DNA from: Candidatus Nanopelagicales bacterium
GTDB taxonomy: Bacteria; Actinomycetota; Actinomycetes; S36-B12
Length of the DNA stretch: 64,000 nt
Direction of reading: 5' to 3'
NCBI GenBank assembly: GCA_017854795.1
Contig: JAFMHB010000004.1
Span: 68,504-132,503, forward strand
Shown one piece after another: positions 1 to 64,000 of the stretch (within the stretch, counting starts at the first letter, position 1; every line of letters starts with the position of its first letter). The translations under genes were made by a program, and so were the position numbers. Below the pieces are notes generated by a model that was not told the DNA's origin, did no database searches, and was given only the letters and a program-made list of their open reading frames with translations.

Positions 1-2
1 CC

Positions 3-974
3 GCACCCAATTTGCAGCAGGTACGCATGCAAGTCATGGATCTGCAGGGGAAAGCTGAAGCAGCGAATGAGCGGTACAACGACGCTCGAAATCGCCTTGG
101 TGGAATTCAGAAACAACTGGATACCCTGAAAGCTAAAGCTAAGCGCGAGCGTAAGGAACTCAACCAAATCATGGGTTCAGTTGATGACCTTGCTCGAGCC
201 ACGTACACGTCGGGTGGAATCGATACTTCCTTACAAGTGCTACTCGCAGAAGATCCCAACCAATTCCTCTCGCAGGCCGCAGCACTCGATCAGGTGCAAA
301 AGGGGCAAGCCTCTGCAATCCGTGGCAGCCAGACAACTCGTTTGCGGCTAGCCCAAACGGAAGCGGCAATGCTGGACAGAGAAACTGCCGCTAAAAAAGT
401 TCGCTCAGAGATGGGCGATTCCAAGGCCGAGGCAAATGATCGCTATCGCGATGCCCAAGCAATTTTGGCGAAACTAGAGGCAAGTGAGCGACGCCGCATC
501 GCCGCGATGGCGGCGAGCGAACGGGCTGCAGCACTCTCCGCCGCACGTGCAGCCTCTGCCGCAATAAGTTCAGGTAGCGGTTCCTCTGGCGGAGGGTTTA
601 CCGGAAGTGGTCGCACCGCACGAGTTGTGCAGTACGCATTGGCTCAGGTCGGCGACCGTTATGTGGCTGCGGCTAGTGGCCCGAGTGCATTTGACTGTTC
701 TGGGCTGACTATGACAGCTTGGCGACAAGCTGGTGTCTCACTACCCCACTACAGCCGCTCGCAGTATTCGACAACTCGCCGAGTTCCATTGAGCCAGGCA
801 CAGCCAGGAGATTTGGTCTTTTACTTTGGTAGTGGTGCGCACCATGTAGGCCTGTACATTGGAAATGGAAAAATGGTTCATGCTGCAAATCCGAGCAGCG
901 GTGTGCTTGTCTCCGACGTTATGGGGCCTTGGTACAACTCACGGTTTAGCGGAATCGGCCGAGTAATCGGCTAA
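3..974 (+). CDS. NlpC/P60 family peptidoglycan endopeptidase with N-terminal coiled coil (RipA-like), probably truncated by the left window edge
   Basis: Coiled-coil N-terminus; C-terminal FDCSGL catalytic Cys motif, HHVGLYIGNGKMVHA and PGDLVFY; frame open to the window edge. Confidence 0.85.
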   Translation, partial: APNLQQVRMQVMDLQGKAEAANERYNDARNRLGGIQKQLDTLKAKAKRERKELNQIMGSVDDLARATYTSGGIDTSLQVLLAEDPNQFLSQAAALDQVQKGQASAIRGSQTTRLRLAQTEAAMLDRETAAKKVRSEMGDSKAEANDRYRDAQAILAKLEASERRRIAAMAASERAAALSAARAASAAISSGSGSSGGGFTGSGRTARVVQYALAQVGDRYVAAASGPSAFDCSGLTMTAWRQAGVSLPHYSRSQYSTTRRVPLSQAQPGDLVFYFGSGAHHVGLYIGNGKMVHAANPSSGVLVSDVMGPWYNSRFSGIGRVIG

Positions 975-1023
975 GACCGCTATACCGTCAAGTTGTCCAA
1001 TCGCGAGCCCCTACTCGAACGCG

Positions 1024-2820
1024 TTACCCGTAGATCCGAGCGATATCTGCTTCATGTTCTTTGAGAACGACATTGCGCTTGAGTTTGAGCGAAGGTGTCA
1101 TCTGACCGCCTTCTTCAGTCCAGTCGGTCTCCAGAATTGTAAATTTCTTGATCGCCTCGGCGTTTGACACCGCTTTGTTTGCCAGGTCAACGGCGCTCTG
1201 GACTTCGCTCTGAATCAAGGAATTATTTACGAGTTCGGAGATGGGAGTGGTGGCACTCAAACCTTGTTGGGCAAGCCAGACGGGAATCGCTTCAGGGTCG
1301 AGGGTGACGAGAGCGCCGATGAATGGTTGAGCATCGCCAACCACCATGCACTGTCCCACAAGAAAGTTGGCCCGCAAACGGTCTTCAAGCACGGCAGGAG
1401 CAACGTTTTTGCCAGCTGCCGTCACGATCAGTTCCTTTTTGCGCCCGGTGATCCGCACAAAGCCCCGGTCATCGATCTCGCCAATGTCGCCGCTATGGAA
1501 CCAGCCATCAGGCTCAATGGCTTCAGTTGTAGCGCTCGGGTTGTTCCAATATCCGGCAAAGATGTGATCACCCTTGAGCATGACTTCACCGTCTGCTGCG
1601 ATCCGCACACTGGAACCAGGGAATGGTTGTCCTACAGTTCCAATACCTATTGCATCAGGTCGGTTTACGGTACTTGCGGCGGAAGTCTCGGTGAGTCCGT
1701 AACCTTCAAGAATTGTAACGCCGATACCGCGGAAGAAGTGGCCCAGACGTGATCCCAGCGGTGCACCACCTGAAATAGCCCACTCGATCTTGCCACCCAT
1801 GGCAGCGCGAATCTTCCCGTAAACAAGGCGGTCAAAAATCGCATGCTTGATTTTGAGGCCTAATCCGGGTCCGCCCTCGTCCAGCGACTCGCTGTATTCG
1901 ATTGCAACATGGCTTGCCTTATCGAAGATATTTCCTTTTCCGCCAGCGATAGCTTTTTGCTGTGAAGAGTTGAAGATTTTTTCAAACACTCGGGGAACCG
2001 AAAGAACAAAAGTCGGCTGAAAAGAGCCCAAAAGAGGCAGTAGTTCTTTTACATCGGGGGCGTGTCCCATGCGAACTTGAGCACGTACGCAACCGAGCTG
2101 AACTGTTCGACCGAATACGTGAGCAATGGGGAGAAAGAGCAGTGTGGATGAGTTAGGACCACGGAAAACGTTGCCAAGTCCTTCCACAATGTTGTCGACT
2201 TCAAACATGAAGTTCTTATGAGTCAACATGCACCCCTTAGGGCGACCGGTTGTGCCAGAGGTGTAAATAATTGTGGCAGTGGAATCTGGGGTGAGTGTGA
2301 TGCGTCGCGACTCAAGTTCTTCATCGCTAACATTGACGCCCGCTGCGATTAATTCATCAAGGCATTTGTCTTCGAAGACCCACACACGGGTCACGTCAGG
2401 GGTGTCGATCGCAACTTCGTCGTAGACAGCTTTGTTGGCATTGCGTTCGCAGAAAAGCGCGACGGAGCCTGAGTCGGTCAGGATCCACTGAACCTGCTCG
2501 GCAGAGGAAGTTTCATAGATTGGTGCGCTAATGCAACCTGCGTACCAAATTGCGTAGTCCACCACGGTCCACTCGTATCGTGTCCGGGACATGACACCGA
2601 TGCGGTCACCCGCCTGTATCCCGCTGGCAATAAGCCCTTTAGCTACACCCTGTACCTGCTTTAAGAATTCTGAAGCAGTAACTCCCACCCATGCATCCCC
2701 GCGCGGAATCGAGAAAACAACCTTGCTGGGGTCACTTTTTGCGTTTTGCAGAATGTGGTCGGTGAGGTTTCCACTTGTTGGGGCTGGAACCATGGCCTCT
2801 ACGGTGAACTCGGTGAGCAT
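1024..2820 (-). CDS. Long-chain acyl-CoA synthetase (AMP-binding, FadD15-like)
   Basis: TIIYTSGTTGRPKGCMLTH, EGYGLTETSA, GWFHSGDIGEID, GRKKELIVTAAGKNVAP motifs; internal ATG at 2820 is a better start than the ORF start at 2970. Confidence 0.9.
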   Translation of the reverse strand: MLTEFTVEAMVPAPTSGNLTDHILQNAKSDPSKVVFSIPRGDAWVGVTASEFLKQVQGVAKGLIASGIQAGDRIGVMSRTRYEWTVVDYAIWYAGCISAPIYETSSAEQVQWILTDSGSVALFCERNANKAVYDEVAIDTPDVTRVWVFEDKCLDELIAAGVNVSDEELESRRITLTPDSTATIIYTSGTTGRPKGCMLTHKNFMFEVDNIVEGLGNVFRGPNSSTLLFLPIAHVFGRTVQLGCVRAQVRMGHAPDVKELLPLLGSFQPTFVLSVPRVFEKIFNSSQQKAIAGGKGNIFDKASHVAIEYSESLDEGGPGLGLKIKHAIFDRLVYGKIRAAMGGKIEWAISGGAPLGSRLGHFFRGIGVTILEGYGLTETSAASTVNRPDAIGIGTVGQPFPGSSVRIAADGEVMLKGDHIFAGYWNNPSATTEAIEPDGWFHSGDIGEIDDRGFVRITGRKKELIVTAAGKNVAPAVLEDRLRANFLVGQCMVVGDAQPFIGALVTLDPEAIPVWLAQQGLSATTPISELVNNSLIQSEVQSAVDLANKAVSNAEAIKKFTILETDWTEEGGQMTPSLKLKRNVVLKEHEADIARIYG

Positions 2821-2928
2821 GTGGGTCTTCCTTTCCTCGGGTCGGTCTAACAACCGTGTCACTAAACTACGCGAATTACGCGCAAAGTGCCATAAGACGA
2901 GAAAATTATTTCGGGTTATCATTGGCCT

Positions 2929-3381
2929 GTGGGTGAGAGAAATGCAGCGATGATTCCAGACCATGATCACTCCATGATCGATATCGCCGATGACACGGTG
3001 ATCTACGCATCCCCGACTGAACTAATCGCGATAATTCGGGAGCAATCTACATGGATTCGTTGGTGGCCTGACCTCACATTGCAGGTATACGGAGACCGCG
3101 GAGAAAAGGGTCTGCGGTGGACGGTGACCGGAGCTCTCGTCGGATCTAGTGAAATTTGGCTCGAATCCATTGAAGTGGCATCGGCTGAAGAGGTTGCCAC
3201 GATCGTTCATTACTACTTGCGCGCTAACCCAACTCGAAGTGGGAGTGATATTCATCCCCGAACTATTACGAACTCAGCTCGCGAACGACGGGAAATTCAC
3301 AAATTACGCGAGCGCCATGTAATCGCATGGAAACGAACCGTTTGGGCGCTCAAAGACAGCCTAGAGAATCCCAATGTCTGA
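2929..3381 (+). CDS. SRPBCC / polyketide cyclase-like protein
   Basis: START-like pattern (YASPTELIAIIREQSTWIRWWPDLTLQVYGDRGEKGLRWTVTGAL...). Confidence 0.6.
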   Translation: MGERNAAMIPDHDHSMIDIADDTVIYASPTELIAIIREQSTWIRWWPDLTLQVYGDRGEKGLRWTVTGALVGSSEIWLESIEVASAEEVATIVHYYLRANPTRSGSDIHPRTITNSARERREIHKLRERHVIAWKRTVWALKDSLENPNV

Positions 3382-3390
3382 ACTGCTCCA

Positions 3391-4170
3391 GTGCGCCTAA
3401 ATATTGTCAGTGATGTCCACGGTGCTTACGGCGCAATCACCGCTGCTGCCAAAAATTGCGATGTCTTTGTCTGCCTAGGGGACTTGATTCTCTTCCTCGA
3501 TTACGACGAACCTGAGTACGGAATTTATGCCGATTTATTTGGGGTGGATTACGCAAAGACATACATCGCTCTGCGAACGGCAAATCATTTTGATCAAGCT
3601 CGGGAGTTCAGTGCCAATGCTTGGCGTGGGATCGGTGTCACTCAGCCAGAGGAACGCTGGGAAGTTTTGCAGCAGAAAGTCCGTGAACAATATGAAGTGA
3701 TGTTTGCGGCGATTCCGACGCCTGCGTTATTGACGTATGGCAATGTCGACGTACCGTCCCTATGGCCCGCCTACTTACGACCCGAGCATCGAGTACTCGA
3801 TGGTGAAGTGATCGAAATGAATGGCCAAAAATGGGGTTTTCTTGGCGGGGGACTGACAAGCCCCATGAGGACTCCCTATGAACTAGAGCCACAGGAATAT
3901 TGGGACAAGCTTTTTGCCATGGGGCCGGTTGACATTTTATTTACCCACATCCCCCCTTTGAGTCCATTACTCAACTACGACACCGTGGCCCGAAGGTTTG
4001 AAGTCGGTTCAGCCGCAATCACCAGTTACATCGAGAAATATTCCCCCAGATATCACTTTTTTGGTCACGTGCACCAACCGCAACGTTCACGCTTACGCAT
4101 AGGGACCACAGAATGCATCAACGTCGGGCATTTCCACAGCCGAAAGACCCCATTCACGATCGATGTTTAA
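3391..4170 (+). CDS. Metallophosphoesterase (calcineurin-like)
   Basis: SDVHG, CLGDL, YGNVD, FTHIPP and FFGHVHQPQ motifs; GTG start. Confidence 0.85.
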   Translation: MRLNIVSDVHGAYGAITAAAKNCDVFVCLGDLILFLDYDEPEYGIYADLFGVDYAKTYIALRTANHFDQAREFSANAWRGIGVTQPEERWEVLQQKVREQYEVMFAAIPTPALLTYGNVDVPSLWPAYLRPEHRVLDGEVIEMNGQKWGFLGGGLTSPMRTPYELEPQEYWDKLFAMGPVDILFTHIPPLSPLLNYDTVARRFEVGSAAITSYIEKYSPRYHFFGHVHQPQRSRLRIGTTECINVGHFHSRKTPFTIDV

Positions 4171-4266
4171 ACATTGATGATTAAGTTCGGGTTCTCAATT
4201 TGACAGTTACGGCCGACAAACCTTGTCGTCATGCAAGCGCCCCCACTGGTGGAGTACCGTGCTCCC

Positions 4267-4722
4267 ATGGCTGAACAGACCGAATCCAGGATCTCCATTA
4301 ACGCGACTCCCGCACAAATCATGGGAGTTATTGCCGACCTCCCCGCTTACCCACAATGGAGTGATGGAATCACTTCGGTCACTGTGTTGAGCAAATATGA
4401 AGACGATGGCCGCCCAGCCGATGCCCGATTTTCCCTTGCTTCCGGTCCCATCAAGGACACTTATGAGCTGGAGTACGACTGGGATGGAAATCGGAAAGTC
4501 ACCTGGACTTTGACAACGGCAGAAATGCTTACCGCAATGGATGGTGAATACGAATTGACCGACAATGGCAACGGAAGCACAACCGTGCAATACCGGTTAC
4601 AAGTTGATGTCAAGATCCCCATGATTGGGATGCTGAAGCGCAAAGCCGAAAAGGTGATCGTCGACACAGCTCTCAAAGGTCTGAAAACCCGCGTGGAATC
4701 GGGCGCGGGAAGTGTCGTCTAA
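4267..4722 (+). CDS. SRPBCC family protein (cyclase/dehydrase-like)
   Basis: ATPAQIMGVIADLPAYPQWSDGITSVTVL...; internal ATG at 4267 chosen. Confidence 0.75.
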   Translation: MAEQTESRISINATPAQIMGVIADLPAYPQWSDGITSVTVLSKYEDDGRPADARFSLASGPIKDTYELEYDWDGNRKVTWTLTTAEMLTAMDGEYELTDNGNGSTTVQYRLQVDVKIPMIGMLKRKAEKVIVDTALKGLKTRVESGAGSVV

Positions 4723-5524
4723 CCTGCGCATCACCTGTGGAACCGAACCCAAGAGGGGCTCGGTAGATTCACCTGAAGTTGTTGCTCAACTTTTTGAATC
4801 ATTGATATCGCCTTTTGGTTTTTTTACACCAACGAGTGGGCTCTTGGGTGAGTTGAATTTGTCACGAGGCGTGTATTCGTTACTTTCCGTTTCCGAGCAT
4901 CTCGAGTTCGAGTCGGTTCGCCACTTATCCCAAGCGCTCAGTGACCTTGACTCGATCTCAATCGCGCTCCTTCACATGGATTCCGAAGAGTTTGCCATTT
5001 GGTGTGGTTTAGGTAAAAGTGGTGCCAGGACCCATCTTTTACGGCTAATCAGTGAGATTCAACAGGCTCGAATTCGGGTGAAAGGAGCGGAACTGCAAGT
5101 GAATTTTGCACACAGTCAACCGAGTGCGAAATTCCTATTCAGGTCCCTCACCCAGCTTGCCCTTGTCGGAGTTGCGTTTGATCTGCCGCAGTTGCAACGA
5201 GCGTGGATCGATTCAACCGGAACGTCACTGTCAAAGAAGTGGATCTCGCAATTCGAATCGATAAGAGTTTTCAAGGGGCGTGGTGACCTTGTTGAAGGGG
5301 ATCCGTTGACATTCGCTTTTCACGTCAGGTGGAAAGGTGTTGGGAAAAGTGATCCGGCAATTGGAATTGTTCGCAATCATTTGGTAATTGATGTGGGTGG
5401 CGTGCGAAGCTTTGTCGAACTTCCCGCAGCCTGCTCGCGAATGGAAGCCGGATCCGTGCATCTCTCCAAGAATAAATTTGAGGTGGACTTTTCTGTCAAA
5501 GAAAGTGAGTGGCCCCGATCATGA
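4712..5524 (+). CDS. Uncharacterised protein; C-terminus resembles the ArsA/Get3 C-terminal domain, no P-loop seen
   Basis: C-terminal LVIDVGGVRSFVELPAACSRMEAGSVHLSKNKFEVDFSV resembles actinobacterial ArsA-like C-termini; no GKGGVGKT-type motif. Confidence 0.5.
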   Translation: MSSNLRITCGTEPKRGSVDSPEVVAQLFESLISPFGFFTPTSGLLGELNLSRGVYSLLSVSEHLEFESVRHLSQALSDLDSISIALLHMDSEEFAIWCGLGKSGARTHLLRLISEIQQARIRVKGAELQVNFAHSQPSAKFLFRSLTQLALVGVAFDLPQLQRAWIDSTGTSLSKKWISQFESIRVFKGRGDLVEGDPLTFAFHVRWKGVGKSDPAIGIVRNHLVIDVGGVRSFVELPAACSRMEAGSVHLSKNKFEVDFSVKESEWPRS

Positions 5525-5751
5525 CCGATGAACGAGATGGAGAAAAATCAACGAGTGATCTTGGTAGTTGGTTGAACTTAATGGGGGCGCCCGCATCAAT
5601 CACCGGATTGATGCCAAGTGAAATCACTGGACTAGATGTAGCGCCACTAATGTCAATGCTGGGTGGCGTTGGAATCAAAAGTGGCGTTCGGGGCGCCGAT
5701 ACTGGGGAAACTTCCACGGACGAAATCCGCTGGCTCCCGATCATTGACTAG
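5521..5751 (+). CDS. Small hypothetical protein
   Basis: ATGA overlap with the upstream gene stop; same direction in a compact operon. Confidence 0.5.
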   Translation: MTDERDGEKSTSDLGSWLNLMGAPASITGLMPSEITGLDVAPLMSMLGGVGIKSGVRGADTGETSTDEIRWLPIID

Positions 5752-5761
5752 TCTTACGCGC

Positions 5762-6727
5762 ATGGGGATCAGTGTCGGGGTAGATATAGGCGGCACCAAG
5801 ATACTTGCAGGGGTCGTTAATGATCAAGGTGAAATCCTGACCAAGATCCACCGAAGGACCCCCCGCGCCGATGCTTTCGCAGTCCTCTCGGTTGTCTCCG
5901 AAGCTATCGCTGAAACGATTTCGAACGTTGACGGAACAATTGCAGGAATTGGCGTTGGTGTCGCAGGACCGGTGGACGCGGGCAGCACCACTGTTCTGTA
6001 CGCACCCAACCTTCAATGGGCCGACGTCCCTGTTGCTGCAATCCTTGAGAATGCCATTGATTTGCCTGTACTCGTGGAAAATGATGGAAATGCGGCCGCT
6101 TGGGGTGAAGCTCGATTCGGTGGTGGGGAAGGCTTCCATGACGTGGTTACGGTGACAATTGGGACAGGGATTGGCGGTGGAATTGTCCTCGGCGGCGAAC
6201 TCTTTCGCGGCTCACATGGTGCGGCAGGGGAGATAGGTCATATGGGTGCCGTCGCCGACGGACTTTTGTGTGGTTGCGGGCGCAAGGGCTGTTGGGAGCA
6301 GTACGCGAGTGGAAATGCGTTGGTACGCGATGCGCGAGCCATGGCGACGGAGCGGCTCTTTGAAGCACAAGTCTTATTGTCTCTCGGTGATGGCAGCCCC
6401 GAGGGTGTTCAGGGTGAACACGTTACGGAGGCGGCAACATTAGGCGATCCCGTCGCAATTGAAGTTTTAGAGCGGCTCGGTGTGTGGCTTGGACGAGGAC
6501 TAGCAAGCCTCAGCGCGATATTGGATCCACAAATTTTTGTGATCGGAGGTGGAGCAAGCAAGGCGAGTGAATTCTTTTTACCGAGTGCGCGAGCAACCCT
6601 CGCAGATCGAATAATTGGAAAGGATTACCGCCCAATTCCTGAAATTCACGCTGCCCAACTGGGTAATGAAGCGGGAATTGTAGGAGCAGCTGACCTCGCA
6701 AGGCATAAGTTTTCGCCACACATTTAG
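5762..6727 (+). CDS. glkA: ROK family glucokinase
   Basis: VGVDIGGTKILAG, VENDGNAAAWGEARFG, GTGIGGGIV, zinc-binding CGCGRKGCWEQYASG. Confidence 0.9.
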   Translation: MGISVGVDIGGTKILAGVVNDQGEILTKIHRRTPRADAFAVLSVVSEAIAETISNVDGTIAGIGVGVAGPVDAGSTTVLYAPNLQWADVPVAAILENAIDLPVLVENDGNAAAWGEARFGGGEGFHDVVTVTIGTGIGGGIVLGGELFRGSHGAAGEIGHMGAVADGLLCGCGRKGCWEQYASGNALVRDARAMATERLFEAQVLLSLGDGSPEGVQGEHVTEAATLGDPVAIEVLERLGVWLGRGLASLSAILDPQIFVIGGGASKASEFFLPSARATLADRIIGKDYRPIPEIHAAQLGNEAGIVGAADLARHKFSPHI

Positions 6728-7152
6728 ACGACGGCCCCGTCACCGTAATCCTCACCTGGTGGAACATGTTTGTCTCGTTTTGACATAAGGAAAACGAAGC
6801 CACCAATAGTTGCAACGAGTCCAACTGTTGAAATGACGCCGCCGAGGCCCAAGGCAAAACTCAGTAGCAGGATGACGGGTCCCCCTAGCGCGCCAGCCCA
6901 AGCGAAACGTGCGATTGCATCACTGGGGGCAGTTATGTGAGGTGGCTCAGGAGGCACATAACCTTCGTCGAAATACTCATCAATGTAATCGCGCTCAGGA
7001 ATTAACTCATGTGGAGTGGGATCACTGCGAAAATGTGGTCCCAGATCAATTTGGCCACTGAGATCAGCCACGATTGCATCCCATGCATCATTATTTTTCT
7101 GTGGATCTTGTGGATCCTGTGGATCTTCTGGATTCGGCGGAGTCATTGTCAT
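6724..7152 (-). CDS. Actinobacterial membrane protein of unknown function, two TM segments
   Basis: Acidic, proline-rich N-terminus plus two hydrophobic helices (FAWAGALGGPVILLLSFALGLGGVISTVGLVATIGGFVFLM). Confidence 0.55.
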   Translation of the reverse strand: MTMTPPNPEDPQDPQDPQKNNDAWDAIVADLSGQIDLGPHFRSDPTPHELIPERDYIDEYFDEGYVPPEPPHITAPSDAIARFAWAGALGGPVILLLSFALGLGGVISTVGLVATIGGFVFLMSKRDKHVPPGEDYGDGAVV

Positions 7153-7166
7153 GAGATGCGTTCCTG

Positions 7167-7958
7167 TTACCCGTTGATGAGGCGCTTTATGAACTCAGCG
7201 CTCGCGGTCTCAATCAGCTCCGCGTCGTAGTCAAGTGTCGCGACATGGAATGAATTTTCCAAGGTAATTTCCTTTTTGTCCGTGCTGGAAACATGCTCAA
7301 GGATCCATTGCGAATTGGAAGCCTCAACCACGTGGTCTTGCAGGCTGCGAAAAAGTAAAACAGGCTGGTTGACCTTGCTGATATCGCTTTTGACTAATTT
7401 CCACAATTGGGCGAGTGAGGAGGCTGCCTTCAATGGGATTTTTTCATAGGCAACCTCGTCCTGCCCGGGTTTGGCAATATCGTTTGATATCCCGGGGAAG
7501 GATTTAAGAAACTTTGAGACAATAGGTAGCAAATGGCGATCTGATCGCTCTGAGTGTACGGCCGGGTTTACTAAAACTATTCCGGAAATTTCGTTGCCGT
7601 GCTCCTCTGCGAGACGAAGGGTAAGGGATCCACCCATTGAGAGGCCGCAGATAAAAACTTGATCGCACTTCGACTGCAACTCGCGCAAATTGCGTTCGGC
7701 TTCTGCGTACCAGTCTTCCCACGTTGTCAGGTTCATGTCCTGCCAGCGTGATCCGTGACCGGGAAGGCGTGGCACCCGGACAGACCAACCATTCTGGGAA
7801 AGTGCTCGACCCCAAGGGGTCATTGAGGCAGGTGAACCGGTGAAGCCATGAATGAGAAGAACACCGATACGGGCTGATGGGCCCGTTGGGTCGATGCTCC
7901 ATGGTTGCGCGCCTGGTGCCAGTGGCATTGGGATCTCCTGGTTCATTCGGTCCATCAT
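7167..7958 (-). CDS. Alpha/beta hydrolase (carboxylesterase / monoacylglycerol lipase-like)
   Basis: LLIHGFTGSP oxyanion motif, GLSMGG nucleophile elbow, QDHVV and SFHVATLD; start uncertain (7946-7958). Confidence 0.85.
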   Translation of the reverse strand: MMDRMNQEIPMPLAPGAQPWSIDPTGPSARIGVLLIHGFTGSPASMTPWGRALSQNGWSVRVPRLPGHGSRWQDMNLTTWEDWYAEAERNLRELQSKCDQVFICGLSMGGSLTLRLAEEHGNEISGIVLVNPAVHSERSDRHLLPIVSKFLKSFPGISNDIAKPGQDEVAYEKIPLKAASSLAQLWKLVKSDISKVNQPVLLFRSLQDHVVEASNSQWILEHVSSTDKKEITLENSFHVATLDYDAELIETASAEFIKRLING

Positions 7959-8091
7959 TTCGATATTTCGTTGGTACTTGATAGAGCGTACGCCTATGAT
8001 CATGTCGAGGCTGCGGACCGCCAAAAATTGGGAGATTAGGTAGGCCCTTAGGCTTCGGTAATTCGTAAAGATACGAGAGGCGGGTGAGCGG

Positions 8092-8805
8092 ATGCTGTAT
8101 TGGTTCATTAAGCACATCCTGCTTGGCCCATGGCTCAAAATCCTTTTTCGACCTTGGGCAGAGGGACAAGAAAATATTCCCGAATCAGGTGGGGTAATTC
8201 TCGCCAGTAACCACTTAAGTTTTTCAGACTCGTTCTACTTGGCGCTCGTTGCAAAACGTCCTATGGCCTATCTCGCTAAGAGCGACTATTTCACGGGCAA
8301 AGGGATTAAGGGTTATCTCACTAAATTGTTTATGCGTGGGGTGGGGCAGCTTCCCGTTGACCGCTCTGGTGGTCGAGCCTCGGAGGCGGCAATTCACACG
8401 GCACTTCAGGTATTGGATGCAGGAGATATTTTAGGAATTTACCCAGAAGGAACCCGTTCACCCAACGGAATTTTGTACCGTGGGAAAACTGGGCTAGCCC
8501 GGATGGCACTTGAGGCCCATGTCCCCATCATTCCAGTCGCGATGATCAATACCTATGAGATACAGCCTCCCGGAAAACTGCGACCTCGACTCAAGCGGGT
8601 TGGTATTCGCGTGGGTAAACCTTTAGATTTTTCCCGTTATGAAGGTTTAGAGGATGACCGTTTTGTTTTGCGCTCGGTGACGGATGAAGTCATGTATGAA
8701 CTCATGACACTCTCTGGCCAGGAGTATGTTGACATGTACGCAACTCGTGCCAAGGAGCTTATTTCTCAGGGCGAGTTAGCCGATGCCGCAAGTTCGCTGC
8801 GTTAG
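8092..8805 (+). CDS. plsC: 1-acyl-sn-glycerol-3-phosphate acyltransferase
   Basis: NHLSFSDSF (NHxxxxD) and YPEGTRSPNG motifs. Confidence 0.9.
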   Translation: MLYWFIKHILLGPWLKILFRPWAEGQENIPESGGVILASNHLSFSDSFYLALVAKRPMAYLAKSDYFTGKGIKGYLTKLFMRGVGQLPVDRSGGRASEAAIHTALQVLDAGDILGIYPEGTRSPNGILYRGKTGLARMALEAHVPIIPVAMINTYEIQPPGKLRPRLKRVGIRVGKPLDFSRYEGLEDDRFVLRSVTDEVMYELMTLSGQEYVDMYATRAKELISQGELADAASSLR

Positions 8806-10461
8806 TTATTTGGCCCAGTTGAGAGAACGTGAAATGGCATCACGCCATTGAGCATGGAGATCTTCGCGTTCAACCTTTGGAGTAAATTCCCCAGAGATTC
8901 GGGCTAGGCGAGAGATTTCTTGGGGGTCTTTCCACAGGCCAACTCCAAGTCCGGCAAGGAACGCGGCGCCCAACCCGGTTGTTTCAATTTGCTCGGATCT
9001 TTTGATCAACATTCGCCCAATGTCAGCTTGCAGCTGGCACAACAGGTCATTCAAGGAAGCGCCACCGTCAATAGCCAAGTAAGGGAGAGGCTCTCCCGTC
9101 TCCTGTGTCATTAGGTCGATCACGTCGCGCACTTCAAGGGCGATCCCTTCGAGAGCTGCGCGGGCAATGTGTGCTGCGGTCGTTCCACGGTTAATCCCGA
9201 TAATGAGTCCGCGGGCAAGGGGATCCCAATCCGGTGCTCCTAAGCCGGTAAGTGCCGGAACGAAAATAACTCCCGCAGAATCGGGAACTGAATTAGCCAA
9301 TTCTTCAATGTCTGAGGATTTTTCGATTATTCCCAGTCCATCACGCAACCATTGAACGGCGGCACCGGTGACAAAAATAGATCCCTCAAGTGCAAAATCC
9401 CGTCGGGCGGCACCGGATTGCGCAGGGTGGGCGAGGGCGACCGTGGTGAGTAGTCCGTGGGGTGAGTGAATAATTTTTTCACCCGTGTGAAGTAACAGGA
9501 ATGATCCGGTTCCGTAGGAACATTTGGCATCGCCGGCAGTGAATCCGGCATGACCAACGAGTGCGGCCTGTTGGTCGCCGACAATCCCACTGATTGGCGC
9601 GTCAATACCCAAGAAGACGTCAGGGTCAGTGCGCGCCACCTGCCCGTAAGAAGCAACAATCGTGGGCAGAGAGTCTTCCGGTACATCAAAAAGTTTAAGC
9701 AATTCGGGACTCCAGGTCCCAGAATGTAGGTCATAAAGCAATGTTCGTGACGCGTTGGTGTGATCGCTTACGTGTTCAAGTCCGCGCGTCATGCGGGCAA
9801 TCAAGTATGAGTCAACCGTGCCAATGGCGACTCGCCCGGAAACCACCTGGGCCCACGTGTGCGGGTCATTTTCTTTGACCCACATCAATTTCGTCGCGGT
9901 GAAATATGGATCAAGGCGCAATCCTGTGATTTCTCGAACACGCGTTTCGATTCCCGTGTCAATCAACCTTTGACAAATGTCAGCACTGCGTCGGTCTTGC
10001 CAAACAATCGCCTTCCGTGGTGATCCCAAGGTTTCCCGGTCCCAAAAACAGGCGGTTTCGCGTTGATTGGTAATTCCGACGGCGACAATGCGAGGCGAGT
10101 TGCCATGCTCGGCCGTGTGTGCGGCCAAGGCCAATTGGGTTGCAGTCAGAGTTGCCTTCCACATTTCACCCAAATCGTGTTCAACCCAACCTTCGTGGGG
10201 GAAGTGCTGGGGAAATTCCTGATATCCCTTAGCTGTGATCAATCCCTCATGGGAAACAAGCAGGGCGGTAAGCCCGGTCGTTCCAGCGTCAATTGCCAAA
10301 ATGCGATCATTTGAGTCCACAGGCGCAACGGTACCTGTTGTCGCTTGTGACCGACTTAAGATTTCTTTAACATGGCCATGGCGGTATTCATTGAACAGAA
10401 TGCTGCAGTGATAGCGTTTACATTCATTGCTTGACAAGAAAGATCCGTTAGCTCGGATCAC
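8806..10461 (-). CDS. glpK: Glycerol kinase (FGGY); N-terminal start uncertain, probably internal to the ORF
   Basis: LAIDAGTTGLTALLV, NQRETACFWDRETLGSPRKAIVWQDRR, GDQQAALVGHAGF, YGTGSFLL, IDGGASLNDLLCQLQADI. Confidence 0.88.
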   Translation of the reverse strand: MIRANGSFLSSNECKRYHCSILFNEYRHGHVKEILSRSQATTGTVAPVDSNDRILAIDAGTTGLTALLVSHEGLITAKGYQEFPQHFPHEGWVEHDLGEMWKATLTATQLALAAHTAEHGNSPRIVAVGITNQRETACFWDRETLGSPRKAIVWQDRRSADICQRLIDTGIETRVREITGLRLDPYFTATKLMWVKENDPHTWAQVVSGRVAIGTVDSYLIARMTRGLEHVSDHTNASRTLLYDLHSGTWSPELLKLFDVPEDSLPTIVASYGQVARTDPDVFLGIDAPISGIVGDQQAALVGHAGFTAGDAKCSYGTGSFLLLHTGEKIIHSPHGLLTTVALAHPAQSGAARRDFALEGSIFVTGAAVQWLRDGLGIIEKSSDIEELANSVPDSAGVIFVPALTGLGAPDWDPLARGLIIGINRGTTAAHIARAALEGIALEVRDVIDLMTQETGEPLPYLAIDGGASLNDLLCQLQADIGRMLIKRSEQIETTGLGAAFLAGLGVGLWKDPQEISRLARISGEFTPKVEREDLHAQWRDAISRSLNWAK

Positions 10462-10481
10462 GTTGGTGAAAGGTGTCTCAT

Positions 10482-11507
10482 ATGCGCGTTGGAGTCCTCA
10501 CAGGTGGCGGAGATTGCCCTGGCTTGAATGCCGTTATTCGCGCTGTAGTCCGACGCGGTGTTTCCGAGTACGGATTTGAATTCGTTGGCTTTCGAGACGG
10601 CTGGAAAGGTCCATTAGAAGGCCTCACGATGGAACTCAATGTTGCTTCGGTCCGAGGGCTTCTGCCACGCGGAGGCACGATCCTGGGTTCATCGCGCACC
10701 AACCCGATCAAAATTGATGGGGGAGTGCAACGGATCAAGGCCAATATGGCTGACCTTGGTGTTGACGCGCTCATTGCTATTGGTGGAGAGGACACGCTGG
10801 GTGTGGCAACCGCGCTCACCGAATTGGGATTCCCTGTCGTTGGTGTCCCTAAAACCATTGACAATGACCTGAGCGGAACCGATTACACATTTGGGTTTGA
10901 TACCGCGGTGACAATCGCAACCGAAGCAATGGATCGCTTGCACACGACAGCCGAGTCACACCATCGCATTTTGATCTGCGAAGTCATGGGTCGCCATGCA
11001 GGTTGGATCGCACTGCACTCCGGTATGGCAGGTGGAGCGAACGCAATCTTGATCCCCGAAGTTCCATTTGATCTGGATGAGGTCGTTGGCTGGGTTAACT
11101 CACGTTTCGAAACTAATTATGCACCGATTATTTGCGTGGCCGAAGGAGCACTTCCCAAGGATGGTGAACTGATCACGAAGGACGGCACCCTAGACGCTTT
11201 TGGTCATGTCAAACTCTCTGGCATTGGTGAGTGGCTCGCGGGTGCATTGGAAGCGCGCACCGGGCATGAAGCCCGGACCACCGTTCTGGGCCATGTGCAG
11301 CGAGGTGGCTCTCCCACGGCATTTGATCGAGTGCTCGCAACCCGATTTGGCCTTAACGCAATCGAATCGGTGAAGGATCAAGCATGGGGAACCATGGTGG
11401 GACTTCGCGGTACTGACATTGTTCGGGTACCACTCGCGCAGGCCACGGATACCCTCAAGACTGTCCCCATTGAGCGCTACCGTGAAGCCGCCGCATTCTT
11501 TGGCTAA
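10482..11507 (+). CDS. pfkA: 6-phosphofructokinase, signature residues of the pyrophosphate-dependent type
   Basis: MRVGVLTGGGDCPGLNAVIR, GGEDTLGVA, PKTIDND, GRHAGWIALHSG, LGHVQRGGSPTAFDR. Confidence 0.93.
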   Translation: MRVGVLTGGGDCPGLNAVIRAVVRRGVSEYGFEFVGFRDGWKGPLEGLTMELNVASVRGLLPRGGTILGSSRTNPIKIDGGVQRIKANMADLGVDALIAIGGEDTLGVATALTELGFPVVGVPKTIDNDLSGTDYTFGFDTAVTIATEAMDRLHTTAESHHRILICEVMGRHAGWIALHSGMAGGANAILIPEVPFDLDEVVGWVNSRFETNYAPIICVAEGALPKDGELITKDGTLDAFGHVKLSGIGEWLAGALEARTGHEARTTVLGHVQRGGSPTAFDRVLATRFGLNAIESVKDQAWGTMVGLRGTDIVRVPLAQATDTLKTVPIERYREAAAFFG

Positions 11508-11577
11508 GCCAACCCTCTACGCTGAGCGCATGGATTCTCCGCAGGTGAACAAGACTCGTGGTCGGGTGGAAACCCCC

Positions 11578-12900
11578 ATGACATTGGAATGGCCCGATTT
11601 GGTTGCTGCCCAGCAGCCACCGTGGCCTGATCTGGTGGAGCTCGAGAACTCAGTAGCCCAACTGCACAAAATGCCCCCGTTGGTCTTTGCCGGTGAATGC
11701 GATCAACTCACCGATCGCCTTGCTGCCGCATCTCGCGGCGAAGCATTTGTGCTTACCGGCGGCGACTGTGCTGAAACATTCGAGGCGAATACCGCTGACT
11801 CGATCCGGGCCCGACTTCAAACAGTTCTCCAAATGTCCGTCATTTTGACCTATGGCGCATCTTTGCCGGTTGTCAAAATGGGTCGGCTGGCTGGGCAGTA
11901 TTTCAAACCTCGTAGCAAGACAATTGAAGTGCGCGATGGAATTGAAATGACGTCCTATCTCGGGGACGCGGTGAACTCCCTTGAATTTGAGGCGGGTGCT
12001 CGCCGTCCCGATCCACAGAGATTGCTGCGGGCTTATCACGCATCAGGTTCAGCACTCAACCTTGTTCGCGCATTCACCATGGGTGGATTTGCCGATCTAC
12101 GACAGGTGCACGCATGGAATCAGGACTTTGTCCGCGACTCCCTCGCCGGGCAGCGTTATGAACTCATGGCTCGCGACATCGATAAAGCCCTTTCTTTCAT
12201 GCACGCGTGTGGCGCTGACCCCGACGAGTTCCAGCGGGTTGAGTTCTATGCCGCACATGAAGCGCTCTCCATGGATTACGAACGTGCCCTTACCCGTATT
12301 GACTCACGAACCGGAAACGCCTACGACGTGTCAGGTCACTTCCTGTGGATTGGGGAGCGCACTCGTCAACTTGATGGAGCGCACATTCATTTCGCATCAA
12401 CTATTTCTAATCCGATCGGGATGAAGGTTGGACCGACGGCATCTCCAGAGGACATTGTTGAAGCTGCCCGGATACTTAATCCAAATAACATTCCGGGTCG
12501 TCTATCTCTGATTACTCGTATGGGTGCTGATCTGGTCCGTGACAAGTTACCTGACATTGTGGCCAAAGTAGATGCAAGTGGAATTCCCGTTGTGTGGGTC
12601 TGTGATCCAATGCACGGGAATACTCGTGAAAGCGCGAACGGCTACAAGACCCGGTTGTTTGATGACGTGATTACCGAAGTCGAAGGTTACTTTGCCGTTC
12701 ACCGTGATGCAGGAACATTCCCTGGCGGAATTCACATTGAACTTACCGGCGATGACGTTACCGAGTGTGTCGGCGGTACGGCGGGTGTTGCCGAGGGTGA
12801 TTTGTCCCAACGTTATGAAACTGCCTGTGACCCCCGCTTGAACCGTGAGCAGAGTTTGGAACTCGCATTCCTTGTGGCAGACATGTTGAGCAAAAGGTAA
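11578..12900 (+). CDS. 3-deoxy-7-phosphoheptulonate synthase, class II
   Basis: FVLTGGDCAETF, KPRSK, WIGERTRQLDGAHIHFASTISNPIGMKVGP, WVCDPMHGNT; alternative starts at 11530 or upstream. Confidence 0.93.
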   Translation: MTLEWPDLVAAQQPPWPDLVELENSVAQLHKMPPLVFAGECDQLTDRLAAASRGEAFVLTGGDCAETFEANTADSIRARLQTVLQMSVILTYGASLPVVKMGRLAGQYFKPRSKTIEVRDGIEMTSYLGDAVNSLEFEAGARRPDPQRLLRAYHASGSALNLVRAFTMGGFADLRQVHAWNQDFVRDSLAGQRYELMARDIDKALSFMHACGADPDEFQRVEFYAAHEALSMDYERALTRIDSRTGNAYDVSGHFLWIGERTRQLDGAHIHFASTISNPIGMKVGPTASPEDIVEAARILNPNNIPGRLSLITRMGADLVRDKLPDIVAKVDASGIPVVWVCDPMHGNTRESANGYKTRLFDDVITEVEGYFAVHRDAGTFPGGIHIELTGDDVTECVGGTAGVAEGDLSQRYETACDPRLNREQSLELAFLVADMLSKR

Positions 12901-12907
12901 CTAACTC

Positions 12908-13372
12908 ATGTCGCGTTGGCACGGCACGGCTGAAACTCCTGCAGGTCTTGTTTATTTTGTTTTTGATGAGACCGATCAGCAGCTGATCTCGGTGCGGTTT
13001 GATTCGCGTGATGTTGAAGGACCTGCCCATAAAAAGTCTCCCGTGCATGAGGCATTTGCGCACTACCGTGATGGTGTGCTGGATTCATTCGATAAAATAT
13101 CGGTCCAGAACGCCAATGTGGAATTCACGGTGAACGTTTATGCTGCAATGCGTGAGATCCCGGCAGGGACAGTACAAACTTACGGTGAACTCGCTGCGCG
13201 CTCTGGCTTTCCACGGGCCGCACGGGCAGTGGGCACCGCATGTGGCCGCAATGAACTAGTGATTGTGATTCCATGTCACAGGGTTGTGGCCAGCAAAGGA
13301 ATTGGTGGCTACAGCTACGGGGTTGAGGTTAAAACGAAACTATTGATCCACGAGGGCGTTGAAGGCTATTGA
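12908..13372 (+). CDS. ogt: Methylated-DNA--[protein]-cysteine S-methyltransferase
   Basis: PAGTVQTYGELA, active site VIPCHRVVASKGIGGYSYG. Confidence 0.9.
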   Translation: MSRWHGTAETPAGLVYFVFDETDQQLISVRFDSRDVEGPAHKKSPVHEAFAHYRDGVLDSFDKISVQNANVEFTVNVYAAMREIPAGTVQTYGELAARSGFPRAARAVGTACGRNELVIVIPCHRVVASKGIGGYSYGVEVKTKLLIHEGVEGY

Positions 13373-13410
13373 GGTTCGTGGGGCTTCTCAGTGAGACGCC
13401 CACTCGTTAA

Positions 13411-15288
13411 CTAGATGATTCGGATCGTGACCGTGGAGCCCTTTGGGATCTCTGTTCCAGCGGCGGGACTTTGACTGATCACGCGATTAAGCGGCGCAAC
13501 AGTTCCCACTTCAACCTTTGCCCGTAGGCCGATTTTCTTAAGTGCCGCGATAGCTCTTTGACGTGGCATGTCAACCAGATTGGGAACCGTTACCGGGGGT
13601 GGACCCTTTGAGACCACAACGTCAACAACGCTACCCGAAGGAACAGTATTTCCCGCCTTGGGTTTGATCGAAATGACGGTGTTCTTCTTTTCGGTCTCTG
13701 AGAACACATTACTGCGATCCACTTGCAACCCAAGGTTGATCAAGGTTGCTTCAACAGGCTTAAACGATTTGCCGACAACTTTAGGAATCTCAATGGGTTT
13801 GGGTCCCTTTGAGATCACGAGGTCAACTCGCTCACCAGGTTTGAGTTCGCTACCAATTTTAGGTGTGGTCTTAGCGACCTGGCCCGTAGCGACATTGTCA
13901 TCGAATGCCTCAGTTCGACCACCTAATATGAGATTGGCAGCGGTGATCGCATCAGTTGCCGCCTGTGGGGTCATTCCTGTGACATCAGGGACTAGGTAGC
14001 GCTCAGGGCCTTGGGAAATATTCGCGGTAATAGTGCCCGTCGGGTTGATACCGGAACCAGGCTGCGGATCGGTCGCAACGATCACACCGAGTGGAATTGT
14101 TTCACTGAATACAGGGTCACCCGCGGCTATGGCGATTTTTTCGGTCTCGGTTGTCGCGAGGAGTACTCCTTGGGCTTCTTCGAGTGTCTTGCCCACCAGA
14201 TTCGGGGTCTCAATATTTTGTCCCGGACCGGCAGCAAGCCACCAGCCGCCAAGGCCTGCGAGGAGAACGCCAACGACGAGCGCGAGCACAAACCACAAGC
14301 CGCGTCTTTTCCTTTTACGTTGGGGAAAATCTTTCGGGTGAAAAGTTTGATCTGTCGTTTTATCGGCTCCTGCGAGCGACTCGAAGTCCTTACGGTCGAC
14401 TACAAGAGTGTTTTTCACGTCAACGAAGGGTTTGGGGGCAGGTAGTGTTTTGCGTACTCGGCGCACGTCAGCCAAGAAATCCTGCGCAGTTTGGTAACGC
14501 AATGCAGGATCGCGCTTGGTAGCAGAAAGGACCAGCGCGTCCGCTTCGGAGGGAATATCGGCCTTAACGCTTGACGGTGGTGGTACGTCAGAGTTTACGT
14601 GTTTGTAGGCAATTGACAGTGGGCTTTCACCGGAGTGGGGGACCGATCCGGTGATCATCTCAAAAAGTAAAACTCCGGTTGAGTAAATGTCTGAGCGCGC
14701 GTCTGCGTCACCGTGTTCAACCTGCTCGGGGGAGAGGTAACTCACCGTGCCAATAATCATGCCGGTTGTCTGGGTTGAATCAGTTGTCGTTAGCGCACGG
14801 GCTAAACCAAAGTCAGCAACCTTGACCCGGCCATCGTCGGAGATCAACACATTTTCAGGTTTGATATCGCGATGAACGAACCCAGCCGCGTGGGCCGCAG
14901 CGAGGGCCTCGATCACCGGGTCGAGCAGGACCAAGGCTTGTTCCGTGCTTAGCGGGCCATATTCGTCTAACACGTCACGCAATGTGCGACCCGGTAAGTA
15001 CTCCATGGCCAAATACACGTGAGAGTCAGAACTACCTTGGTCGTAAACCCCAACAACATGTGGATGCGAGAGCCGGGCGGCACTTCGAGCTTCACGCTGA
15101 AAACGGGCCACGAATCCTGGGTCATTTGCCAGATGAGGGTGCATCACCTTTAGGGCAACAACCCGATCAAGTCGAAGGTCGGTAGCAAGGTAAACGGTGG
15201 CCATTCCGCCTCGTGCAAGCAAAGACGTGACTTCATATCGCTGATCCAAGATTTGGCCAACTAGGCCACCGGGAACAGAGGATTCCAT
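13411..15288 (-). CDS. PknB-type Ser/Thr protein kinase with C-terminal PASTA domains
   Basis: LLARGGMATVYLATD, VHRDIKPENVLI, DFGLA, TM segment (GLWFVLALVVGVLLAGLGGWWLAA), repeated PNLVGKTLEEA / VPDVTGMTPQAA / IPKVVGKSFKPV / VPNLVDMPRQRA PASTA units. Confidence 0.95.
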   Translation of the reverse strand: MESSVPGGLVGQILDQRYEVTSLLARGGMATVYLATDLRLDRVVALKVMHPHLANDPGFVARFQREARSAARLSHPHVVGVYDQGSSDSHVYLAMEYLPGRTLRDVLDEYGPLSTEQALVLLDPVIEALAAAHAAGFVHRDIKPENVLISDDGRVKVADFGLARALTTTDSTQTTGMIIGTVSYLSPEQVEHGDADARSDIYSTGVLLFEMITGSVPHSGESPLSIAYKHVNSDVPPPSSVKADIPSEADALVLSATKRDPALRYQTAQDFLADVRRVRKTLPAPKPFVDVKNTLVVDRKDFESLAGADKTTDQTFHPKDFPQRKRKRRGLWFVLALVVGVLLAGLGGWWLAAGPGQNIETPNLVGKTLEEAQGVLLATTETEKIAIAAGDPVFSETIPLGVIVATDPQPGSGINPTGTITANISQGPERYLVPDVTGMTPQAATDAITAANLILGGRTEAFDDNVATGQVAKTTPKIGSELKPGERVDLVISKGPKPIEIPKVVGKSFKPVEATLINLGLQVDRSNVFSETEKKNTVISIKPKAGNTVPSGSVVDVVVSKGPPPVTVPNLVDMPRQRAIAALKKIGLRAKVEVGTVAPLNRVISQSPAAGTEIPKGSTVTIRII

Positions 15289-15365
15289 TCTTGAGAGTCT
15301 ATGTGGAATCTATGAGGGAAAGGGGTTGCCACGCCTTGGCCCAACGGGTCCTTCATGGAGATGGT

Positions 15366-15956
15366 TCAGCGAGATAGTTCGGGGAGTGTAAGTAAGGACA
15401 ATGCACGGGCTAACCGTTGCTGTGCTGATCGGGAGAGAAGTGGGATTCTTCCATCTGCTATTTCGGGCGTTTGCGTGAGATAGGTCACGATCAAGGAATG
15501 CATATGCTCTCGCGTAGCTTCGCTATCGCGAAGTGGATCGGGTTGCCATGGGAAGTCAATGTCGCACAGAAAAATCTGGTCGTAACGATCGAGGAGCTCC
15601 CACTCCAAATGCAGATCGGACCCGAAATATTCCAATGAGTAAAAACCCGTCGTGATAGCCGCCGGATCACACACTAAAACATCGAATTGACTTGCTGCTG
15701 TCTCTTCCAAGGCAAGTTGACCTTCAAGGATTAAGTCTTGGTCGTCAAAATCAGGCAGTCGAGAGTTTTCCTCGCACCAAGTTCGCAGGTATTCCGGAAC
15801 CATTCCCGCGTTATAGCCCCTATCGCGCAAGGCTGCGGTCAATTTAATAGCAAGAGTGGTTTTCCCTGAACTCTCGGCACCGAGCAAAGCAATGCGGTAA
15901 TTTTTTCTTGACCCCGAAAGGGGATCCCCGGTTTGCTCAGACCTCACAGTAGGCAA
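15366..15956 (-). CDS. AAA ATPase, NadR C-terminal-like (nicotinamide riboside kinase family)
   Basis: LLGAESSGKTTLA Walker A; VPEYLRTWCEEN; DPAAITTGFYS; DIDFPWQPDPLRD. Confidence 0.75.
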   Translation of the reverse strand: MPTVRSEQTGDPLSGSRKNYRIALLGAESSGKTTLAIKLTAALRDRGYNAGMVPEYLRTWCEENSRLPDFDDQDLILEGQLALEETAASQFDVLVCDPAAITTGFYSLEYFGSDLHLEWELLDRYDQIFLCDIDFPWQPDPLRDSEATREHMHSLIVTYLTQTPEIADGRIPLLSRSAQQRLARALSLLTLPELSR

Positions 15957-15966
15957 TTATGGTGCC

Positions 15967-16332
15967 GTGGGAGATTTCATGGACTTTGGCCGCTGGAGTT
16001 ATGTCGCGGTTTTGGTCTTTGTAATCCTAGGATCCACTTGGCTTGAGGTATTTCTCCGCAGTCGAGTTTTGCGCAGACCAAAACGACTACTGCTCACGAT
16101 TGCACCGGTGTTACTACCTTTTCTCCTCTGGGATGCCTACGCGATTAGTCAAGGGCACTGGTACTTCACCGAGTCTCGGATCCTTGGGGTGTACCTCCCA
16201 GCTGGCATTCCACTCGACGAGCTTCTTTTCTTTATTGTCATCCCATTTGCTGCAATTCTTACCCTAGAAGCGGTGCGGAGCGTAAAGGGAACAACATCTC
16301 CCCGTTGGCGGGCGGGAGACGAAGTCTCATGA
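15967..16332 (+). CDS. crtYc: Lycopene cyclase domain protein (heterodimer subunit C)
   Basis: Small TM protein with WYF and IPLDELLFFIVIPFA motif; upstream of the paired crtYd. Confidence 0.88.
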   Translation: MGDFMDFGRWSYVAVLVFVILGSTWLEVFLRSRVLRRPKRLLLTIAPVLLPFLLWDAYAISQGHWYFTESRILGVYLPAGIPLDELLFFIVIPFAAILTLEAVRSVKGTTSPRWRAGDEVS

Positions 16333-16706
16333 CATACACGGCAATTGGAATACTCGCGGTTGCAATCGCAGTCTTACTTGATCTGTTCGCCTTCAAAACC
16401 CGAATGGTTACGAGACCAATATTTTGGACTTCCTATGCGATTATCGTCTTTTTCCAGTTAATTACCAATGGTTTATTTACCGGGACCCAAATTGTTAAAT
16501 ATGACGGAGCGGCAATCATCGGTGGAAGTTCGCCCGCAAATAGCGCACCAGCATTTTTGGGCGACGGCCGGATAGCTTTTGCACCGGTGGAAGACATACT
16601 TTTTGGCTTTTCCTTGATCTTGCTCACACTAAGCCTATGGGTCTTCTGGGGTCGGAGAGGCATTGATCGGACGCCTGCTTCGGGACCGCCAATTTGGCGC
16701 AAGTAG
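16329..16706 (+). CDS. crtYd: Lycopene cyclase domain protein (heterodimer subunit D)
   Basis: ATGA overlap with crtYc; APVEDILFGFSLILLTLSLW motif. Confidence 0.85.
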   Translation: MTYTAIGILAVAIAVLLDLFAFKTRMVTRPIFWTSYAIIVFFQLITNGLFTGTQIVKYDGAAIIGGSSPANSAPAFLGDGRIAFAPVEDILFGFSLILLTLSLWVFWGRRGIDRTPASGPPIWRK

Positions 16707-16721
16707 GCCTTGTTTTCGTGT

Positions 16722-17678
16722 TTACGCCGGGTTGATTCCTTCAACGTTTCCTGGGCCAAATTCGCGTCGGGCCTTGCGTGCATGACGCCAGGCGGGGAAT
16801 GCGACCCAGAATTTGGTGCGAGGGGAGACTCGGGCCCGTTTTTTAAATACTTCGAAATCAATTTCCTCTACTTTGTTTGCGATCCCGCAGTAAAGGATTC
16901 GGGCGGCGTTAATGCAGTCGCGTGAGGAAGGGTGCAGCATTTCGATACCTGCACGTGATTGTTCATCGAGCCGACGGACGCGATCGATTTGGTGACGCAG
17001 GGCCGCCTTCAGGTTTTCCGTGAGTTCTCGTTTCTCCAGATCCGCGCGGGTGACGCCAAACCTTTCGAGTTCGTCAAGGGGCAGATAGACGCGACCTCGG
17101 TCGAGGTCCTCATTCACATCGCGGATGAAGTTTGCTAACTGGAAGGCGACCCCTAGATCCTTTGCGTAAACGTATGCCTGCGGATCGGTAGGCTCCAAAA
17201 TGGGGAGCATCTGTAATCCAATCACAGCGGCTGAACCATAGACGTACTCGTAAAGGTCATCAAATGTTTTGTATTCGGTGACGGTGAGGTCCATGGTCAT
17301 TGAATGCAAAAAAGCATCAAAGAGATCCAGTGGAATTTCCCACCGTCGAACAGTATGAACCACGGCCCGGCACACTGGGTCACTCGATTCACCGCTTTGG
17401 ACGTCGGCCATGAAAGCCTCCCCCCATGTCTTGAGCCAATCAGCTTTTTCTTGGTCGCTAAGGGTTGAATCGAGGTCGTCAACGATCTCATCTGCGTATC
17501 GAGCGAATCCGTAAAGTGCGTGAACGTAGGGTCTTTTGCCGGGCGGCAGTAAAAGTGTTGCTAGGTAATACGTTTTTCCGTGTGATGCGTTAAGTTCCCG
17601 ACATACTTCGTAGGAGGCAATGAGATCCGGATCTGTGATTCCGGCTTCTTTGTATTCCTTTGCGTGCAGTCGATTCAC
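16722..17678 (-). CDS. crtB: Phytoene synthase
   Basis: YALYGFARYADEIVDDLD and FQLANFIRDVNEDLDRGRVYLP (trans-isoprenyl diphosphate synthase head-to-head signature). Confidence 0.95.
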   Translation of the reverse strand: MNRLHAKEYKEAGITDPDLIASYEVCRELNASHGKTYYLATLLLPPGKRPYVHALYGFARYADEIVDDLDSTLSDQEKADWLKTWGEAFMADVQSGESSDPVCRAVVHTVRRWEIPLDLFDAFLHSMTMDLTVTEYKTFDDLYEYVYGSAAVIGLQMLPILEPTDPQAYVYAKDLGVAFQLANFIRDVNEDLDRGRVYLPLDELERFGVTRADLEKRELTENLKAALRHQIDRVRRLDEQSRAGIEMLHPSSRDCINAARILYCGIANKVEEIDFEVFKKRARVSPRTKFWVAFPAWRHARKARREFGPGNVEGINPA

Positions 17679-19222
17679 CTAGTCGCCCGTGACTTGTAGT
17701 TGTGGTCTTTACCCGTAATGCGTTCTGCAGCCAGCCGGCCTGAGATCAAGACCATGGGCACACCTACACCCGGTTGAGTTCCGGAACCGGTGAACACCAC
17801 GTTTTCACCCCACATGTTGCCAGGGCGAAATGGTCCTGTTTGACCAAATGAGTGAGCAGCGGCAAATGGTGCACCGCGTTCCATGCCGCGGTCCGCCCAG
17901 TCCTGCGGTGTGGTGATGTTGTCAATCTCAATTGAATCACGCAGACCCACATAGCCGCGTTCTTCGAGTACTCGGTAGCACTCATCGCGATAGCGCGGGC
18001 CGACTTCTTTCCAGTCAATTGACGCATCAAGGTTGGGGGTGGGGAAAAGAATGTAGTAGAGCTCTTTGCCTTCGGGAGCCAAACTCGGATCGGAGTAACT
18101 TGGGTTGGTGACCAAGATACTAGGGTCGGTCATGAGTTTCTTATCATCGATTAATTCAGTGAAAACGTTTTTCCATGAACGGCCGAAGTGAATATTGTGG
18201 TGAGCAATCTTGGAATAGTGTTGGTGTGAACCTGCGAGCATCAAAAAACATGATGGCGAGTAATTCAGGCGCTTAACTGACCACGGCTCGGTGCCGAGAA
18301 GTTCTCGATAAGCAACAGGAAGGTCGGGGTTAAGGACGACAACGTCGGCCTCCATGAAATCACCATCGGAGGTGAGCACACCGGATGCACGGCCTCCGCT
18401 GTGAACAACGGATTCCACAGTTGTGTTGTACTTGATGGTTACGCCATGCTTCTCCAGCGCGGCTGCCATAGCTTTGGGAACCGAATGCATGCCACCCTTG
18501 GGGAAGAAGACTCCGGCAACCGAATCCATATAGGCGATTACGGCGTAAATTGCGAGGGCGTCATAGGGGGACAACCCGGCATACATGGCTTGGAATGAAT
18601 AAACGCGCTCGGTTCGGGGATCTTTCATGTAGTCCCGCACCTTTGGTGCAAGTTTGCGGAATCCACCAATGGCAACGAGTTTAGCCAAATCAGGTGTGAG
18701 CAGGTCAAGGGGCGAATCAATATTGCGATCGATGAAGTCCTTCATCTCATATTTGTAAAGTTTCGAGACGAAGTCAACGTATTTGCGGAAGCCTTGAGCT
18801 TCTTCGTCACCAATTACTTCAGAAATCTCCTGGGCCATCTGGTCCACGTCACTGTGGACATTGAGGACAGATCCGTCCGCGTAAAATGCGCGATAGAGGG
18901 GAGCTACCGGCTCGAGGGTGAGCCAGTCGTCCATGTTCTCACCCAGTGAGTCGAAGCAGTCGGCAATCAGGTCAGGCATTGTTAAAACGGTTGGACCCGT
19001 GTCGGCGTGATAGGTGCCACTCTCCGTCTTCATCTCGATTCGTCCAGCGCGACCACCAGGGATGGCCTCACGTTCGACAATCGTCACGGTACGTCCCGCA
19101 CCTGCTAAGCGCATAGCCGCCGAAAGGCCAGCAAGGCCTGCCCCCACAACAATGACATTGTCGGTTGGACCAGTCACGGTTCTTTGGGTGGGGAGTATCC
19201 GACTAATGAGCGAATTCGACAT
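17675..19222 (-). CDS. crtI: Phytoene desaturase
   Basis: NVIVVGAGLAGLSAAMRLAGAGRTVTIVE Rossmann motif; C-terminal GSGTQPGVGVPMVLISGRLAAERI. Confidence 0.95.
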   Translation of the reverse strand: MSNSLISRILPTQRTVTGPTDNVIVVGAGLAGLSAAMRLAGAGRTVTIVEREAIPGGRAGRIEMKTESGTYHADTGPTVLTMPDLIADCFDSLGENMDDWLTLEPVAPLYRAFYADGSVLNVHSDVDQMAQEISEVIGDEEAQGFRKYVDFVSKLYKYEMKDFIDRNIDSPLDLLTPDLAKLVAIGGFRKLAPKVRDYMKDPRTERVYSFQAMYAGLSPYDALAIYAVIAYMDSVAGVFFPKGGMHSVPKAMAAALEKHGVTIKYNTTVESVVHSGGRASGVLTSDGDFMEADVVVLNPDLPVAYRELLGTEPWSVKRLNYSPSCFLMLAGSHQHYSKIAHHNIHFGRSWKNVFTELIDDKKLMTDPSILVTNPSYSDPSLAPEGKELYYILFPTPNLDASIDWKEVGPRYRDECYRVLEERGYVGLRDSIEIDNITTPQDWADRGMERGAPFAAAHSFGQTGPFRPGNMWGENVVFTGSGTQPGVGVPMVLISGRLAAERITGKDHNYKSRATR

Positions 19223-19226
19223 GTGT

Positions 19227-20315
19227 TTACAGGCTCCTTTGAACTGATTTGTGGGCAAGATCTGTGAGTGCGATTACGGCCTTTTGGTCAAGGGGCGCCG
19301 CGTTGAGAGCTGCTAGAGATTTCTCCAGCAATTCAGAAATTAAAGTCTCCGTGTAATCAAGGGAACCGGTCTCGCGGATTACTTCCCTGAGGGTTTCAAT
19401 GCCGCTGATTGAAAGGTGTTCGTCACCCAAGAGTTCATGTAATGAATTGAGTTGATCTGGATTGGCGCGCTGCGTTGCTATTGCAATGAGAACTGTTCGT
19501 TTACCTTCACGTAGGTCATCCCCTGCAGGTTTGCCTGTGACTTCAGGATCCCCGAATACACCGAGAATGTCGTCGCGCAGTTGGAAAGCTTCACCGAGGG
19601 GAAGCCCGTAACCGGTATAAGCGTCAAATACTTCCTGCGGGGCAAGTGCAAGTGCTGCTCCAATGTGCAGGGGACGCTCAATTGTGTACTTCGCCGACTT
19701 GTATCGAACGACTCGCAGGGCTCGTTCTACCGAGCCGCCACCGCGAGCTTGTTCGAGAAGGTCGAGGTATTGCCCAGCCATTAGCTCGGTTCGCATTTCG
19801 TTGTAGACGATCTTGGCGGCATTGATGTTCTCCGTGGGAAGCCCGCTGGTGAGAAGAAGTTGGTCTGCCCAGGACAAGCACAGATCACCGAGCAGAATTG
19901 CGGCTGCCTCACCGAAACGATCTGGGACTCCCAGCCACTGACTACCGCGATGCATGCTGGCAAATTGGCGGTGGGCGGCAGGAAGTCCGCGACGAGTATC
20001 AGAGCCATCCATAACATCGTCATGGATGAGAGCGCATGCTTGCAGGAATTCAAGGGAACTTGCGGCGGTGACCACACAGTCACGCTGGCTCGCTTCACCA
20101 AAAGCGGCACTCCAGCCCCAGTAGCAAAAGAGTGGACGCAGACGCTTCCCCCCGTTCAGCAGAGATTTTGCGCTGTCCCACAGCGGGAGTGTTTCCGGTC
20201 CAATGGCTTCAAGAATCGGCCTCTGTTCGGCCAGGAATTGATCAAGGCTTGCCTGGATGTGCGGGCGAATATCCGCATCCGATGCGTGACTCTCGACCAT
20301 TTCTCTCACGGACAC
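19227..20315 (-). CDS. crtE: Polyprenyl / geranylgeranyl diphosphate synthase
   Basis: ALIHDDVMDGSDTRRGLPAAH (first Asp-rich) and QLRDDILGVFGDPEVTGKPAGDDLREGKRT (second Asp-rich). Confidence 0.93.
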   Translation of the reverse strand: MSVREMVESHASDADIRPHIQASLDQFLAEQRPILEAIGPETLPLWDSAKSLLNGGKRLRPLFCYWGWSAAFGEASQRDCVVTAASSLEFLQACALIHDDVMDGSDTRRGLPAAHRQFASMHRGSQWLGVPDRFGEAAAILLGDLCLSWADQLLLTSGLPTENINAAKIVYNEMRTELMAGQYLDLLEQARGGGSVERALRVVRYKSAKYTIERPLHIGAALALAPQEVFDAYTGYGLPLGEAFQLRDDILGVFGDPEVTGKPAGDDLREGKRTVLIAIATQRANPDQLNSLHELLGDEHLSISGIETLREVIRETGSLDYTETLISELLEKSLAALNAAPLDQKAVIALTDLAHKSVQRSL

Positions 20316-20475
20316 ACTCTATTGCCTGGGCGGATGTTACACATATTGGCAATCGCGTCTGTTGAATCAATCCCGAAGGTTCTTGCTTGTGACTATGAAA
20401 AATCCAAACCGTAACAAACGCAAGATACCTTTACCCAGGGACGCTACGGCAAATAAGACACAGGGAGGTGTGGAC

Positions 20476-21990
20476 GTGGGACTTGATGCGCTGGCCACGG
20501 ACACCTTCATTGGCGCTTTAATCGTGCTAATTGCCATTTTTTCAGTTCGCTTTGCCACAAAATTAGGGGTTCCCGGCCTGTTTTTGTACCTGATTCTCGG
20601 ACTGGTGCTCGGCGCAACAATCCCAGCCCTTTCATTTGATGACGCAACCCTTGCAACCGTCTTGGGTTACTCAGCATTGGTCTTGATTTTGGCCCATGGT
20701 GGATTGACAACCAAAGTTGACCAGCTGCGCCCGGTACTTAGGCCTTCACTCGTACTGGCTTCGGTTGGTGTTGCCGTCAGTATTGGCGTGGTCGCACTGC
20801 CACTGATTTTCATCTTCGATTTGGATCCTCAGCTTGCCGTACTTTTAGGAACAGTGTTGGCGGCGACCGACGCCGCGGCTGTTTTCTCGCTCTTACGCCG
20901 CATGAGGGTTAACGAGAAAGTCCGAACATTGCTCGAAGCTGAAGCTGGATTCAATGATGCACCCGTTGTGGTGATTGTGAGTATCGTGGCAAGTGGGTCA
21001 TGGGGAGAAACTGCAGCGTGGTTGATCCCTATTTTGGTTGTAGCGGAAATAATCGGTGGCGCAATAATCGGAATCGCGGTCGGTTATGTAGGACGGTTTG
21101 TTTTACCTCGATTGGCGCTACCAGGTGTCGGTTTATATCCGATTGCAGCATTGGCTCTCATCGTATTTTCCTATGGAGCGGCGTCGGTTCTGCATGCATC
21201 TGGCTTCATGGCCGTTTATATCTCCGCGATTTTGATCGGTTCGGCAAAGGAACTCCCGCATCGACGTTCCATTTTGGGATTCTCCGATGGACTCTCGTGG
21301 ATAGCGGAAATTAGTCTTTTCGTGATGCTGGGGTTACTCGCTGAAGTCGGGCGGTTACCCGAAGCCATCCCGCTCGCCTTGGGAACTGTTGTGCTGTTGG
21401 TATTTTTTGCTAGGCCGCTAGCCGCCATAGTTTCACTCGCGCCATTTCGAATGGGTAGCAAAGTAATCGCTTTTGTTTCCGTCGCGGGACTGCGGGGAGC
21501 AGTGCCGATCGTTTTTGCCGCGATTCCATTGGGATTTGGCGTTCCCGGCGCGGAATTGATTTTTGATGCAACATTTATCGTTGTATTTTTACTCCTCCTC
21601 ATTCAAACGCCACTCATTGCGGCATTAGGTCGCAAAATTGGCGTATGCCTGCCCGGACAGGCCCGTGAACTTGAAGTGGAAAGTGCACCACTTGACGGGA
21701 TGTCAGCAACCGTTTTGGGCGTTGATATCCCCGAAGGATCAGGGCTCGTGGGTGTATTCGTCGTGGAAATGGGATTACCCCGCGGTGCCTTGGTCTCACT
21801 CCTCATTCGTGCCGGCGTCGCTGAAGTGCCGCGTGAGGACACACGGATTCGTGCTGAAGACCAGCTGGTGATTGTGACAACACGTGAAGTGCAGGCTCAA
21901 ACGGAAGAACGTATCCGAATGCTCTCATTGGGGGGTCGACTGGCTCGTTGGTACGGTTTTAAGGATGTGACTTCTTCGCCCGACCAATGA
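20476..21990 (+). CDS. Potassium/proton (CPA1) antiporter with cytoplasmic TrkA-C domain
   Basis: About 12 hydrophobic segments, LGTVLAATDAAAVFSLLR, EAGFNDAPVVV, C-terminal RAEDQLVIVTT; GTG start preceded by AGGGAGG. Confidence 0.9.
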   Translation: MGLDALATDTFIGALIVLIAIFSVRFATKLGVPGLFLYLILGLVLGATIPALSFDDATLATVLGYSALVLILAHGGLTTKVDQLRPVLRPSLVLASVGVAVSIGVVALPLIFIFDLDPQLAVLLGTVLAATDAAAVFSLLRRMRVNEKVRTLLEAEAGFNDAPVVVIVSIVASGSWGETAAWLIPILVVAEIIGGAIIGIAVGYVGRFVLPRLALPGVGLYPIAALALIVFSYGAASVLHASGFMAVYISAILIGSAKELPHRRSILGFSDGLSWIAEISLFVMLGLLAEVGRLPEAIPLALGTVVLLVFFARPLAAIVSLAPFRMGSKVIAFVSVAGLRGAVPIVFAAIPLGFGVPGAELIFDATFIVVFLLLLIQTPLIAALGRKIGVCLPGQARELEVESAPLDGMSATVLGVDIPEGSGLVGVFVVEMGLPRGALVSLLIRAGVAEVPREDTRIRAEDQLVIVTTREVQAQTEERIRMLSLGGRLARWYGFKDVTSSPDQ

Positions 21991-23479
21991 GATCTGCGGT
22001 GATTTCGGCGCCCATACCGACCAAAGGGAGCCCACCACCAGGATGGCTGGAACCACCAACAAGGTAAAGCCCGGAAATGACTGATTGATTGGCCGGCCGG
22101 GTGAATGCTGCTCGTGGACCGTTGCTCGAAGTTCCATAGATGCTCCCACCCGGCGCCATCACTTCACGTTCAAGATCCGCGGGTGTTCGAATTTCCATCC
22201 ATTTGACCCGGGACCGGATATCAGTTCCGCGCTCAGCCAATTTTCCCAAAATATTGTGCGCGTACTGCTCTTTGACTTCGGGCACATCCCAATCAAAACC
22301 GTTGGGTGCGTTTGGATCGTGGCGCGGCGCATTGACCAAAATAAACCACGATTCGGTGTCTTTGGATGGACGCATTCGTGGGTCATCGGGAACGCACGCG
22401 TAAATGGCGGGATCGTGTGGGGGAGTTGGATTTTTACCAAAAATGGCGTCGAATTCGGCATCGTAGTTTTCGGGAAACCAGACATTATGGTGTGCAAGCC
22501 CTTCGGTAGTTCCATCAAGCGCGAGGAGCAAAACGAAACCAGCAAGTGATGGTGAATTAGGAATTTTGGGAATGCGCTTCTGATTCTGTTGCGACAGTAG
22601 GTCTTGGGTTAGCGTTGCATCAGAGTTAGAAACCACGAGGTCAGCAGCGATGAATTCACCGGACTGGAGTCGAACCCCTGACACCGTGTTATTGATTGTC
22701 TCAATGTTGGTAACGGTCACCCCCGTACGAATTTCAACTTTGCGTTCCCCACACCGTTTCTCTAAGGCAGTGGCAAGTGTTCCTATCCCGCCTCCAATAT
22801 GCCAAGCGCCGAAAACTTGCTCGATATAGGGAATGGTTGCCAAGACGGCTGGGGCGTGGCGTGGATCTGAGCCCGTATACGTGGCGTAACGATCCACGAT
22901 CGTGATCATGCGCGGATCTGTGAAGTACTTACGGGCGAGTTTGCGCAGGGAAGTAAATGGAGCGATGGTGTTGATATCACTCGGGTTGGCTAACGGTAGT
23001 AGTGACTTCCAACTTTTTAGTGGTGACTGCAGGAAGGGGCCTCGAGTTAAACGCCACATTTCTGCCCCGCGTGCAGAAAATTCACGCCACTGGGACTCAC
23101 TTTCGGGGCCGAATGCTTCACCGAATGCTCGAGCGCACTTCGCAGGGTCAACGCCTGGAAGTATCACTTCACTTCCGTCTGAGAACACGTAGCGAAATGC
23201 GGGGTCCAGTTCTTGCAGGTCGATACTGTCTTCAAGGCTTTTGCCTGTTTTCAAGAACAGGTCACGGTAAACCGCGGGGAGGGTAAAGAGGCTCGGGCCT
23301 GTATCAAATGCGAAGCCCTCACGTTGGTAGGTGAAAAGTTTTCCACCCACTCGGTCAGCATGTTCAAGAAGTGTGACGCGGTGTCCTTTGACGCTCAAGC
23401 GCGCCGCAACGGCAAGTCCACCGACACCGCCACCAATTACGACAACATGGGAGGTCTTTGGTTCACTCATGCGGTTCAC
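21959..23479 (-). CDS. Second CrtI-family FAD-dependent carotenoid desaturase (CrtD-like)
   Basis: VVVIGGGVGGLAVAARLSVKGHRVTLLEHADRVGGKL; GLYLVGGSSHPGGGLPLVGMGAEITADLI. Confidence 0.9.
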   Translation of the reverse strand: MNRMSEPKTSHVVVIGGGVGGLAVAARLSVKGHRVTLLEHADRVGGKLFTYQREGFAFDTGPSLFTLPAVYRDLFLKTGKSLEDSIDLQELDPAFRYVFSDGSEVILPGVDPAKCARAFGEAFGPESESQWREFSARGAEMWRLTRGPFLQSPLKSWKSLLPLANPSDINTIAPFTSLRKLARKYFTDPRMITIVDRYATYTGSDPRHAPAVLATIPYIEQVFGAWHIGGGIGTLATALEKRCGERKVEIRTGVTVTNIETINNTVSGVRLQSGEFIAADLVVSNSDATLTQDLLSQQNQKRIPKIPNSPSLAGFVLLLALDGTTEGLAHHNVWFPENYDAEFDAIFGKNPTPPHDPAIYACVPDDPRMRPSKDTESWFILVNAPRHDPNAPNGFDWDVPEVKEQYAHNILGKLAERGTDIRSRVKWMEIRTPADLEREVMAPGGSIYGTSSNGPRAAFTRPANQSVISGLYLVGGSSHPGGGLPLVGMGAEITADLIGRAKKSHP

Positions 23480-23483
23480 CCAT

Positions 23484-24623
23484 TTAAAGTGCTCTCCCTT
23501 TCCAAGTATTTTTCCCGCGCAAGTGACGCGACCAGCTCAACGCATTGAGTCCAATGAAGGCCGCAATGGACGCCGGTTGTGCAAATGAATCAGGGATAAC
23601 GCGCGATCCTGTTTTCTTCGCCACCATCACTCGTCCAGCAACACCTGAGAGGTATCCAGCCGCACCAATGGCTCGAGTCGAAGTTTTACGCGAGGTCATC
23701 AGGGCAATTGGCGGAACGAGATACGTAAAAGCAAGCAGCATGTTCACAGCGACCGAGCCGGCAGGGGATCCAAATGCATTCCACAGTGATTTTGTGTAAC
23801 CATTGACGAGAGCATTTGTGTCGTCATACATGCGACAATGTGCCAATTCACTACCATTCACGGTCGCGCAATGAAATCCACTTGATTTCACGGATCGCAT
23901 TAATGCAATGTCCTCGAGAACTTCGCCTTTTACGCTGGCATGACCACCTGATGTGCTGTAGGCGAGTGAATCAAAAATGAGGAACTGCCCATTCGCCGCA
24001 GACAGTGAGGGTCTCAATGAGTCTTCGGCGACACCAAGGGGCATTGTGCTGGCCCACGACCAAGTAACAAGTGGTTGAATCAATCGTTCAAGGTGAGTTT
24101 CTGCAAGTTGCTGCGGGTACGGAGCGACAAGGCCGAAGTCTTTAGTCCTGAGTAGTTCAACACAAGCAGCAATCGCTGTAGGTTCAAGAATTACATCGGC
24201 GTCAACGAAAACGATGACACTTCCCGTTGCTTGTTGTGAAAGCAAATAGCAAGCGTGTGGCTTCCCCAACCAGCCAGAAGGTGGATTTACGTTATTGCTG
24301 ATGAGTCTGATGTTGGAGTTTTGATCAGCCAGCTGCTGAACTATTTCCGCCGTGGAATCTGTTGACTGGTCATCGATAATAATTATTTCCATATCGATTA
24401 AACCAATTTGGTTGTGAATACTTTCGATCGTGAGAGCAATATGAGCCTCTTCGTTGCGTGCTGGCACGAGGACACTGACTTTCTCATCTATTGAATTGCC
24501 ACTCCAACGTGGTGAACGCAATTTGGTCAGATTAAATGCGGTGTGCGCGGTGATAGCGACGCAGAGTGCGCTGGCTAGGGGAAGAACTACCACTGGGGCT
24601 GGCTCCAGATTCGCCACATCCAT
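23484..24623 (-). CDS. Family 2 glycosyltransferase (CruC-like) in the carotenoid cluster
   Basis: VSVLVPARNEEAHIALTIESI, IIIDDQSTDSTAEI, VIVFVDADVIL; TM segments; overlaps the cruF 3' end. Confidence 0.85.
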   Translation of the reverse strand: MDVANLEPAPVVVLPLASALCVAITAHTAFNLTKLRSPRWSGNSIDEKVSVLVPARNEEAHIALTIESIHNQIGLIDMEIIIIDDQSTDSTAEIVQQLADQNSNIRLISNNVNPPSGWLGKPHACYLLSQQATGSVIVFVDADVILEPTAIAACVELLRTKDFGLVAPYPQQLAETHLERLIQPLVTWSWASTMPLGVAEDSLRPSLSAANGQFLIFDSLAYSTSGGHASVKGEVLEDIALMRSVKSSGFHCATVNGSELAHCRMYDDTNALVNGYTKSLWNAFGSPAGSVAVNMLLAFTYLVPPIALMTSRKTSTRAIGAAGYLSGVAGRVMVAKKTGSRVIPDSFAQPASIAAFIGLNALSWSRHLRGKNTWKGRAL

Positions 24624-25399
24624 GGAAACATGAACAAACCCATTGCGATTCCACCCCACAGCGCCACGCCGATTGTTCCGAAAAATACTGCGGCGGCGAG
24701 AATGTTGGAGAAATAAATCCAGATGAGAAGTGTGTTGGGAACTGCGTCGTTGGCTACCTTGCGCGGAAGTAGGTTTAAGGCAAAGGCGAGCGCAATGGCG
24801 CTCAAGAGCCACCCAAGGAAATTTTGTAACGGAATGTTCGGTATTCCTGGAAGTACCCAGCCGAGTTCATTCCACACCCAATACCCTTCACCCACCATCA
24901 TGGGGTCAAGGAATAGATCCCAAGCGGCAAGGAGCCAGCCGCCGATAAATGCTGTGGCAAGTGGAGTCGCCGCCATTCTCTGGGTAGCGAGCATGACTGG
25001 ATAGGCCATCATGGACCATGCCATCGGGATCAAAATGGGCACACCGAGCACTGCCAAGCCGAGTTTGTCGGAGTAGTCGTAGTCGCCAAATGGGAATTTA
25101 GTTATGGTCCCCATGACCTCAATAAGCCAACCAAATGCAAGTGCGATGCTGAAAAATGAAATGGTCCAACCCAGCCCGCGTCGAAGATAGGCGTGACTGA
25201 GGCTGGCTAGGAAGAAAGTTGTCACCGTCATTGCGGTGAGGAATATGCGGGTATCGCCTGAGACTAAAATCCACAGAATTTGGCCCAGAATTGTGAGGGC
25301 TGTGAAAACCCACGGGACATAATTCGCCCAGGATGGCCGGTTACTTCCGCGATCTGAATGCGGACCGCTGTATACCCGCATGCTCATGTCGGCAAGCAT
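24587..25399 (-). CDS. cruF: CruF-like carotenoid 1',2'-hydratase (carotenoid biosynthesis membrane protein)
   Basis: Polytopic protein with IEVMGTITKFPFGDYDYSDKLGLAVLGVPILIPMAWSMMAYPV and GWLLAAWDLFLDPMMVGEGYWVW; start uncertain (25399 or upstream). Confidence 0.85.
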   Translation of the reverse strand: MLADMSMRVYSGPHSDRGSNRPSWANYVPWVFTALTILGQILWILVSGDTRIFLTAMTVTTFFLASLSHAYLRRGLGWTISFFSIALAFGWLIEVMGTITKFPFGDYDYSDKLGLAVLGVPILIPMAWSMMAYPVMLATQRMAATPLATAFIGGWLLAAWDLFLDPMMVGEGYWVWNELGWVLPGIPNIPLQNFLGWLLSAIALAFALNLLPRKVANDAVPNTLLIWIYFSNILAAAVFFGTIGVALWGGIAMGLFMFPWMWRIWSQPQW

Positions 25400-25462
25400 A
25401 TGTGTGCGTCGTGCGTAATGCTTATTGCCGTACTTGTTGCCATACCAATCTCCTTCCCAGTC

Positions 25463-25486
25463 TCTAGGACTTGCTCTAGGACTTGC
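25463..25486. repeat. Perfect tandem duplication of 12 bp (TCTAGGACTTGC x2)
   Basis: Read directly: tctaggacttgc tctaggacttgc. Confidence 0.9.
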
Positions 25487-25534
25487 GCGATTCAGGTGTA
25501 TTGACCGATCACTTGACAAAGGTGCTTTCGAGGT

Positions 25535-25550
25535 ATGCAATATATTGCAT
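25535..25550. promoter_or_regulatory. Perfect 16-bp palindrome ATGCAATATATTGCAT, candidate GntR operator
   Basis: Exact self-reverse-complement; its last 2 nt are the first 2 nt of the proposed GntR start codon (25549). Confidence 0.75.
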
Positions 25551-26238
25551 GCCGGTTCCTGCTATTCCCATCGAGCGACGCTCCCTCTTACGGGATGACG
25601 CCTATAGCCACCTGTTGAGTGCGATAGTTTCCGGAACGTTGGCACCGGGTGAACAACTTCGCGACGCTGAGTTGGCCCAGTGGCTGGGAGTCAGTCGAAC
25701 TCCTATCCGAGAAGCGGTTCTGCGTTTGGGACAGATCGGTTTGGTTAATGCTCAACCGGGGCGAGCGACATATGTCACCGAGATTGATCCAGAGCACGAG
25801 CAACGGGTGAAGTCGGTACTTGCAAGCATGCATCGACTTGCCGTCGAAGAGTCCATTAATTCGCTGACCACCCACCACTGGGATCAGTTAGCGGCCGCCA
25901 ATAAGGATTTTACGACCGCATTAAATCGCCGCGATATTGAATCAGCGATCGCCGCAGACGATGCTTTTCATCGAGTATTCATCGACGCAAGCGGTAATGC
26001 AGCAACTCAGGTTGTCGTCGACACTTTTACGCCTCTGATTCGAAGGGCCGAGATCGCCCGATTCAGTTCGGACCAATTAACTTTCAACAATGAATCATCT
26101 TCATCATCAACAGTTCTGCTGCACGATTCCGCAATGACTCATGACCTTCTGGTCAGGCTGGCAAAAAAAGGTTCACCCGAGGCAGGTCAAGTTGCCTATG
26201 AAATTTGGAATTCACTTCCCAATAGTTCACAGAAATAA
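25549..26238 (+). CDS. GntR family transcriptional regulator (FCD/FadR type)
   Basis: N-terminal w[51 protein letters not shown]-like C-terminus. Confidence 0.92.
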
Positions 26239-26282
26239 ACCAATCAAATAAACCACGAATAACGACAGAGAAAGTTGAAGTT

Positions 26283-27293
26283 ATGCCACTCGCCGATTTC
26301 CCGCGCTACCCACTCACTTTTGGACCAAGCCCGATCCATACGCTGCCAAGGCTGACCGAGCATTTGGGTGGCGCGCAACTGTGGGCAAAACGCGAGGATG
26401 TGAACAGTGGTTTAGCTTACGGCGGCAACAAAACCCGCAAGCTCGAATACATCGTGCCCGACGCAATAGCGCAGGGTGCCGACACGCTTGTTTCCATTGG
26501 TGGCTACCAGTCGAATCACACGCGACAGGTCGCAGCCGTTGCCGCAAAGTTGGGCATGAAGGCCCTGTTGGTTCAGGAAAAGTGGGTGGACTGGCCCGAT
26601 TGCGTGAATGACCGCGTGGGCAACATCATGCTTTCACGGATCATGGGCGCCGAAGTTCGACTTGACCCAGCCGGCTTTGATATTGGGATCCGCGACAGTT
26701 GGAATCAAGCCCTCGAAGATGTGAAGGCACGTGGCGGCAAGCCTTATGGGATCCCTGCAGGCGCATCCGAACATAAATTCGGTGGGCTTGGTTTTGCTAA
26801 TTGGGCTTATGAAGTTGAAGAGCAGGAAAAAGAACTCGGTGTTTTCTTCGACACGATCATTGTGTGCACAGTCACCGGCAGCACTCACGCCGGAATGATC
26901 GCTGGGTTTGCCGGACAAGATCGAACACGCAAGATCATTGGTATCGACGCTTCCGCAACGCTGGATAAAACCCGCGCACAGGTTGCCCGAATCGCCCGTC
27001 ATACCGCGGAACTCATTGGCCTTGGGCGCGAAATAACCGATGAAGAAATCGTGGTTCTTGAAGGATGGGCCGGCGATCTTTATGGAATCCCGGTGCAATC
27101 AACACTTGATGCCATCCGTCTCACAGGTGAACTGGAAGGCATGATTATCGATCCAGTTTATGAGGGAAAATCGATGGCCGGATTGATTGATCTTGTTCGC
27201 AATGGTGTCATTCCCAAAGACTCAAATGTTCTTTATGCCCACCTGGGTGGTCAGCCGGCCATTAATGCCTACAGTGCTTTGTTTACCAACTAA
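26283..27293 (+). CDS. acdS: 1-aminocyclopropane-1-carboxylate deaminase
   Basis: [44 protein letters not shown] (PLP Lys), [18 protein letters not shown] (Tyr-Glu), YAHLGGQPA. Confidence 0.9.
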
Positions 27294-27373
27294 TTCACAG
27301 GAATTTGCGCGAGTAGAGTTCATTTAGTTAACAGGATGACATCGATAATCCAGTATAGAAATGAGAAAAAATA

Positions 27374-27856
27374 GTGACTGAACAAGTTCGCGCAACTGTG
27401 ATTGATACCGGTAAAAAATATGTCCGCTCAGGAAAAATAATTATCGATGCTCCTGCTTCAACTATTTTCGCTTATCTGAGCGACCCTCGCAAACACGCTG
27501 ATTTTGACGGTTCGGGTACGGTGAAAGGAAATGTTCGCGGGCCGGACATGCTAGAGATTGATTCCAAATTTGGTGTTGACATGCATTGGATTGTCAATTA
27601 CCGAATCAAGAACACCGTTAAAGAATTCGAGCAGGATCGTCTGATTGCTTGGTGTCACCCGGGTCATCACCGTTGGCGCTATGAACTCATTGCAATTAAT
27701 GACCAGCAAACTGAAGTAATTGAGACTTTCGACGGATCAACAGCGCGCATTCCAGTCGCTCTAAACTTGATGAACGCCTACGAAGGCAATCAAAAGGCGA
27801 TTTTAAAGACGCTGGTGCGATTGAAAAAGCTTGTCGAAAGCGAGCAATCAGTCTGA
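27374..27856 (+). CDS. SRPBCC family protein
   Basis: IIIDAPASTIFAYLSDPRKHADFDGSGTVKGNV...WCHPGHHRWRYEL. Confidence 0.8.
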   Translation: MTEQVRATVIDTGKKYVRSGKIIIDAPASTIFAYLSDPRKHADFDGSGTVKGNVRGPDMLEIDSKFGVDMHWIVNYRIKNTVKEFEQDRLIAWCHPGHHRWRYELIAINDQQTEVIETFDGSTARIPVALNLMNAYEGNQKAILKTLVRLKKLVESEQSV

Positions 27857-27869
27857 TCGAGCGCAAAAA

Positions 27870-28349
27870 TCAGACGCTGATTTCTGCTGCGGTACCTGCG
27901 GTGATACGCAGTAGTTCGTCGTAGGTGGTGGGGAAAACGTAATGTGGGTGACCCGCCGCCGCCCAAACTTCGTCGTATTGGCTAAGTGAGATATCAACAA
28001 GTGTTGGTAATTGTTCCGGGTGACCAACGGGTGCGACTCCACCAATTGCATAGCCTGTTGCTGCGCGAACATCATCCGCTGTTGCCTTGGTAACTTCATC
28101 GACCTCTAGCGCTGCGGCAACAGTATTGGTATTTACCCGGTGTTTACCTGAAGCCATGACGAGAATTGGGTTTCCATCGGCAAGAAAAATAAGTGAACTT
28201 GCAATCTGTCCAACTTCAATCCCTAAAGCGTCAGCCGCTTCTTTGGCGGTTCTCGCACTGTCATCAAGGCGACGAACTTCGCCCTTCACGCCAAAGAGTT
28301 TCAGGGTATTGCGAACATGAATAACAGACTGCTGTTCGGTATCGGCCAT
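27870..28349 (-). CDS. YbaK/EbsC family protein (aminoacyl-tRNA deacylase-like)
   Basis: SARTAKEAADALGIEVGQIASSLIFLADGNPILVMASGKHRVN; ATGYAIGGVAPVGHPEQLPTLVD. Confidence 0.88.
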   Translation of the reverse strand: MADTEQQSVIHVRNTLKLFGVKGEVRRLDDSARTAKEAADALGIEVGQIASSLIFLADGNPILVMASGKHRVNTNTVAAALEVDEVTKATADDVRAATGYAIGGVAPVGHPEQLPTLVDISLSQYDEVWAAAGHPHYVFPTTYDELLRITAGTAAEISV

Positions 28350-28475
28350 GGATCAACATTAGTCCGGGGTTGGTTGGGTCGTGACAGCCTGACATAGAGG
28401 GATTTGGGGGGTTGTGAAGTGAATTTCGGGGTGGGGTTGACGAATGTCAGTGGGTCGGTCTATCTTTGGATCTGT

Positions 28476-28491
28476 TCGAACAGATGTTCGA
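28476..28491. promoter_or_regulatory. LexA-binding SOS box, TCGAAC-AGAT-GTTCGA
   Basis: Exact match to the actinobacterial/Gram-positive consensus TCGAAC-N4-GTTCGA, upstream of HEPN-dnaE2-dinB. Confidence 0.85.
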
Positions 28492-28552
28492 TTTAATCTG
28501 TTTGAACTGCCTCCCGGGCCCGGATTCGCGGCTAGGCGCGGGTCGGGTCAGT

Positions 28553-28579
28553 TAGTACCAGCAGTACCAGTAGTACCAA
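28553..28579. repeat. Three tandem 9-bp repeats (TAGTACCAG / CAGTACCAG / TAGTACCAA)
   Basis: Read directly between the SOS box and the HEPN start codon. Confidence 0.85.
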
Positions 28580-28589
28580 CACATGATCA

Positions 28590-28628
28590 CAGTCACCGGG
28601 GTCGATTCGACCCCGACCTCGGTGACTG
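28590..28628. repeat. Nested inverted repeat: CAGTCACCG...CGGTGACTG around GGGGTCGA-T-TCGACCCC
   Basis: 9-bp outer arms (28590-28598 / 28620-28628) and 8-bp inner arms (28598-28605 / 28607-28614). Confidence 0.8.
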
Positions 28629-28707
28629 GATTGTGTGCGGGTGGGTCGAGAGAAGTGGGTGTCATTTTGGCACCAATATTTTGTCGGTCAACCTGAAAGG
28701 ATCTCCC

Positions 28708-29178
28708 ATGGTGGGAAAGTTCACGCGACGCCCAGCGTTAGAGCTATTGCATTGCGCCCAGGGAAGTTTGCAGGAAGCCATAGCGGCACACACTCCACAC
28801 GAGCGTTATGCGGCAGCACACCTTGGCGCATTACGCGCCGCCGCGGCAGTTCTCGCCGACCGTGCCCAAGTCGCCCTTAATCCAACTGGCTCGACCGGCC
28901 CAAGGAGACAGCGCATTCGTAGTGCATGGGAAGTACTCACCGAGGTTGCTCCCGAATTTGGTGAGTGGGCAATTTTCTTTGCCGCAGGTGCTCAAAAACG
29001 CGCCTCGGCACAAGCAGGTATTCCCTGTGTTACATCACGGGAAGCTGACGACCTTGTTCGTGACTCGCAGCGATTCATCTTCGAAGTGGCTACATCTCTT
29101 GACGCGCTTGTGCAGGGACGCCTGTCCCTAGAAACTGGTAACTCTGATTCACCTTCTCAATTTTTGCGCGTGAGCTGA
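28708..29178 (+). CDS. SAV_6107-type HEPN domain protein
   Basis: ALELLHCAQGSLQEAIAAHTPHERYAAAHLGALRAAAAVLADRAQ; ATG with GAAAGGA SD; next to dnaE2. Confidence 0.75.
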   Translation: MVGKFTRRPALELLHCAQGSLQEAIAAHTPHERYAAAHLGALRAAAAVLADRAQVALNPTGSTGPRRQRIRSAWEVLTEVAPEFGEWAIFFAAGAQKRASAQAGIPCVTSREADDLVRDSQRFIFEVATSLDALVQGRLSLETGNSDSPSQFLRVS

Positions 29179-29188
29179 GACAGTAGCC

Positions 29189-32100
29189 GTGGGAGTTTCA
29201 CCAGATTCGTTTGTCCATTTACAAGTTGCATCGGGTTATTCACTGCAATACGGGGTGTCCCGACCCGACGCGCTTGTTGATCATGCCGCTGCCCTTGGGC
29301 AAAAAATTATTGGCCTCACTGACCGTAATGGACTTTATGGTGCGGTGCAGTGGGCTCGAGCTTGTTTGCGTAATGGAATTTCTCCAGTGCTTGGAGTTGA
29401 TCTTGCCGTTGAGAGAACTGAAGCAAAAGTGGTCTCAGGAAGTGGTGCCCGCAGAACACCTGCACACGGTGGTCAGTGGGTTGATGAAACAAAGCCACGG
29501 GTAATCCTGTTAGCTTCGGGGGCACAAGGTTGGGCATCATTGTGCCGGTTGGTTTCAGCAGCACATGAACAACGTGGGGATCCAGTTCTTTCTTGGAATG
29601 CATTAGCCCAACATCACGCCGGAATAGTTGCACTGCTTACTTCAGAGTCGGAAGTCGGACGGGCATTACTCACAGGAAGGTCACACCACGCTGATGCACT
29701 GCTTCGCCCCTGGCGGGCGATCTTTGATCGCTACCTTGGACTTGCGGTTACTTCCCACTTAGAAAAATCAAAGCTGGGTTTATCAACTGCAAAAGCAGCT
29801 CGATTGCTGTCGTGGTCACGGGAAGTGTCACTGCCCGCCGTGTTAACAAATGCAGTCCGTTATGTCAGTCCCGAACAGGCAAAAGTCGCTGACCTCCTTG
29901 ATTCTGCCCGGCTTCTGGTTCCTTTGGATTCACGTCACGTGGTGGGCAATAGTCCACAAGGATTTCTAAAAAATGCAGAACAAATGCATCATGTCGCTCA
30001 GGAGATTTGCCAACAGGTCGGTGAGCGTGATGTACATAAATTATTGGGTGACACCCTACATTTAGCCGAATATTGTGCACTCGACCCGGCGCGAGATCTT
30101 GGTCTCGGTGACGTGTTCGTTCCCGAACTTGACATTCTCGTGAATCGCCCGGTTATCGAACCAGAGCGCGAGGCGAATCACATTCTTTTACGCCGCTGTG
30201 AAGATCAATTACCGCAGCGTTACTTACATTCACATGACCAATCCATTGCATCTCACCGGCTTGAAGCGGAAATGCGAACTATTACCCAATTAGGTTTCTC
30301 CGGTTACTTTCTTACCGTCGCCCACGTAGTTGACATGGTGAAAGAAAAGGGAGTGCGTGTTGCCGCGCGTGGTTCAGGCGCAGGGAGCTTGGTCAACTAT
30401 CTACTGGGAATTTCAGGTGTTGACCCTATTGCCCAAAACTTGCTCATGGAAAGGTTCCTTTCACCACTTCGTCGCGTGCTACCCGACATTGATATTGATG
30501 TTGAGTCCGAACGCAGATTGGATGTCTATCAGTGGATCTTTGATAAATTCGGAACTGAACGCATTGCCACAGTTTCCATGATGGAGACCTACCGTGCCCG
30601 TTCAGCAATCCGAGATGTTGGTACCGCATTTGGTTTACCAACTTCCGACATTGATGCTTTCGCTAAAGCATTTCCGCACATCCGTGCTCGCAATGTGAAG
30701 TCTGCGCTGGTTGACCTTCCCGAACTTAGACGCTCTTCATTTGGCAAATTGGCCGCAACCGGTGAGATCGATAGCTTCCTTGACTTGGTTGAAGCACTTG
30801 ACGGGCTGCCCAGGCATATTGCAATGCATCCATGCGGGGTTGTGCTCTCAGATCTGACATTGCTTGATCGAACTCCGGTGGAAAGCAGTGCCGCAGGATT
30901 TCCCATGTCCCATTTTGATAAAGATGACGTTGAACACATGGGATTACTGAAACTTGATGTACTGGGTGTACGCATGCAGTCGGCAATGGCGCACGCACTC
31001 AATGAAGCAGAACGGGTTACCGGGGAGAGGCCGGTAATTGACGGGACGACACTTGATGACAAAGCGACATTTGAACTTATTCAATCAACTAAAACTCTGG
31101 GGTGTTTTCAAATTGAGTCACCAGGCCAGCGTGAGTTGGTGGGAAAATTCGCTCCAGAGACCTTTAATGACCTGATCATCGATATCTCATTGTTTCGTCC
31201 GGGTCCAGTGAAATCAGACATGATCACACCTTTTCTGAGGGCCCGACAAGGGTGGAATTCCCCAGTATTTCCACACCCTGATCTTGTTCCCGCATTAACC
31301 GAAACTTATGGAGTTGTGGTTTTCCATGAACAAGTGTTGCGGATCTTCAGCGTTTTCTCCGGTTGTTCACTTGCTGAAGCTGATGAATCGCGGCGGGCCA
31401 TGGGCTCCCCGCAGGGACAAAACGACGTACGAGTGTGGTTTTACCCTGCAGCACTCGCGCGCGGTTACGACATTGACCATATTGATCGAGTCTGGGAAAT
31501 TTTGCGAGCATTTGCCTCATTTGGATTCTGTAAAGCGCATGCGGCAGCTTTTGCGCTGCCCACCTATCAAAGTGCGTGGTTAAAGACCCACCATCCGGAA
31601 GCTTTTTACTGTGGGTTGCTCACCCATGACCCGGGCATGTATCCCAAACGATTAATCCTTGATGACGCTCGAAATTTTGGGGTCAGGATTTTGGGTCTTG
31701 ACGTTAATGCGTCAAGTCACGTATTTCACCTTGAGCAACTCCCTGATTTGAGTTTTGGTATTCGAGTTTCTTTTACCGATCTAAAAGAAATCTCCGAGGC
31801 TGAGATAGAACGGCTCATTGCAGGCCAACCATTTTCCTCACTCTCTGATCTGTGGTTGCGTGCACGTCCCTCCCGTCCAGTTGCCGAAAATTTAGTGGTG
31901 GCAGGTGCCTTTGACAGCCTCTACGGTTTCACGGAGCAAAAAATGCGTGGGCAGATCACGAGGCGGGATTTACTTCTTCAAATTGCCGATCTTGATCGCA
32001 ACCATGGGAAAAGCGGAAAAGGTACTCCAGCGACGCAACTGAGTTTTGACGTCACGGATAGCGACAGCGGTGTTGTCGCATCAGGTTTACCCGAAATGAC

Positions 32101-32695
32101 AAGTGCGCAAAGGGTTAAATCTGAGTTAGAAGTTTTAGGCCTTGATGTCAGCGGTCATGTCATGAATTTTTATTTAGATGTTGTAAAGGGACTGAATATC
32201 GTTCAATCGCGAGATCTGCTGAACTGTCGATCCAAGGAAATTATCTTTATCGCCGGAGTTAAAGTTGCAACCCAAATGCCACCGATTCGTAGTGGTAAAC
32301 GGGTGGTGTTTCTTACCCTCGACGACTCAACGGGTCCAGTTGATGCAACCTTTTTTGAAGATGCTCAGGGTCCTTATGCTCATGATCTTTTTAATTCGTG
32401 GATTCTGTTAGTGCGTGGTGAAATTCGCAGAACCGGGCCACGGGGGGTTTCATTGCGTGCAACAGGTTGCTGGGAACTGGGAGGCATTAGGCGGTTGTGG
32501 CTTGAAGGTGGAATCGAGGCGGTCAACGAGTTGGTACTAACCCACCAGGTTCCTGATCGTGATACACCGCGTAAACGAATTGCCTTGATACATGGAAGCG
32601 GGTTTAAACAGTCTGCTTATGCTGACATTAAAACCCCCGTTGCGACTCCGCCAAGTAAATTGTGGCATAGAAGCCCTGGGACACCCGGATGGTAA
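29189..32695 (+). CDS. dnaE2: Error-prone DNA polymerase III alpha subunit, DnaE2 type
   Basis: PHP-domain start (FVHLQVASGYSLQYGVSRPDALVDHAAALGQKIIGLTDRNGLYGAV), catalytic LPDIDIDVESERR, 1168 aa, OB-fold C-terminus. Confidence 0.93.
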   Translation: MGVSPDSFVHLQVASGYSLQYGVSRPDALVDHAAALGQKIIGLTDRNGLYGAVQWARACLRNGISPVLGVDLAVERTEAKVVSGSGARRTPAHGGQWVDETKPRVILLASGAQGWASLCRLVSAAHEQRGDPVLSWNALAQHHAGIVALLTSESEVGRALLTGRSHHADALLRPWRAIFDRYLGLAVTSHLEKSKLGLSTAKAARLLSWSREVSLPAVLTNAVRYVSPEQAKVADLLDSARLLVPLDSRHVVGNSPQGFLKNAEQMHHVAQEICQQVGERDVHKLLGDTLHLAEYCALDPARDLGLGDVFVPELDILVNRPVIEPEREANHILLRRCEDQLPQRYLHSHDQSIASHRLEAEMRTITQLGFSGYFLTVAHVVDMVKEKGVRVAARGSGAGSLVNYLLGISGVDPIAQNLLMERFLSPLRRVLPDIDIDVESERRLDVYQWIFDKFGTERIATVSMMETYRARSAIRDVGTAFGLPTSDIDAFAKAFPHIRARNVKSALVDLPELRRSSFGKLAATGEIDSFLDLVEALDGLPRHIAMHPCGVVLSDLTLLDRTPVESSAAGFPMSHFDKDDVEHMGLLKLDVLGVRMQSAMAHALNEAERVTGERPVIDGTTLDDKATFELIQSTKTLGCFQIESPGQRELVGKFAPETFNDLIIDISLFRPGPVKSDMITPFLRARQGWNSPVFPHPDLVPALTETYGVVVFHEQVLRIFSVFSGCSLAEADESRRAMGSPQGQNDVRVWFYPAALARGYDIDHIDRVWEILRAFASFGFCKAHAAAFALPTYQSAWLKTHHPEAFYCGLLTHDPGMYPKRLILDDARNFGVRILGLDVNASSHVFHLEQLPDLSFGIRVSFTDLKEISEAEIERLIAGQPFSSLSDLWLRARPSRPVAENLVVAGAFDSLYGFTEQKMRGQITRRDLLLQIADLDRNHGKSGKGTPATQLSFDVTDSDSGVVASGLPEMTSAQRVKSELEVLGLDVSGHVMNFYLDVVKGLNIVQSRDLLNCRSKEIIFIAGVKVATQMPPIRSGKRVVFLTLDDSTGPVDATFFEDAQGPYAHDLFNSWILLVRGEIRRTGPRGVSLRATGCWELGGIRRLWLEGGIEAVNELVLTHQVPDRDTPRKRIALIHGSGFKQSAYADIKTPVATPPSKLWHRSPGTPGW

Positions 32696-32723
32696 AAGTA
32701 TTTGCGGAGATTAAGGAGCGCAC

Positions 32724-33959
32724 ATGAGCAGGAGTCAAGTGCGCCGCCAAACCGGAAAACTCGATTTTGGCGCCAATGATTCAGGTTGCAATATTTTGCA
32801 CATTGACATGGATGCTTTTTATGCAGCAGTTGAGTTGCGCGACTACCCCGAACTTAAAGGAACCCCTGTTGTTATCGCGGCTCAAGGAAATCGCGGGGTA
32901 GTCCTTACCGCAACTTATGAAGCACGTGCACTTGGTGTTCACTCAGCAATGCCAATTTCACGTGCCCGCAGAATTGCGCCTGAAGCAACGTTTCTCACAC
33001 CACACCATGAAAAGTATGCCGAAGTAAGTCGTAATGTAATGGCACTATTTGAATCCGTTACTCCACTCGTGGAACCGCTAAGCCTTGATGAAGCATTCCT
33101 TGATGTCTCTGGAGCCATTCGAAGGCTATCCAACCCACTCACCATTGCTGAACTCATTCGAGCTCGGGTCGCAGACGAGCAGGGCATTACCTGTTCTGTT
33201 GGTGTAGCCAGCACCAAATTCGTGGCAAAACTTGCGTCAACAAGAGCTAAACCTGATGGGCTGCTACTGATCCCTGCAGATCGAGTAATTGATTTCCTGC
33301 ACCCACTTCCCATCAGCGCATTGTGGGGAGTGGGTGAGAAAACAGAAGAGGTTCTGTCCCGTCTTGGCTTACAGACTGTCGCCGATATTGCAAATACTCC
33401 AGTGCAAACCCTCAATCGGGCACTTGGTCAAAGTGGAACCCACCTTCATGAACTCTCATGGGGCAGAGATCCTCGTTCAGTGGTGCCACATGAAGTGGAA
33501 AAAAGTGTGAGTAATGAACACACTTTTAGCAATGACGTTGATGACCCCACGGTAATCCGTGCAGAACTCACCGCACTCTCGGACAAGGTTGCTGCCCGGC
33601 TACGCAAAGCCGGTTATAAAGGCAAAACCGTGACGGTGAAACTGAGGTTTGCTGACTTCACCACAATCACTCGTTCCAAGACGGGTGCTCATACCGATTT
33701 ATCTCACGAGATTTATGCAACCGTCTGGAAACTCTATGAAGCACTCGGTTTGCAGCGAGTGCGGATTCGACTAGTTGGGGTGAAAGTTGACGGTCTGCTC
33801 GCGGCCGGTGAAGCACCCGATCAATTGCTTTTTGGTGAGCCTGAGCATGGTCGCCGTGATGCTGAACTAGCAATAGATACTTTGCGCGACAAGTTTGGTC
33901 CTGGGGCTGTGCGTCCGGCCAGAACTGTGATCGGCTCGCCAGATACCCCTCGTGAGTAA
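32724..33959 (+). CDS. dinB: Y-family DNA polymerase IV
   Basis: HIDMDAFYAAVELRD, PLSLDEAFLDVSGA, GVASTKFVAKLASTRAKPDG; QLLFGE clamp-motif-like stretch near the C-terminus. Confidence 0.95.
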   Translation: MSRSQVRRQTGKLDFGANDSGCNILHIDMDAFYAAVELRDYPELKGTPVVIAAQGNRGVVLTATYEARALGVHSAMPISRARRIAPEATFLTPHHEKYAEVSRNVMALFESVTPLVEPLSLDEAFLDVSGAIRRLSNPLTIAELIRARVADEQGITCSVGVASTKFVAKLASTRAKPDGLLLIPADRVIDFLHPLPISALWGVGEKTEEVLSRLGLQTVADIANTPVQTLNRALGQSGTHLHELSWGRDPRSVVPHEVEKSVSNEHTFSNDVDDPTVIRAELTALSDKVAARLRKAGYKGKTVTVKLRFADFTTITRSKTGAHTDLSHEIYATVWKLYEALGLQRVRIRLVGVKVDGLLAAGEAPDQLLFGEPEHGRRDAELAIDTLRDKFGPGAVRPARTVIGSPDTPRE

Positions 33960-33991
33960 TTAATCCAATGAGTAACAAATCTGGATTAATT
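33958..33991. repeat. 10-bp inverted repeat AATTAATCCA-N14-TGGATTAATT overlapping the dinB stop codon; possible terminator
   Basis: Read directly; no long T-tract follows, so terminator function is uncertain. Confidence 0.45.
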
Positions 33992-34128
33992 GATCATTAA
34001 TAGTCCCGAATCAGTCACATTTGTCGGGAATGAGGGGTGAGGGGTTGCTTACCGAAGGATTCGTCATATCCTTAGGGGAGTAGAGGGTGATCAGCAAGTA
34101 GATCGCACCGAGAAGAAAGGGGACCAGC

Positions 34129-34530
34129 GTGGCACTGTCAGAACATGAGCAGAAACTGCTCGAACAAATGGAACAGGCTTTGTACGCGGATGACCCCAAA
34201 TTCGCGTCAAATTTGCGCACTGCAGGGACCGGGGCAACACGTAAGCGCGCCGCCCTTGGCGTCCTCGCGGTTCTTGCCGGTTTAGGGCTTCTAGTTCTCG
34301 GTGTTGCAACCAGCCCCGCAGTTGGCGTGGCGGGCTTCACCGTTATGTTGATCGGAGCGGTACTCACCTATTCGGCGTTTACCGGTGGGGCTGCCGTTTC
34401 AGCAGACGAAGTTGATGCCGATCCAGACGTAAAGGCATTTCGGGCTAAGACCCAAAAAGCTCCCAAGAATGCAAACTTCATGAACCGCATGGAGGATCGT
34501 TGGCGCAAGCGCACCGACGGCGAACAATGA
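34129..34530 (+). CDS. DUF3040 domain protein
   Basis: MALSEHEQKLLEQMEQALYADDPKFASNLR followed by two TM segments; GTG start. Confidence 0.9.
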   Translation: MALSEHEQKLLEQMEQALYADDPKFASNLRTAGTGATRKRAALGVLAVLAGLGLLVLGVATSPAVGVAGFTVMLIGAVLTYSAFTGGAAVSADEVDADPDVKAFRAKTQKAPKNANFMNRMEDRWRKRTDGEQ

Positions 34531-34552
34531 GAACAAGAGGTTTGAGTTACCC

Positions 34553-35083
34553 GTGAGTGAAATAGTCCCCGCCCAACTGGGCCGTTTTTTTGAAGACTTC
34601 GAAGTGGGCACGACCTACCAGCATCCATTTGGGCGAACCATCTCTGAGGCTGATTCGACCTGGTTCACCCTTCTTACGTGTAACACGAACCAGAACCACT
34701 TCAATGCGCATCTAGCACAAAGCAATCCGATCACTCAAGGGCGAATAATTGTTAACTCGGGTTTGACGGTAGCTCTAGTCCTTGGGCTGTCTGTGATTGA
34801 TATGAGCCAAAATGCAGTGGCCAACTTGGGTTGGACCGACATCAAACTTACATTTCCGGTGTATATCGGCGACACCATCTACGCGGAGAGCGTGTGTCTT
34901 GAAAAGCGAGAGAGCGGATCCCGACCTGAGATGGGAATCATTCGCATGAAAACTCGAGGCTTGAACCAAGATGGTGAAGAAATTGTGTCTTGGTACAGAT
35001 CAGTGATGGTGCCTAAGCGCACTTCAGGCCTTGGACAGGACTATTTTCCTCAAGCAAAAACTGGTCCACTTACTTCCGAATAG
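34553..35083 (+). CDS. MaoC-like hot-dog dehydratase family protein
   Basis: GRFFEDFEVGTTYQHPFGRTISEADSTWFTLLTCNTNQNHFN; GRIIVNSGLTVALVLGLSV. Confidence 0.88.
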   Translation: MSEIVPAQLGRFFEDFEVGTTYQHPFGRTISEADSTWFTLLTCNTNQNHFNAHLAQSNPITQGRIIVNSGLTVALVLGLSVIDMSQNAVANLGWTDIKLTFPVYIGDTIYAESVCLEKRESGSRPEMGIIRMKTRGLNQDGEEIVSWYRSVMVPKRTSGLGQDYFPQAKTGPLTSE

Positions 35084-35087
35084 TTGT

Positions 35088-35400
35088 TATAGCGGCGGTA
35101 GTACGGGAATCGGATCGCCGCACGTTGACCCCGGTGCAAACCCTGAAAAGATTTGATCTAACCAACTCACCGCCGTTGGGCCACCATTCGCTGCAGCGGC
35201 CGTGTGCCCAACACCTCCAAGCCACAGCATGTCGCCAGGTCTTCTCTCAAGGGGATTGGCGGGGTGTAAAACGGCTGCAGATCAATTTGTGTCACGGAAG
35301 TATCAACATTGCCTGAGATGATCCTTGCGGTGAAAAAAAAGGCCAATCCGGTAACAATCGCGAGAATGCCAATTGTCCAAGATTTTAGGATGCCTATACG
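35088..35400 (-). pseudogene. Candidate remnant of a secreted lipase: N-terminal anchor and C-terminal tail joined with a frameshift and missing core
   Basis: Minus strand reads ...TIGILAIVTGLAFFFTARIISGNVDTSVTQIDLQPFYTPPIPL then, in a shifted frame, ERRPGDMLWLGGVGHTAAAANGGPTAVSWLDQIFSGFAPGSTCGDPIPVLPPL-stop. Confidence 0.4.
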
Positions 35401-35433
35401 GGCAGCATAGTTGGTAAGACATGATGTACCGGT

Positions 35434-35977
35434 GAGTTATCAAATGGATGGGCGAGAGATTTTAGTTGAGGTTTCATTGGATCCCCAGGATGAAACGGAC
35501 ACCCGCAATTCCGTAGTTTCTGCAGTGACTTCAGTTGGGTCAGGCGCTTTAGGGCTTGCGCGATTCGCCACTGAGACCTCAATCTATTTGGTTACGGAGT
35601 CCACGAAGGCCATATCAAAATCAATTCTTGATACGGTTGTTCCGATCGCGGTGAATGCCGTTATTTCCCGGATTGACATAAATGAAATTGTGAAAGAGCA
35701 CGTCGACGTGAATGAAATTGTCGCTCAAGCAGACATCACTCCGATCCTTGATCGAGTTCCTATGACGGAAATTGCTGACTACGTAATTGAGGAAATTGAT
35801 TTGCCGAGTCTGGTGCGCGAAAGCACAGGCGGTGTCGCCGACGGACTTTTGGGAACAGTACGTTTCCAAGCGATTCAAACAGATGACTTTGTTAGTCATA
35901 TTGTCGATCGGATTCTTTTCCGCAAGAAATTGAGAGCCAAGGAGCACGAAGGGTCGGTGGAACATGCCGACTTTTAG
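35434..35977 (+). CDS. Hypothetical protein with repeated Asp/Ile-rich motif
   Basis: RIDINEIVKEHVDVNEIVAQADITPILDRVPMTEIADYVIEEIDLPSLV; directly upstream of an RDD gene; start approximate. Confidence 0.6.
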
Positions 35978-36527
35978 TCAGTTCAGCAAAACTTTCGTTC
36001 CTGGTTCTCAGGTATATTTTAGTTCATTGCCAGAGCGAGCACGCTCAATACAAGGATTGAGTGCTGGGTTCACCAGTCGTTTGATTGCTGTATTCATCGA
36101 TATCGCACTTGTCGCACTACTTGTTTTGGGTGCATGGGGTGGTTGGGAAGCACTTCGATACATAATGAGTGTCTTCTACACCCTGCCAGCAGCAATGGGA
36201 ATTCCTTTACTGATCATCGGGTACCTGCTTATGTGGCTTTATTGGACCTGGAGTTGGTCTGTCGGAGGTCGCTCACTGGGAAATATATTGATGGGACTAC
36301 GCGTCCAAAAGAGGCACGGCGAAAACCTTGGACTCGGGCTGGCCGCACTTCGATCGGCTCTTTCGATTGTCTTTGCCCTCGGTCTCTTATGGTCAATAGT
36401 CAGTCGAAAAAATAAATCTTTGCAAGACGTCGTGCTGGGAACTGAAGTTGTATTCGATTGGGCACCACTATTGCCCAAGGTCGACATGACATTTTCTATG
36501 GAAGACGATCAAAGCAAAAGGGACTAG
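35964..36527 (+). CDS. RDD family membrane protein
   Basis: AGFTSRLIAVFIDIALVALLVL and GGRSLGNILMGLRVQKRHGENLGLGLAALRS. Confidence 0.88.
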   Translation: MPTFSQFSKTFVPGSQVYFSSLPERARSIQGLSAGFTSRLIAVFIDIALVALLVLGAWGGWEALRYIMSVFYTLPAAMGIPLLIIGYLLMWLYWTWSWSVGGRSLGNILMGLRVQKRHGENLGLGLAALRSALSIVFALGLLWSIVSRKNKSLQDVVLGTEVVFDWAPLLPKVDMTFSMEDDQSKRD

Positions 36528-36551
36528 AGGTAGCACGCTGTGTCCTCCGTA

Positions 36552-36845
36552 TTAGTCCTTGAGTACCAGCAGGATCTCAATAACGCCAAGTAAAAAAGTG
36601 GTTGCAGAAACGATGAAAGTTGACACTCCCACAGCTGACATGGATCCTCTATAGAGACGCATCGAAATTACAACTATAAGAACAATTACTAATAGAGCCG
36701 TTGCTGCAAGAGATTCAGCGAGGGTGAGCGACTCGGCAAGTGCCAGTCGAGCTAAGGCGAAACTGGCGATTGAAAAGGCCAAGACTGTTCGCCGCCACGA
36801 TAGGAGTGTGCGTTCCCGTGGCATTCCTTCGTCGATAGGTCGCAT
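36552..36845 (-). CDS. DUF202 (YidH-like) membrane protein
   Basis: RTLLSWRRTVLAFSIASFALARLAL plus further TM segments. Confidence 0.8.
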   Translation of the reverse strand: MRPIDEGMPRERTLLSWRRTVLAFSIASFALARLALAESLTLAESLAATALLVIVLIVVISMRLYRGSMSAVGVSTFIVSATTFLLGVIEILLVLKD

Positions 36846-36857
36846 GGATGATCTAAC

Positions 36858-37265
36858 TTAGAGGAAGGCAATGGCAGCGATTACCGCAATGGCGAAGACA
36901 GTTCCCGAGAGCAGAACCAGAGCGGGAGAGTGCTTGAGGGGCTGACGTTCACGCATTGATCGTTCAACGCGAGCCCAGGAAATCCAAGCCCAGAGTGAAA
37001 TAATTGAACCAATGCCGAGAGCAATAATCGATATGGTTTTTCGTGTATCACCAGCCATATCCACGGTAAAGGCGTTGAGTGCGATACCCCCAGCAATAAA
37101 GGCCAATCCCGTTCTGATCCAAGCAAGAAATGTCCGCTCATTGGCCAAGGTATATCGCGGATCTGGTTCACTCCCGTGAGAGTAAATGAACTTAGGCCGT
37201 TGGGCTCGATGCCTCGAGTCCTCTGAGGGGATCTGATCTTCTGAGGGGGTCTGACTCGGCGTCAC
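36858..37265 (-). CDS. DUF202 (YidH-like) membrane protein
   Basis: LANERTFLAWIRTGLAFIAGGIAL plus further TM segments. Confidence 0.9.
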   Translation of the reverse strand: MTPSQTPSEDQIPSEDSRHRAQRPKFIYSHGSEPDPRYTLANERTFLAWIRTGLAFIAGGIALNAFTVDMAGDTRKTISIIALGIGSIISLWAWISWARVERSMRERQPLKHSPALVLLSGTVFAIAVIAAIAFL

Positions 37266-37310
37266 AAGTGTATTCTACCCAATGTTGACCGAGAAGATGG
37301 GACGAAATGA

Positions 37311-37934
37311 GTGCGCACCCAGCGACTGTTGTTTTTTGTGGTCACCGTTTTGGTGATAGGGGGAATACTTCCTGCACCTTCATTTTCAGCCAATGCAATA
37401 GTTGAGTCATTTCCGACTTGGCAACGTGCTGCGTTGACATTGAATTCCAAGGGGAATCTTTATTATCCGACCAAAAGAGCCAACTTGATTCAGGAATCAC
37501 GAATTGATGTACTGGCCTTCACGAGAAAGCCAAAGTCGGGAAACGGGGTTAGGTATTCATCCATGTTGGTCACGGTTAATTACACGAACCGCCATGGATC
37601 ATTTTCGTTAATGGAGAAGTACTCAAATACGACATGGGCTGCCCGTCGAGTGGCAGATCCGGGACAAAGAATCGTGTCGAAACGAACGATAAAAATAGAT
37701 GCAAGTGACACGAAGGTGCAATCAACAATTTACGCCAACTGTGCTGTACCTGAACCTGACAGTGCAGTTCAGCTGAAAAAGGTTTGTTCGCGAGCGGACG
37801 TCAAGTTATTTGGTGGTTTGCTCGTAATGGAAATCCCAGGGAGAACATCAATAATTATTGAGAGCGTTGGCCTCACCTTCCAACAGTTAATCGCTATTGC
37901 TCGCGGACTCAAGCCTCTGGATGTCGGTAATTAG
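37311..37934 (+). CDS. Hypothetical secreted protein
   Basis: N-terminal signal peptide-like LLFFVVTVLVIGGILPAPSFSANA; no family recognised. Confidence 0.6.
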   Translation: MRTQRLLFFVVTVLVIGGILPAPSFSANAIVESFPTWQRAALTLNSKGNLYYPTKRANLIQESRIDVLAFTRKPKSGNGVRYSSMLVTVNYTNRHGSFSLMEKYSNTTWAARRVADPGQRIVSKRTIKIDASDTKVQSTIYANCAVPEPDSAVQLKKVCSRADVKLFGGLLVMEIPGRTSIIIESVGLTFQQLIAIARGLKPLDVGN

Positions 37935-40048
37935 TCCGGTCCCACTTCGAGAAGATAAAGCTGATGAGTTGCTCGGGTGCAAGCGACAAAAATGTCGGAG
38001 CCGCGCACACCCTGAAGGCCTATTTGGTCAGGATTAATAACAAAAACAACGTCGAATTCGAGGCCTTTGGTTTCCTTTGCACTTAACACTGCGATGCGAA
38101 AGTCGATCGCGGACGGCCCAAAACCAATGTCGGGTAACTTATTATCAAATTTTTCTTGCCATTTAGGTAAGAGTGAGTCCGGTAAAATCACACATGCGCG
38201 CCCAGCGTGACCCTCCATAGTCTTTGCTAGAAAAGCCAGAATGTCGTCTTCTCCTAAGCTGACATTAACGGTGGGGGATCCATTACGAATTGAGACCAAC
38301 TCGGGTGCTGTCCCGCCCGCTTTCATTAATTGCTCGATTGAAGTTTGTACAGTCTCTTCAGTAATGCGGTAGGTGACACTAAGGCTGAAGAGCGATAGTT
38401 TTTCACCTGCCCAGGCTAAGGCCTCATTCCAGTCTCGAGCGCCAGCGGGATGTGACGATTGTTGAAGGTCACCCACAATTGTCATCGACTTTCGTACAGC
38501 TCGACGTTGTATGGCTCGCCATGCCATTTCACTGAGTTCCTGTGCTTCATCAACGACAATGTGTCCATAAATCCACTCGCGATCAAGATAAGCGCGTTCC
38601 GCGACGGTCGACGTACGAGCAGATTGACTGTCGCGATTTCCGTAGCGCATTTCACCCGCGTCAAGTTCCATATAGTCAGAACGTGACTCGCGAGCCTTTG
38701 CAACGGGGCGTACCCAATCACCAAGGAGTTCTGCACACTCATCTAAAAGTGCTACGTCGTCGATGGTCCATGGGCTGCCAGCTTCACGAAAGAGTAAATT
38801 CTGTTCTTGGGTTGAAAGTATGTCGTTGGAAGCAAGTTTGAGAAAATCACGATCAGCAAATAATTTCGTGAGAACTTTCTGTGGGGTGGTCGGCATCCAC
38901 ATGAGGTTCAAAACGCGACGCACGTTGCGATCGTCGATGAAGTCACCCAGCAGTTCGTTCCTCGTTTCGAAGTCAAGATTCTCGTGCCCTTGGTCGTTAG
39001 CCAGGTTTCGCGCCAGGTATTCAAGGACCCGTTTGAGGAAAATCTCTCGATTCAAATGGTAGGTACCGCGCTTGGACAGTGACTTCACACAGTCGCGAAT
39101 CTGGCTCCTCGTAATGTGAAGTTTGGTCCCACCATCGGTTGTTATGTTGATTTGTGAGTCGGGGATATTTGACCAATTCGAGACAGCGTTGGCCAGTACC
39201 TGCGCCATTACGGTTTGGCCCTTGACTCTCGAAACTTGAAAAGAGTCCTCGATTGTGGCGTTTATGCCGGGAAAAAGTTGTCCCGGGGTTAACAACACAA
39301 TGTCGGTTTCACCGAGGCTTGGTAGCACTTGATCTATGTATCTCAAAAATGCGTTGCTTGGTCCCACAATCAAAATTGCGTCTTTTGCCAGTCGCTCGCG
39401 GTATGTGTACAGCAACCAAGCGGCGCGGTGCAGGGCGACAACTGTTTTTCCTGTGCCGGGACCGCCTTGAACTACGGTAATTTGATTAAGTGGACTCCGA
39501 ATAATTACGTCTTGATCTGTGGCGATTGTGGCAAGTATGTCTGCCATTCGACCATCGCGTGGAGTGGCGACGGCATCTTTTGCTGCTTGGTAACTACCCT
39601 CGCCGGGCTCGGTGAGAATTTCGTCGTCTACGTGGGTGACGACCTGCTTTCCATCGATGGGCTTGATGGAAATACGTCTTCGCAAGACTGTATTCATTCG
39701 GTTTGCGGTTGTTGCTTGGTAGAAAGGTGCAGCGTTGGGTGCGCGCCAGTCAATGAGGGCCATGTCCCCAGTTTCTGTGCGAAGACCAATCCGACCGATT
39801 CGATGAGTCTCCTGAGTGTCGCTGTTGATTCGCCCGAAGTAGAGGCGGTCTTTAGCCGCCTCGACCGAACGTAGTTGTGAGCGCAAGTTATCTGCATGGG
39901 CCTCACGCTCAAGATCATCTTGTCCGGTTCCCGTTGAGGCGGCAAGGGAAAGGTTTTCCATCCGGGTTGTTAAGTGTTCGCGTTGAGCGGCGAGGAGGGA
40001 ATAGGCGGTGTCGGTGAATTCTTGTTCGTCATCTAGGACACTCCGCAT
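37931..40048 (-). CDS. HelD/HelR-like superfamily 1 helicase (RNA polymerase-associated family)
   Basis: N-terminal coiled coil, ITVVQGGPGTGKTVVALHRAAWLLYTYRERLAKDAILIVGPS, VVDEAQELSEMAWRAIQRR, VTYRITEE, AVLSAKETKGLEFDVVFV. Confidence 0.85.
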   Translation of the reverse strand: MRSVLDDEQEFTDTAYSLLAAQREHLTTRMENLSLAASTGTGQDDLEREAHADNLRSQLRSVEAAKDRLYFGRINSDTQETHRIGRIGLRTETGDMALIDWRAPNAAPFYQATTANRMNTVLRRRISIKPIDGKQVVTHVDDEILTEPGEGSYQAAKDAVATPRDGRMADILATIATDQDVIIRSPLNQITVVQGGPGTGKTVVALHRAAWLLYTYRERLAKDAILIVGPSNAFLRYIDQVLPSLGETDIVLLTPGQLFPGINATIEDSFQVSRVKGQTVMAQVLANAVSNWSNIPDSQINITTDGGTKLHITRSQIRDCVKSLSKRGTYHLNREIFLKRVLEYLARNLANDQGHENLDFETRNELLGDFIDDRNVRRVLNLMWMPTTPQKVLTKLFADRDFLKLASNDILSTQEQNLLFREAGSPWTIDDVALLDECAELLGDWVRPVAKARESRSDYMELDAGEMRYGNRDSQSARTSTVAERAYLDREWIYGHIVVDEAQELSEMAWRAIQRRAVRKSMTIVGDLQQSSHPAGARDWNEALAWAGEKLSLFSLSVTYRITEETVQTSIEQLMKAGGTAPELVSIRNGSPTVNVSLGEDDILAFLAKTMEGHAGRACVILPDSLLPKWQEKFDNKLPDIGFGPSAIDFRIAVLSAKETKGLEFDVVFVINPDQIGLQGVRGSDIFVACTRATHQLYLLEVGPD

Positions 40049-40180
40049 TGTTTCCCCTCCTTTTTCTCGTTAAATTTTTCGGCGACACCGGAAATTGGTA
40101 GTCAACTATGACACGTCGCTAAGGGGGGTAATGGGGAGGGGTGTACCGGTCTTTGAATTCGCGTAGGACAAAATCTTCCT

Positions 40181-41164
40181 ATGGCTTCTTTGCCCGATCT
40201 CCATGATGTCCTGTCTGCACCACCGGGCATTGAAATGGTCCTTGGTTTTCTCAATACTGATTCGGCAGTTTCCAGCGGAGTGGGAGAAATGCGGGAACTA
40301 GGTCGTTGTTGTGCCCGTAAGGCGGCACATAAATTATCGGGTGAGGCGCTAGGCGACCTCGTTTATTCACAGCTGGGGGCCCCACTTTGGAGAGGCGGCT
40401 CGGCTGAAATATACATCTCCATTTCACATACGGGTCAATATGCATTGGGGGTTGCTGCCCATCACGGGGTTGGGGTTGATATCGAATTTATGGATCGTGA
40501 TGTCAGTCGGCTGGTGAAGACCTTCACTCCAGTTGAGCAGGAACTCTCCCAGGTAGTTAATCCAATTGCGCTCTTGTGCGCAAAGGAAGCAGCGGGGAAA
40601 TCCGCGGGTGTGGGTTTAGCAGGATCAATTACTCGCTGGAGTGTTATTGCCTTTTCTGCGGATGCGCAGTCGGTGTTGGTGCGCGATGTTCAAGCCGATG
40701 ATTATTGGCGGGTGTGGATCAGCGTAGTTGAGGCGGGAGATCGTTTTTTGCAGTGTGCTGTGGCAAAGCGGGATGAACCGGGGCGGGAGGATTTGCTCGA
40801 GATATATGAATGCGCTCACGTGGAAATGCGCCCAATTGGTTCTCATGTGTGGTCAGAGGGCACAGAATCTGTGCGTGCACGCGCATTGGGTGGAGTAGTA
40901 ATTACGGCATGGAATCCGGGACCGGAACGCCCAAGTATTGCAATAAATAATCAAGCGAATGAACTTTTATTGGCCAGACTTGGGGAACATTGCACTGACA
41001 TTTGGGAAGCAGACGGGTTTTCCCCTGATCAAACTCACAGGGAACCGGGATTCATGGCCTGGGGGATGAGCCCCGAACTCGGATTGCAGATTGCTCGTGA
41101 GTTTGGCCAGTTAGCAATTTTCTACTTTGAAGCAAGTGGTAATCGGATCATGTTCAGCGCTTAA
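40181..41164 (+). CDS. Fusion of 4'-phosphopantetheinyl transferase-like N-terminus and DUF3293-like C-terminus
   Basis: N: ISISHTGQYALGVAAHHGVGVDIE...LLCAKEAAGKS; C: VVITAWNPGPERPSIAINNQANELLLARL...REPGFMAWGMSPELGLQIAREFGQLAIFYFE. Confidence 0.8.
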   Translation: MASLPDLHDVLSAPPGIEMVLGFLNTDSAVSSGVGEMRELGRCCARKAAHKLSGEALGDLVYSQLGAPLWRGGSAEIYISISHTGQYALGVAAHHGVGVDIEFMDRDVSRLVKTFTPVEQELSQVVNPIALLCAKEAAGKSAGVGLAGSITRWSVIAFSADAQSVLVRDVQADDYWRVWISVVEAGDRFLQCAVAKRDEPGREDLLEIYECAHVEMRPIGSHVWSEGTESVRARALGGVVITAWNPGPERPSIAINNQANELLLARLGEHCTDIWEADGFSPDQTHREPGFMAWGMSPELGLQIAREFGQLAIFYFEASGNRIMFSA

Positions 41165-41176
41165 TGGTGCAGCTGG

Positions 41177-42319
41177 TCAGTTGTCTAAAGACTGCGTCGG
41201 AGTTGCTTGCACTCCTTTGAGCGTGACATCCCGATCTTTGTTATACAAAGCAATCCAAGTGTGGCCGGGGTGAAAGGGAATTGGGTTACCGGCCGTATCC
41301 GTGAAAGTTGTTCCTGATTGAGAATCGGGTCGAGACCATAGGGAATTGAATAGTTGACCGTTCCGTAAAATCATGGCCTTGCCCGAGCCGATTGTCTCGA
41401 CGTGCGGTGTGTTGCCACCGCCTTTGTCAAAATAGGCGGACTGGGTTTGTTTAACAAACTGAATCACCGCTGTGTCAGCCCAGACTTTGCCTTCGCCTTG
41501 CCCAACTCGTTCAAAACTTGCTCGCTCACCATTGAGTTGAACCGCGTACTGTTCGCGGCCCCCGTTGTATTGGAATTTAAGGGTTGAGGAGGGCCATGTG
41601 AGTTCCGCGCTGACTGCAGGGCTTCCACCGGTGGGAACCGCTTGGGAGAAGGTAAAACCCACGTCCTTGACTTGCGACACGCCATCCGCTTGTGTCAGCG
41701 CAGTTGCGGCATCAAAAAAATAATTGTAGGGAGCCCTTCGAGTCGAGTCGCGCGAGTAATCTTGAGGGACTTTATTTGCCGAAACGTCAATAAAGGGTGC
41801 ATCGGCGAGGGCCGGCCACAGTTTGCGTTGGGCACCTGAGAAAGCAAAAGCCGGTGAACCGTATTGAGCCAGAAGGTCGATATCGGTGATTCGAGCGGAT
41901 CTCACAGGCCCAATTCGTGAGGGAATGGTCGTACTGAAAATCGCGGCAAGACGGGTCATGCCGTACTCCACTTCTTCGACGTAGACCAGATCAGCCACTT
42001 CCACTCCGACCTGTGGCTGGGCGTTTCGCGTGTTATCAATTTTGACCGCGAGCACTTGGGGTAGGCCAGCGAACGCGGCTGGGCGTGGCAACTCGATATA
42101 TGGCAACCCTGTGAGCGGATGAAGGGTCTGGGCAACGCTCGGACTGGATGTGGGGCTGGGTATTGCCGAATCGGAAGCAGCAGCCGTAGGTGAGCTCGTA
42201 GACGGTGAGTCGCTAGCCGGTGGGCTAGGGGCAGTCATGTCGGTCGGTGTGGATGGAGCGCAACTGCTCACCAAAACCACGATCGCGACGCCGATCAAAA
42301 GGCTTCTTGGTGTTAGCAC
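41177..42319 (-). CDS. DUF3048 domain lipoprotein (YerB-like)
   Basis: VVLVSSCAPSTP lipobox; AVKIDNTRNAQPQVGVEVADLVYVEEVEYGMTRLAAIFSTTIPSRIGPVRSARITDIDLL. Confidence 0.9.
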   Translation of the reverse strand: MLTPRSLLIGVAIVVLVSSCAPSTPTDMTAPSPPASDSPSTSSPTAAASDSAIPSPTSSPSVAQTLHPLTGLPYIELPRPAAFAGLPQVLAVKIDNTRNAQPQVGVEVADLVYVEEVEYGMTRLAAIFSTTIPSRIGPVRSARITDIDLLAQYGSPAFAFSGAQRKLWPALADAPFIDVSANKVPQDYSRDSTRRAPYNYFFDAATALTQADGVSQVKDVGFTFSQAVPTGGSPAVSAELTWPSSTLKFQYNGGREQYAVQLNGERASFERVGQGEGKVWADTAVIQFVKQTQSAYFDKGGGNTPHVETIGSGKAMILRNGQLFNSLWSRPDSQSGTTFTDTAGNPIPFHPGHTWIALYNKDRDVTLKGVQATPTQSLDN

Positions 42320-42434
42320 GCCCTCACCCTAAGGGTGAGAGGCCGCACTTCCGTACATATGGGCCGTCAATCGGGACCTGCGTCAAGGCCTGAAACCAAA
42401 TGGAGGAATTTCCATAGAAATTGGGGTCTAGGGG

Positions 42435-42475
42435 TTGACTGTGGAGGAAAATGGAGTATCGTGGCGCCACTGGGA
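42435..42475 (+). promoter_or_regulatory. mraZ promoter with MraZ-box-like TGG repeats
   Basis: TTGACT (42435-42440), 16-nt spacer, TATCGT (42457-42462); TGGAG-N5-TGGAG-N5-TGGCG at 42442/42452/42462 plus TGGGA at 42471. Confidence 0.65.
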
Positions 42476-42518
42476 GTTACCCGGGTGCTTCATGGGGTCA
42501 AAGTGAGAGGTGGGACAC

Positions 42519-42950
42519 ATGTTTCTTGGTACCCAATCTCCGCGCCTTGATGAAAAGGGGCGCTTAGTGCTTCCGGCCAAATACCGAGAAGGGTTGGCAG
42601 CAGGTCTGGTTTTCACACGTGGCCAAGAGCGATCAATCGTGGTGTGGCCCAGCGCGGAGTTTGCCACCTATGCCGAGCGGCTGAGTGTGGCTTCGCGCTC
42701 CGATTCCAGCGTTCGTGCTTATCTTCGGGTTCTGTTCTCGGGGGCGGTCGACGAAATTCCAGATCGCCAGGGCCGAGTCATGGTCCCCTCGGAGCTTCGT
42801 TCATATGCGGATTTAGACCGAGATGTAGTCGTCGTTGGTAACGGAAGCACCCTAGAGATTTGGAATGCGCCAGCGTGGGATGAATACCTCGCAGGTCAAG
42901 AAGCAGGCTTTTCCGCCCTTAGCGAGGAGGTAATACCGGGAATTTTCTAA
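42519..42950 (+). CDS. mraZ: Transcriptional regulator MraZ
   Basis: MFLGTQSPRLDEKGRLVLPAKYRE; IPDRQGRVMVPSELRSYADL; head of the dcw cluster. Confidence 0.95.
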   Translation: MFLGTQSPRLDEKGRLVLPAKYREGLAAGLVFTRGQERSIVVWPSAEFATYAERLSVASRSDSSVRAYLRVLFSGAVDEIPDRQGRVMVPSELRSYADLDRDVVVVGNGSTLEIWNAPAWDEYLAGQEAGFSALSEEVIPGIF

Positions 42951-42956
42951 TTCGGA

Positions 42957-43078
42957 TTGGCCAATGAGGTCTCCACCCGCTCTTTGATCCTGACATCACT
43001 TCCCCGATGTCAGGGCGCGCGACAGACAACATGGTTTGGCGAGAGTTGGTGATAGCGGGCGGAGACCTGATTGACCAA
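42957..43078 (+). ncRNA. Candidate cis-regulatory RNA between mraZ and rsmH (compare mraW RNA motif)
   Basis: 25-nt arms 42957-42981 and 43054-43078, 22/25 complementary, enclosing the hairpin CCTGACATC-ACTTCCCC-GATGTCAGG (42989-43014). Confidence 0.6.
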
Positions 43079-43146
43079 ACACATCACTTCAGGAAAAAGG
43101 ATAGAACCCGACCGCGAATCGTGTTCCACGAGGGAAAGAAGCAGCA

Positions 43147-43290
43147 ATGAGCACCATTAATGAATATCTCCATAATCAGGTCGACCTGATTCCCAGCGGA
43201 GTTCGCACCGGAGCAGCGATTGCTGCCGCCGGTATTGCTACTGGAAGCCTTGTTTATTTTTTGTCGATTCTCGTAGGGTCCTGGGGTTAA
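43147..43290 (+). CDS. Small single-TM protein (47 aa) between mraZ and rsmH
   Basis: ATG..TAA reads [47 protein letters not shown]; upstream GAGGGAAAGAA; below the ORF-track size cutoff. Confidence 0.65.
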
Positions 43291-43295
43291 CTCAC

Positions 43296-44282
43296 ATGTC
43301 AATCGAGCCCCGCCATACACCTGTCCTCGCGGACCGGGTTTTGGCATTGCTGGCTCCTGCATTGGACCAACCCAATGCGGTACTCATTGACGCAACATTG
43401 GGGCATGGTGGGCACAGTGAATTGGCCCTCAACGCTTTTCCAGAACTAACCGTCATTGGTCTTGATCGTGATCTCAGTGCAATCGAATTGTCAGCGCAAA
43501 GGCTTGCACAATTTGGATCCCGCGTCATTCTGGTTCATGCGGTTTACGACCGAATACCAGAGGTGCTCGCAGATAACAATTTTTCGGGAGTGCAAGGAAT
43601 TTTATTTGATCTCGGAGTTTCCAGTATGCAACTCGATGAACCTGAGCGTGGATTTTCATATTCCGTAGACACCTTTCTTGACATGCGAATGGATCAATCC
43701 TCAGGTATCACTGCGGCCGAAGTTCTCAACACATACGAGCCTGGTCAACTGGTACGAATTCTGCGTAATTACGGTGATGAAAAATTTGCCACTCGGATCG
43801 TCGAACGGGTAATCCGTGAGCGCAAGGTCGAGCCCTTTGATCACTCTGCACGATTGGTTGACTTAATCAGAGAAGCTATTCCGGCAGCTGCGCGACGCAC
43901 TGGCGGCAACCCAGCAAAACGGACTTTCCAAGCATTGCGAATTGAGGTGAATTCTGAGCTGACCGTTCTGGAGCGTGCAATTCCGCTTGCAATTGACTCA
44001 CTAGCAGTGGGTGGTCGAATAGTGGCAATGTCGTACCAATCACTCGAGGACAAAATTGTCAAACAGGTGTTCACTCAACGAAGTGTGGCGAATGTTCCCC
44101 ATGACCTCCCAGTAATCCCAGATGCCGCCAAGCCTGAATTGAGGCTTCTGACTCGAAGTTCTGAAAAGGCAACCGAACAGGAGATTCATCAAAACCCTCG
44201 CTCAGCTTCAGTTCGACTTCGAGCCGCAGAGCGCATTCGTATTCGCGATCTTTCCGAAAAGAGAGAGGGGTTTGCTGCATGA
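43296..44282 (+). CDS. rsmH: 16S rRNA (cytosine(1402)-N(4))-methyltransferase
   Basis: [67 protein letters not shown]. Confidence 0.97.
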
Positions 44283-44914
44283 GCGCTGCCCCGCAACTTG
44301 ACCACTCACTCAATGGGTCAAATGAATCCGTCACCGAGTACGCGACCAGGGGGGTTCGCAGACGCACCCGCGAGAACCTACGTTTGGTAGCACCGATTCG
44401 AGTACGTAAGGCCAGTCGGGGCATGTTTGTAATCGTGCTTGCAAGTGTTTTAGGTGTTGGCTTCTTTGGCATGCTGTTGATCAATACGACTTTGGCGCAA
44501 GGGGCATTCACGTTGAGTGAGTTAAGAACAACTCAGACTGAGCTCGGTCGAACCGAAGCAACTTTGATTGAAAGTGTTGCGGCACTGGCTGCGCCAACAG
44601 TCTTGGAAGAAAAGGCTCGTAGTTTAGGCATGGTCCCGAGTCCGACCCCTGCATTTATTCAGATCCCAAGCGGCAAGGTATTGGGCAAACCGAAACCTGC
44701 ACGGGGTGTTCGATTAGCTACCCCTGCCGATGCGACGGTCGGTGAGGCCGCCGAAGTTTCTTCGATTTCCGGGCTGCCACCTGCATTGGGGGAGAACTAT
44801 GATCCGGCAGCAGCAGATACGCAGCGGGAGGCAGGTGAGTGGTCGGAGCCAACTTTGATTAATTCACAGGTGCTGTCCGAAGATCTCATACTTGATTCAA
44901 ATGCGGTCGAGTAG
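44279..44914 (+). CDS. ftsL: FtsL-like cell division protein
   Basis: Position between rsmH and ftsI; short cytoplasmic N-terminus, single TM ([29 protein letters not shown]), coiled coil. Confidence 0.75.
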
Positions 44915-44944
44915 GTAGCAAATGAAGTCAAGAGTTGAGCATCC

Positions 44945-46717
44945 ATGAGTGTCAGTAGGGGTGGACGTAACTTCGGTGATTACGGGGCCGCCAGAATAAA
45001 CTTAGGCAATACCCGTAAGCGAGGGACCATTCTTATTGTCGTGTCCACTCTCATTCTCATGATTTTTGCAGGCAGGCTTATTGACCTTCAAGCTGTTCAG
45101 GGAAACAAACTTGCATCGGCTGCACTGGATCAAAGGTTGAAAACCGTTGAATTACCTGCTGAGCGTGGATCGATATTAGATTCATCAGGCGAACCTTTGG
45201 CCATTACCGTCGATGCCAAGAACATAACTGCGGATCAAACAATGGTCACAGATCCAGTTTCAGTTGCTCAGGCTCTCTCTCCCATTTTGGGGGCAGACGC
45301 AGACATTTTGGCGAAACGTCTGACGGGAGATCGTCGCTTCATGTATCTCGCCAAGGAAGTCACTCCACAAATTTGGGAGCAAATATCGGCACTACGCCTC
45401 CCGGGAGTATTTAGTGAAAATACTTCCCGGAGAATTTACCCATCAGGGGATCTCGCCGCAAATGTCATTGGATTTGTGGGGGCACAAGGCTCTGGACTCG
45501 GCGGATACGAGTACGCCTTCAATGATCAACTCAGTGGTACACCTGGAAAATCAACGTATGAGCGAGGACCAGGGGGCAGGGCGATCCCAACGGGTTCATC
45601 GGTGCGAATTGACGCCCAACCTGGCGTCGATATTGAGCTCACCATTGATCGTGACATTCAGTATTTTGCCCAAAAAGAAATCGCTCTGGCGGTACAAAAA
45701 TCAGGTGCCATTGACGGAACCGTTGTCGTTATGGATCCCAAGAGTGGGCAGATTTTAGCTTTGGCAACTGCTCCAACTTTTGACCCAAACTTTCCAACGC
45801 AAAGCGCTCAAAGAAATCTCAACAACAGGCCTTTGACTTCTGCATTTGAACCCGGTTCGACAAGCAAAGTAATGACTCTGGCTGCTGTCATCAATGAAGG
45901 TGCGGCAACGCCATACACACCCATTAAAGTTCCGGGTTCGCTTCCACGAGGCGATAAGGATTTCCGTGATTCGACACCCCATGGAACCTTGAACTTGACA
46001 CTTAGTGGAGTGATGGCCAAGTCCAGCAACATCGGAACGATACTGGCCGCCGAACGGATAGGTGGAAAGAAACTTTCCAAATATTTAAAGAAGTTCGGAA
46101 TTGGTCAACCGACAGGGCTTGGATTTCCTGGGGAAACTAGCGGGTTCGTTCCCGAGTACAAGGACTGGTCCCCAACATCTTTTCCTACGATCGCATTCGG
46201 GCAAGGGCTCAGCGTGAACGCAGTGCAAGTTGCCAGCGTCTTCTCGACTATTGCTAATGACGGCTTGCGTGTTGAACCGTCTTTAGTCAAGAAAATCGTT
46301 CATTCAGATGGAAGTTTTGAAGAACCCGAAGCACCCGATACAACGCGCGTCGTTTCGCGTGAGACCGCAATACAAGTCAGAGCGATGCTAGAAAGTGTTG
46401 TGGGTGAAGGTGGAACTGCGACGAATGCCAAAATACCGGGCTACCGGGTAGGCGGCAAGACGGGAACTGCCCAAGTTGTTGACAAACGAACAGGCGGATA
46501 TAACAATCAGGTAATCGCCTCATTCGTGGGCATGGTTCCAGCAGACAATCCACAACTCGTTGTCGCAGTGTTTATATCTCAACCGCAAAGCGGACGTTAT
46601 GGTGGTGAATTGGGAGCTCCGGTTTTCAAGAAAGTTTCGAGTTACGCACTTGGGGCATTGGAGATTCCACCAACTGGTTCACAAGCACCTAAACTTGCAT
46701 TGACTTTTGGAGGTTGA
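44945..46717 (+). CDS. ftsI: Peptidoglycan D,D-transpeptidase (class B PBP)
   Basis: AFEPGSTSKVMTLAAVI (SxxK), KSSNIG (SxN), GGKTGTAQVVD (KTG). Confidence 0.95.
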   Translation: MSVSRGGRNFGDYGAARINLGNTRKRGTILIVVSTLILMIFAGRLIDLQAVQGNKLASAALDQRLKTVELPAERGSILDSSGEPLAITVDAKNITADQTMVTDPVSVAQALSPILGADADILAKRLTGDRRFMYLAKEVTPQIWEQISALRLPGVFSENTSRRIYPSGDLAANVIGFVGAQGSGLGGYEYAFNDQLSGTPGKSTYERGPGGRAIPTGSSVRIDAQPGVDIELTIDRDIQYFAQKEIALAVQKSGAIDGTVVVMDPKSGQILALATAPTFDPNFPTQSAQRNLNNRPLTSAFEPGSTSKVMTLAAVINEGAATPYTPIKVPGSLPRGDKDFRDSTPHGTLNLTLSGVMAKSSNIGTILAAERIGGKKLSKYLKKFGIGQPTGLGFPGETSGFVPEYKDWSPTSFPTIAFGQGLSVNAVQVASVFSTIANDGLRVEPSLVKKIVHSDGSFEEPEAPDTTRVVSRETAIQVRAMLESVVGEGGTATNAKIPGYRVGGKTGTAQVVDKRTGGYNNQVIASFVGMVPADNPQLVVAVFISQPQSGRYGGELGAPVFKKVSSYALGALEIPPTGSQAPKLALTFGG

Positions 46718-46718
46718 C

Positions 46719-48203
46719 GTGAGTTCGACATCGGTTGTCGAGATTGCTTCCCTTATCGGTGCTGGACTTTCAGGTAACCCCAGTGGGGTTGTTAATGGTG
46801 TTTCATTAGATTCGACGCGCATCGCAGAGAAGGAATTATTCGCTGCATTGCCCGGTCGATCTGTGCATGGCGCTCGCTTCGTCGGTGAGGCGATTCAGCG
46901 CGGGGCATCGGCAATTTTAACCGATCCCGCGGGAATCCAACTGATTTCGGAATTGGATATCCCGCGCACCATTGCCATACTCGAGGTCGAAGATCCAAGG
47001 GTCTGTCTCGGTGATGTATGCAAATTAGTCTACGGCGATCCAACATCGAACATAATAGTAATTGGAGTCACGGGAACGAACGGAAAAAGCACGACGACCA
47101 GCATGATTTACCAAGCTGCTCGTGCAATTGGGATGAGTGCGGGGTTGATTGGCACTCTTGCTACGTTGATCGACGGTGAAGAAGTCGTGAGCACCCGGAC
47201 AACCCCTGAAGCGCCTGATCTTTTTCGTACACTCGCACGCATGAGGACGGCGGGCGTAAAAATCATCACGATGGAAGTCTCTAGCATTGCTTTGTCTGAG
47301 CATCGAGTCAATGGATTGCAATTCGATTGTGTGGCATTTACTAACCTCTCACACGATCATCTGGATTACCACGGTTCAATGGATGAGTATTTCGCTGCAA
47401 AGGCTCAACTTTTTACACCAAAATTTGCTCGATTCGCGTTGATTTGTACAGACAGTTCTTGGGGAGTGGAACTGTGCAAGAAAGCAACAATCCCTTTCGA
47501 ATCCGTGGGGACGCTGGGATCACCGGACTGGAAAATCAGTCGAGGCAATAACACGCCTTCGAGTTCTTCTTGGACTATCAGTGGGCCACGTGAGGAAATC
47601 ACATTTGACTCGTTGGCATTACCAGGAAAAATAAATGTATTAAATGCGGCTATCGCACTCTCGGTTCTCGATCATGTGGGTATCCGTGGTAACAATGTGG
47701 TCCAAGCGATTTCTAAGGCCACCGTGCCCGGTAGGGGTGAGTTGGTCGGCAAACGCGGCGATGTTTCATTCTTCGTGGACTATGCCCACTCACCTGAGTC
47801 AATCGAGGAATTTTTAACAGGCCTAAAAAACCAATTCAGTGGGAGAGTCATTACTGTTTTGGGTGCTGGTGGGGATCGAGATACCAGCAAGCGTGCGGCG
47901 ATGGGTCGCGTGAGTGCCAGCCTGTCTGACATCGTTATCGTGACAGATGACAATCCGCGTTCAGAGGATCCAGGCGAAATTCGTAAACAGATCCTCGAGG
48001 GTGTTGCCGAATGCCCGGGATCGCATGTGGTCGAGATAGGCGACAGGCGTACAGCGATCACTCGCGCTTGGGAATTGGCCGATGGCCGCGATGTAGTGGC
48101 AATACTCGGTAAAGGCCACGAACGTGGTCAAGAGGTTATGGGCCGAACGATTGCATTTAGTGATGTTGACGTTGTGAGCGAACTGTTAGGAGAAAAGGGT
48201 TAA
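46719..48203 (+). CDS. murE: UDP-N-acetylmuramoyl-tripeptide synthetase
   Basis: VIGVTGTNGKSTTTSMI, TTPEAPDLFRTLA, DDNPRSEDP (DNPR motif of meso-DAP-type enzymes); GTG start. Confidence 0.93.
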   Translation: MSSTSVVEIASLIGAGLSGNPSGVVNGVSLDSTRIAEKELFAALPGRSVHGARFVGEAIQRGASAILTDPAGIQLISELDIPRTIAILEVEDPRVCLGDVCKLVYGDPTSNIIVIGVTGTNGKSTTTSMIYQAARAIGMSAGLIGTLATLIDGEEVVSTRTTPEAPDLFRTLARMRTAGVKIITMEVSSIALSEHRVNGLQFDCVAFTNLSHDHLDYHGSMDEYFAAKAQLFTPKFARFALICTDSSWGVELCKKATIPFESVGTLGSPDWKISRGNNTPSSSSWTISGPREEITFDSLALPGKINVLNAAIALSVLDHVGIRGNNVVQAISKATVPGRGELVGKRGDVSFFVDYAHSPESIEEFLTGLKNQFSGRVITVLGAGGDRDTSKRAAMGRVSASLSDIVIVTDDNPRSEDPGEIRKQILEGVAECPGSHVVEIGDRRTAITRAWELADGRDVVAILGKGHERGQEVMGRTIAFSDVDVVSELLGEKG

Positions 48204-48204
48204 C

Positions 48205-49671
48205 ATGATTGACTTCACAGCGCAACAACTTGAGGAAATCACGGGCGGCACTCTTACTGGCTTCGAACACGAACAGGTCCTCAATATTCCTGGATTTTAC
48301 GTAGACTCTCGAAACCCCATTGATAGCGGAATTTATGTGGCACTCATTGGGGAAAAGGTTGATGGACATGTTTTTTTGGCAGACGTTCAGGCGGCTGGAG
48401 CAACTTTGGCTATTGTCGCAATAGGCTCGACACAACCGGTCCCTGAAGATCTTCCTCTGCTTCGAGTATCAGATCCATTGATTGCCTTGGGTCAGATCGC
48501 TCACTGGGTCCGCCTCAATGTGCTCACCGCTCGAGTTATCGGTATAACGGGCTCGAGTGGAAAAACGTCGACCAAGGACTTGATTGCAGGCATTTTGGGA
48601 CAGTACGGTCAATGTGTTGCCCCGCCTGGTTCATTTAATACGGAAGTTGGTCTACCACTCACGATTCTCAGCGCTGGCGTCGAAACTCAATTTCTCGTTT
48701 TAGAAATGGGTATGCGCGGGATTGGACATATTTCTACTCTGGCGGAAATTGCTGTGCCTGATATCGGTGTTGTGCTCAACGTTGGTTCAGCACATATTGA
48801 ATTACTGGGCAGCATTGAAAATATTGCGAAAGCCAAAGGAGAATTAGTCCACTCGTTACCGAGCACCGGAGTGGCAATCCTTAATCAAGACGATCCATTT
48901 GTCGCTCGGATGAGCGAGGGACTCAAATGCTCGCACTTGACATTTGGAGAGACGCGAGGCAGTGACATTTATGCCAGCAATGTCAGTATGGAACCTGATG
49001 GAACAACGCGCTTCAATGCGACCTATCAGGGTGTTACACATGCGGTTCATGTCAAATTAATTGGTGAGCACTATGTCAGTAATGCCTTGGCGGCCCTGAG
49101 TGCAAGTGTGGCTGCGGGAGTGCCTTTTCACACTGCGTGCGATTTTCTCGGCAACGTAGATGTGATCAGTAATTGGCGCATGGAAGTCACCCAAGCCGCA
49201 AATGGTGTAACCGTAATCAATGACTCCTATAACGCTAACCCTGAGTCGATGCGGGCAGCTCTTAAGACCCTGGCTCAATTGGGTTCCCGGGAGCCTCGTC
49301 GCCGCACGTGGGCGATTTTAGGGGAGATGCGGGAGTTGGGTGATTACTCTCTTGACGCACACGACGCTATTGGCAGGTTAGCGGTCCGTCTAGATATCTC
49401 GCGTTTAGTTTGCGTGGGTACAGGGACGAAAGTAATGCACTTGGCGGCTTCAAATGAGGGGTCGTGGGGCAAAGAGTCGGCTTGGGTCTCTGACATCGAT
49501 GAAGTCATGGGGTTACTGGCCAAGGAGTTGGAGCCGGGTGACATTGTTTTGGTGAAAGCATCTCGATCAATCGGACTTGACCGAGTGGCTAGTGAGGTTA
49601 TCGAACTTTCGTTAAGTAGTGTTAGTGAGGACTTTGAGTCAGGAACTGATCGAGAGCAGGGAGCTCCATGA
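48205..49671 (+). CDS. murF: UDP-N-acetylmuramoyl-tripeptide--D-alanyl-D-alanine ligase
   Basis: VIGITGSSGKTSTKDLIAGIL, VINDSYNANPESMRAAL, AILGEMRELGDYS. Confidence 0.95.
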   Translation: MIDFTAQQLEEITGGTLTGFEHEQVLNIPGFYVDSRNPIDSGIYVALIGEKVDGHVFLADVQAAGATLAIVAIGSTQPVPEDLPLLRVSDPLIALGQIAHWVRLNVLTARVIGITGSSGKTSTKDLIAGILGQYGQCVAPPGSFNTEVGLPLTILSAGVETQFLVLEMGMRGIGHISTLAEIAVPDIGVVLNVGSAHIELLGSIENIAKAKGELVHSLPSTGVAILNQDDPFVARMSEGLKCSHLTFGETRGSDIYASNVSMEPDGTTRFNATYQGVTHAVHVKLIGEHYVSNALAALSASVAAGVPFHTACDFLGNVDVISNWRMEVTQAANGVTVINDSYNANPESMRAALKTLAQLGSREPRRRTWAILGEMRELGDYSLDAHDAIGRLAVRLDISRLVCVGTGTKVMHLAASNEGSWGKESAWVSDIDEVMGLLAKELEPGDIVLVKASRSIGLDRVASEVIELSLSSVSEDFESGTDREQGAP

Positions 49672-50735
49672 GGCTAGTCGTTATTGCGGGTGCGATAGCG
49701 ACTTTGATTTCCTTTCTTGGAACTCCTCTACTCATTAACCTATTGCGTAAACACGGTTACTCTCAGGCGATTCGGGCATCACAAGAGGGCCGGCTTTATC
49801 CCGCACACGAAGGTAAGCGCGGCACCCCTTCCATGGGTGGACTCGCCATTATCATCGCCGTTCTTGGGGGTTACTTTCTCACTCATTTAGTTACTTGGCG
49901 ACCCGTTTCAATTTCCGCGTTACTTGTCCTGTATTTGATGGTTGGTCTAGGTTTAGTTGGTTTAGCAGACGACTATTTGAAAATCTTCAAACAAAGAAGT
50001 ACCGGTCTCAGAGCCAGAACGAAACTGATTGGACAGGCGGTTGTAGCATTTTCGTTCGCTTACTTATCCGTTCAATTCCCCGATGCCACGGGGAACACAG
50101 CTGCTTCGATGGCTATTTCTTTCGTCCGAGACACGAGCATTGTCTTGCCATTGGGACTGTTCTTGCTTTGGGTGTGGTTCTTAGTGACAGCGACAACCAA
50201 TGGCGTCAATCTCACAGATGGTCTTGATGGTCTAGCCGTTGGCGCGGCAATCATGAGTTTCTTGGCTTATGTGCTGCTAGCAATTTGGCAATATGGGCAA
50301 AACTGCGCATTCGAAGTCACTGAGTTCTGTTACAACACTCAAAATCCACTTGACCTGGCAATGGTTGCGGCAGCTACGGCTGGCGCGAGTTTTGGTTTCT
50401 TGTGGTTCAACACTTCCCCTGCCCGAATCTTCATGGGAGACACGGGCTCGCTCGCTTTGGGTGGTGGAATTGCAGGCCTGGCAGTACTGACTCGCACGGA
50501 ACTCTTACTGCCCTTGATTGCGGGTCTTTTCCTCATCACAACTTTATCGGTGATTGGGCAAGTCGGCTCCTATAAATTAACGGGCAAGAGAATATTTCGA
50601 ATGGCTCCCTTGCATCACCATTTTGAAATGCTTGGGTGGCCCGAGATCCAAATCGTGGTTAGGTTTTGGATTATTCAGGGGCTTTGCATCGGTGCGGGAC
50701 TAACGATTTTTTATGCTGAATGGGTTCGAGCTTGA
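49668..50735 (+). CDS. mraY: Phospho-N-acetylmuramoyl-pentapeptide-transferase
   Basis: EGKRGTPSMGGLAI, LADDYLK, NGVNLTDGLDGLA, FMGDTGSLALGG, PLHHHFEMLGWPE. Confidence 0.97.
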   Translation: MRLVVIAGAIATLISFLGTPLLINLLRKHGYSQAIRASQEGRLYPAHEGKRGTPSMGGLAIIIAVLGGYFLTHLVTWRPVSISALLVLYLMVGLGLVGLADDYLKIFKQRSTGLRARTKLIGQAVVAFSFAYLSVQFPDATGNTAASMAISFVRDTSIVLPLGLFLLWVWFLVTATTNGVNLTDGLDGLAVGAAIMSFLAYVLLAIWQYGQNCAFEVTEFCYNTQNPLDLAMVAAATAGASFGFLWFNTSPARIFMGDTGSLALGGGIAGLAVLTRTELLLPLIAGLFLITTLSVIGQVGSYKLTGKRIFRMAPLHHHFEMLGWPEIQIVVRFWIIQGLCIGAGLTIFYAEWVRA

Positions 50736-52198
50736 TGCATAATCTTGAAGAGTTGACATCCCGTGACGCAAATTGGTCATCGCTGCACGTCGGTGTTTTG
50801 GGTCTAGGTATTGCTGGTTTTGCAGCAGCCGATGCCCTAATGCAACTGGGATCCAAGGTGAGCATCATCGATTCTTCATCAAATGACGAAGTGAGTGAAC
50901 GCGCAAATATTCTCGGTTCCCTTGGCGCATCGGTGTTCTTGAAGGCCAATGAACTTCCCGAGCAGAGTTTTGATTTAGTGGTGACGTCTCCTGGATTACC
51001 TCCCCAACACCATTTCCATCGGCAGGCGAAACTTAAGGGAATCCCCATCTGGGGGGAACTCGAATTAGCGTGGAGAATTCGCCCGAAAAGTGGTGGTGCT
51101 CAATGGCTGTGCGTGACCGGCACTAACGGGAAGACGACGACAACACTCATGCTGGACTCCATTTTGCGGGCTGCAGGGCTTCGCACAGAGGCGGCGGGAA
51201 ATATTGGACATTCACTTGTCGGTGTTGTGCTGCATGACGAGCTTGACGTGATTGCAGTTGAAGTAGGCGCCCCCCAACTGCCGTTTGTTCACACTATGAG
51301 TCCATGGGCATCTGTATGTCTCAACATTGCATCAGATCACATTGATCACTTTGGAAATTTCAATGAATATACAAATGCAAAAGCTCTTATATATGAGCGA
51401 ACTCAATTTGCAGCCGTGTACAACGGCCATGACAACGCAACGTTGTCCATGGTCGAATCAGCCGATGTCATGGAAGGCTGTCGTGCGGTCGGTTTCACGC
51501 GTGGCACTCCGGGGCTGAGTGAATTGGGTGTGGTTGACGGGGCGCTCGTGGATCGTGCCTTTATTCCCAATCGCAGGGATTATGCCCAGGAATTGGCACT
51601 TGTCAGTGACATTCATCCTGCGGCAGATCACAACACGGAGAATGCCCTTGCAGCTTCGGCACTAGCTCGTGCGTTTGGTGCAGTGACTGTTACCGAGGAA
51701 AATCGTGTGTCACCGACAGCGGTGCGTGATGGGCTTCGTAGTTTTAACCCCGCCCCACATCGAAACGCATTGGTCGCCAGTGAGGGGGGTGTCACATACA
51801 TCGATGACTCTAAGGCTACGAATGCGCATGCGGCACATAGATCCCTTTCCTCGTACCCTTCGGTGATTTGGGTAGCCGGGGGATTGGCGAAGGGGCAGGA
51901 TTTTGATGAACTCGTAATGGCTCATGCTGGCCGGTTTAAATTGGTAATTTTGCTGGGAACCGATGCTCCGATAATTGCTGATGCCCTCACTCGACACGCA
52001 CCAAATGTCCCAGTAATCACACTGGTCACTCGAGAGACTAGTGCCATGAACGAGGCTGTCCAGATCGCACATGAACGGGCGGTCAGAGGTGACACCGTTT
52101 TACTAGCACCGGGTTGCGCCTCATGGGACATGTTTAAGAACTATTCACACCGCGGTGAAATTTTTGCCAACGCCGTGGCGAATGAATTGGGCCATTGA
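50735..52198 (+). CDS. murD: UDP-N-acetylmuramoylalanine--D-glutamate ligase
   Basis: VTGTNGKTTTTLMLDSIL, SFNPAPHRNALV, YIDDSKATNAHAAHRSL. Confidence 0.95.
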   Translation: MHNLEELTSRDANWSSLHVGVLGLGIAGFAAADALMQLGSKVSIIDSSSNDEVSERANILGSLGASVFLKANELPEQSFDLVVTSPGLPPQHHFHRQAKLKGIPIWGELELAWRIRPKSGGAQWLCVTGTNGKTTTTLMLDSILRAAGLRTEAAGNIGHSLVGVVLHDELDVIAVEVGAPQLPFVHTMSPWASVCLNIASDHIDHFGNFNEYTNAKALIYERTQFAAVYNGHDNATLSMVESADVMEGCRAVGFTRGTPGLSELGVVDGALVDRAFIPNRRDYAQELALVSDIHPAADHNTENALAASALARAFGAVTVTEENRVSPTAVRDGLRSFNPAPHRNALVASEGGVTYIDDSKATNAHAAHRSLSSYPSVIWVAGGLAKGQDFDELVMAHAGRFKLVILLGTDAPIIADALTRHAPNVPVITLVTRETSAMNEAVQIAHERAVRGDTVLLAPGCASWDMFKNYSHRGEIFANAVANELGH

Positions 52199-53424
52199 TG
52201 TCTCTCCCCACGCGGCCTATTTCTGCAGGATTTTCCAAGGTGAACGAAGCCTATAAAAAATCTCGTTTCGTCTTATTGGCGGAGCATCCTTTAAGTACTT
52301 ATTACTTGATTATGGGCTCCACACTGCTATTGCTAGGGCTCGGCTTGATCATGGTACTTTCTGCTTCATCGGTAGAAAGCGTCCGCATTTTTGGATCTGC
52401 CTATACGTTGGCCCAGCGACAGGCGCTTTTCGCTGTTGCTGGAGTCATCGCTTTAATTTTCGCCGCTCGTTCGTCAATTCAATTTTGGCGCAAGAGCGCT
52501 TGGGTATTTCTCACGATCGCGTTTGTACTCCTCATTTTGGTTCTCATCATTGGTGTTGAAGTTGCTGGTCAACGAAACTGGATTGAAATATTCGGTCCGT
52601 TTAGACTGCAACCCAGTGAGTTTGCCAAGTTAGCGCTTGTTATTTGGGGCGCAGAGGTCTTGACCCGCAAAGATCGTCACATTCCGACTTGGCGGAATAT
52701 CTTGGTACCAATTCTTCCCGTCGCTGGAATCATGATGATTCTAGTTTTGTTACAGGGTGATTTTGGAAACACTTTAATGCTTGCGGCAATTTTGTGCGGA
52801 ATTCTTTTTGCGGCGGGGATTCCTGTTCGTCTTTTTGCACTCTTTGGTGGCTTTGGCCTTTTTGCCGTATGGCTGCTGACTCTTGCCGCGCCTTATCGCA
52901 TGGAACGCATTACCAACTGGCTCAATCCGGATGCGGATCGCCTCGGGTTTGGTTGGCAGGTCGCACAAGGCCAATACGCCCTGGGAACAGGTGGTATATG
53001 GGGCGTTGGGCTAGGCGGTAGTCGTGAGAAATGGGGCTCACTTCCTGAGGCGCATACTGACTTTATTTTTCCTGTTATTGGGGAAGAGTTGGGCTTAATT
53101 GGAACATCCGCAGTACTGCTACTCTTCGGCATTTTGGCCTTCTCAATTTTTAGGCTGAGCAGGAATTCGCAGGAACCATTTGTGCGCCTAGCGGCAGCCG
53201 GCGTAGGGTCATGGATCGTGGTCCAAGCAGTAATCAACATCGGTGCCGTTCTCGGACTGCTACCCGTAACAGGAGTGCCTCTCCCACTTGTTTCCTATGG
53301 CGGTTCCTCACTCATCCCCACTTTGATCGCAATAGGAATGTTGCTGGCCTGCGCTCGGAATGAACCTCGAGCTCGTCACATTATTCGGCGTAGGCAAACA
53401 GCTTCCGCCATGCGTCGACGCTAG
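52198..53424 (+). CDS. ftsW: Lipid II polymerase / SEDS protein FtsW
   Basis: LQPSEFAKLALVIW, EAHTDFIFPVIGEELGL, LLPVTGVPLPLVSYGGSSL. Confidence 0.95.
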   Translation: MSLPTRPISAGFSKVNEAYKKSRFVLLAEHPLSTYYLIMGSTLLLLGLGLIMVLSASSVESVRIFGSAYTLAQRQALFAVAGVIALIFAARSSIQFWRKSAWVFLTIAFVLLILVLIIGVEVAGQRNWIEIFGPFRLQPSEFAKLALVIWGAEVLTRKDRHIPTWRNILVPILPVAGIMMILVLLQGDFGNTLMLAAILCGILFAAGIPVRLFALFGGFGLFAVWLLTLAAPYRMERITNWLNPDADRLGFGWQVAQGQYALGTGGIWGVGLGGSREKWGSLPEAHTDFIFPVIGEELGLIGTSAVLLLFGILAFSIFRLSRNSQEPFVRLAAAGVGSWIVVQAVINIGAVLGLLPVTGVPLPLVSYGGSSLIPTLIAIGMLLACARNEPRARHIIRRRQTASAMRRR

Positions 53425-53451
53425 CCTCGAGAGTTCACAAGGAAAAACGCA

Positions 53452-54528
53452 ATGAAATTCGTCCTTGCCGCCGGTGGAAGTGCCGGTCACGTATATCCGG
53501 CCATTAATACTGCCCGAGCCATTCTCGAGCTCGATCCCACATCCGAAGTCACCATCATGGGAACGGATCGAGGTCTGGACACGACATTGGTGCCGCCAAC
53601 CGGGCTTGCGCTTGAATTACTACCGTCAGCGCCTTTTCCCAGAAAAATAAACGGGCAGGCTGTCGCTTTCGTTCCAAAATTTCTCACATCCATCAGATTG
53701 GCTCGCAAGTTTATGAAGGAAAATAAGACGGATGTCGTTATTGGATTCGGTGGATATGCGAGTGCCCCTGCATATTTGGCGGCAAAGAGTTTGGGCATCT
53801 GCGTAATTGTTCACGAAGCGAATTCAACTGCTGGGTTAGCAAATAAACTTGGGTCGAGACTCACATCGAATGTAGCAACCATGTTTGATGGCGTTATTCC
53901 CAATGCTCGTGTTATTGGAATGCCACTGAGTGAAGATATTGTTCAACTCGACCGACATCGCGAGCGAGTTGTGGCTCGTCAATTTTTCAGACTTCCGGAA
54001 ACTGGCCCCGTCCTTCTTATATTTGGTGGCTCCCAGGGCGCACAATCAATTAATTCCGTATGTACGGCGGTATTACCTGAGTTACTGGCGGCTGGCGTGA
54101 GCGTTCTTCACTCGGTTGGTGGTGCAAACTTTGAACCAGGAAGTGAGGTCATCGACCCCTCAGGTGCCTGCTACATCCCCGTTCCATTCATAAATCGCAT
54201 GGACTTGGCCTACAGCGCGGCTGATTTAGTTATTGCCCGCGCTGGAGCCATGACAGTTGCTGAGATTTCAACCGTTGGTATTCCTGCAATTTTTGTCCCG
54301 CTACCTATTGGAAACGGTGAACAAAAGCGAAATGCGAGAAAGTTAATTGATAGTGGGGCAGCTCGTGTGTATGAAAATTCAGGATTCACTCCAGAAGTGA
54401 TCGTGGGTGAAATATTGCCTCTCATCCGTGATGTGCGCGAACTTGCAAACATGGAGGCTGCAATGAATATTGGGAACTCACCAAATGCTGCTAAGGAATT
54501 GGCGCGTTGGGGGTTATCGTGTTCATAA
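53452..54528 (+). CDS. murG: UDP-N-acetylglucosamine--N-acetylmuramyl-(pentapeptide) pyrophosphoryl-undecaprenol GlcNAc transferase
   Basis: AAGGSAGHVYPAI, VIVHEANSTAGLANKL, LLIFGGSQGAQSIN, VIARAGAMTVAEI. Confidence 0.95.
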   Translation: MKFVLAAGGSAGHVYPAINTARAILELDPTSEVTIMGTDRGLDTTLVPPTGLALELLPSAPFPRKINGQAVAFVPKFLTSIRLARKFMKENKTDVVIGFGGYASAPAYLAAKSLGICVIVHEANSTAGLANKLGSRLTSNVATMFDGVIPNARVIGMPLSEDIVQLDRHRERVVARQFFRLPETGPVLLIFGGSQGAQSINSVCTAVLPELLAAGVSVLHSVGGANFEPGSEVIDPSGACYIPVPFINRMDLAYSAADLVIARAGAMTVAEISTVGIPAIFVPLPIGNGEQKRNARKLIDSGAARVYENSGFTPEVIVGEILPLIRDVRELANMEAAMNIGNSPNAAKELARWGLSCS

Positions 54529-54562
54529 AGGTGGCTTTCACGTTGAAAAGGAGATATTGAGC

Positions 54563-55972
54563 GTGGCTTTGCGGGATTTGGGTCGTGTGCACGTGGTGGG
54601 AATTGGTGGTGCCGGGATGTCCGGGATCGCAAAAATTTTGGCCTCACGTGGCGTGTACGTCAGCGGATGCGACGCAAAAGATTCACGAAGACTTTCGGCC
54701 CTCGGTGCGGTCGGAATTGACACCATGATCGGTCATGATCCAGCCCATGTCGATGAAATAGACACAATAATTCTTTCAACCGCTATCCCAGCAAAAAATT
54801 CTGAACGTGTTGAGGCGACCCGTATAGGCAAACGAGTGATGAACCGCGCGGAGGCCTTGAGCGCAATCATGAGCGGATTTACGGGCGTCGCCGTCACGGG
54901 TACTCATGGGAAAACGACTACAACGTCGATGGTTACGGTTGCACTCCAACATGCGGGAGCGGATCCATCCTTTGCCATCGGCAGTGAACTCAATGAAAGT
55001 GGAGCAAATGCACATCTAGGCACAGGTAGCCTTTTTATTGCCGAAGCCGACGAAAGCGATGGAGCCTTTCTGCAACTGAACCCGAGTGTTGCCATAGTGA
55101 CCAATATTGAGGCGGACCATCTTGATTACTGGGGGACTTTCGAGGCCATTGAGCAAGCATTTCTTGACTTCGCTTTGGGCATTAAAAAACGTCAAGGTTT
55201 TCTCGTCGTATGCATGGATGACCCAGGAGCTGCTCGACTCATTGAGTCGGCGAGATACGCGGATATTGACATTCGCAGTTACGGGGAAAGCCCTGACGCA
55301 GACTTCCACATGGTTGACGTCCAGCCCTCTTCACAGGGGTGGAGTTTTGACACAGCACATCAGGGTGTTCGTTTAGGGCGCGTGCACCTCCAAGTATTCG
55401 GTCATCACAATGCTTTGAACGCACAAGCAGCCCTAGTAACCATGATCGGTATGGGCTACACGGCTCAACAGGGGATCGAGGGTTTGAGTAAATTCAGTGG
55501 CACTCGCCGCCGCTTCGATTTCAAAGGAGAAGCTGGTGGAATCCGCGTATACGACGATTACGCTCACCACCCGACGGAGATCACCGCAACTCTTCGAGCG
55601 GCACGCGAACTGGTGGGTCAAGGTAGGCTCATTGTGGCATTTCAAGCGCACCACTATTACCGGACAGCTTTGTTTTCTCAAGAATTTGGCGCAGCACTGG
55701 GTTTAGCTGACAAAGTTGTTGTACTCGAAGTATTCGCACCCGGTGAAGAACCTATCCCTGGTGCAAGTGGACAAACAATGGCTGCCAATGTCCCACTTCC
55801 TCCAGATTGTGTAATTTTTGAACCGTCCTGGTCTGCAGTTGCCCATAATTTGATTCAGGGCGCACAAAAAGGTGACATCATTATGACTCTTGGCGCCGGT
55901 GACATTGGCTTGATCGCCATAGAAGTTATCGAAAGACTGCAAGAACGTGAACCGGTGCGCCCTTATGAGTGA
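54563..55972 (+). CDS. murC: UDP-N-acetylmuramate--L-alanine ligase
   Basis: VHVVGIGGAGMSGIAKIL, VTGTHGKTTTTSMV, EADESDGAFL, VYDDYAHHPTEI; GTG start after AAAGGAGA. Confidence 0.95.
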   Translation: MALRDLGRVHVVGIGGAGMSGIAKILASRGVYVSGCDAKDSRRLSALGAVGIDTMIGHDPAHVDEIDTIILSTAIPAKNSERVEATRIGKRVMNRAEALSAIMSGFTGVAVTGTHGKTTTTSMVTVALQHAGADPSFAIGSELNESGANAHLGTGSLFIAEADESDGAFLQLNPSVAIVTNIEADHLDYWGTFEAIEQAFLDFALGIKKRQGFLVVCMDDPGAARLIESARYADIDIRSYGESPDADFHMVDVQPSSQGWSFDTAHQGVRLGRVHLQVFGHHNALNAQAALVTMIGMGYTAQQGIEGLSKFSGTRRRFDFKGEAGGIRVYDDYAHHPTEITATLRAARELVGQGRLIVAFQAHHYYRTALFSQEFGAALGLADKVVVLEVFAPGEEPIPGASGQTMAANVPLPPDCVIFEPSWSAVAHNLIQGAQKGDIIMTLGAGDIGLIAIEVIERLQEREPVRPYE

Positions 55973-55978
55973 TCGTGT

Positions 55979-56737
55979 ATGAATGATCTTGTTAACGGCG
56001 TTAGCCAGGTAGAAGCAGAAGCAGGGGATTTTACGGCTTATCGAGCGAATAAGCGAAGTAAAAGAATCTGGATGTTCGTGCTTCCTTCACTTGCAATTCT
56101 CGCGGGTGGCCTTATTTGGTTGGTGTGGTTTTCTTCGGTATTCGCGGTCAAAGACGTTCAGGTGGTTGATTCAGCTGGAGGCATCCTTTCGCCGGATCAA
56201 ATTACACAAGTTCAAGATGCCGCAAACATTCCATTTAATCAACCGATTGCCCGACTCGACACGGACTCGGCGGCTCAAACAGTTGCCAATCTTCCTTGGG
56301 TTTCATCCGTTGAAGTGCGCCGAGGCTGGCCCAATGAGGTTGTTGTAGCACTGGACATGCGGATTCCGCTTGCACGCGTCAAAGGCCCTGGACCGAGTCA
56401 AGGGGTTGATGCACAGGGGATCGTTTTTGATTCGCTTAATTTGGATGGACTGCCACTGATTGAAGCTACCGGAGCACCCCTTGTTTCAGCCGTTGAGGTT
56501 GTGGCCAACCTACCCTCGAACCTGGCCCGTAAGGTTGTCAGGATCAGGGCAGAATCCATTGACAGTATTGAACTGGATCTGAAATCAGGGTCGACCGTTC
56601 GGTGGGGCAGCTCGGACGAACCCGAGTTTAAAGCGGCCGTTCTTGATGCGCTGCTATCGCGCAGGGCCCAGATTTATGACGTCAGCGCGCCAGAATTACC
56701 CACCACGACGGATGAAAAAGGTCCCAAGAAAGCTTAA
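55979..56737 (+). CDS. ftsQ: Cell division protein FtsQ (POTRA domain)
   Basis: TM segment followed by FAVKDVQVVDS...TVANLPWVSSVEVRRGWPNEVVVALDMRIPLAR; located between murC and ftsZ. Confidence 0.92.
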   Translation: MNDLVNGVSQVEAEAGDFTAYRANKRSKRIWMFVLPSLAILAGGLIWLVWFSSVFAVKDVQVVDSAGGILSPDQITQVQDAANIPFNQPIARLDTDSAAQTVANLPWVSSVEVRRGWPNEVVVALDMRIPLARVKGPGPSQGVDAQGIVFDSLNLDGLPLIEATGAPLVSAVEVVANLPSNLARKVVRIRAESIDSIELDLKSGSTVRWGSSDEPEFKAAVLDALLSRRAQIYDVSAPELPTTTDEKGPKKA

Positions 56738-56820
56738 ATATCGGTCCTTATCTGAGTCCATAAGGAAATTAATTTAAATATTTCTTGAAAATAAGGGATT
56801 CTGACTTGCGCATTGGTAGC

Positions 56821-56920
56821 CGGACCGTCTATGGTCCGCGCGGCCACAAGCGAACCAATTGCTTAGCCTCTGGTAGAGGTTGAGGGTTTGTGGCTAAAGA
56901 GTTCGATGGACCCCCTTTCA
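56821..56920 (+). promoter_or_regulatory. Structured ftsZ 5' leader with several inverted repeats
   Basis: CGGACC-GTCTAT-GGTCCG (56821-56838); GCCACAA/TTGTGGC (56843-56849/56888-56894) enclosing CCTCT-GGT-AGAGG (56867-56879); then TCGATG...CATCGA. Confidence 0.5.
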
Positions 56921-56948
56921 TCGACACGAACGGAAAAGGAGAGCGGCC

Positions 56949-58034
56949 GTGGCGGCTCCACAGAATTACCTGGCAGTTATCAAAGTTGTTGGTATCGGCG
57001 GCGGCGGTGTTAATGCTGTCAACCGGATGATCGAAGTCGGCCTCAAAGGGGTCGAGTTCATCGCCATCAACACAGATGCACAAGCACTCCTTATGAGTGA
57101 CGCTGACGTCAAACTTGACATTGGTCGCGAACTCACTCGAGGTTTGGGTGCTGGAGCCAATCCCGAGGTTGGTAAGAAGGCGGCTGAAGATCACCTAGAA
57201 GAGATCGAGGAGGTCCTTCGCGGGGCCGACATGGTTTTCGTTACCGCAGGCGAAGGCGGTGGAACGGGTACGGGTGGTGCGCCGGTCGTTGCGAATATTG
57301 CGAGGTCCTTGGGTGCGCTGACAATCGGTGTGGTCACAAGGCCATTTGGTTTTGAGGGACGTCGTCGTATGTCACAGGCCGATCAAGGAGTTGACGAATT
57401 GCGAGCAGAGGTCGACACCCTCATCGTGATTCCCAATGACCGATTGTTGTCCCTCGCCGACCGTGAAATCTCAGTCATTGATGCATTCCGTCAAGCAGAC
57501 CACGTGCTGCTTCAGGGAGTGAGCGGAATCACCGACCTCATCACAACTCCGGGCTTGATTAACCTTGACTTCGCTGACGTAAAGAGTGTTATGCACTCGG
57601 CAGGTTCAGCACTTATGGGTATCGGTTCCTCACGTGGTGAAGACCGCGCAGTTCAGGCAGCGGAAAAGGCAATTTCCAGCCCGCTTCTGGAAGCTGGCAT
57701 TGACGGTGCACATGGTGTCCTACTTTCAATTTCAGGTGGCAGTGACTTGGGTCTATTCGAGATTAATGAAGCAGCCCGACTCGTTGCCGACGCGGCGCAC
57801 CCCGATGCAAATATCATTTTCGGCGCAGTGATTGATGACACTTTGGGCGATGAAGTGAGAGTTACCGTCATTGCCGCTGGATTTGATGGAGGGGAACCTC
57901 CGGTTAAAAAGGTGTCAGCAAAGGATGCCGCGATAGCCGAAGCTCCTGTTTTTGGGCAGAGCGTCAATCAGCCTAAGACTGTGTCATTCGATGACACCGA
58001 CGACGATCTAGACATCCCTGATTTCTTGAAGTAA
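56949..58034 (+). CDS. ftsZ: Cell division protein FtsZ
   Basis: [31 protein letters not shown] tubulin signature, C-terminal [13 protein letters not shown] start. Confidence 0.98.
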
Positions 58035-58805
58035 ATGCTTCTTCCCCTTGCCAGCGGTGTTTTTACACCGGTGGCACCTGGTGACCGTCCAGCTTCCTGG
58101 GCGGTCACTGGTCGTTTGGGTGGTCACAGTAGGGGGGAATTTTTTGGGGCAAACATTGCTCGACACGTTGGGGATGATCCAGATATCGTGGCACGGAATC
58201 TCGAGGACTTGGCTGCACTCGTCCAGGTCCAAGGACACAACCTAGCCCTGATGGATCCGATACACGGGAGTTCAATCGCTCAAGTAACACGCCCAGGATC
58301 ATTTAACGGCATGGATTCACTCGTCAGTGAACAATTCGATGTCGGGTTAGTGGCCATGGGGGCAGATTGCGTTCCATTAATTCTCTATGGTTCACGTGGA
58401 AATAAGAGACCGGTAATTAGTGCCATCCATTGCGGATGGAAAGGATTAGTCGCGGGTGTTGTCGCTGCCACGATCACCGAACTTCGCATGCAGGGAGCGA
58501 GTCAAATTCAATCAGTCGTTGGGCCGTCAATCTGCGGCTCGTGTTATTCAGTTGCGCCGGATCGACGGGAGCTCATTCGTACCGCCACTCCGATAGATGT
58601 TTCGCAGGCTGCACTGGCCGTTGCAGGTGGGATTGATGTTCGCGCTGGGGTCTTATCCCAATTGGCACTGGAAGGCATCACCTCAATTGTCGTGGGTGGG
58701 TGCACTTTTGAGAATTCGAAAACCCTTTTTTCGTATCGCCGAGATGGTCAGACGGGGCGTCAAGGAATAATCATTGCGATGCACGAGAATCAAGGACAAC
58801 CATGA
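58035..58805 (+). CDS. pgeF: PgeF/YfiH family (peptidoglycan editing factor / laccase domain)
   Basis: LALMDPIHGSSIAQVT, DCVPLILYG, AIHCGWKGLVAGVV, GPSICGSCYSV. Confidence 0.92.
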   Translation: MLLPLASGVFTPVAPGDRPASWAVTGRLGGHSRGEFFGANIARHVGDDPDIVARNLEDLAALVQVQGHNLALMDPIHGSSIAQVTRPGSFNGMDSLVSEQFDVGLVAMGADCVPLILYGSRGNKRPVISAIHCGWKGLVAGVVAATITELRMQGASQIQSVVGPSICGSCYSVAPDRRELIRTATPIDVSQAALAVAGGIDVRAGVLSQLALEGITSIVVGGCTFENSKTLFSYRRDGQTGRQGIIIAMHENQGQP

Positions 58806-59500
58806 TGGAAGATTCCTTTGGTCGTCGACATGAACTCGAACGCAATTTACAAGCGGCACGGGCACGCATCGATGCGGCCAGTGCTGGTCGATCGGTTGAT
58901 TTATTGGTTGTATCAAAAACGTACCCTGCAACTGATGTCCAGATCCTCAATGACCTTGGGCAAAAAGCCTTCGGTGAAAATCGCGATCAAGAGGCGAAAC
59001 GAAAAGTCGACGAATGCAATGGTGCACGAGCAATTCGGTGGCACATGATCGGTCAATTGCAAAGCAACAAACTGAACTCAATTGCCCGATGGGCCGACGT
59101 AGTTGAGTCACTGGATCGGATTGATCTGATCGCGCCATTGGAGAGGGCTGCAACATTGGCCAATCGGACTGTGGAGATTTTGATACAAATAAATTTGGAT
59201 CCAGTTGATGCTCCACATCGTGGAGGACTAAACCCGCAGGCAGTACCTGATTTTCTTGAGGAATTGGACAAAGCTCCGCATCTTGTACTCGGTGGAGTCA
59301 TGGGAGTTGGACCGAACCCCGACCTCGGAGCCGACGTAACGGCTTCTTTTGAGCAACTGGCAAACGTTTCGGCGATCATCACTACTTCTCACCCCGGTGC
59401 TACCGTAATTTCGGCTGGGATGTCGGGGGATCTTGAGCAGGCGATCAAGGCCGGTGCGACACAAGTGCGACTTGGTAGCGCGATCCTCGGACAGAGGTAA
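58805..59500 (+). CDS. YggS family PLP-binding protein
   Basis: LLVVSKTYPATDVQIL, FGENRDQEAKRK, WHMIGQLQSNK, SAGMSGDLEQAIKAGATQVRLGSAILGQR. Confidence 0.95.
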   Translation: MEDSFGRRHELERNLQAARARIDAASAGRSVDLLVVSKTYPATDVQILNDLGQKAFGENRDQEAKRKVDECNGARAIRWHMIGQLQSNKLNSIARWADVVESLDRIDLIAPLERAATLANRTVEILIQINLDPVDAPHRGGLNPQAVPDFLEELDKAPHLVLGGVMGVGPNPDLGADVTASFEQLANVSAIITTSHPGATVISAGMSGDLEQAIKAGATQVRLGSAILGQR

Positions 59501-59576
59501 TCTGTGGGGTAAAGTGAGGACATGCGCTTTGGCTTGATCAACTTTATTTTTCTCACAAATGACGGGAGGGTAGACA

Positions 59577-60173
59577 ATGGCTAGTGGCATTCGCCGAATG
59601 GCTGTCTATCTTGGTTTGGTCGAAGACGATTCCTATTCAGATGAAAGCACGAATGGGGGATACGACGATCCCAGAAGTTCTCGAAACTCACCCGAGCGAT
59701 ACGAATCGAGAGTCCAGACTTCTAATCGGGCCAGTTCCTCACGGGGATTCGCTGATGATTACGGCTATGAATCTGCACCGAATCCACAAACGACTCGGCC
59801 ACGTGAGTCCCGTGGCGTCAGAACTATTCGACGTGATGAAGAACTTCCTAGTCGCAATGTTGCGAGTGCCCCGGTACCTCAACGAAATTTTGAGTTCGGA
59901 CGCATCGAATCCATCCACCCACGGTCTTACAACGATGCGCGCCGTATCGGTGAGGAGTATCGCGAGGGAATCCCGGTAATCATGAATCTGGGTGACCTAG
60001 ACGACAGTGATGCAAAGAGAATTATTGACTTCGCTGCAGGATTAGTTTTTGGATGCCGTGGGAGTATTGAACGCGTTACTAACAAAGTTTTCTTGCTTTC
60101 TCCCGTGAACGTTGATGTGGGGGACCAAGCGCGTGCACAGGTGGCCCAGGACGGTTTCTTCAATCAAAGTTAA
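59577..60173 (+). CDS. sepF: Cell division protein SepF
   Basis: N-terminal MASGIRRMAVYLGLVEDD and C-terminal HPRSYNDARRIGEEYREGIPVIMNLGDLDDSDAKRIIDFAAGLVFGCRGSIERVTNKVFLLSP. Confidence 0.96.
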   Translation: MASGIRRMAVYLGLVEDDSYSDESTNGGYDDPRSSRNSPERYESRVQTSNRASSSRGFADDYGYESAPNPQTTRPRESRGVRTIRRDEELPSRNVASAPVPQRNFEFGRIESIHPRSYNDARRIGEEYREGIPVIMNLGDLDDSDAKRIIDFAAGLVFGCRGSIERVTNKVFLLSPVNVDVGDQARAQVAQDGFFNQS

Positions 60174-60191
60174 CTCAGGTAGGTTGAGCAA

Positions 60192-60476
60192 GTGAATACG
60201 GTCGGCGCGTGGATTGCCAATATCCTCTTCCTCTATTTATTAGTGCTCATTGGGAGATTAATATTTGACTTTGTCCAGGTTTTTGCGCGCGACTGGCGTC
60301 CATCCGGATTCATCTTGGTAATCGTTGAAGGGATTTACAGCCTCACGGAGCCCCCGCTGAAACTGATCCGAAGGTTTATCCCGCCATTGCGATTAGGTCA
60401 AGTATCATTGGATCTTGGGTTTTTGATCCTATTAATTGGTATTCAAATTCTCATCGGGATTTTTCGAGGGCTTTAA
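60192..60476 (+). CDS. YggT family membrane protein
   Basis: LYLLVLIGRLIFDFVQVFARDWRP...LTEPPLKLIRRFIPPLRLGQVSLDLGFLILLIGIQIL. Confidence 0.93.
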   Translation: MNTVGAWIANILFLYLLVLIGRLIFDFVQVFARDWRPSGFILVIVEGIYSLTEPPLKLIRRFIPPLRLGQVSLDLGFLILLIGIQILIGIFRGL

Positions 60477-63400
60477 ACTTTCTCGATTCCAAAGTTGGCA
60501 TCAATTTCACTTTCGGACCCTTCAATCGTAAATCCGGAAACCGGTTCAGATACGCGGGTCACACTCAATGCGAGGACTTCGATAGCTATTTCTCCACCAT
60601 GAACATTTATGGAGTCGACTACGTCTTGGTTGTTTGAGTTCCACGTGACATTCACACGATCGCTAATTTCTAAGCCAGCTTTTTTTCGTCCTTCTTGGAG
60701 CGATCGCACAATGTCGCGGGCCATGCCGGCTAGGGCCAGTTCACGGGTGATCTCCAAATCAAGTGCAAAGCTTTCACCGGCATCGGCCGCGACTGCCCAG
60801 CCCTCGACGGGTGTCTCTGTGATGACCAGATCAGCCAGTTCAATCGTGGCCGTTCCGTCAACTCCGTTGATTTCGTAGTCGACCCTTCCCTCATTTCGCA
60901 ATTCATTTACCAGCTCAGTTGGATCCTGCTGTGAGATGTGCGCTGCCACGAGTGGGGTTTGTTTGCCAAATCGGGCGCCCAGGGATCTGAAGTTAGGTTT
61001 GAGGGAAATATTGACAAGGTCGCTATCGGAGACATCTAGGGTGAGCAGCTCCCGAACATTGAGTTCCTCTGCTACCTCGGCAACTAAATCCGCGGGGAGT
61101 TCATTCCAACCGGGTGCGCTAATGAGTGCGCGACCCAGTGGCTGCCGAGTTTTCACCGAACTGGTTGCGCGTGCTGAGCGTCCTAGTTCAGTGACCCGAC
61201 GTGCAAGTTCCATGTGGGACTGCAATTGGGAATCGATAATTGAAGCAATGGGCCAACTGGCAAGGTGAACTGAGTCGGGGAGATCTGGTTGGGTGTCGCG
61301 GAATAGGTCTTGCCACACCCGTTCAGTAATAAAGGGCGTGTAGGGAGCCATGCACAGTGTGACAATCTGCAGCGCCTCATGCAAGGTTGCTAGTGCGGCT
61401 GGGTCTCCATCCCAAAATCGCCTGCGTGTTCTGCGCACGTACCAGTTTGAAAGATCGTCGATAAATTCGGTGATTAATCGACCGCCGAGTTGTGTATCAA
61501 AGTTTTCGAGTGCACTATCAACCTGCGCACTTAGGGAGTGTGCTTGCGTTAATAGCCAACGATCCATAATCGGACGATTCTCAACAGATGGCGCACCGTC
61601 GGTGGGTGACCACGGAGCACTTCTCGCGTACAACGAAAGGAAAGAGACCGTGTTCCAGTAGGTGAGTAAATTCTTGCGCACTATGTCAGCAATGGCGTTG
61701 TGCCCAACGCGACGTGCCTGCCATGGTGAGCCGCTGGCCAACATGAACCAACGAACAGCGTCAGCCCCATGCTGATCCATGAGGGGGATAGGTTCAAGAA
61801 CGTTACCTAAGTGCTTGCTCATCTTGCGGCCATCTTCATCAAGAATATGCCCAAGACATACAACGTTTTTATAAGAAGACTCGTCAAACACCAAGGTTCC
61901 AATTGCCATCAAGGTGTAGAACCAGCCGCGAGTTTGGTCAATAGCCTCACAAACAAAATCAGCCGGGTATTGAGCGGAAAAATCATCTTTATTATGTTGC
62001 GGATACCACTGGGCTGCAAAAGGCATTGCCCCTGAGTCATACCAACAGTCAATAACTTCAGGTACTCGGACGGCTATTGCATCGCAGTGCGGGCAAGGAA
62101 TTGTGATGTCGTCAATGTACGGGCGATGCGGGTCAAGCTCTGAGATTTCCTGGCCAGCAAGTTCACCTAATTCGGTGAGGGATTCAACCGCCGTCAGATG
62201 TTCGTTCTCGCAACGCCAAATGGGTAGAGGGGTGCCCCAGTAGCGGTTGCGGGAGAGCGCCCAGTCGACATTGTTAGTAAGCCAATCTCCATACCGGCCC
62301 CACTTGATCGTGTCCGGATACCAATTTGTTTTCTCATTCTCGGACATGAGTCGGTCTTTGATTGCAGTTGTCCTGATGTACCACGAGGGTTGTGCATAGT
62401 AAATAAGCGGTGTGTGGCACCTCCAGCAGTGTGGGTACGAGTGCTCATACGGTTCCTCGAGGAAAAGGAGCCCACGTTCGCGCAAGTTGGTGGTGAGGGC
62501 TGCATCAGCTTTTTTAAAAAATTCACCACCTACAAGAGGTGTTTCCGGCATGAATGTTCCGTCGGGTGCAATCGGATTCACAACGGGTAGGCCATATGCC
62601 CGACAACTAATCAAGTCGTCTGCACCAAATGCAGGAGCCTGATGTACTAAACCGGTGCCGTCTCCTGTTGTGACGTAGTCAGCAAGAATCACGAAGTGGG
62701 AGTCGGGAATATCGATTAAGTCGAAAGGTCGTTCATAGGCCATGTGTTCCAGGTCTGTACCGGGGAAAACTTCTAACACTTGATAACGGGTGGTGCCATC
62801 TTCATTGGTGGGTGAGCCAAACAGATTTTCCACTAAGTCCTGCGCCACTATGTAATGTTGATTTTCGTTGACGAGAACGCAGTAGCTTGCCGTTGGCTTG
62901 ACCGCAACGGCAGTATTGGACACCAAGGTCCATGGCGTCGTCGTCCACACGAGCAGGGACAGACGGGAGTATTTGTCAGCGAGCGGCCCTTGCTTTACGG
63001 GGAATCGAACGTACACCGACGGGTCACTGACATCTTCGTAACCTTGGGCCAATTCGTGGTCGCTCAACCCGGTTCCGCAGCGCGGGCAATAGGGAGAGAC
63101 TCGGTGGTCTTGAACGAGGAGCCCCGCGTTGAAAATCTGTTTCAGTGACCACCACACACTTTGAATGTAATTGGAGTCCATGGTCCAGTAGGCGCTCTCC
63201 ATATCGACCCAATAGCCCATACGGGTGGTCAGCTCGGTGAATGCATCAACATGACGAACGACCGATTCACGGCATTTTGCGTTGAATTCGGCCACACCAT
63301 AGTTTTCAATATCTTTTTTGCCGGAAAATCCAAGTTCCTTTTCGACGGCTAGTTCAACGGGAAGGCCATGGCAGTCCCATCCGGCTTGACGGACAACGTG

Positions 63401-63631
63401 ATACCCCTTCATAGTTCGATAGCGAGGGAAGATGTCCTTAAATGCACGGGCCTCAATGTGATGGGTTCCTGGGGCGCCGTTGGCTGTGGGTGGTCCCTCA
63501 TAAAACGTCCATGTTGGACGCCCTTTGCTTTGGGTCATAGAGGCCGCGAAAGTGTCCTCGGCTTGCCATAAAGCGAGGACTTCATGCTCCAAATCACGAA
63601 GGTTCACCGTGGGTGGGACCACTTTGTACAT
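60473..63631 (-). CDS. ileS: Isoleucyl-tRNA synthetase
   Basis: PPTANGAPGTHHIEARAFKDIFPRYRTMKGYHV, WDCHGLPVE, DEDGRKMSKHLGNV (KMSKS-class); about 1050 aa. Confidence 0.96.
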   Translation of the reverse strand: MYKVVPPTVNLRDLEHEVLALWQAEDTFAASMTQSKGRPTWTFYEGPPTANGAPGTHHIEARAFKDIFPRYRTMKGYHVVRQAGWDCHGLPVELAVEKELGFSGKKDIENYGVAEFNAKCRESVVRHVDAFTELTTRMGYWVDMESAYWTMDSNYIQSVWWSLKQIFNAGLLVQDHRVSPYCPRCGTGLSDHELAQGYEDVSDPSVYVRFPVKQGPLADKYSRLSLLVWTTTPWTLVSNTAVAVKPTASYCVLVNENQHYIVAQDLVENLFGSPTNEDGTTRYQVLEVFPGTDLEHMAYERPFDLIDIPDSHFVILADYVTTGDGTGLVHQAPAFGADDLISCRAYGLPVVNPIAPDGTFMPETPLVGGEFFKKADAALTTNLRERGLLFLEEPYEHSYPHCWRCHTPLIYYAQPSWYIRTTAIKDRLMSENEKTNWYPDTIKWGRYGDWLTNNVDWALSRNRYWGTPLPIWRCENEHLTAVESLTELGELAGQEISELDPHRPYIDDITIPCPHCDAIAVRVPEVIDCWYDSGAMPFAAQWYPQHNKDDFSAQYPADFVCEAIDQTRGWFYTLMAIGTLVFDESSYKNVVCLGHILDEDGRKMSKHLGNVLEPIPLMDQHGADAVRWFMLASGSPWQARRVGHNAIADIVRKNLLTYWNTVSFLSLYARSAPWSPTDGAPSVENRPIMDRWLLTQAHSLSAQVDSALENFDTQLGGRLITEFIDDLSNWYVRRTRRRFWDGDPAALATLHEALQIVTLCMAPYTPFITERVWQDLFRDTQPDLPDSVHLASWPIASIIDSQLQSHMELARRVTELGRSARATSSVKTRQPLGRALISAPGWNELPADLVAEVAEELNVRELLTLDVSDSDLVNISLKPNFRSLGARFGKQTPLVAAHISQQDPTELVNELRNEGRVDYEINGVDGTATIELADLVITETPVEGWAVAADAGESFALDLEITRELALAGMARDIVRSLQEGRKKAGLEISDRVNVTWNSNNQDVVDSINVHGGEIAIEVLALSVTRVSEPVSGFTIEGSESEIDANFGIEKV

Positions 63632-63818
63632 ATAGGTGCGCTCTTCTCTGAAAAAGACGAATTCCAAAAATATTCGTCGAGGTGCTTGTCTAAGTCCGGG
63701 GTAGTGAGTAACTTTAGCGCTCGGGCAATACCATACGCACGTGCGTCGGTAGGCGCACTTTCACATATTCACATGCAGGCAACCCAGAGTAGTCTATTGA
63801 TTTAAGGGGGCGGCGAGG

Positions 63819-64000
63819 TTGGTCGCGAAAAAAGTTCAGTCGAAAAAGATTGCTGCTAAAAAGTCGGTAGCAGTTAAGGCTCCTGCCAAGAAAGCCCCGG
63901 CCAAGAAAGCTCCGGCTAAGAAAGCTCCGGCTAAGAAAGCTCCGGCTAAGAAAGCGCCGGCTAAGAAAGCGCCGGCTAAGAAAGCTCCGGCCAAGAAAGC
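63819..64000 (+). CDS. Start of a Lys/Ala/Pro-rich protein, cut by the right window edge
   Basis: TTG start after AAGGGGGCGGCGAGG; reads (M)[19 protein letters not shown](APAKK)n to the window edge. Confidence 0.7.
63879..64000 (+). repeat. 15-bp in-frame tandem repeat (gctccggctaagaaa-like), 8 full copies before the window ends
   Basis: Units at 63879, 63894, 63909, 63924, 63939, 63954, 63969 and 63984, differing only at synonymous positions. Confidence 0.93.

Follow-up and report, generated by a model that had tools for sequence, protein, structure and literature searches.

A predicted mraW RNA and an adjacent invariant 36-nt element between mraZ and rsmH in a Candidatus Nanopelagicales bacterium

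The inverted repeat located downstream of mraZ in the 64,000-nt window (the whole stretch of DNA that was analyzed) is, judged from its sequence, an mraW RNA, a diverged copy of a structure already known from actinobacteria. We observed homology to this family, a structure with compensatory changes, an invariant loop and a fixed place after mraZ, and the explanation that accounts best for these observations, in which we have good confidence, is that the repeat forms a long imperfect mRNA hairpin between mraZ and the remaining dcw operon that would act in cis. Action in cis on the mraZ-rsmH transcript is most likely, and control of the downstream dcw genes by the mraW RNA is plausible. The family itself has been described before, and what is added here is a further member with a lineage-specific spacer.

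The 2 arms of the repeat, each of 25 nt, were complementary at 22 of 25 positions (88%) and have the coordinates noted in the first-pass annotation (Table 1). The inner hairpin that had been recorded between them was likewise recovered as a perfect 9-bp stem, consisting of CCTGACATC (42989-42997), the loop ACTTCCCC (42998-43005), and GATGTCAGG (43006-43014). The predicted fold of positions 42940-43100 on the + strand had a value of -61.5 kcal/mol versus a mean of -43.7 for shuffled sequences (z = -4.4), and none of the 200 shuffles folded as well.

Table 1. Coordinates of the features at the mraZ-rsmH junction, given as positions in the window
Feature	Coordinates	Strand	Basis
mraZ, 143 aa	42519..42950	+	Pfam MraZ 2e-35, NCBIfam TIGR00242
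Predicted mraW RNA, outer stem, 5' arm	42957..42981	+	Pairing, fold, covariance-model alignment, covariation
Predicted mraW RNA, inner hairpin, loop ACUUCCCC at 42998-43005	42989..43014	+	Perfect 9-bp stem, invariant loop
3'-side spacer insertion, ~39 nt	43015..43053	+	Loop-to-3'-arm distances, model alignment
Predicted mraW RNA, outer stem, 3' arm	43054..43078	+	Pairing, fold, covariance-model alignment, covariation
Invariant element GAACCCGACCGCGAATCGTGTTCCACGAGGGAAAGA, 36 nt	43104..43139	+	Identical in 10/10 aligned congener loci
Unannotated ORF, 47 aa, one hydrophobic stretch	43147..43290	+	Position conserved in the genus
rsmH (mraW), 16S rRNA C1402 methyltransferase	43296..44282	+	Pfam Methyltransf_5 1.8e-105, NCBIfam TIGR00006

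The first-pass annotation had also suggested that the location of the repeat matches the mraW RNA motif (Rfam RF01746; Weinberg 2010, PMC2864571), and both its location and its structure were confirmed by a match to the Rfam model, by the loci of relatives and by a covariance model. No match was obtained at the inverted repeat in a scan at the threshold of Rfam itself. At a permissive threshold, RF01746 aligned over the full length of the element, loop in register, at 27.3 bits, which is below the curated cut-off of 50 bits for mraW, a search threshold and not a structural feature. With the same model, matches were identified at the mraZ-rsmH junction in 67 of the 85 family genomes, of which 45 were above the cut-off, as well as in 112 of the 148 genomes in the order sample and in 193 of the 297 genomes in the class sample. 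The same junction in one congener (G073) contained an mraW match of 55.2 bits, above the Rfam cut-off. A match to the Rfam entry DLEU2_6 was far under its own cut-off and was taken as chance.

Loci were further collected and anchored on the loop and the arms; a diverse set of 48, all from other genera, was aligned and used to build a covariance model that did not contain any congener. This model matched the inverted repeat in the window at 72.7 bits (E 1.3e-13), and its sole other match in the window, of 37.9 bits, was to the complementary strand of this repeat. The terminal CUUCCCC loop on a CCUG...CAGG stem was present in the inner hairpin at 42989-43014, and the loop was invariant in all 48 of the aligned loci. 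The flanks of the element were identified as mraZ and rsmH by Pfam and NCBIfam, as for the known motif in an actinobacterial genome.

Covariation among the relatives, whose absence the first-pass annotation would have counted against its reading, was strong. In the 48 loci from outside the genus, 30 pairs in 2 helices were formed in 89.6% of the cells of the alignment, with compensatory, two-sided changes in 24 of the 30 pairs, and none of 500 shuffles matched any of the 5 covariation measures. Pairing fell to 33% to 46% in a control in which one side was slid by 1 to 3 columns. RNAalifold, to which the structure was not supplied, identified two-sided changes at 16 of 21 pairs of the outer stem. 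The lower part of the outer stem covaried in loci of many families and was among the best-covarying parts of the structure, and the suggestion of a lineage-specific extension was therefore abandoned; the long enclosing stem corresponds to the standard outer stem of the canonical mraW RNA.

The part that is specific to the lineage, to go by the alignments, is the 3'-side spacer between the inner hairpin and the 3' arm of the outer stem, which is variable within the genus. Of the 10 congeners, 7 had a distance of 62 to 73 nt from the loop to the 3' arm and 3 had a short one; elsewhere this distance was mostly 27 to 47 nt. In the alignment to the model, the 3' spacer of the window contained 37 positions versus 6 in the model, and the low Rfam score is probably due to this long spacer.

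The stop codon of mraZ is located 6 nt upstream of the outer stem. The gene that follows the mraW RNA is not rsmH, since a small ORF lies between them, which each of the 10 congener loci retained intact in the same position with a length of 47 to 50 aa, and for which no match was found in Pfam and NCBIfam. The first ORF after the mraW RNA was also short in most of the other loci examined. The gene for FtsL (identified with Pfam and NCBIfam) is located after rsmH. Upstream of mraZ, at 42435-42466, TTGACT is followed by GTGGAG, ATGGAG, and GTGGCG repeats, spaced by 10 bp and overlapping TATCGT, which by eye resemble MraZ boxes over the mraZ promoter. It was also noted that most loci of genus g10 (L002-L017) contained a perfect GGGGAAG, complementary to the loop, in the ribosome-binding site of mraZ, and that GGGGAAG was present in the ribosome-binding site of rsmH too in the loci where rsmH was located.

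The element in the window shares with RF01746 the mraZ-rsmH position, the outer stem including its internal mismatches, the CCUG...CAGG inner stem and the CUUCCCC loop. It differs in its score under the cut-off, in having about 39 extra bases that separate the inner hairpin from the outer arm on the 3' side, and in being separated from rsmH by the short ORF and the 36-nt invariant element. It also has a strong G+C-rich intergenic hairpin in common with intrinsic terminators and attenuators, but on reading the sequence neither 43014 nor 43078 was seen to be followed by a T run (from 43079 onwards it is ACACATCACTTCAGG), so that an intrinsic terminator was rejected, and unlike such structures its loop was invariant across the aligned loci. 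As for the features of a riboswitch, the mraW consensus is a single long hairpin with no junction. Among the dcw leader RNAs known elsewhere, UpsM of R. sphaeroides (PMC5089854) is likewise a case of control at the RNA level at a dcw cluster, but it is proteobacterial and precedes the whole cluster, whereas the mraW element sits inside the mraZ-rsmH junction.

The mechanism that we tentatively prefer, at somewhat below even odds, is a stem opened by ribosomes combined with a trans-acting reader of the loop. The mraW RNA would form a two-part stem with a terminal CUUCCCC loop, and ribosomes finishing mraZ would open the stem, which abuts the mraZ stop codon. Otherwise, the stem would fold and present the loop to a protein or nuclease acting in trans, and this loop-reading factor would set how much of the mRNA of the downstream genes survives or gets translated. 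The coupling to mraZ translation is proposed for the family of the window, in which the stop codon of mraZ was mostly 9 to 20 nt 5' of GAGG, apart from a few rows in the table of distances that were in the wrong frame (-2 or -100). This brings the stem within, or close to, the footprint of a ribosome at the stop codon, so that terminating ribosomes could open its lower part. The corresponding distance in mycobacteria was 18 to 45 nt, and coupling to the stop codon can thus not be universal. The reported 5' end of mraW in C. glutamicum falls within the 3' portion of the motif, and the C. diphtheriae motif is located upstream of the mraW start site (PMC3890552, PMC5784534). With 5' ends at such positions, some rsmH transcripts would be without the element, which suggests that it may act on the mraZ mRNA or on read-through transcripts and not as a simple rsmH leader.

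The positions of these ends in the 2 corynebacteria, together with the long and well-paired stem, would also agree with a somewhat unlikely explanation, according to which the element is mainly a structure for the 3' end, processing or stability of the mraZ mRNA. A double-strand nuclease such as RNase III would cut the stem and thereby uncouple mraZ from the downstream genes, for which transcription could additionally begin at the 3' edge of the motif. RNase III is known to act on the mraZ mRNA in C. glutamicum (Maeda 2016, as cited in later papers), but the cut cited is in the mraZ coding region and not in the mraW element. Moreover, the data sets behind the corynebacterial 5' ends present them as primary starts, and a stem that is merely cut would need no invariant loop. 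The loop could in turn be explained by base-pairing of CUUCCCC with the next gene's ribosome-binding site, which would be masked, as pairing was good in some genera, comprised 5 bp with GGGAAAG in the window, and was perfect with GGGGAAG in genus g4. Against this, the mean duplex energy across loci was -7.1 compared to -6.2 for permuted loops, GGGGAAG came no higher than about fifth when 21 permutations of its letters were ranked, and the ribosome-binding sites of mraZ matched the loop better than those of the next gene, all of which makes masking highly improbable. As a general rule, such pairing was no better than expected from a purine-rich composition, except perhaps in single genera, and it was not supported as such. 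Since the conservation of the loop is not generally explained in this manner, it points to a trans-acting factor.

It is also conceivable, if quite improbable, that the inverted repeat works at the DNA level, as an operator, or within an antisense RNA transcribed from the - strand. The repeat folds on both strands, and minimum free energies did not favor the + strand but leaned slightly to the - strand, which had the more stable fold in 52 of 85 loci; furthermore, the GAGG-CTCC and GACCTG parts show sequence conservation beyond what pairing alone would account for. However, the lower stem stays paired through many two-sided changes, which would be needless for an operator bound by a protein, and the separation of 72 nt is long for an operator. 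G-U pairs also exceeded A-C pairs on the + strand (48 vs 29, with 3 recurrent wobble or mismatch positions excluded; p 0.04, not corrected for shared ancestry), which weakly favors the + strand. Papers on C. glutamicum and C. diphtheriae report transcription of the mraW motif (PMC3890552, PMC5784534), and it is mainly from these RNA-seq reports and from the direction of the operon that we assume the sense strand to be the active one.

A second element, of 36 nt, is located about 25 bases 3' of the mraW RNA and just 5' of the 47-codon ORF, and is conserved far more than its surroundings. It contains an ACCGCGA core, a short hairpin (UCGUG-UUC-CACGA, 43119-43131) and a purine-rich GGGAAAG, and its flanks were variable among the 10 congener loci in which it was identical. 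In the same 10 species, none of 51 fourfold sites in mraZ was invariant, and the longest invariant run was 6 nt in mraZ, 8 nt in the N-terminal part of rsmH and 4 nt in the small ORF. A 28-mer core of the element was identical and single-copy in 11 of the 12 genomes of the genus; the twelfth, which was 77% complete, had no match to mraZ either. The 28-mer was absent from the remaining family genomes at up to 3 mismatches. A close variant of the 36-nt element with a changed loop was identified in genus g4. In a single congener (L041 in G075), roughly tandem GAGAAAAGTAAAGATC-like repeats lengthen the stretch between the mraW RNA and the element, which was still identical past these repeats.

The ACCGCGA core recurs after mraW RNAs in other actinobacterial families, and outside the genus 18 of 72 dereplicated loci contained it 5' of the start codon that comes next, compared to a mean of 1.3 for its permutations and to none of the 72 loci for its reverse complement. 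A short hairpin frequently began one base 3' of ACCGCGA, with a mean z of only -0.55 versus shuffles, which was not significant overall, and is suggestive at best of a structure. A regulon of ACCGCGA sites was rejected, as the other exact CCCGACCGCGAA matches in congeners were mostly located elsewhere and at least 3 of the 6 that were read fall in long open frames; the pattern of ACCGCGA with a ribosome-binding site gave numerous matches, which looked mostly coding, although they were not individually checked. An origin in a phage or as an attachment site was dismissed, with no match in viral contigs. No Rfam entry matched the 36-nt element, and a non-exhaustive literature search yielded no published description of it. 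The element may possibly represent a new post-transcriptional control site beside the mraW RNA, read by a trans-acting factor, perhaps RsmH or another RNA-binding protein, that would set dcw expression. The putative site would consist of a single-stranded ACCGCGA core, followed in many lineages at once by a short hairpin and then by the ribosome-binding site of the first gene, and would probably be a second site of post-transcriptional control, at the start of the next cistron.

The mraW RNA heads the operon for division and the cell wall in most of the actinobacteria sampled, and no functional test of it was found in the literature examined. The analysis extends the mraW RNA to a genus that is mostly missed by the Rfam threshold and indicates that its stem is structural. 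For uncultured aquatic actinobacteria, the 36-nt element offers a target for dcw control that is short and can be tested.
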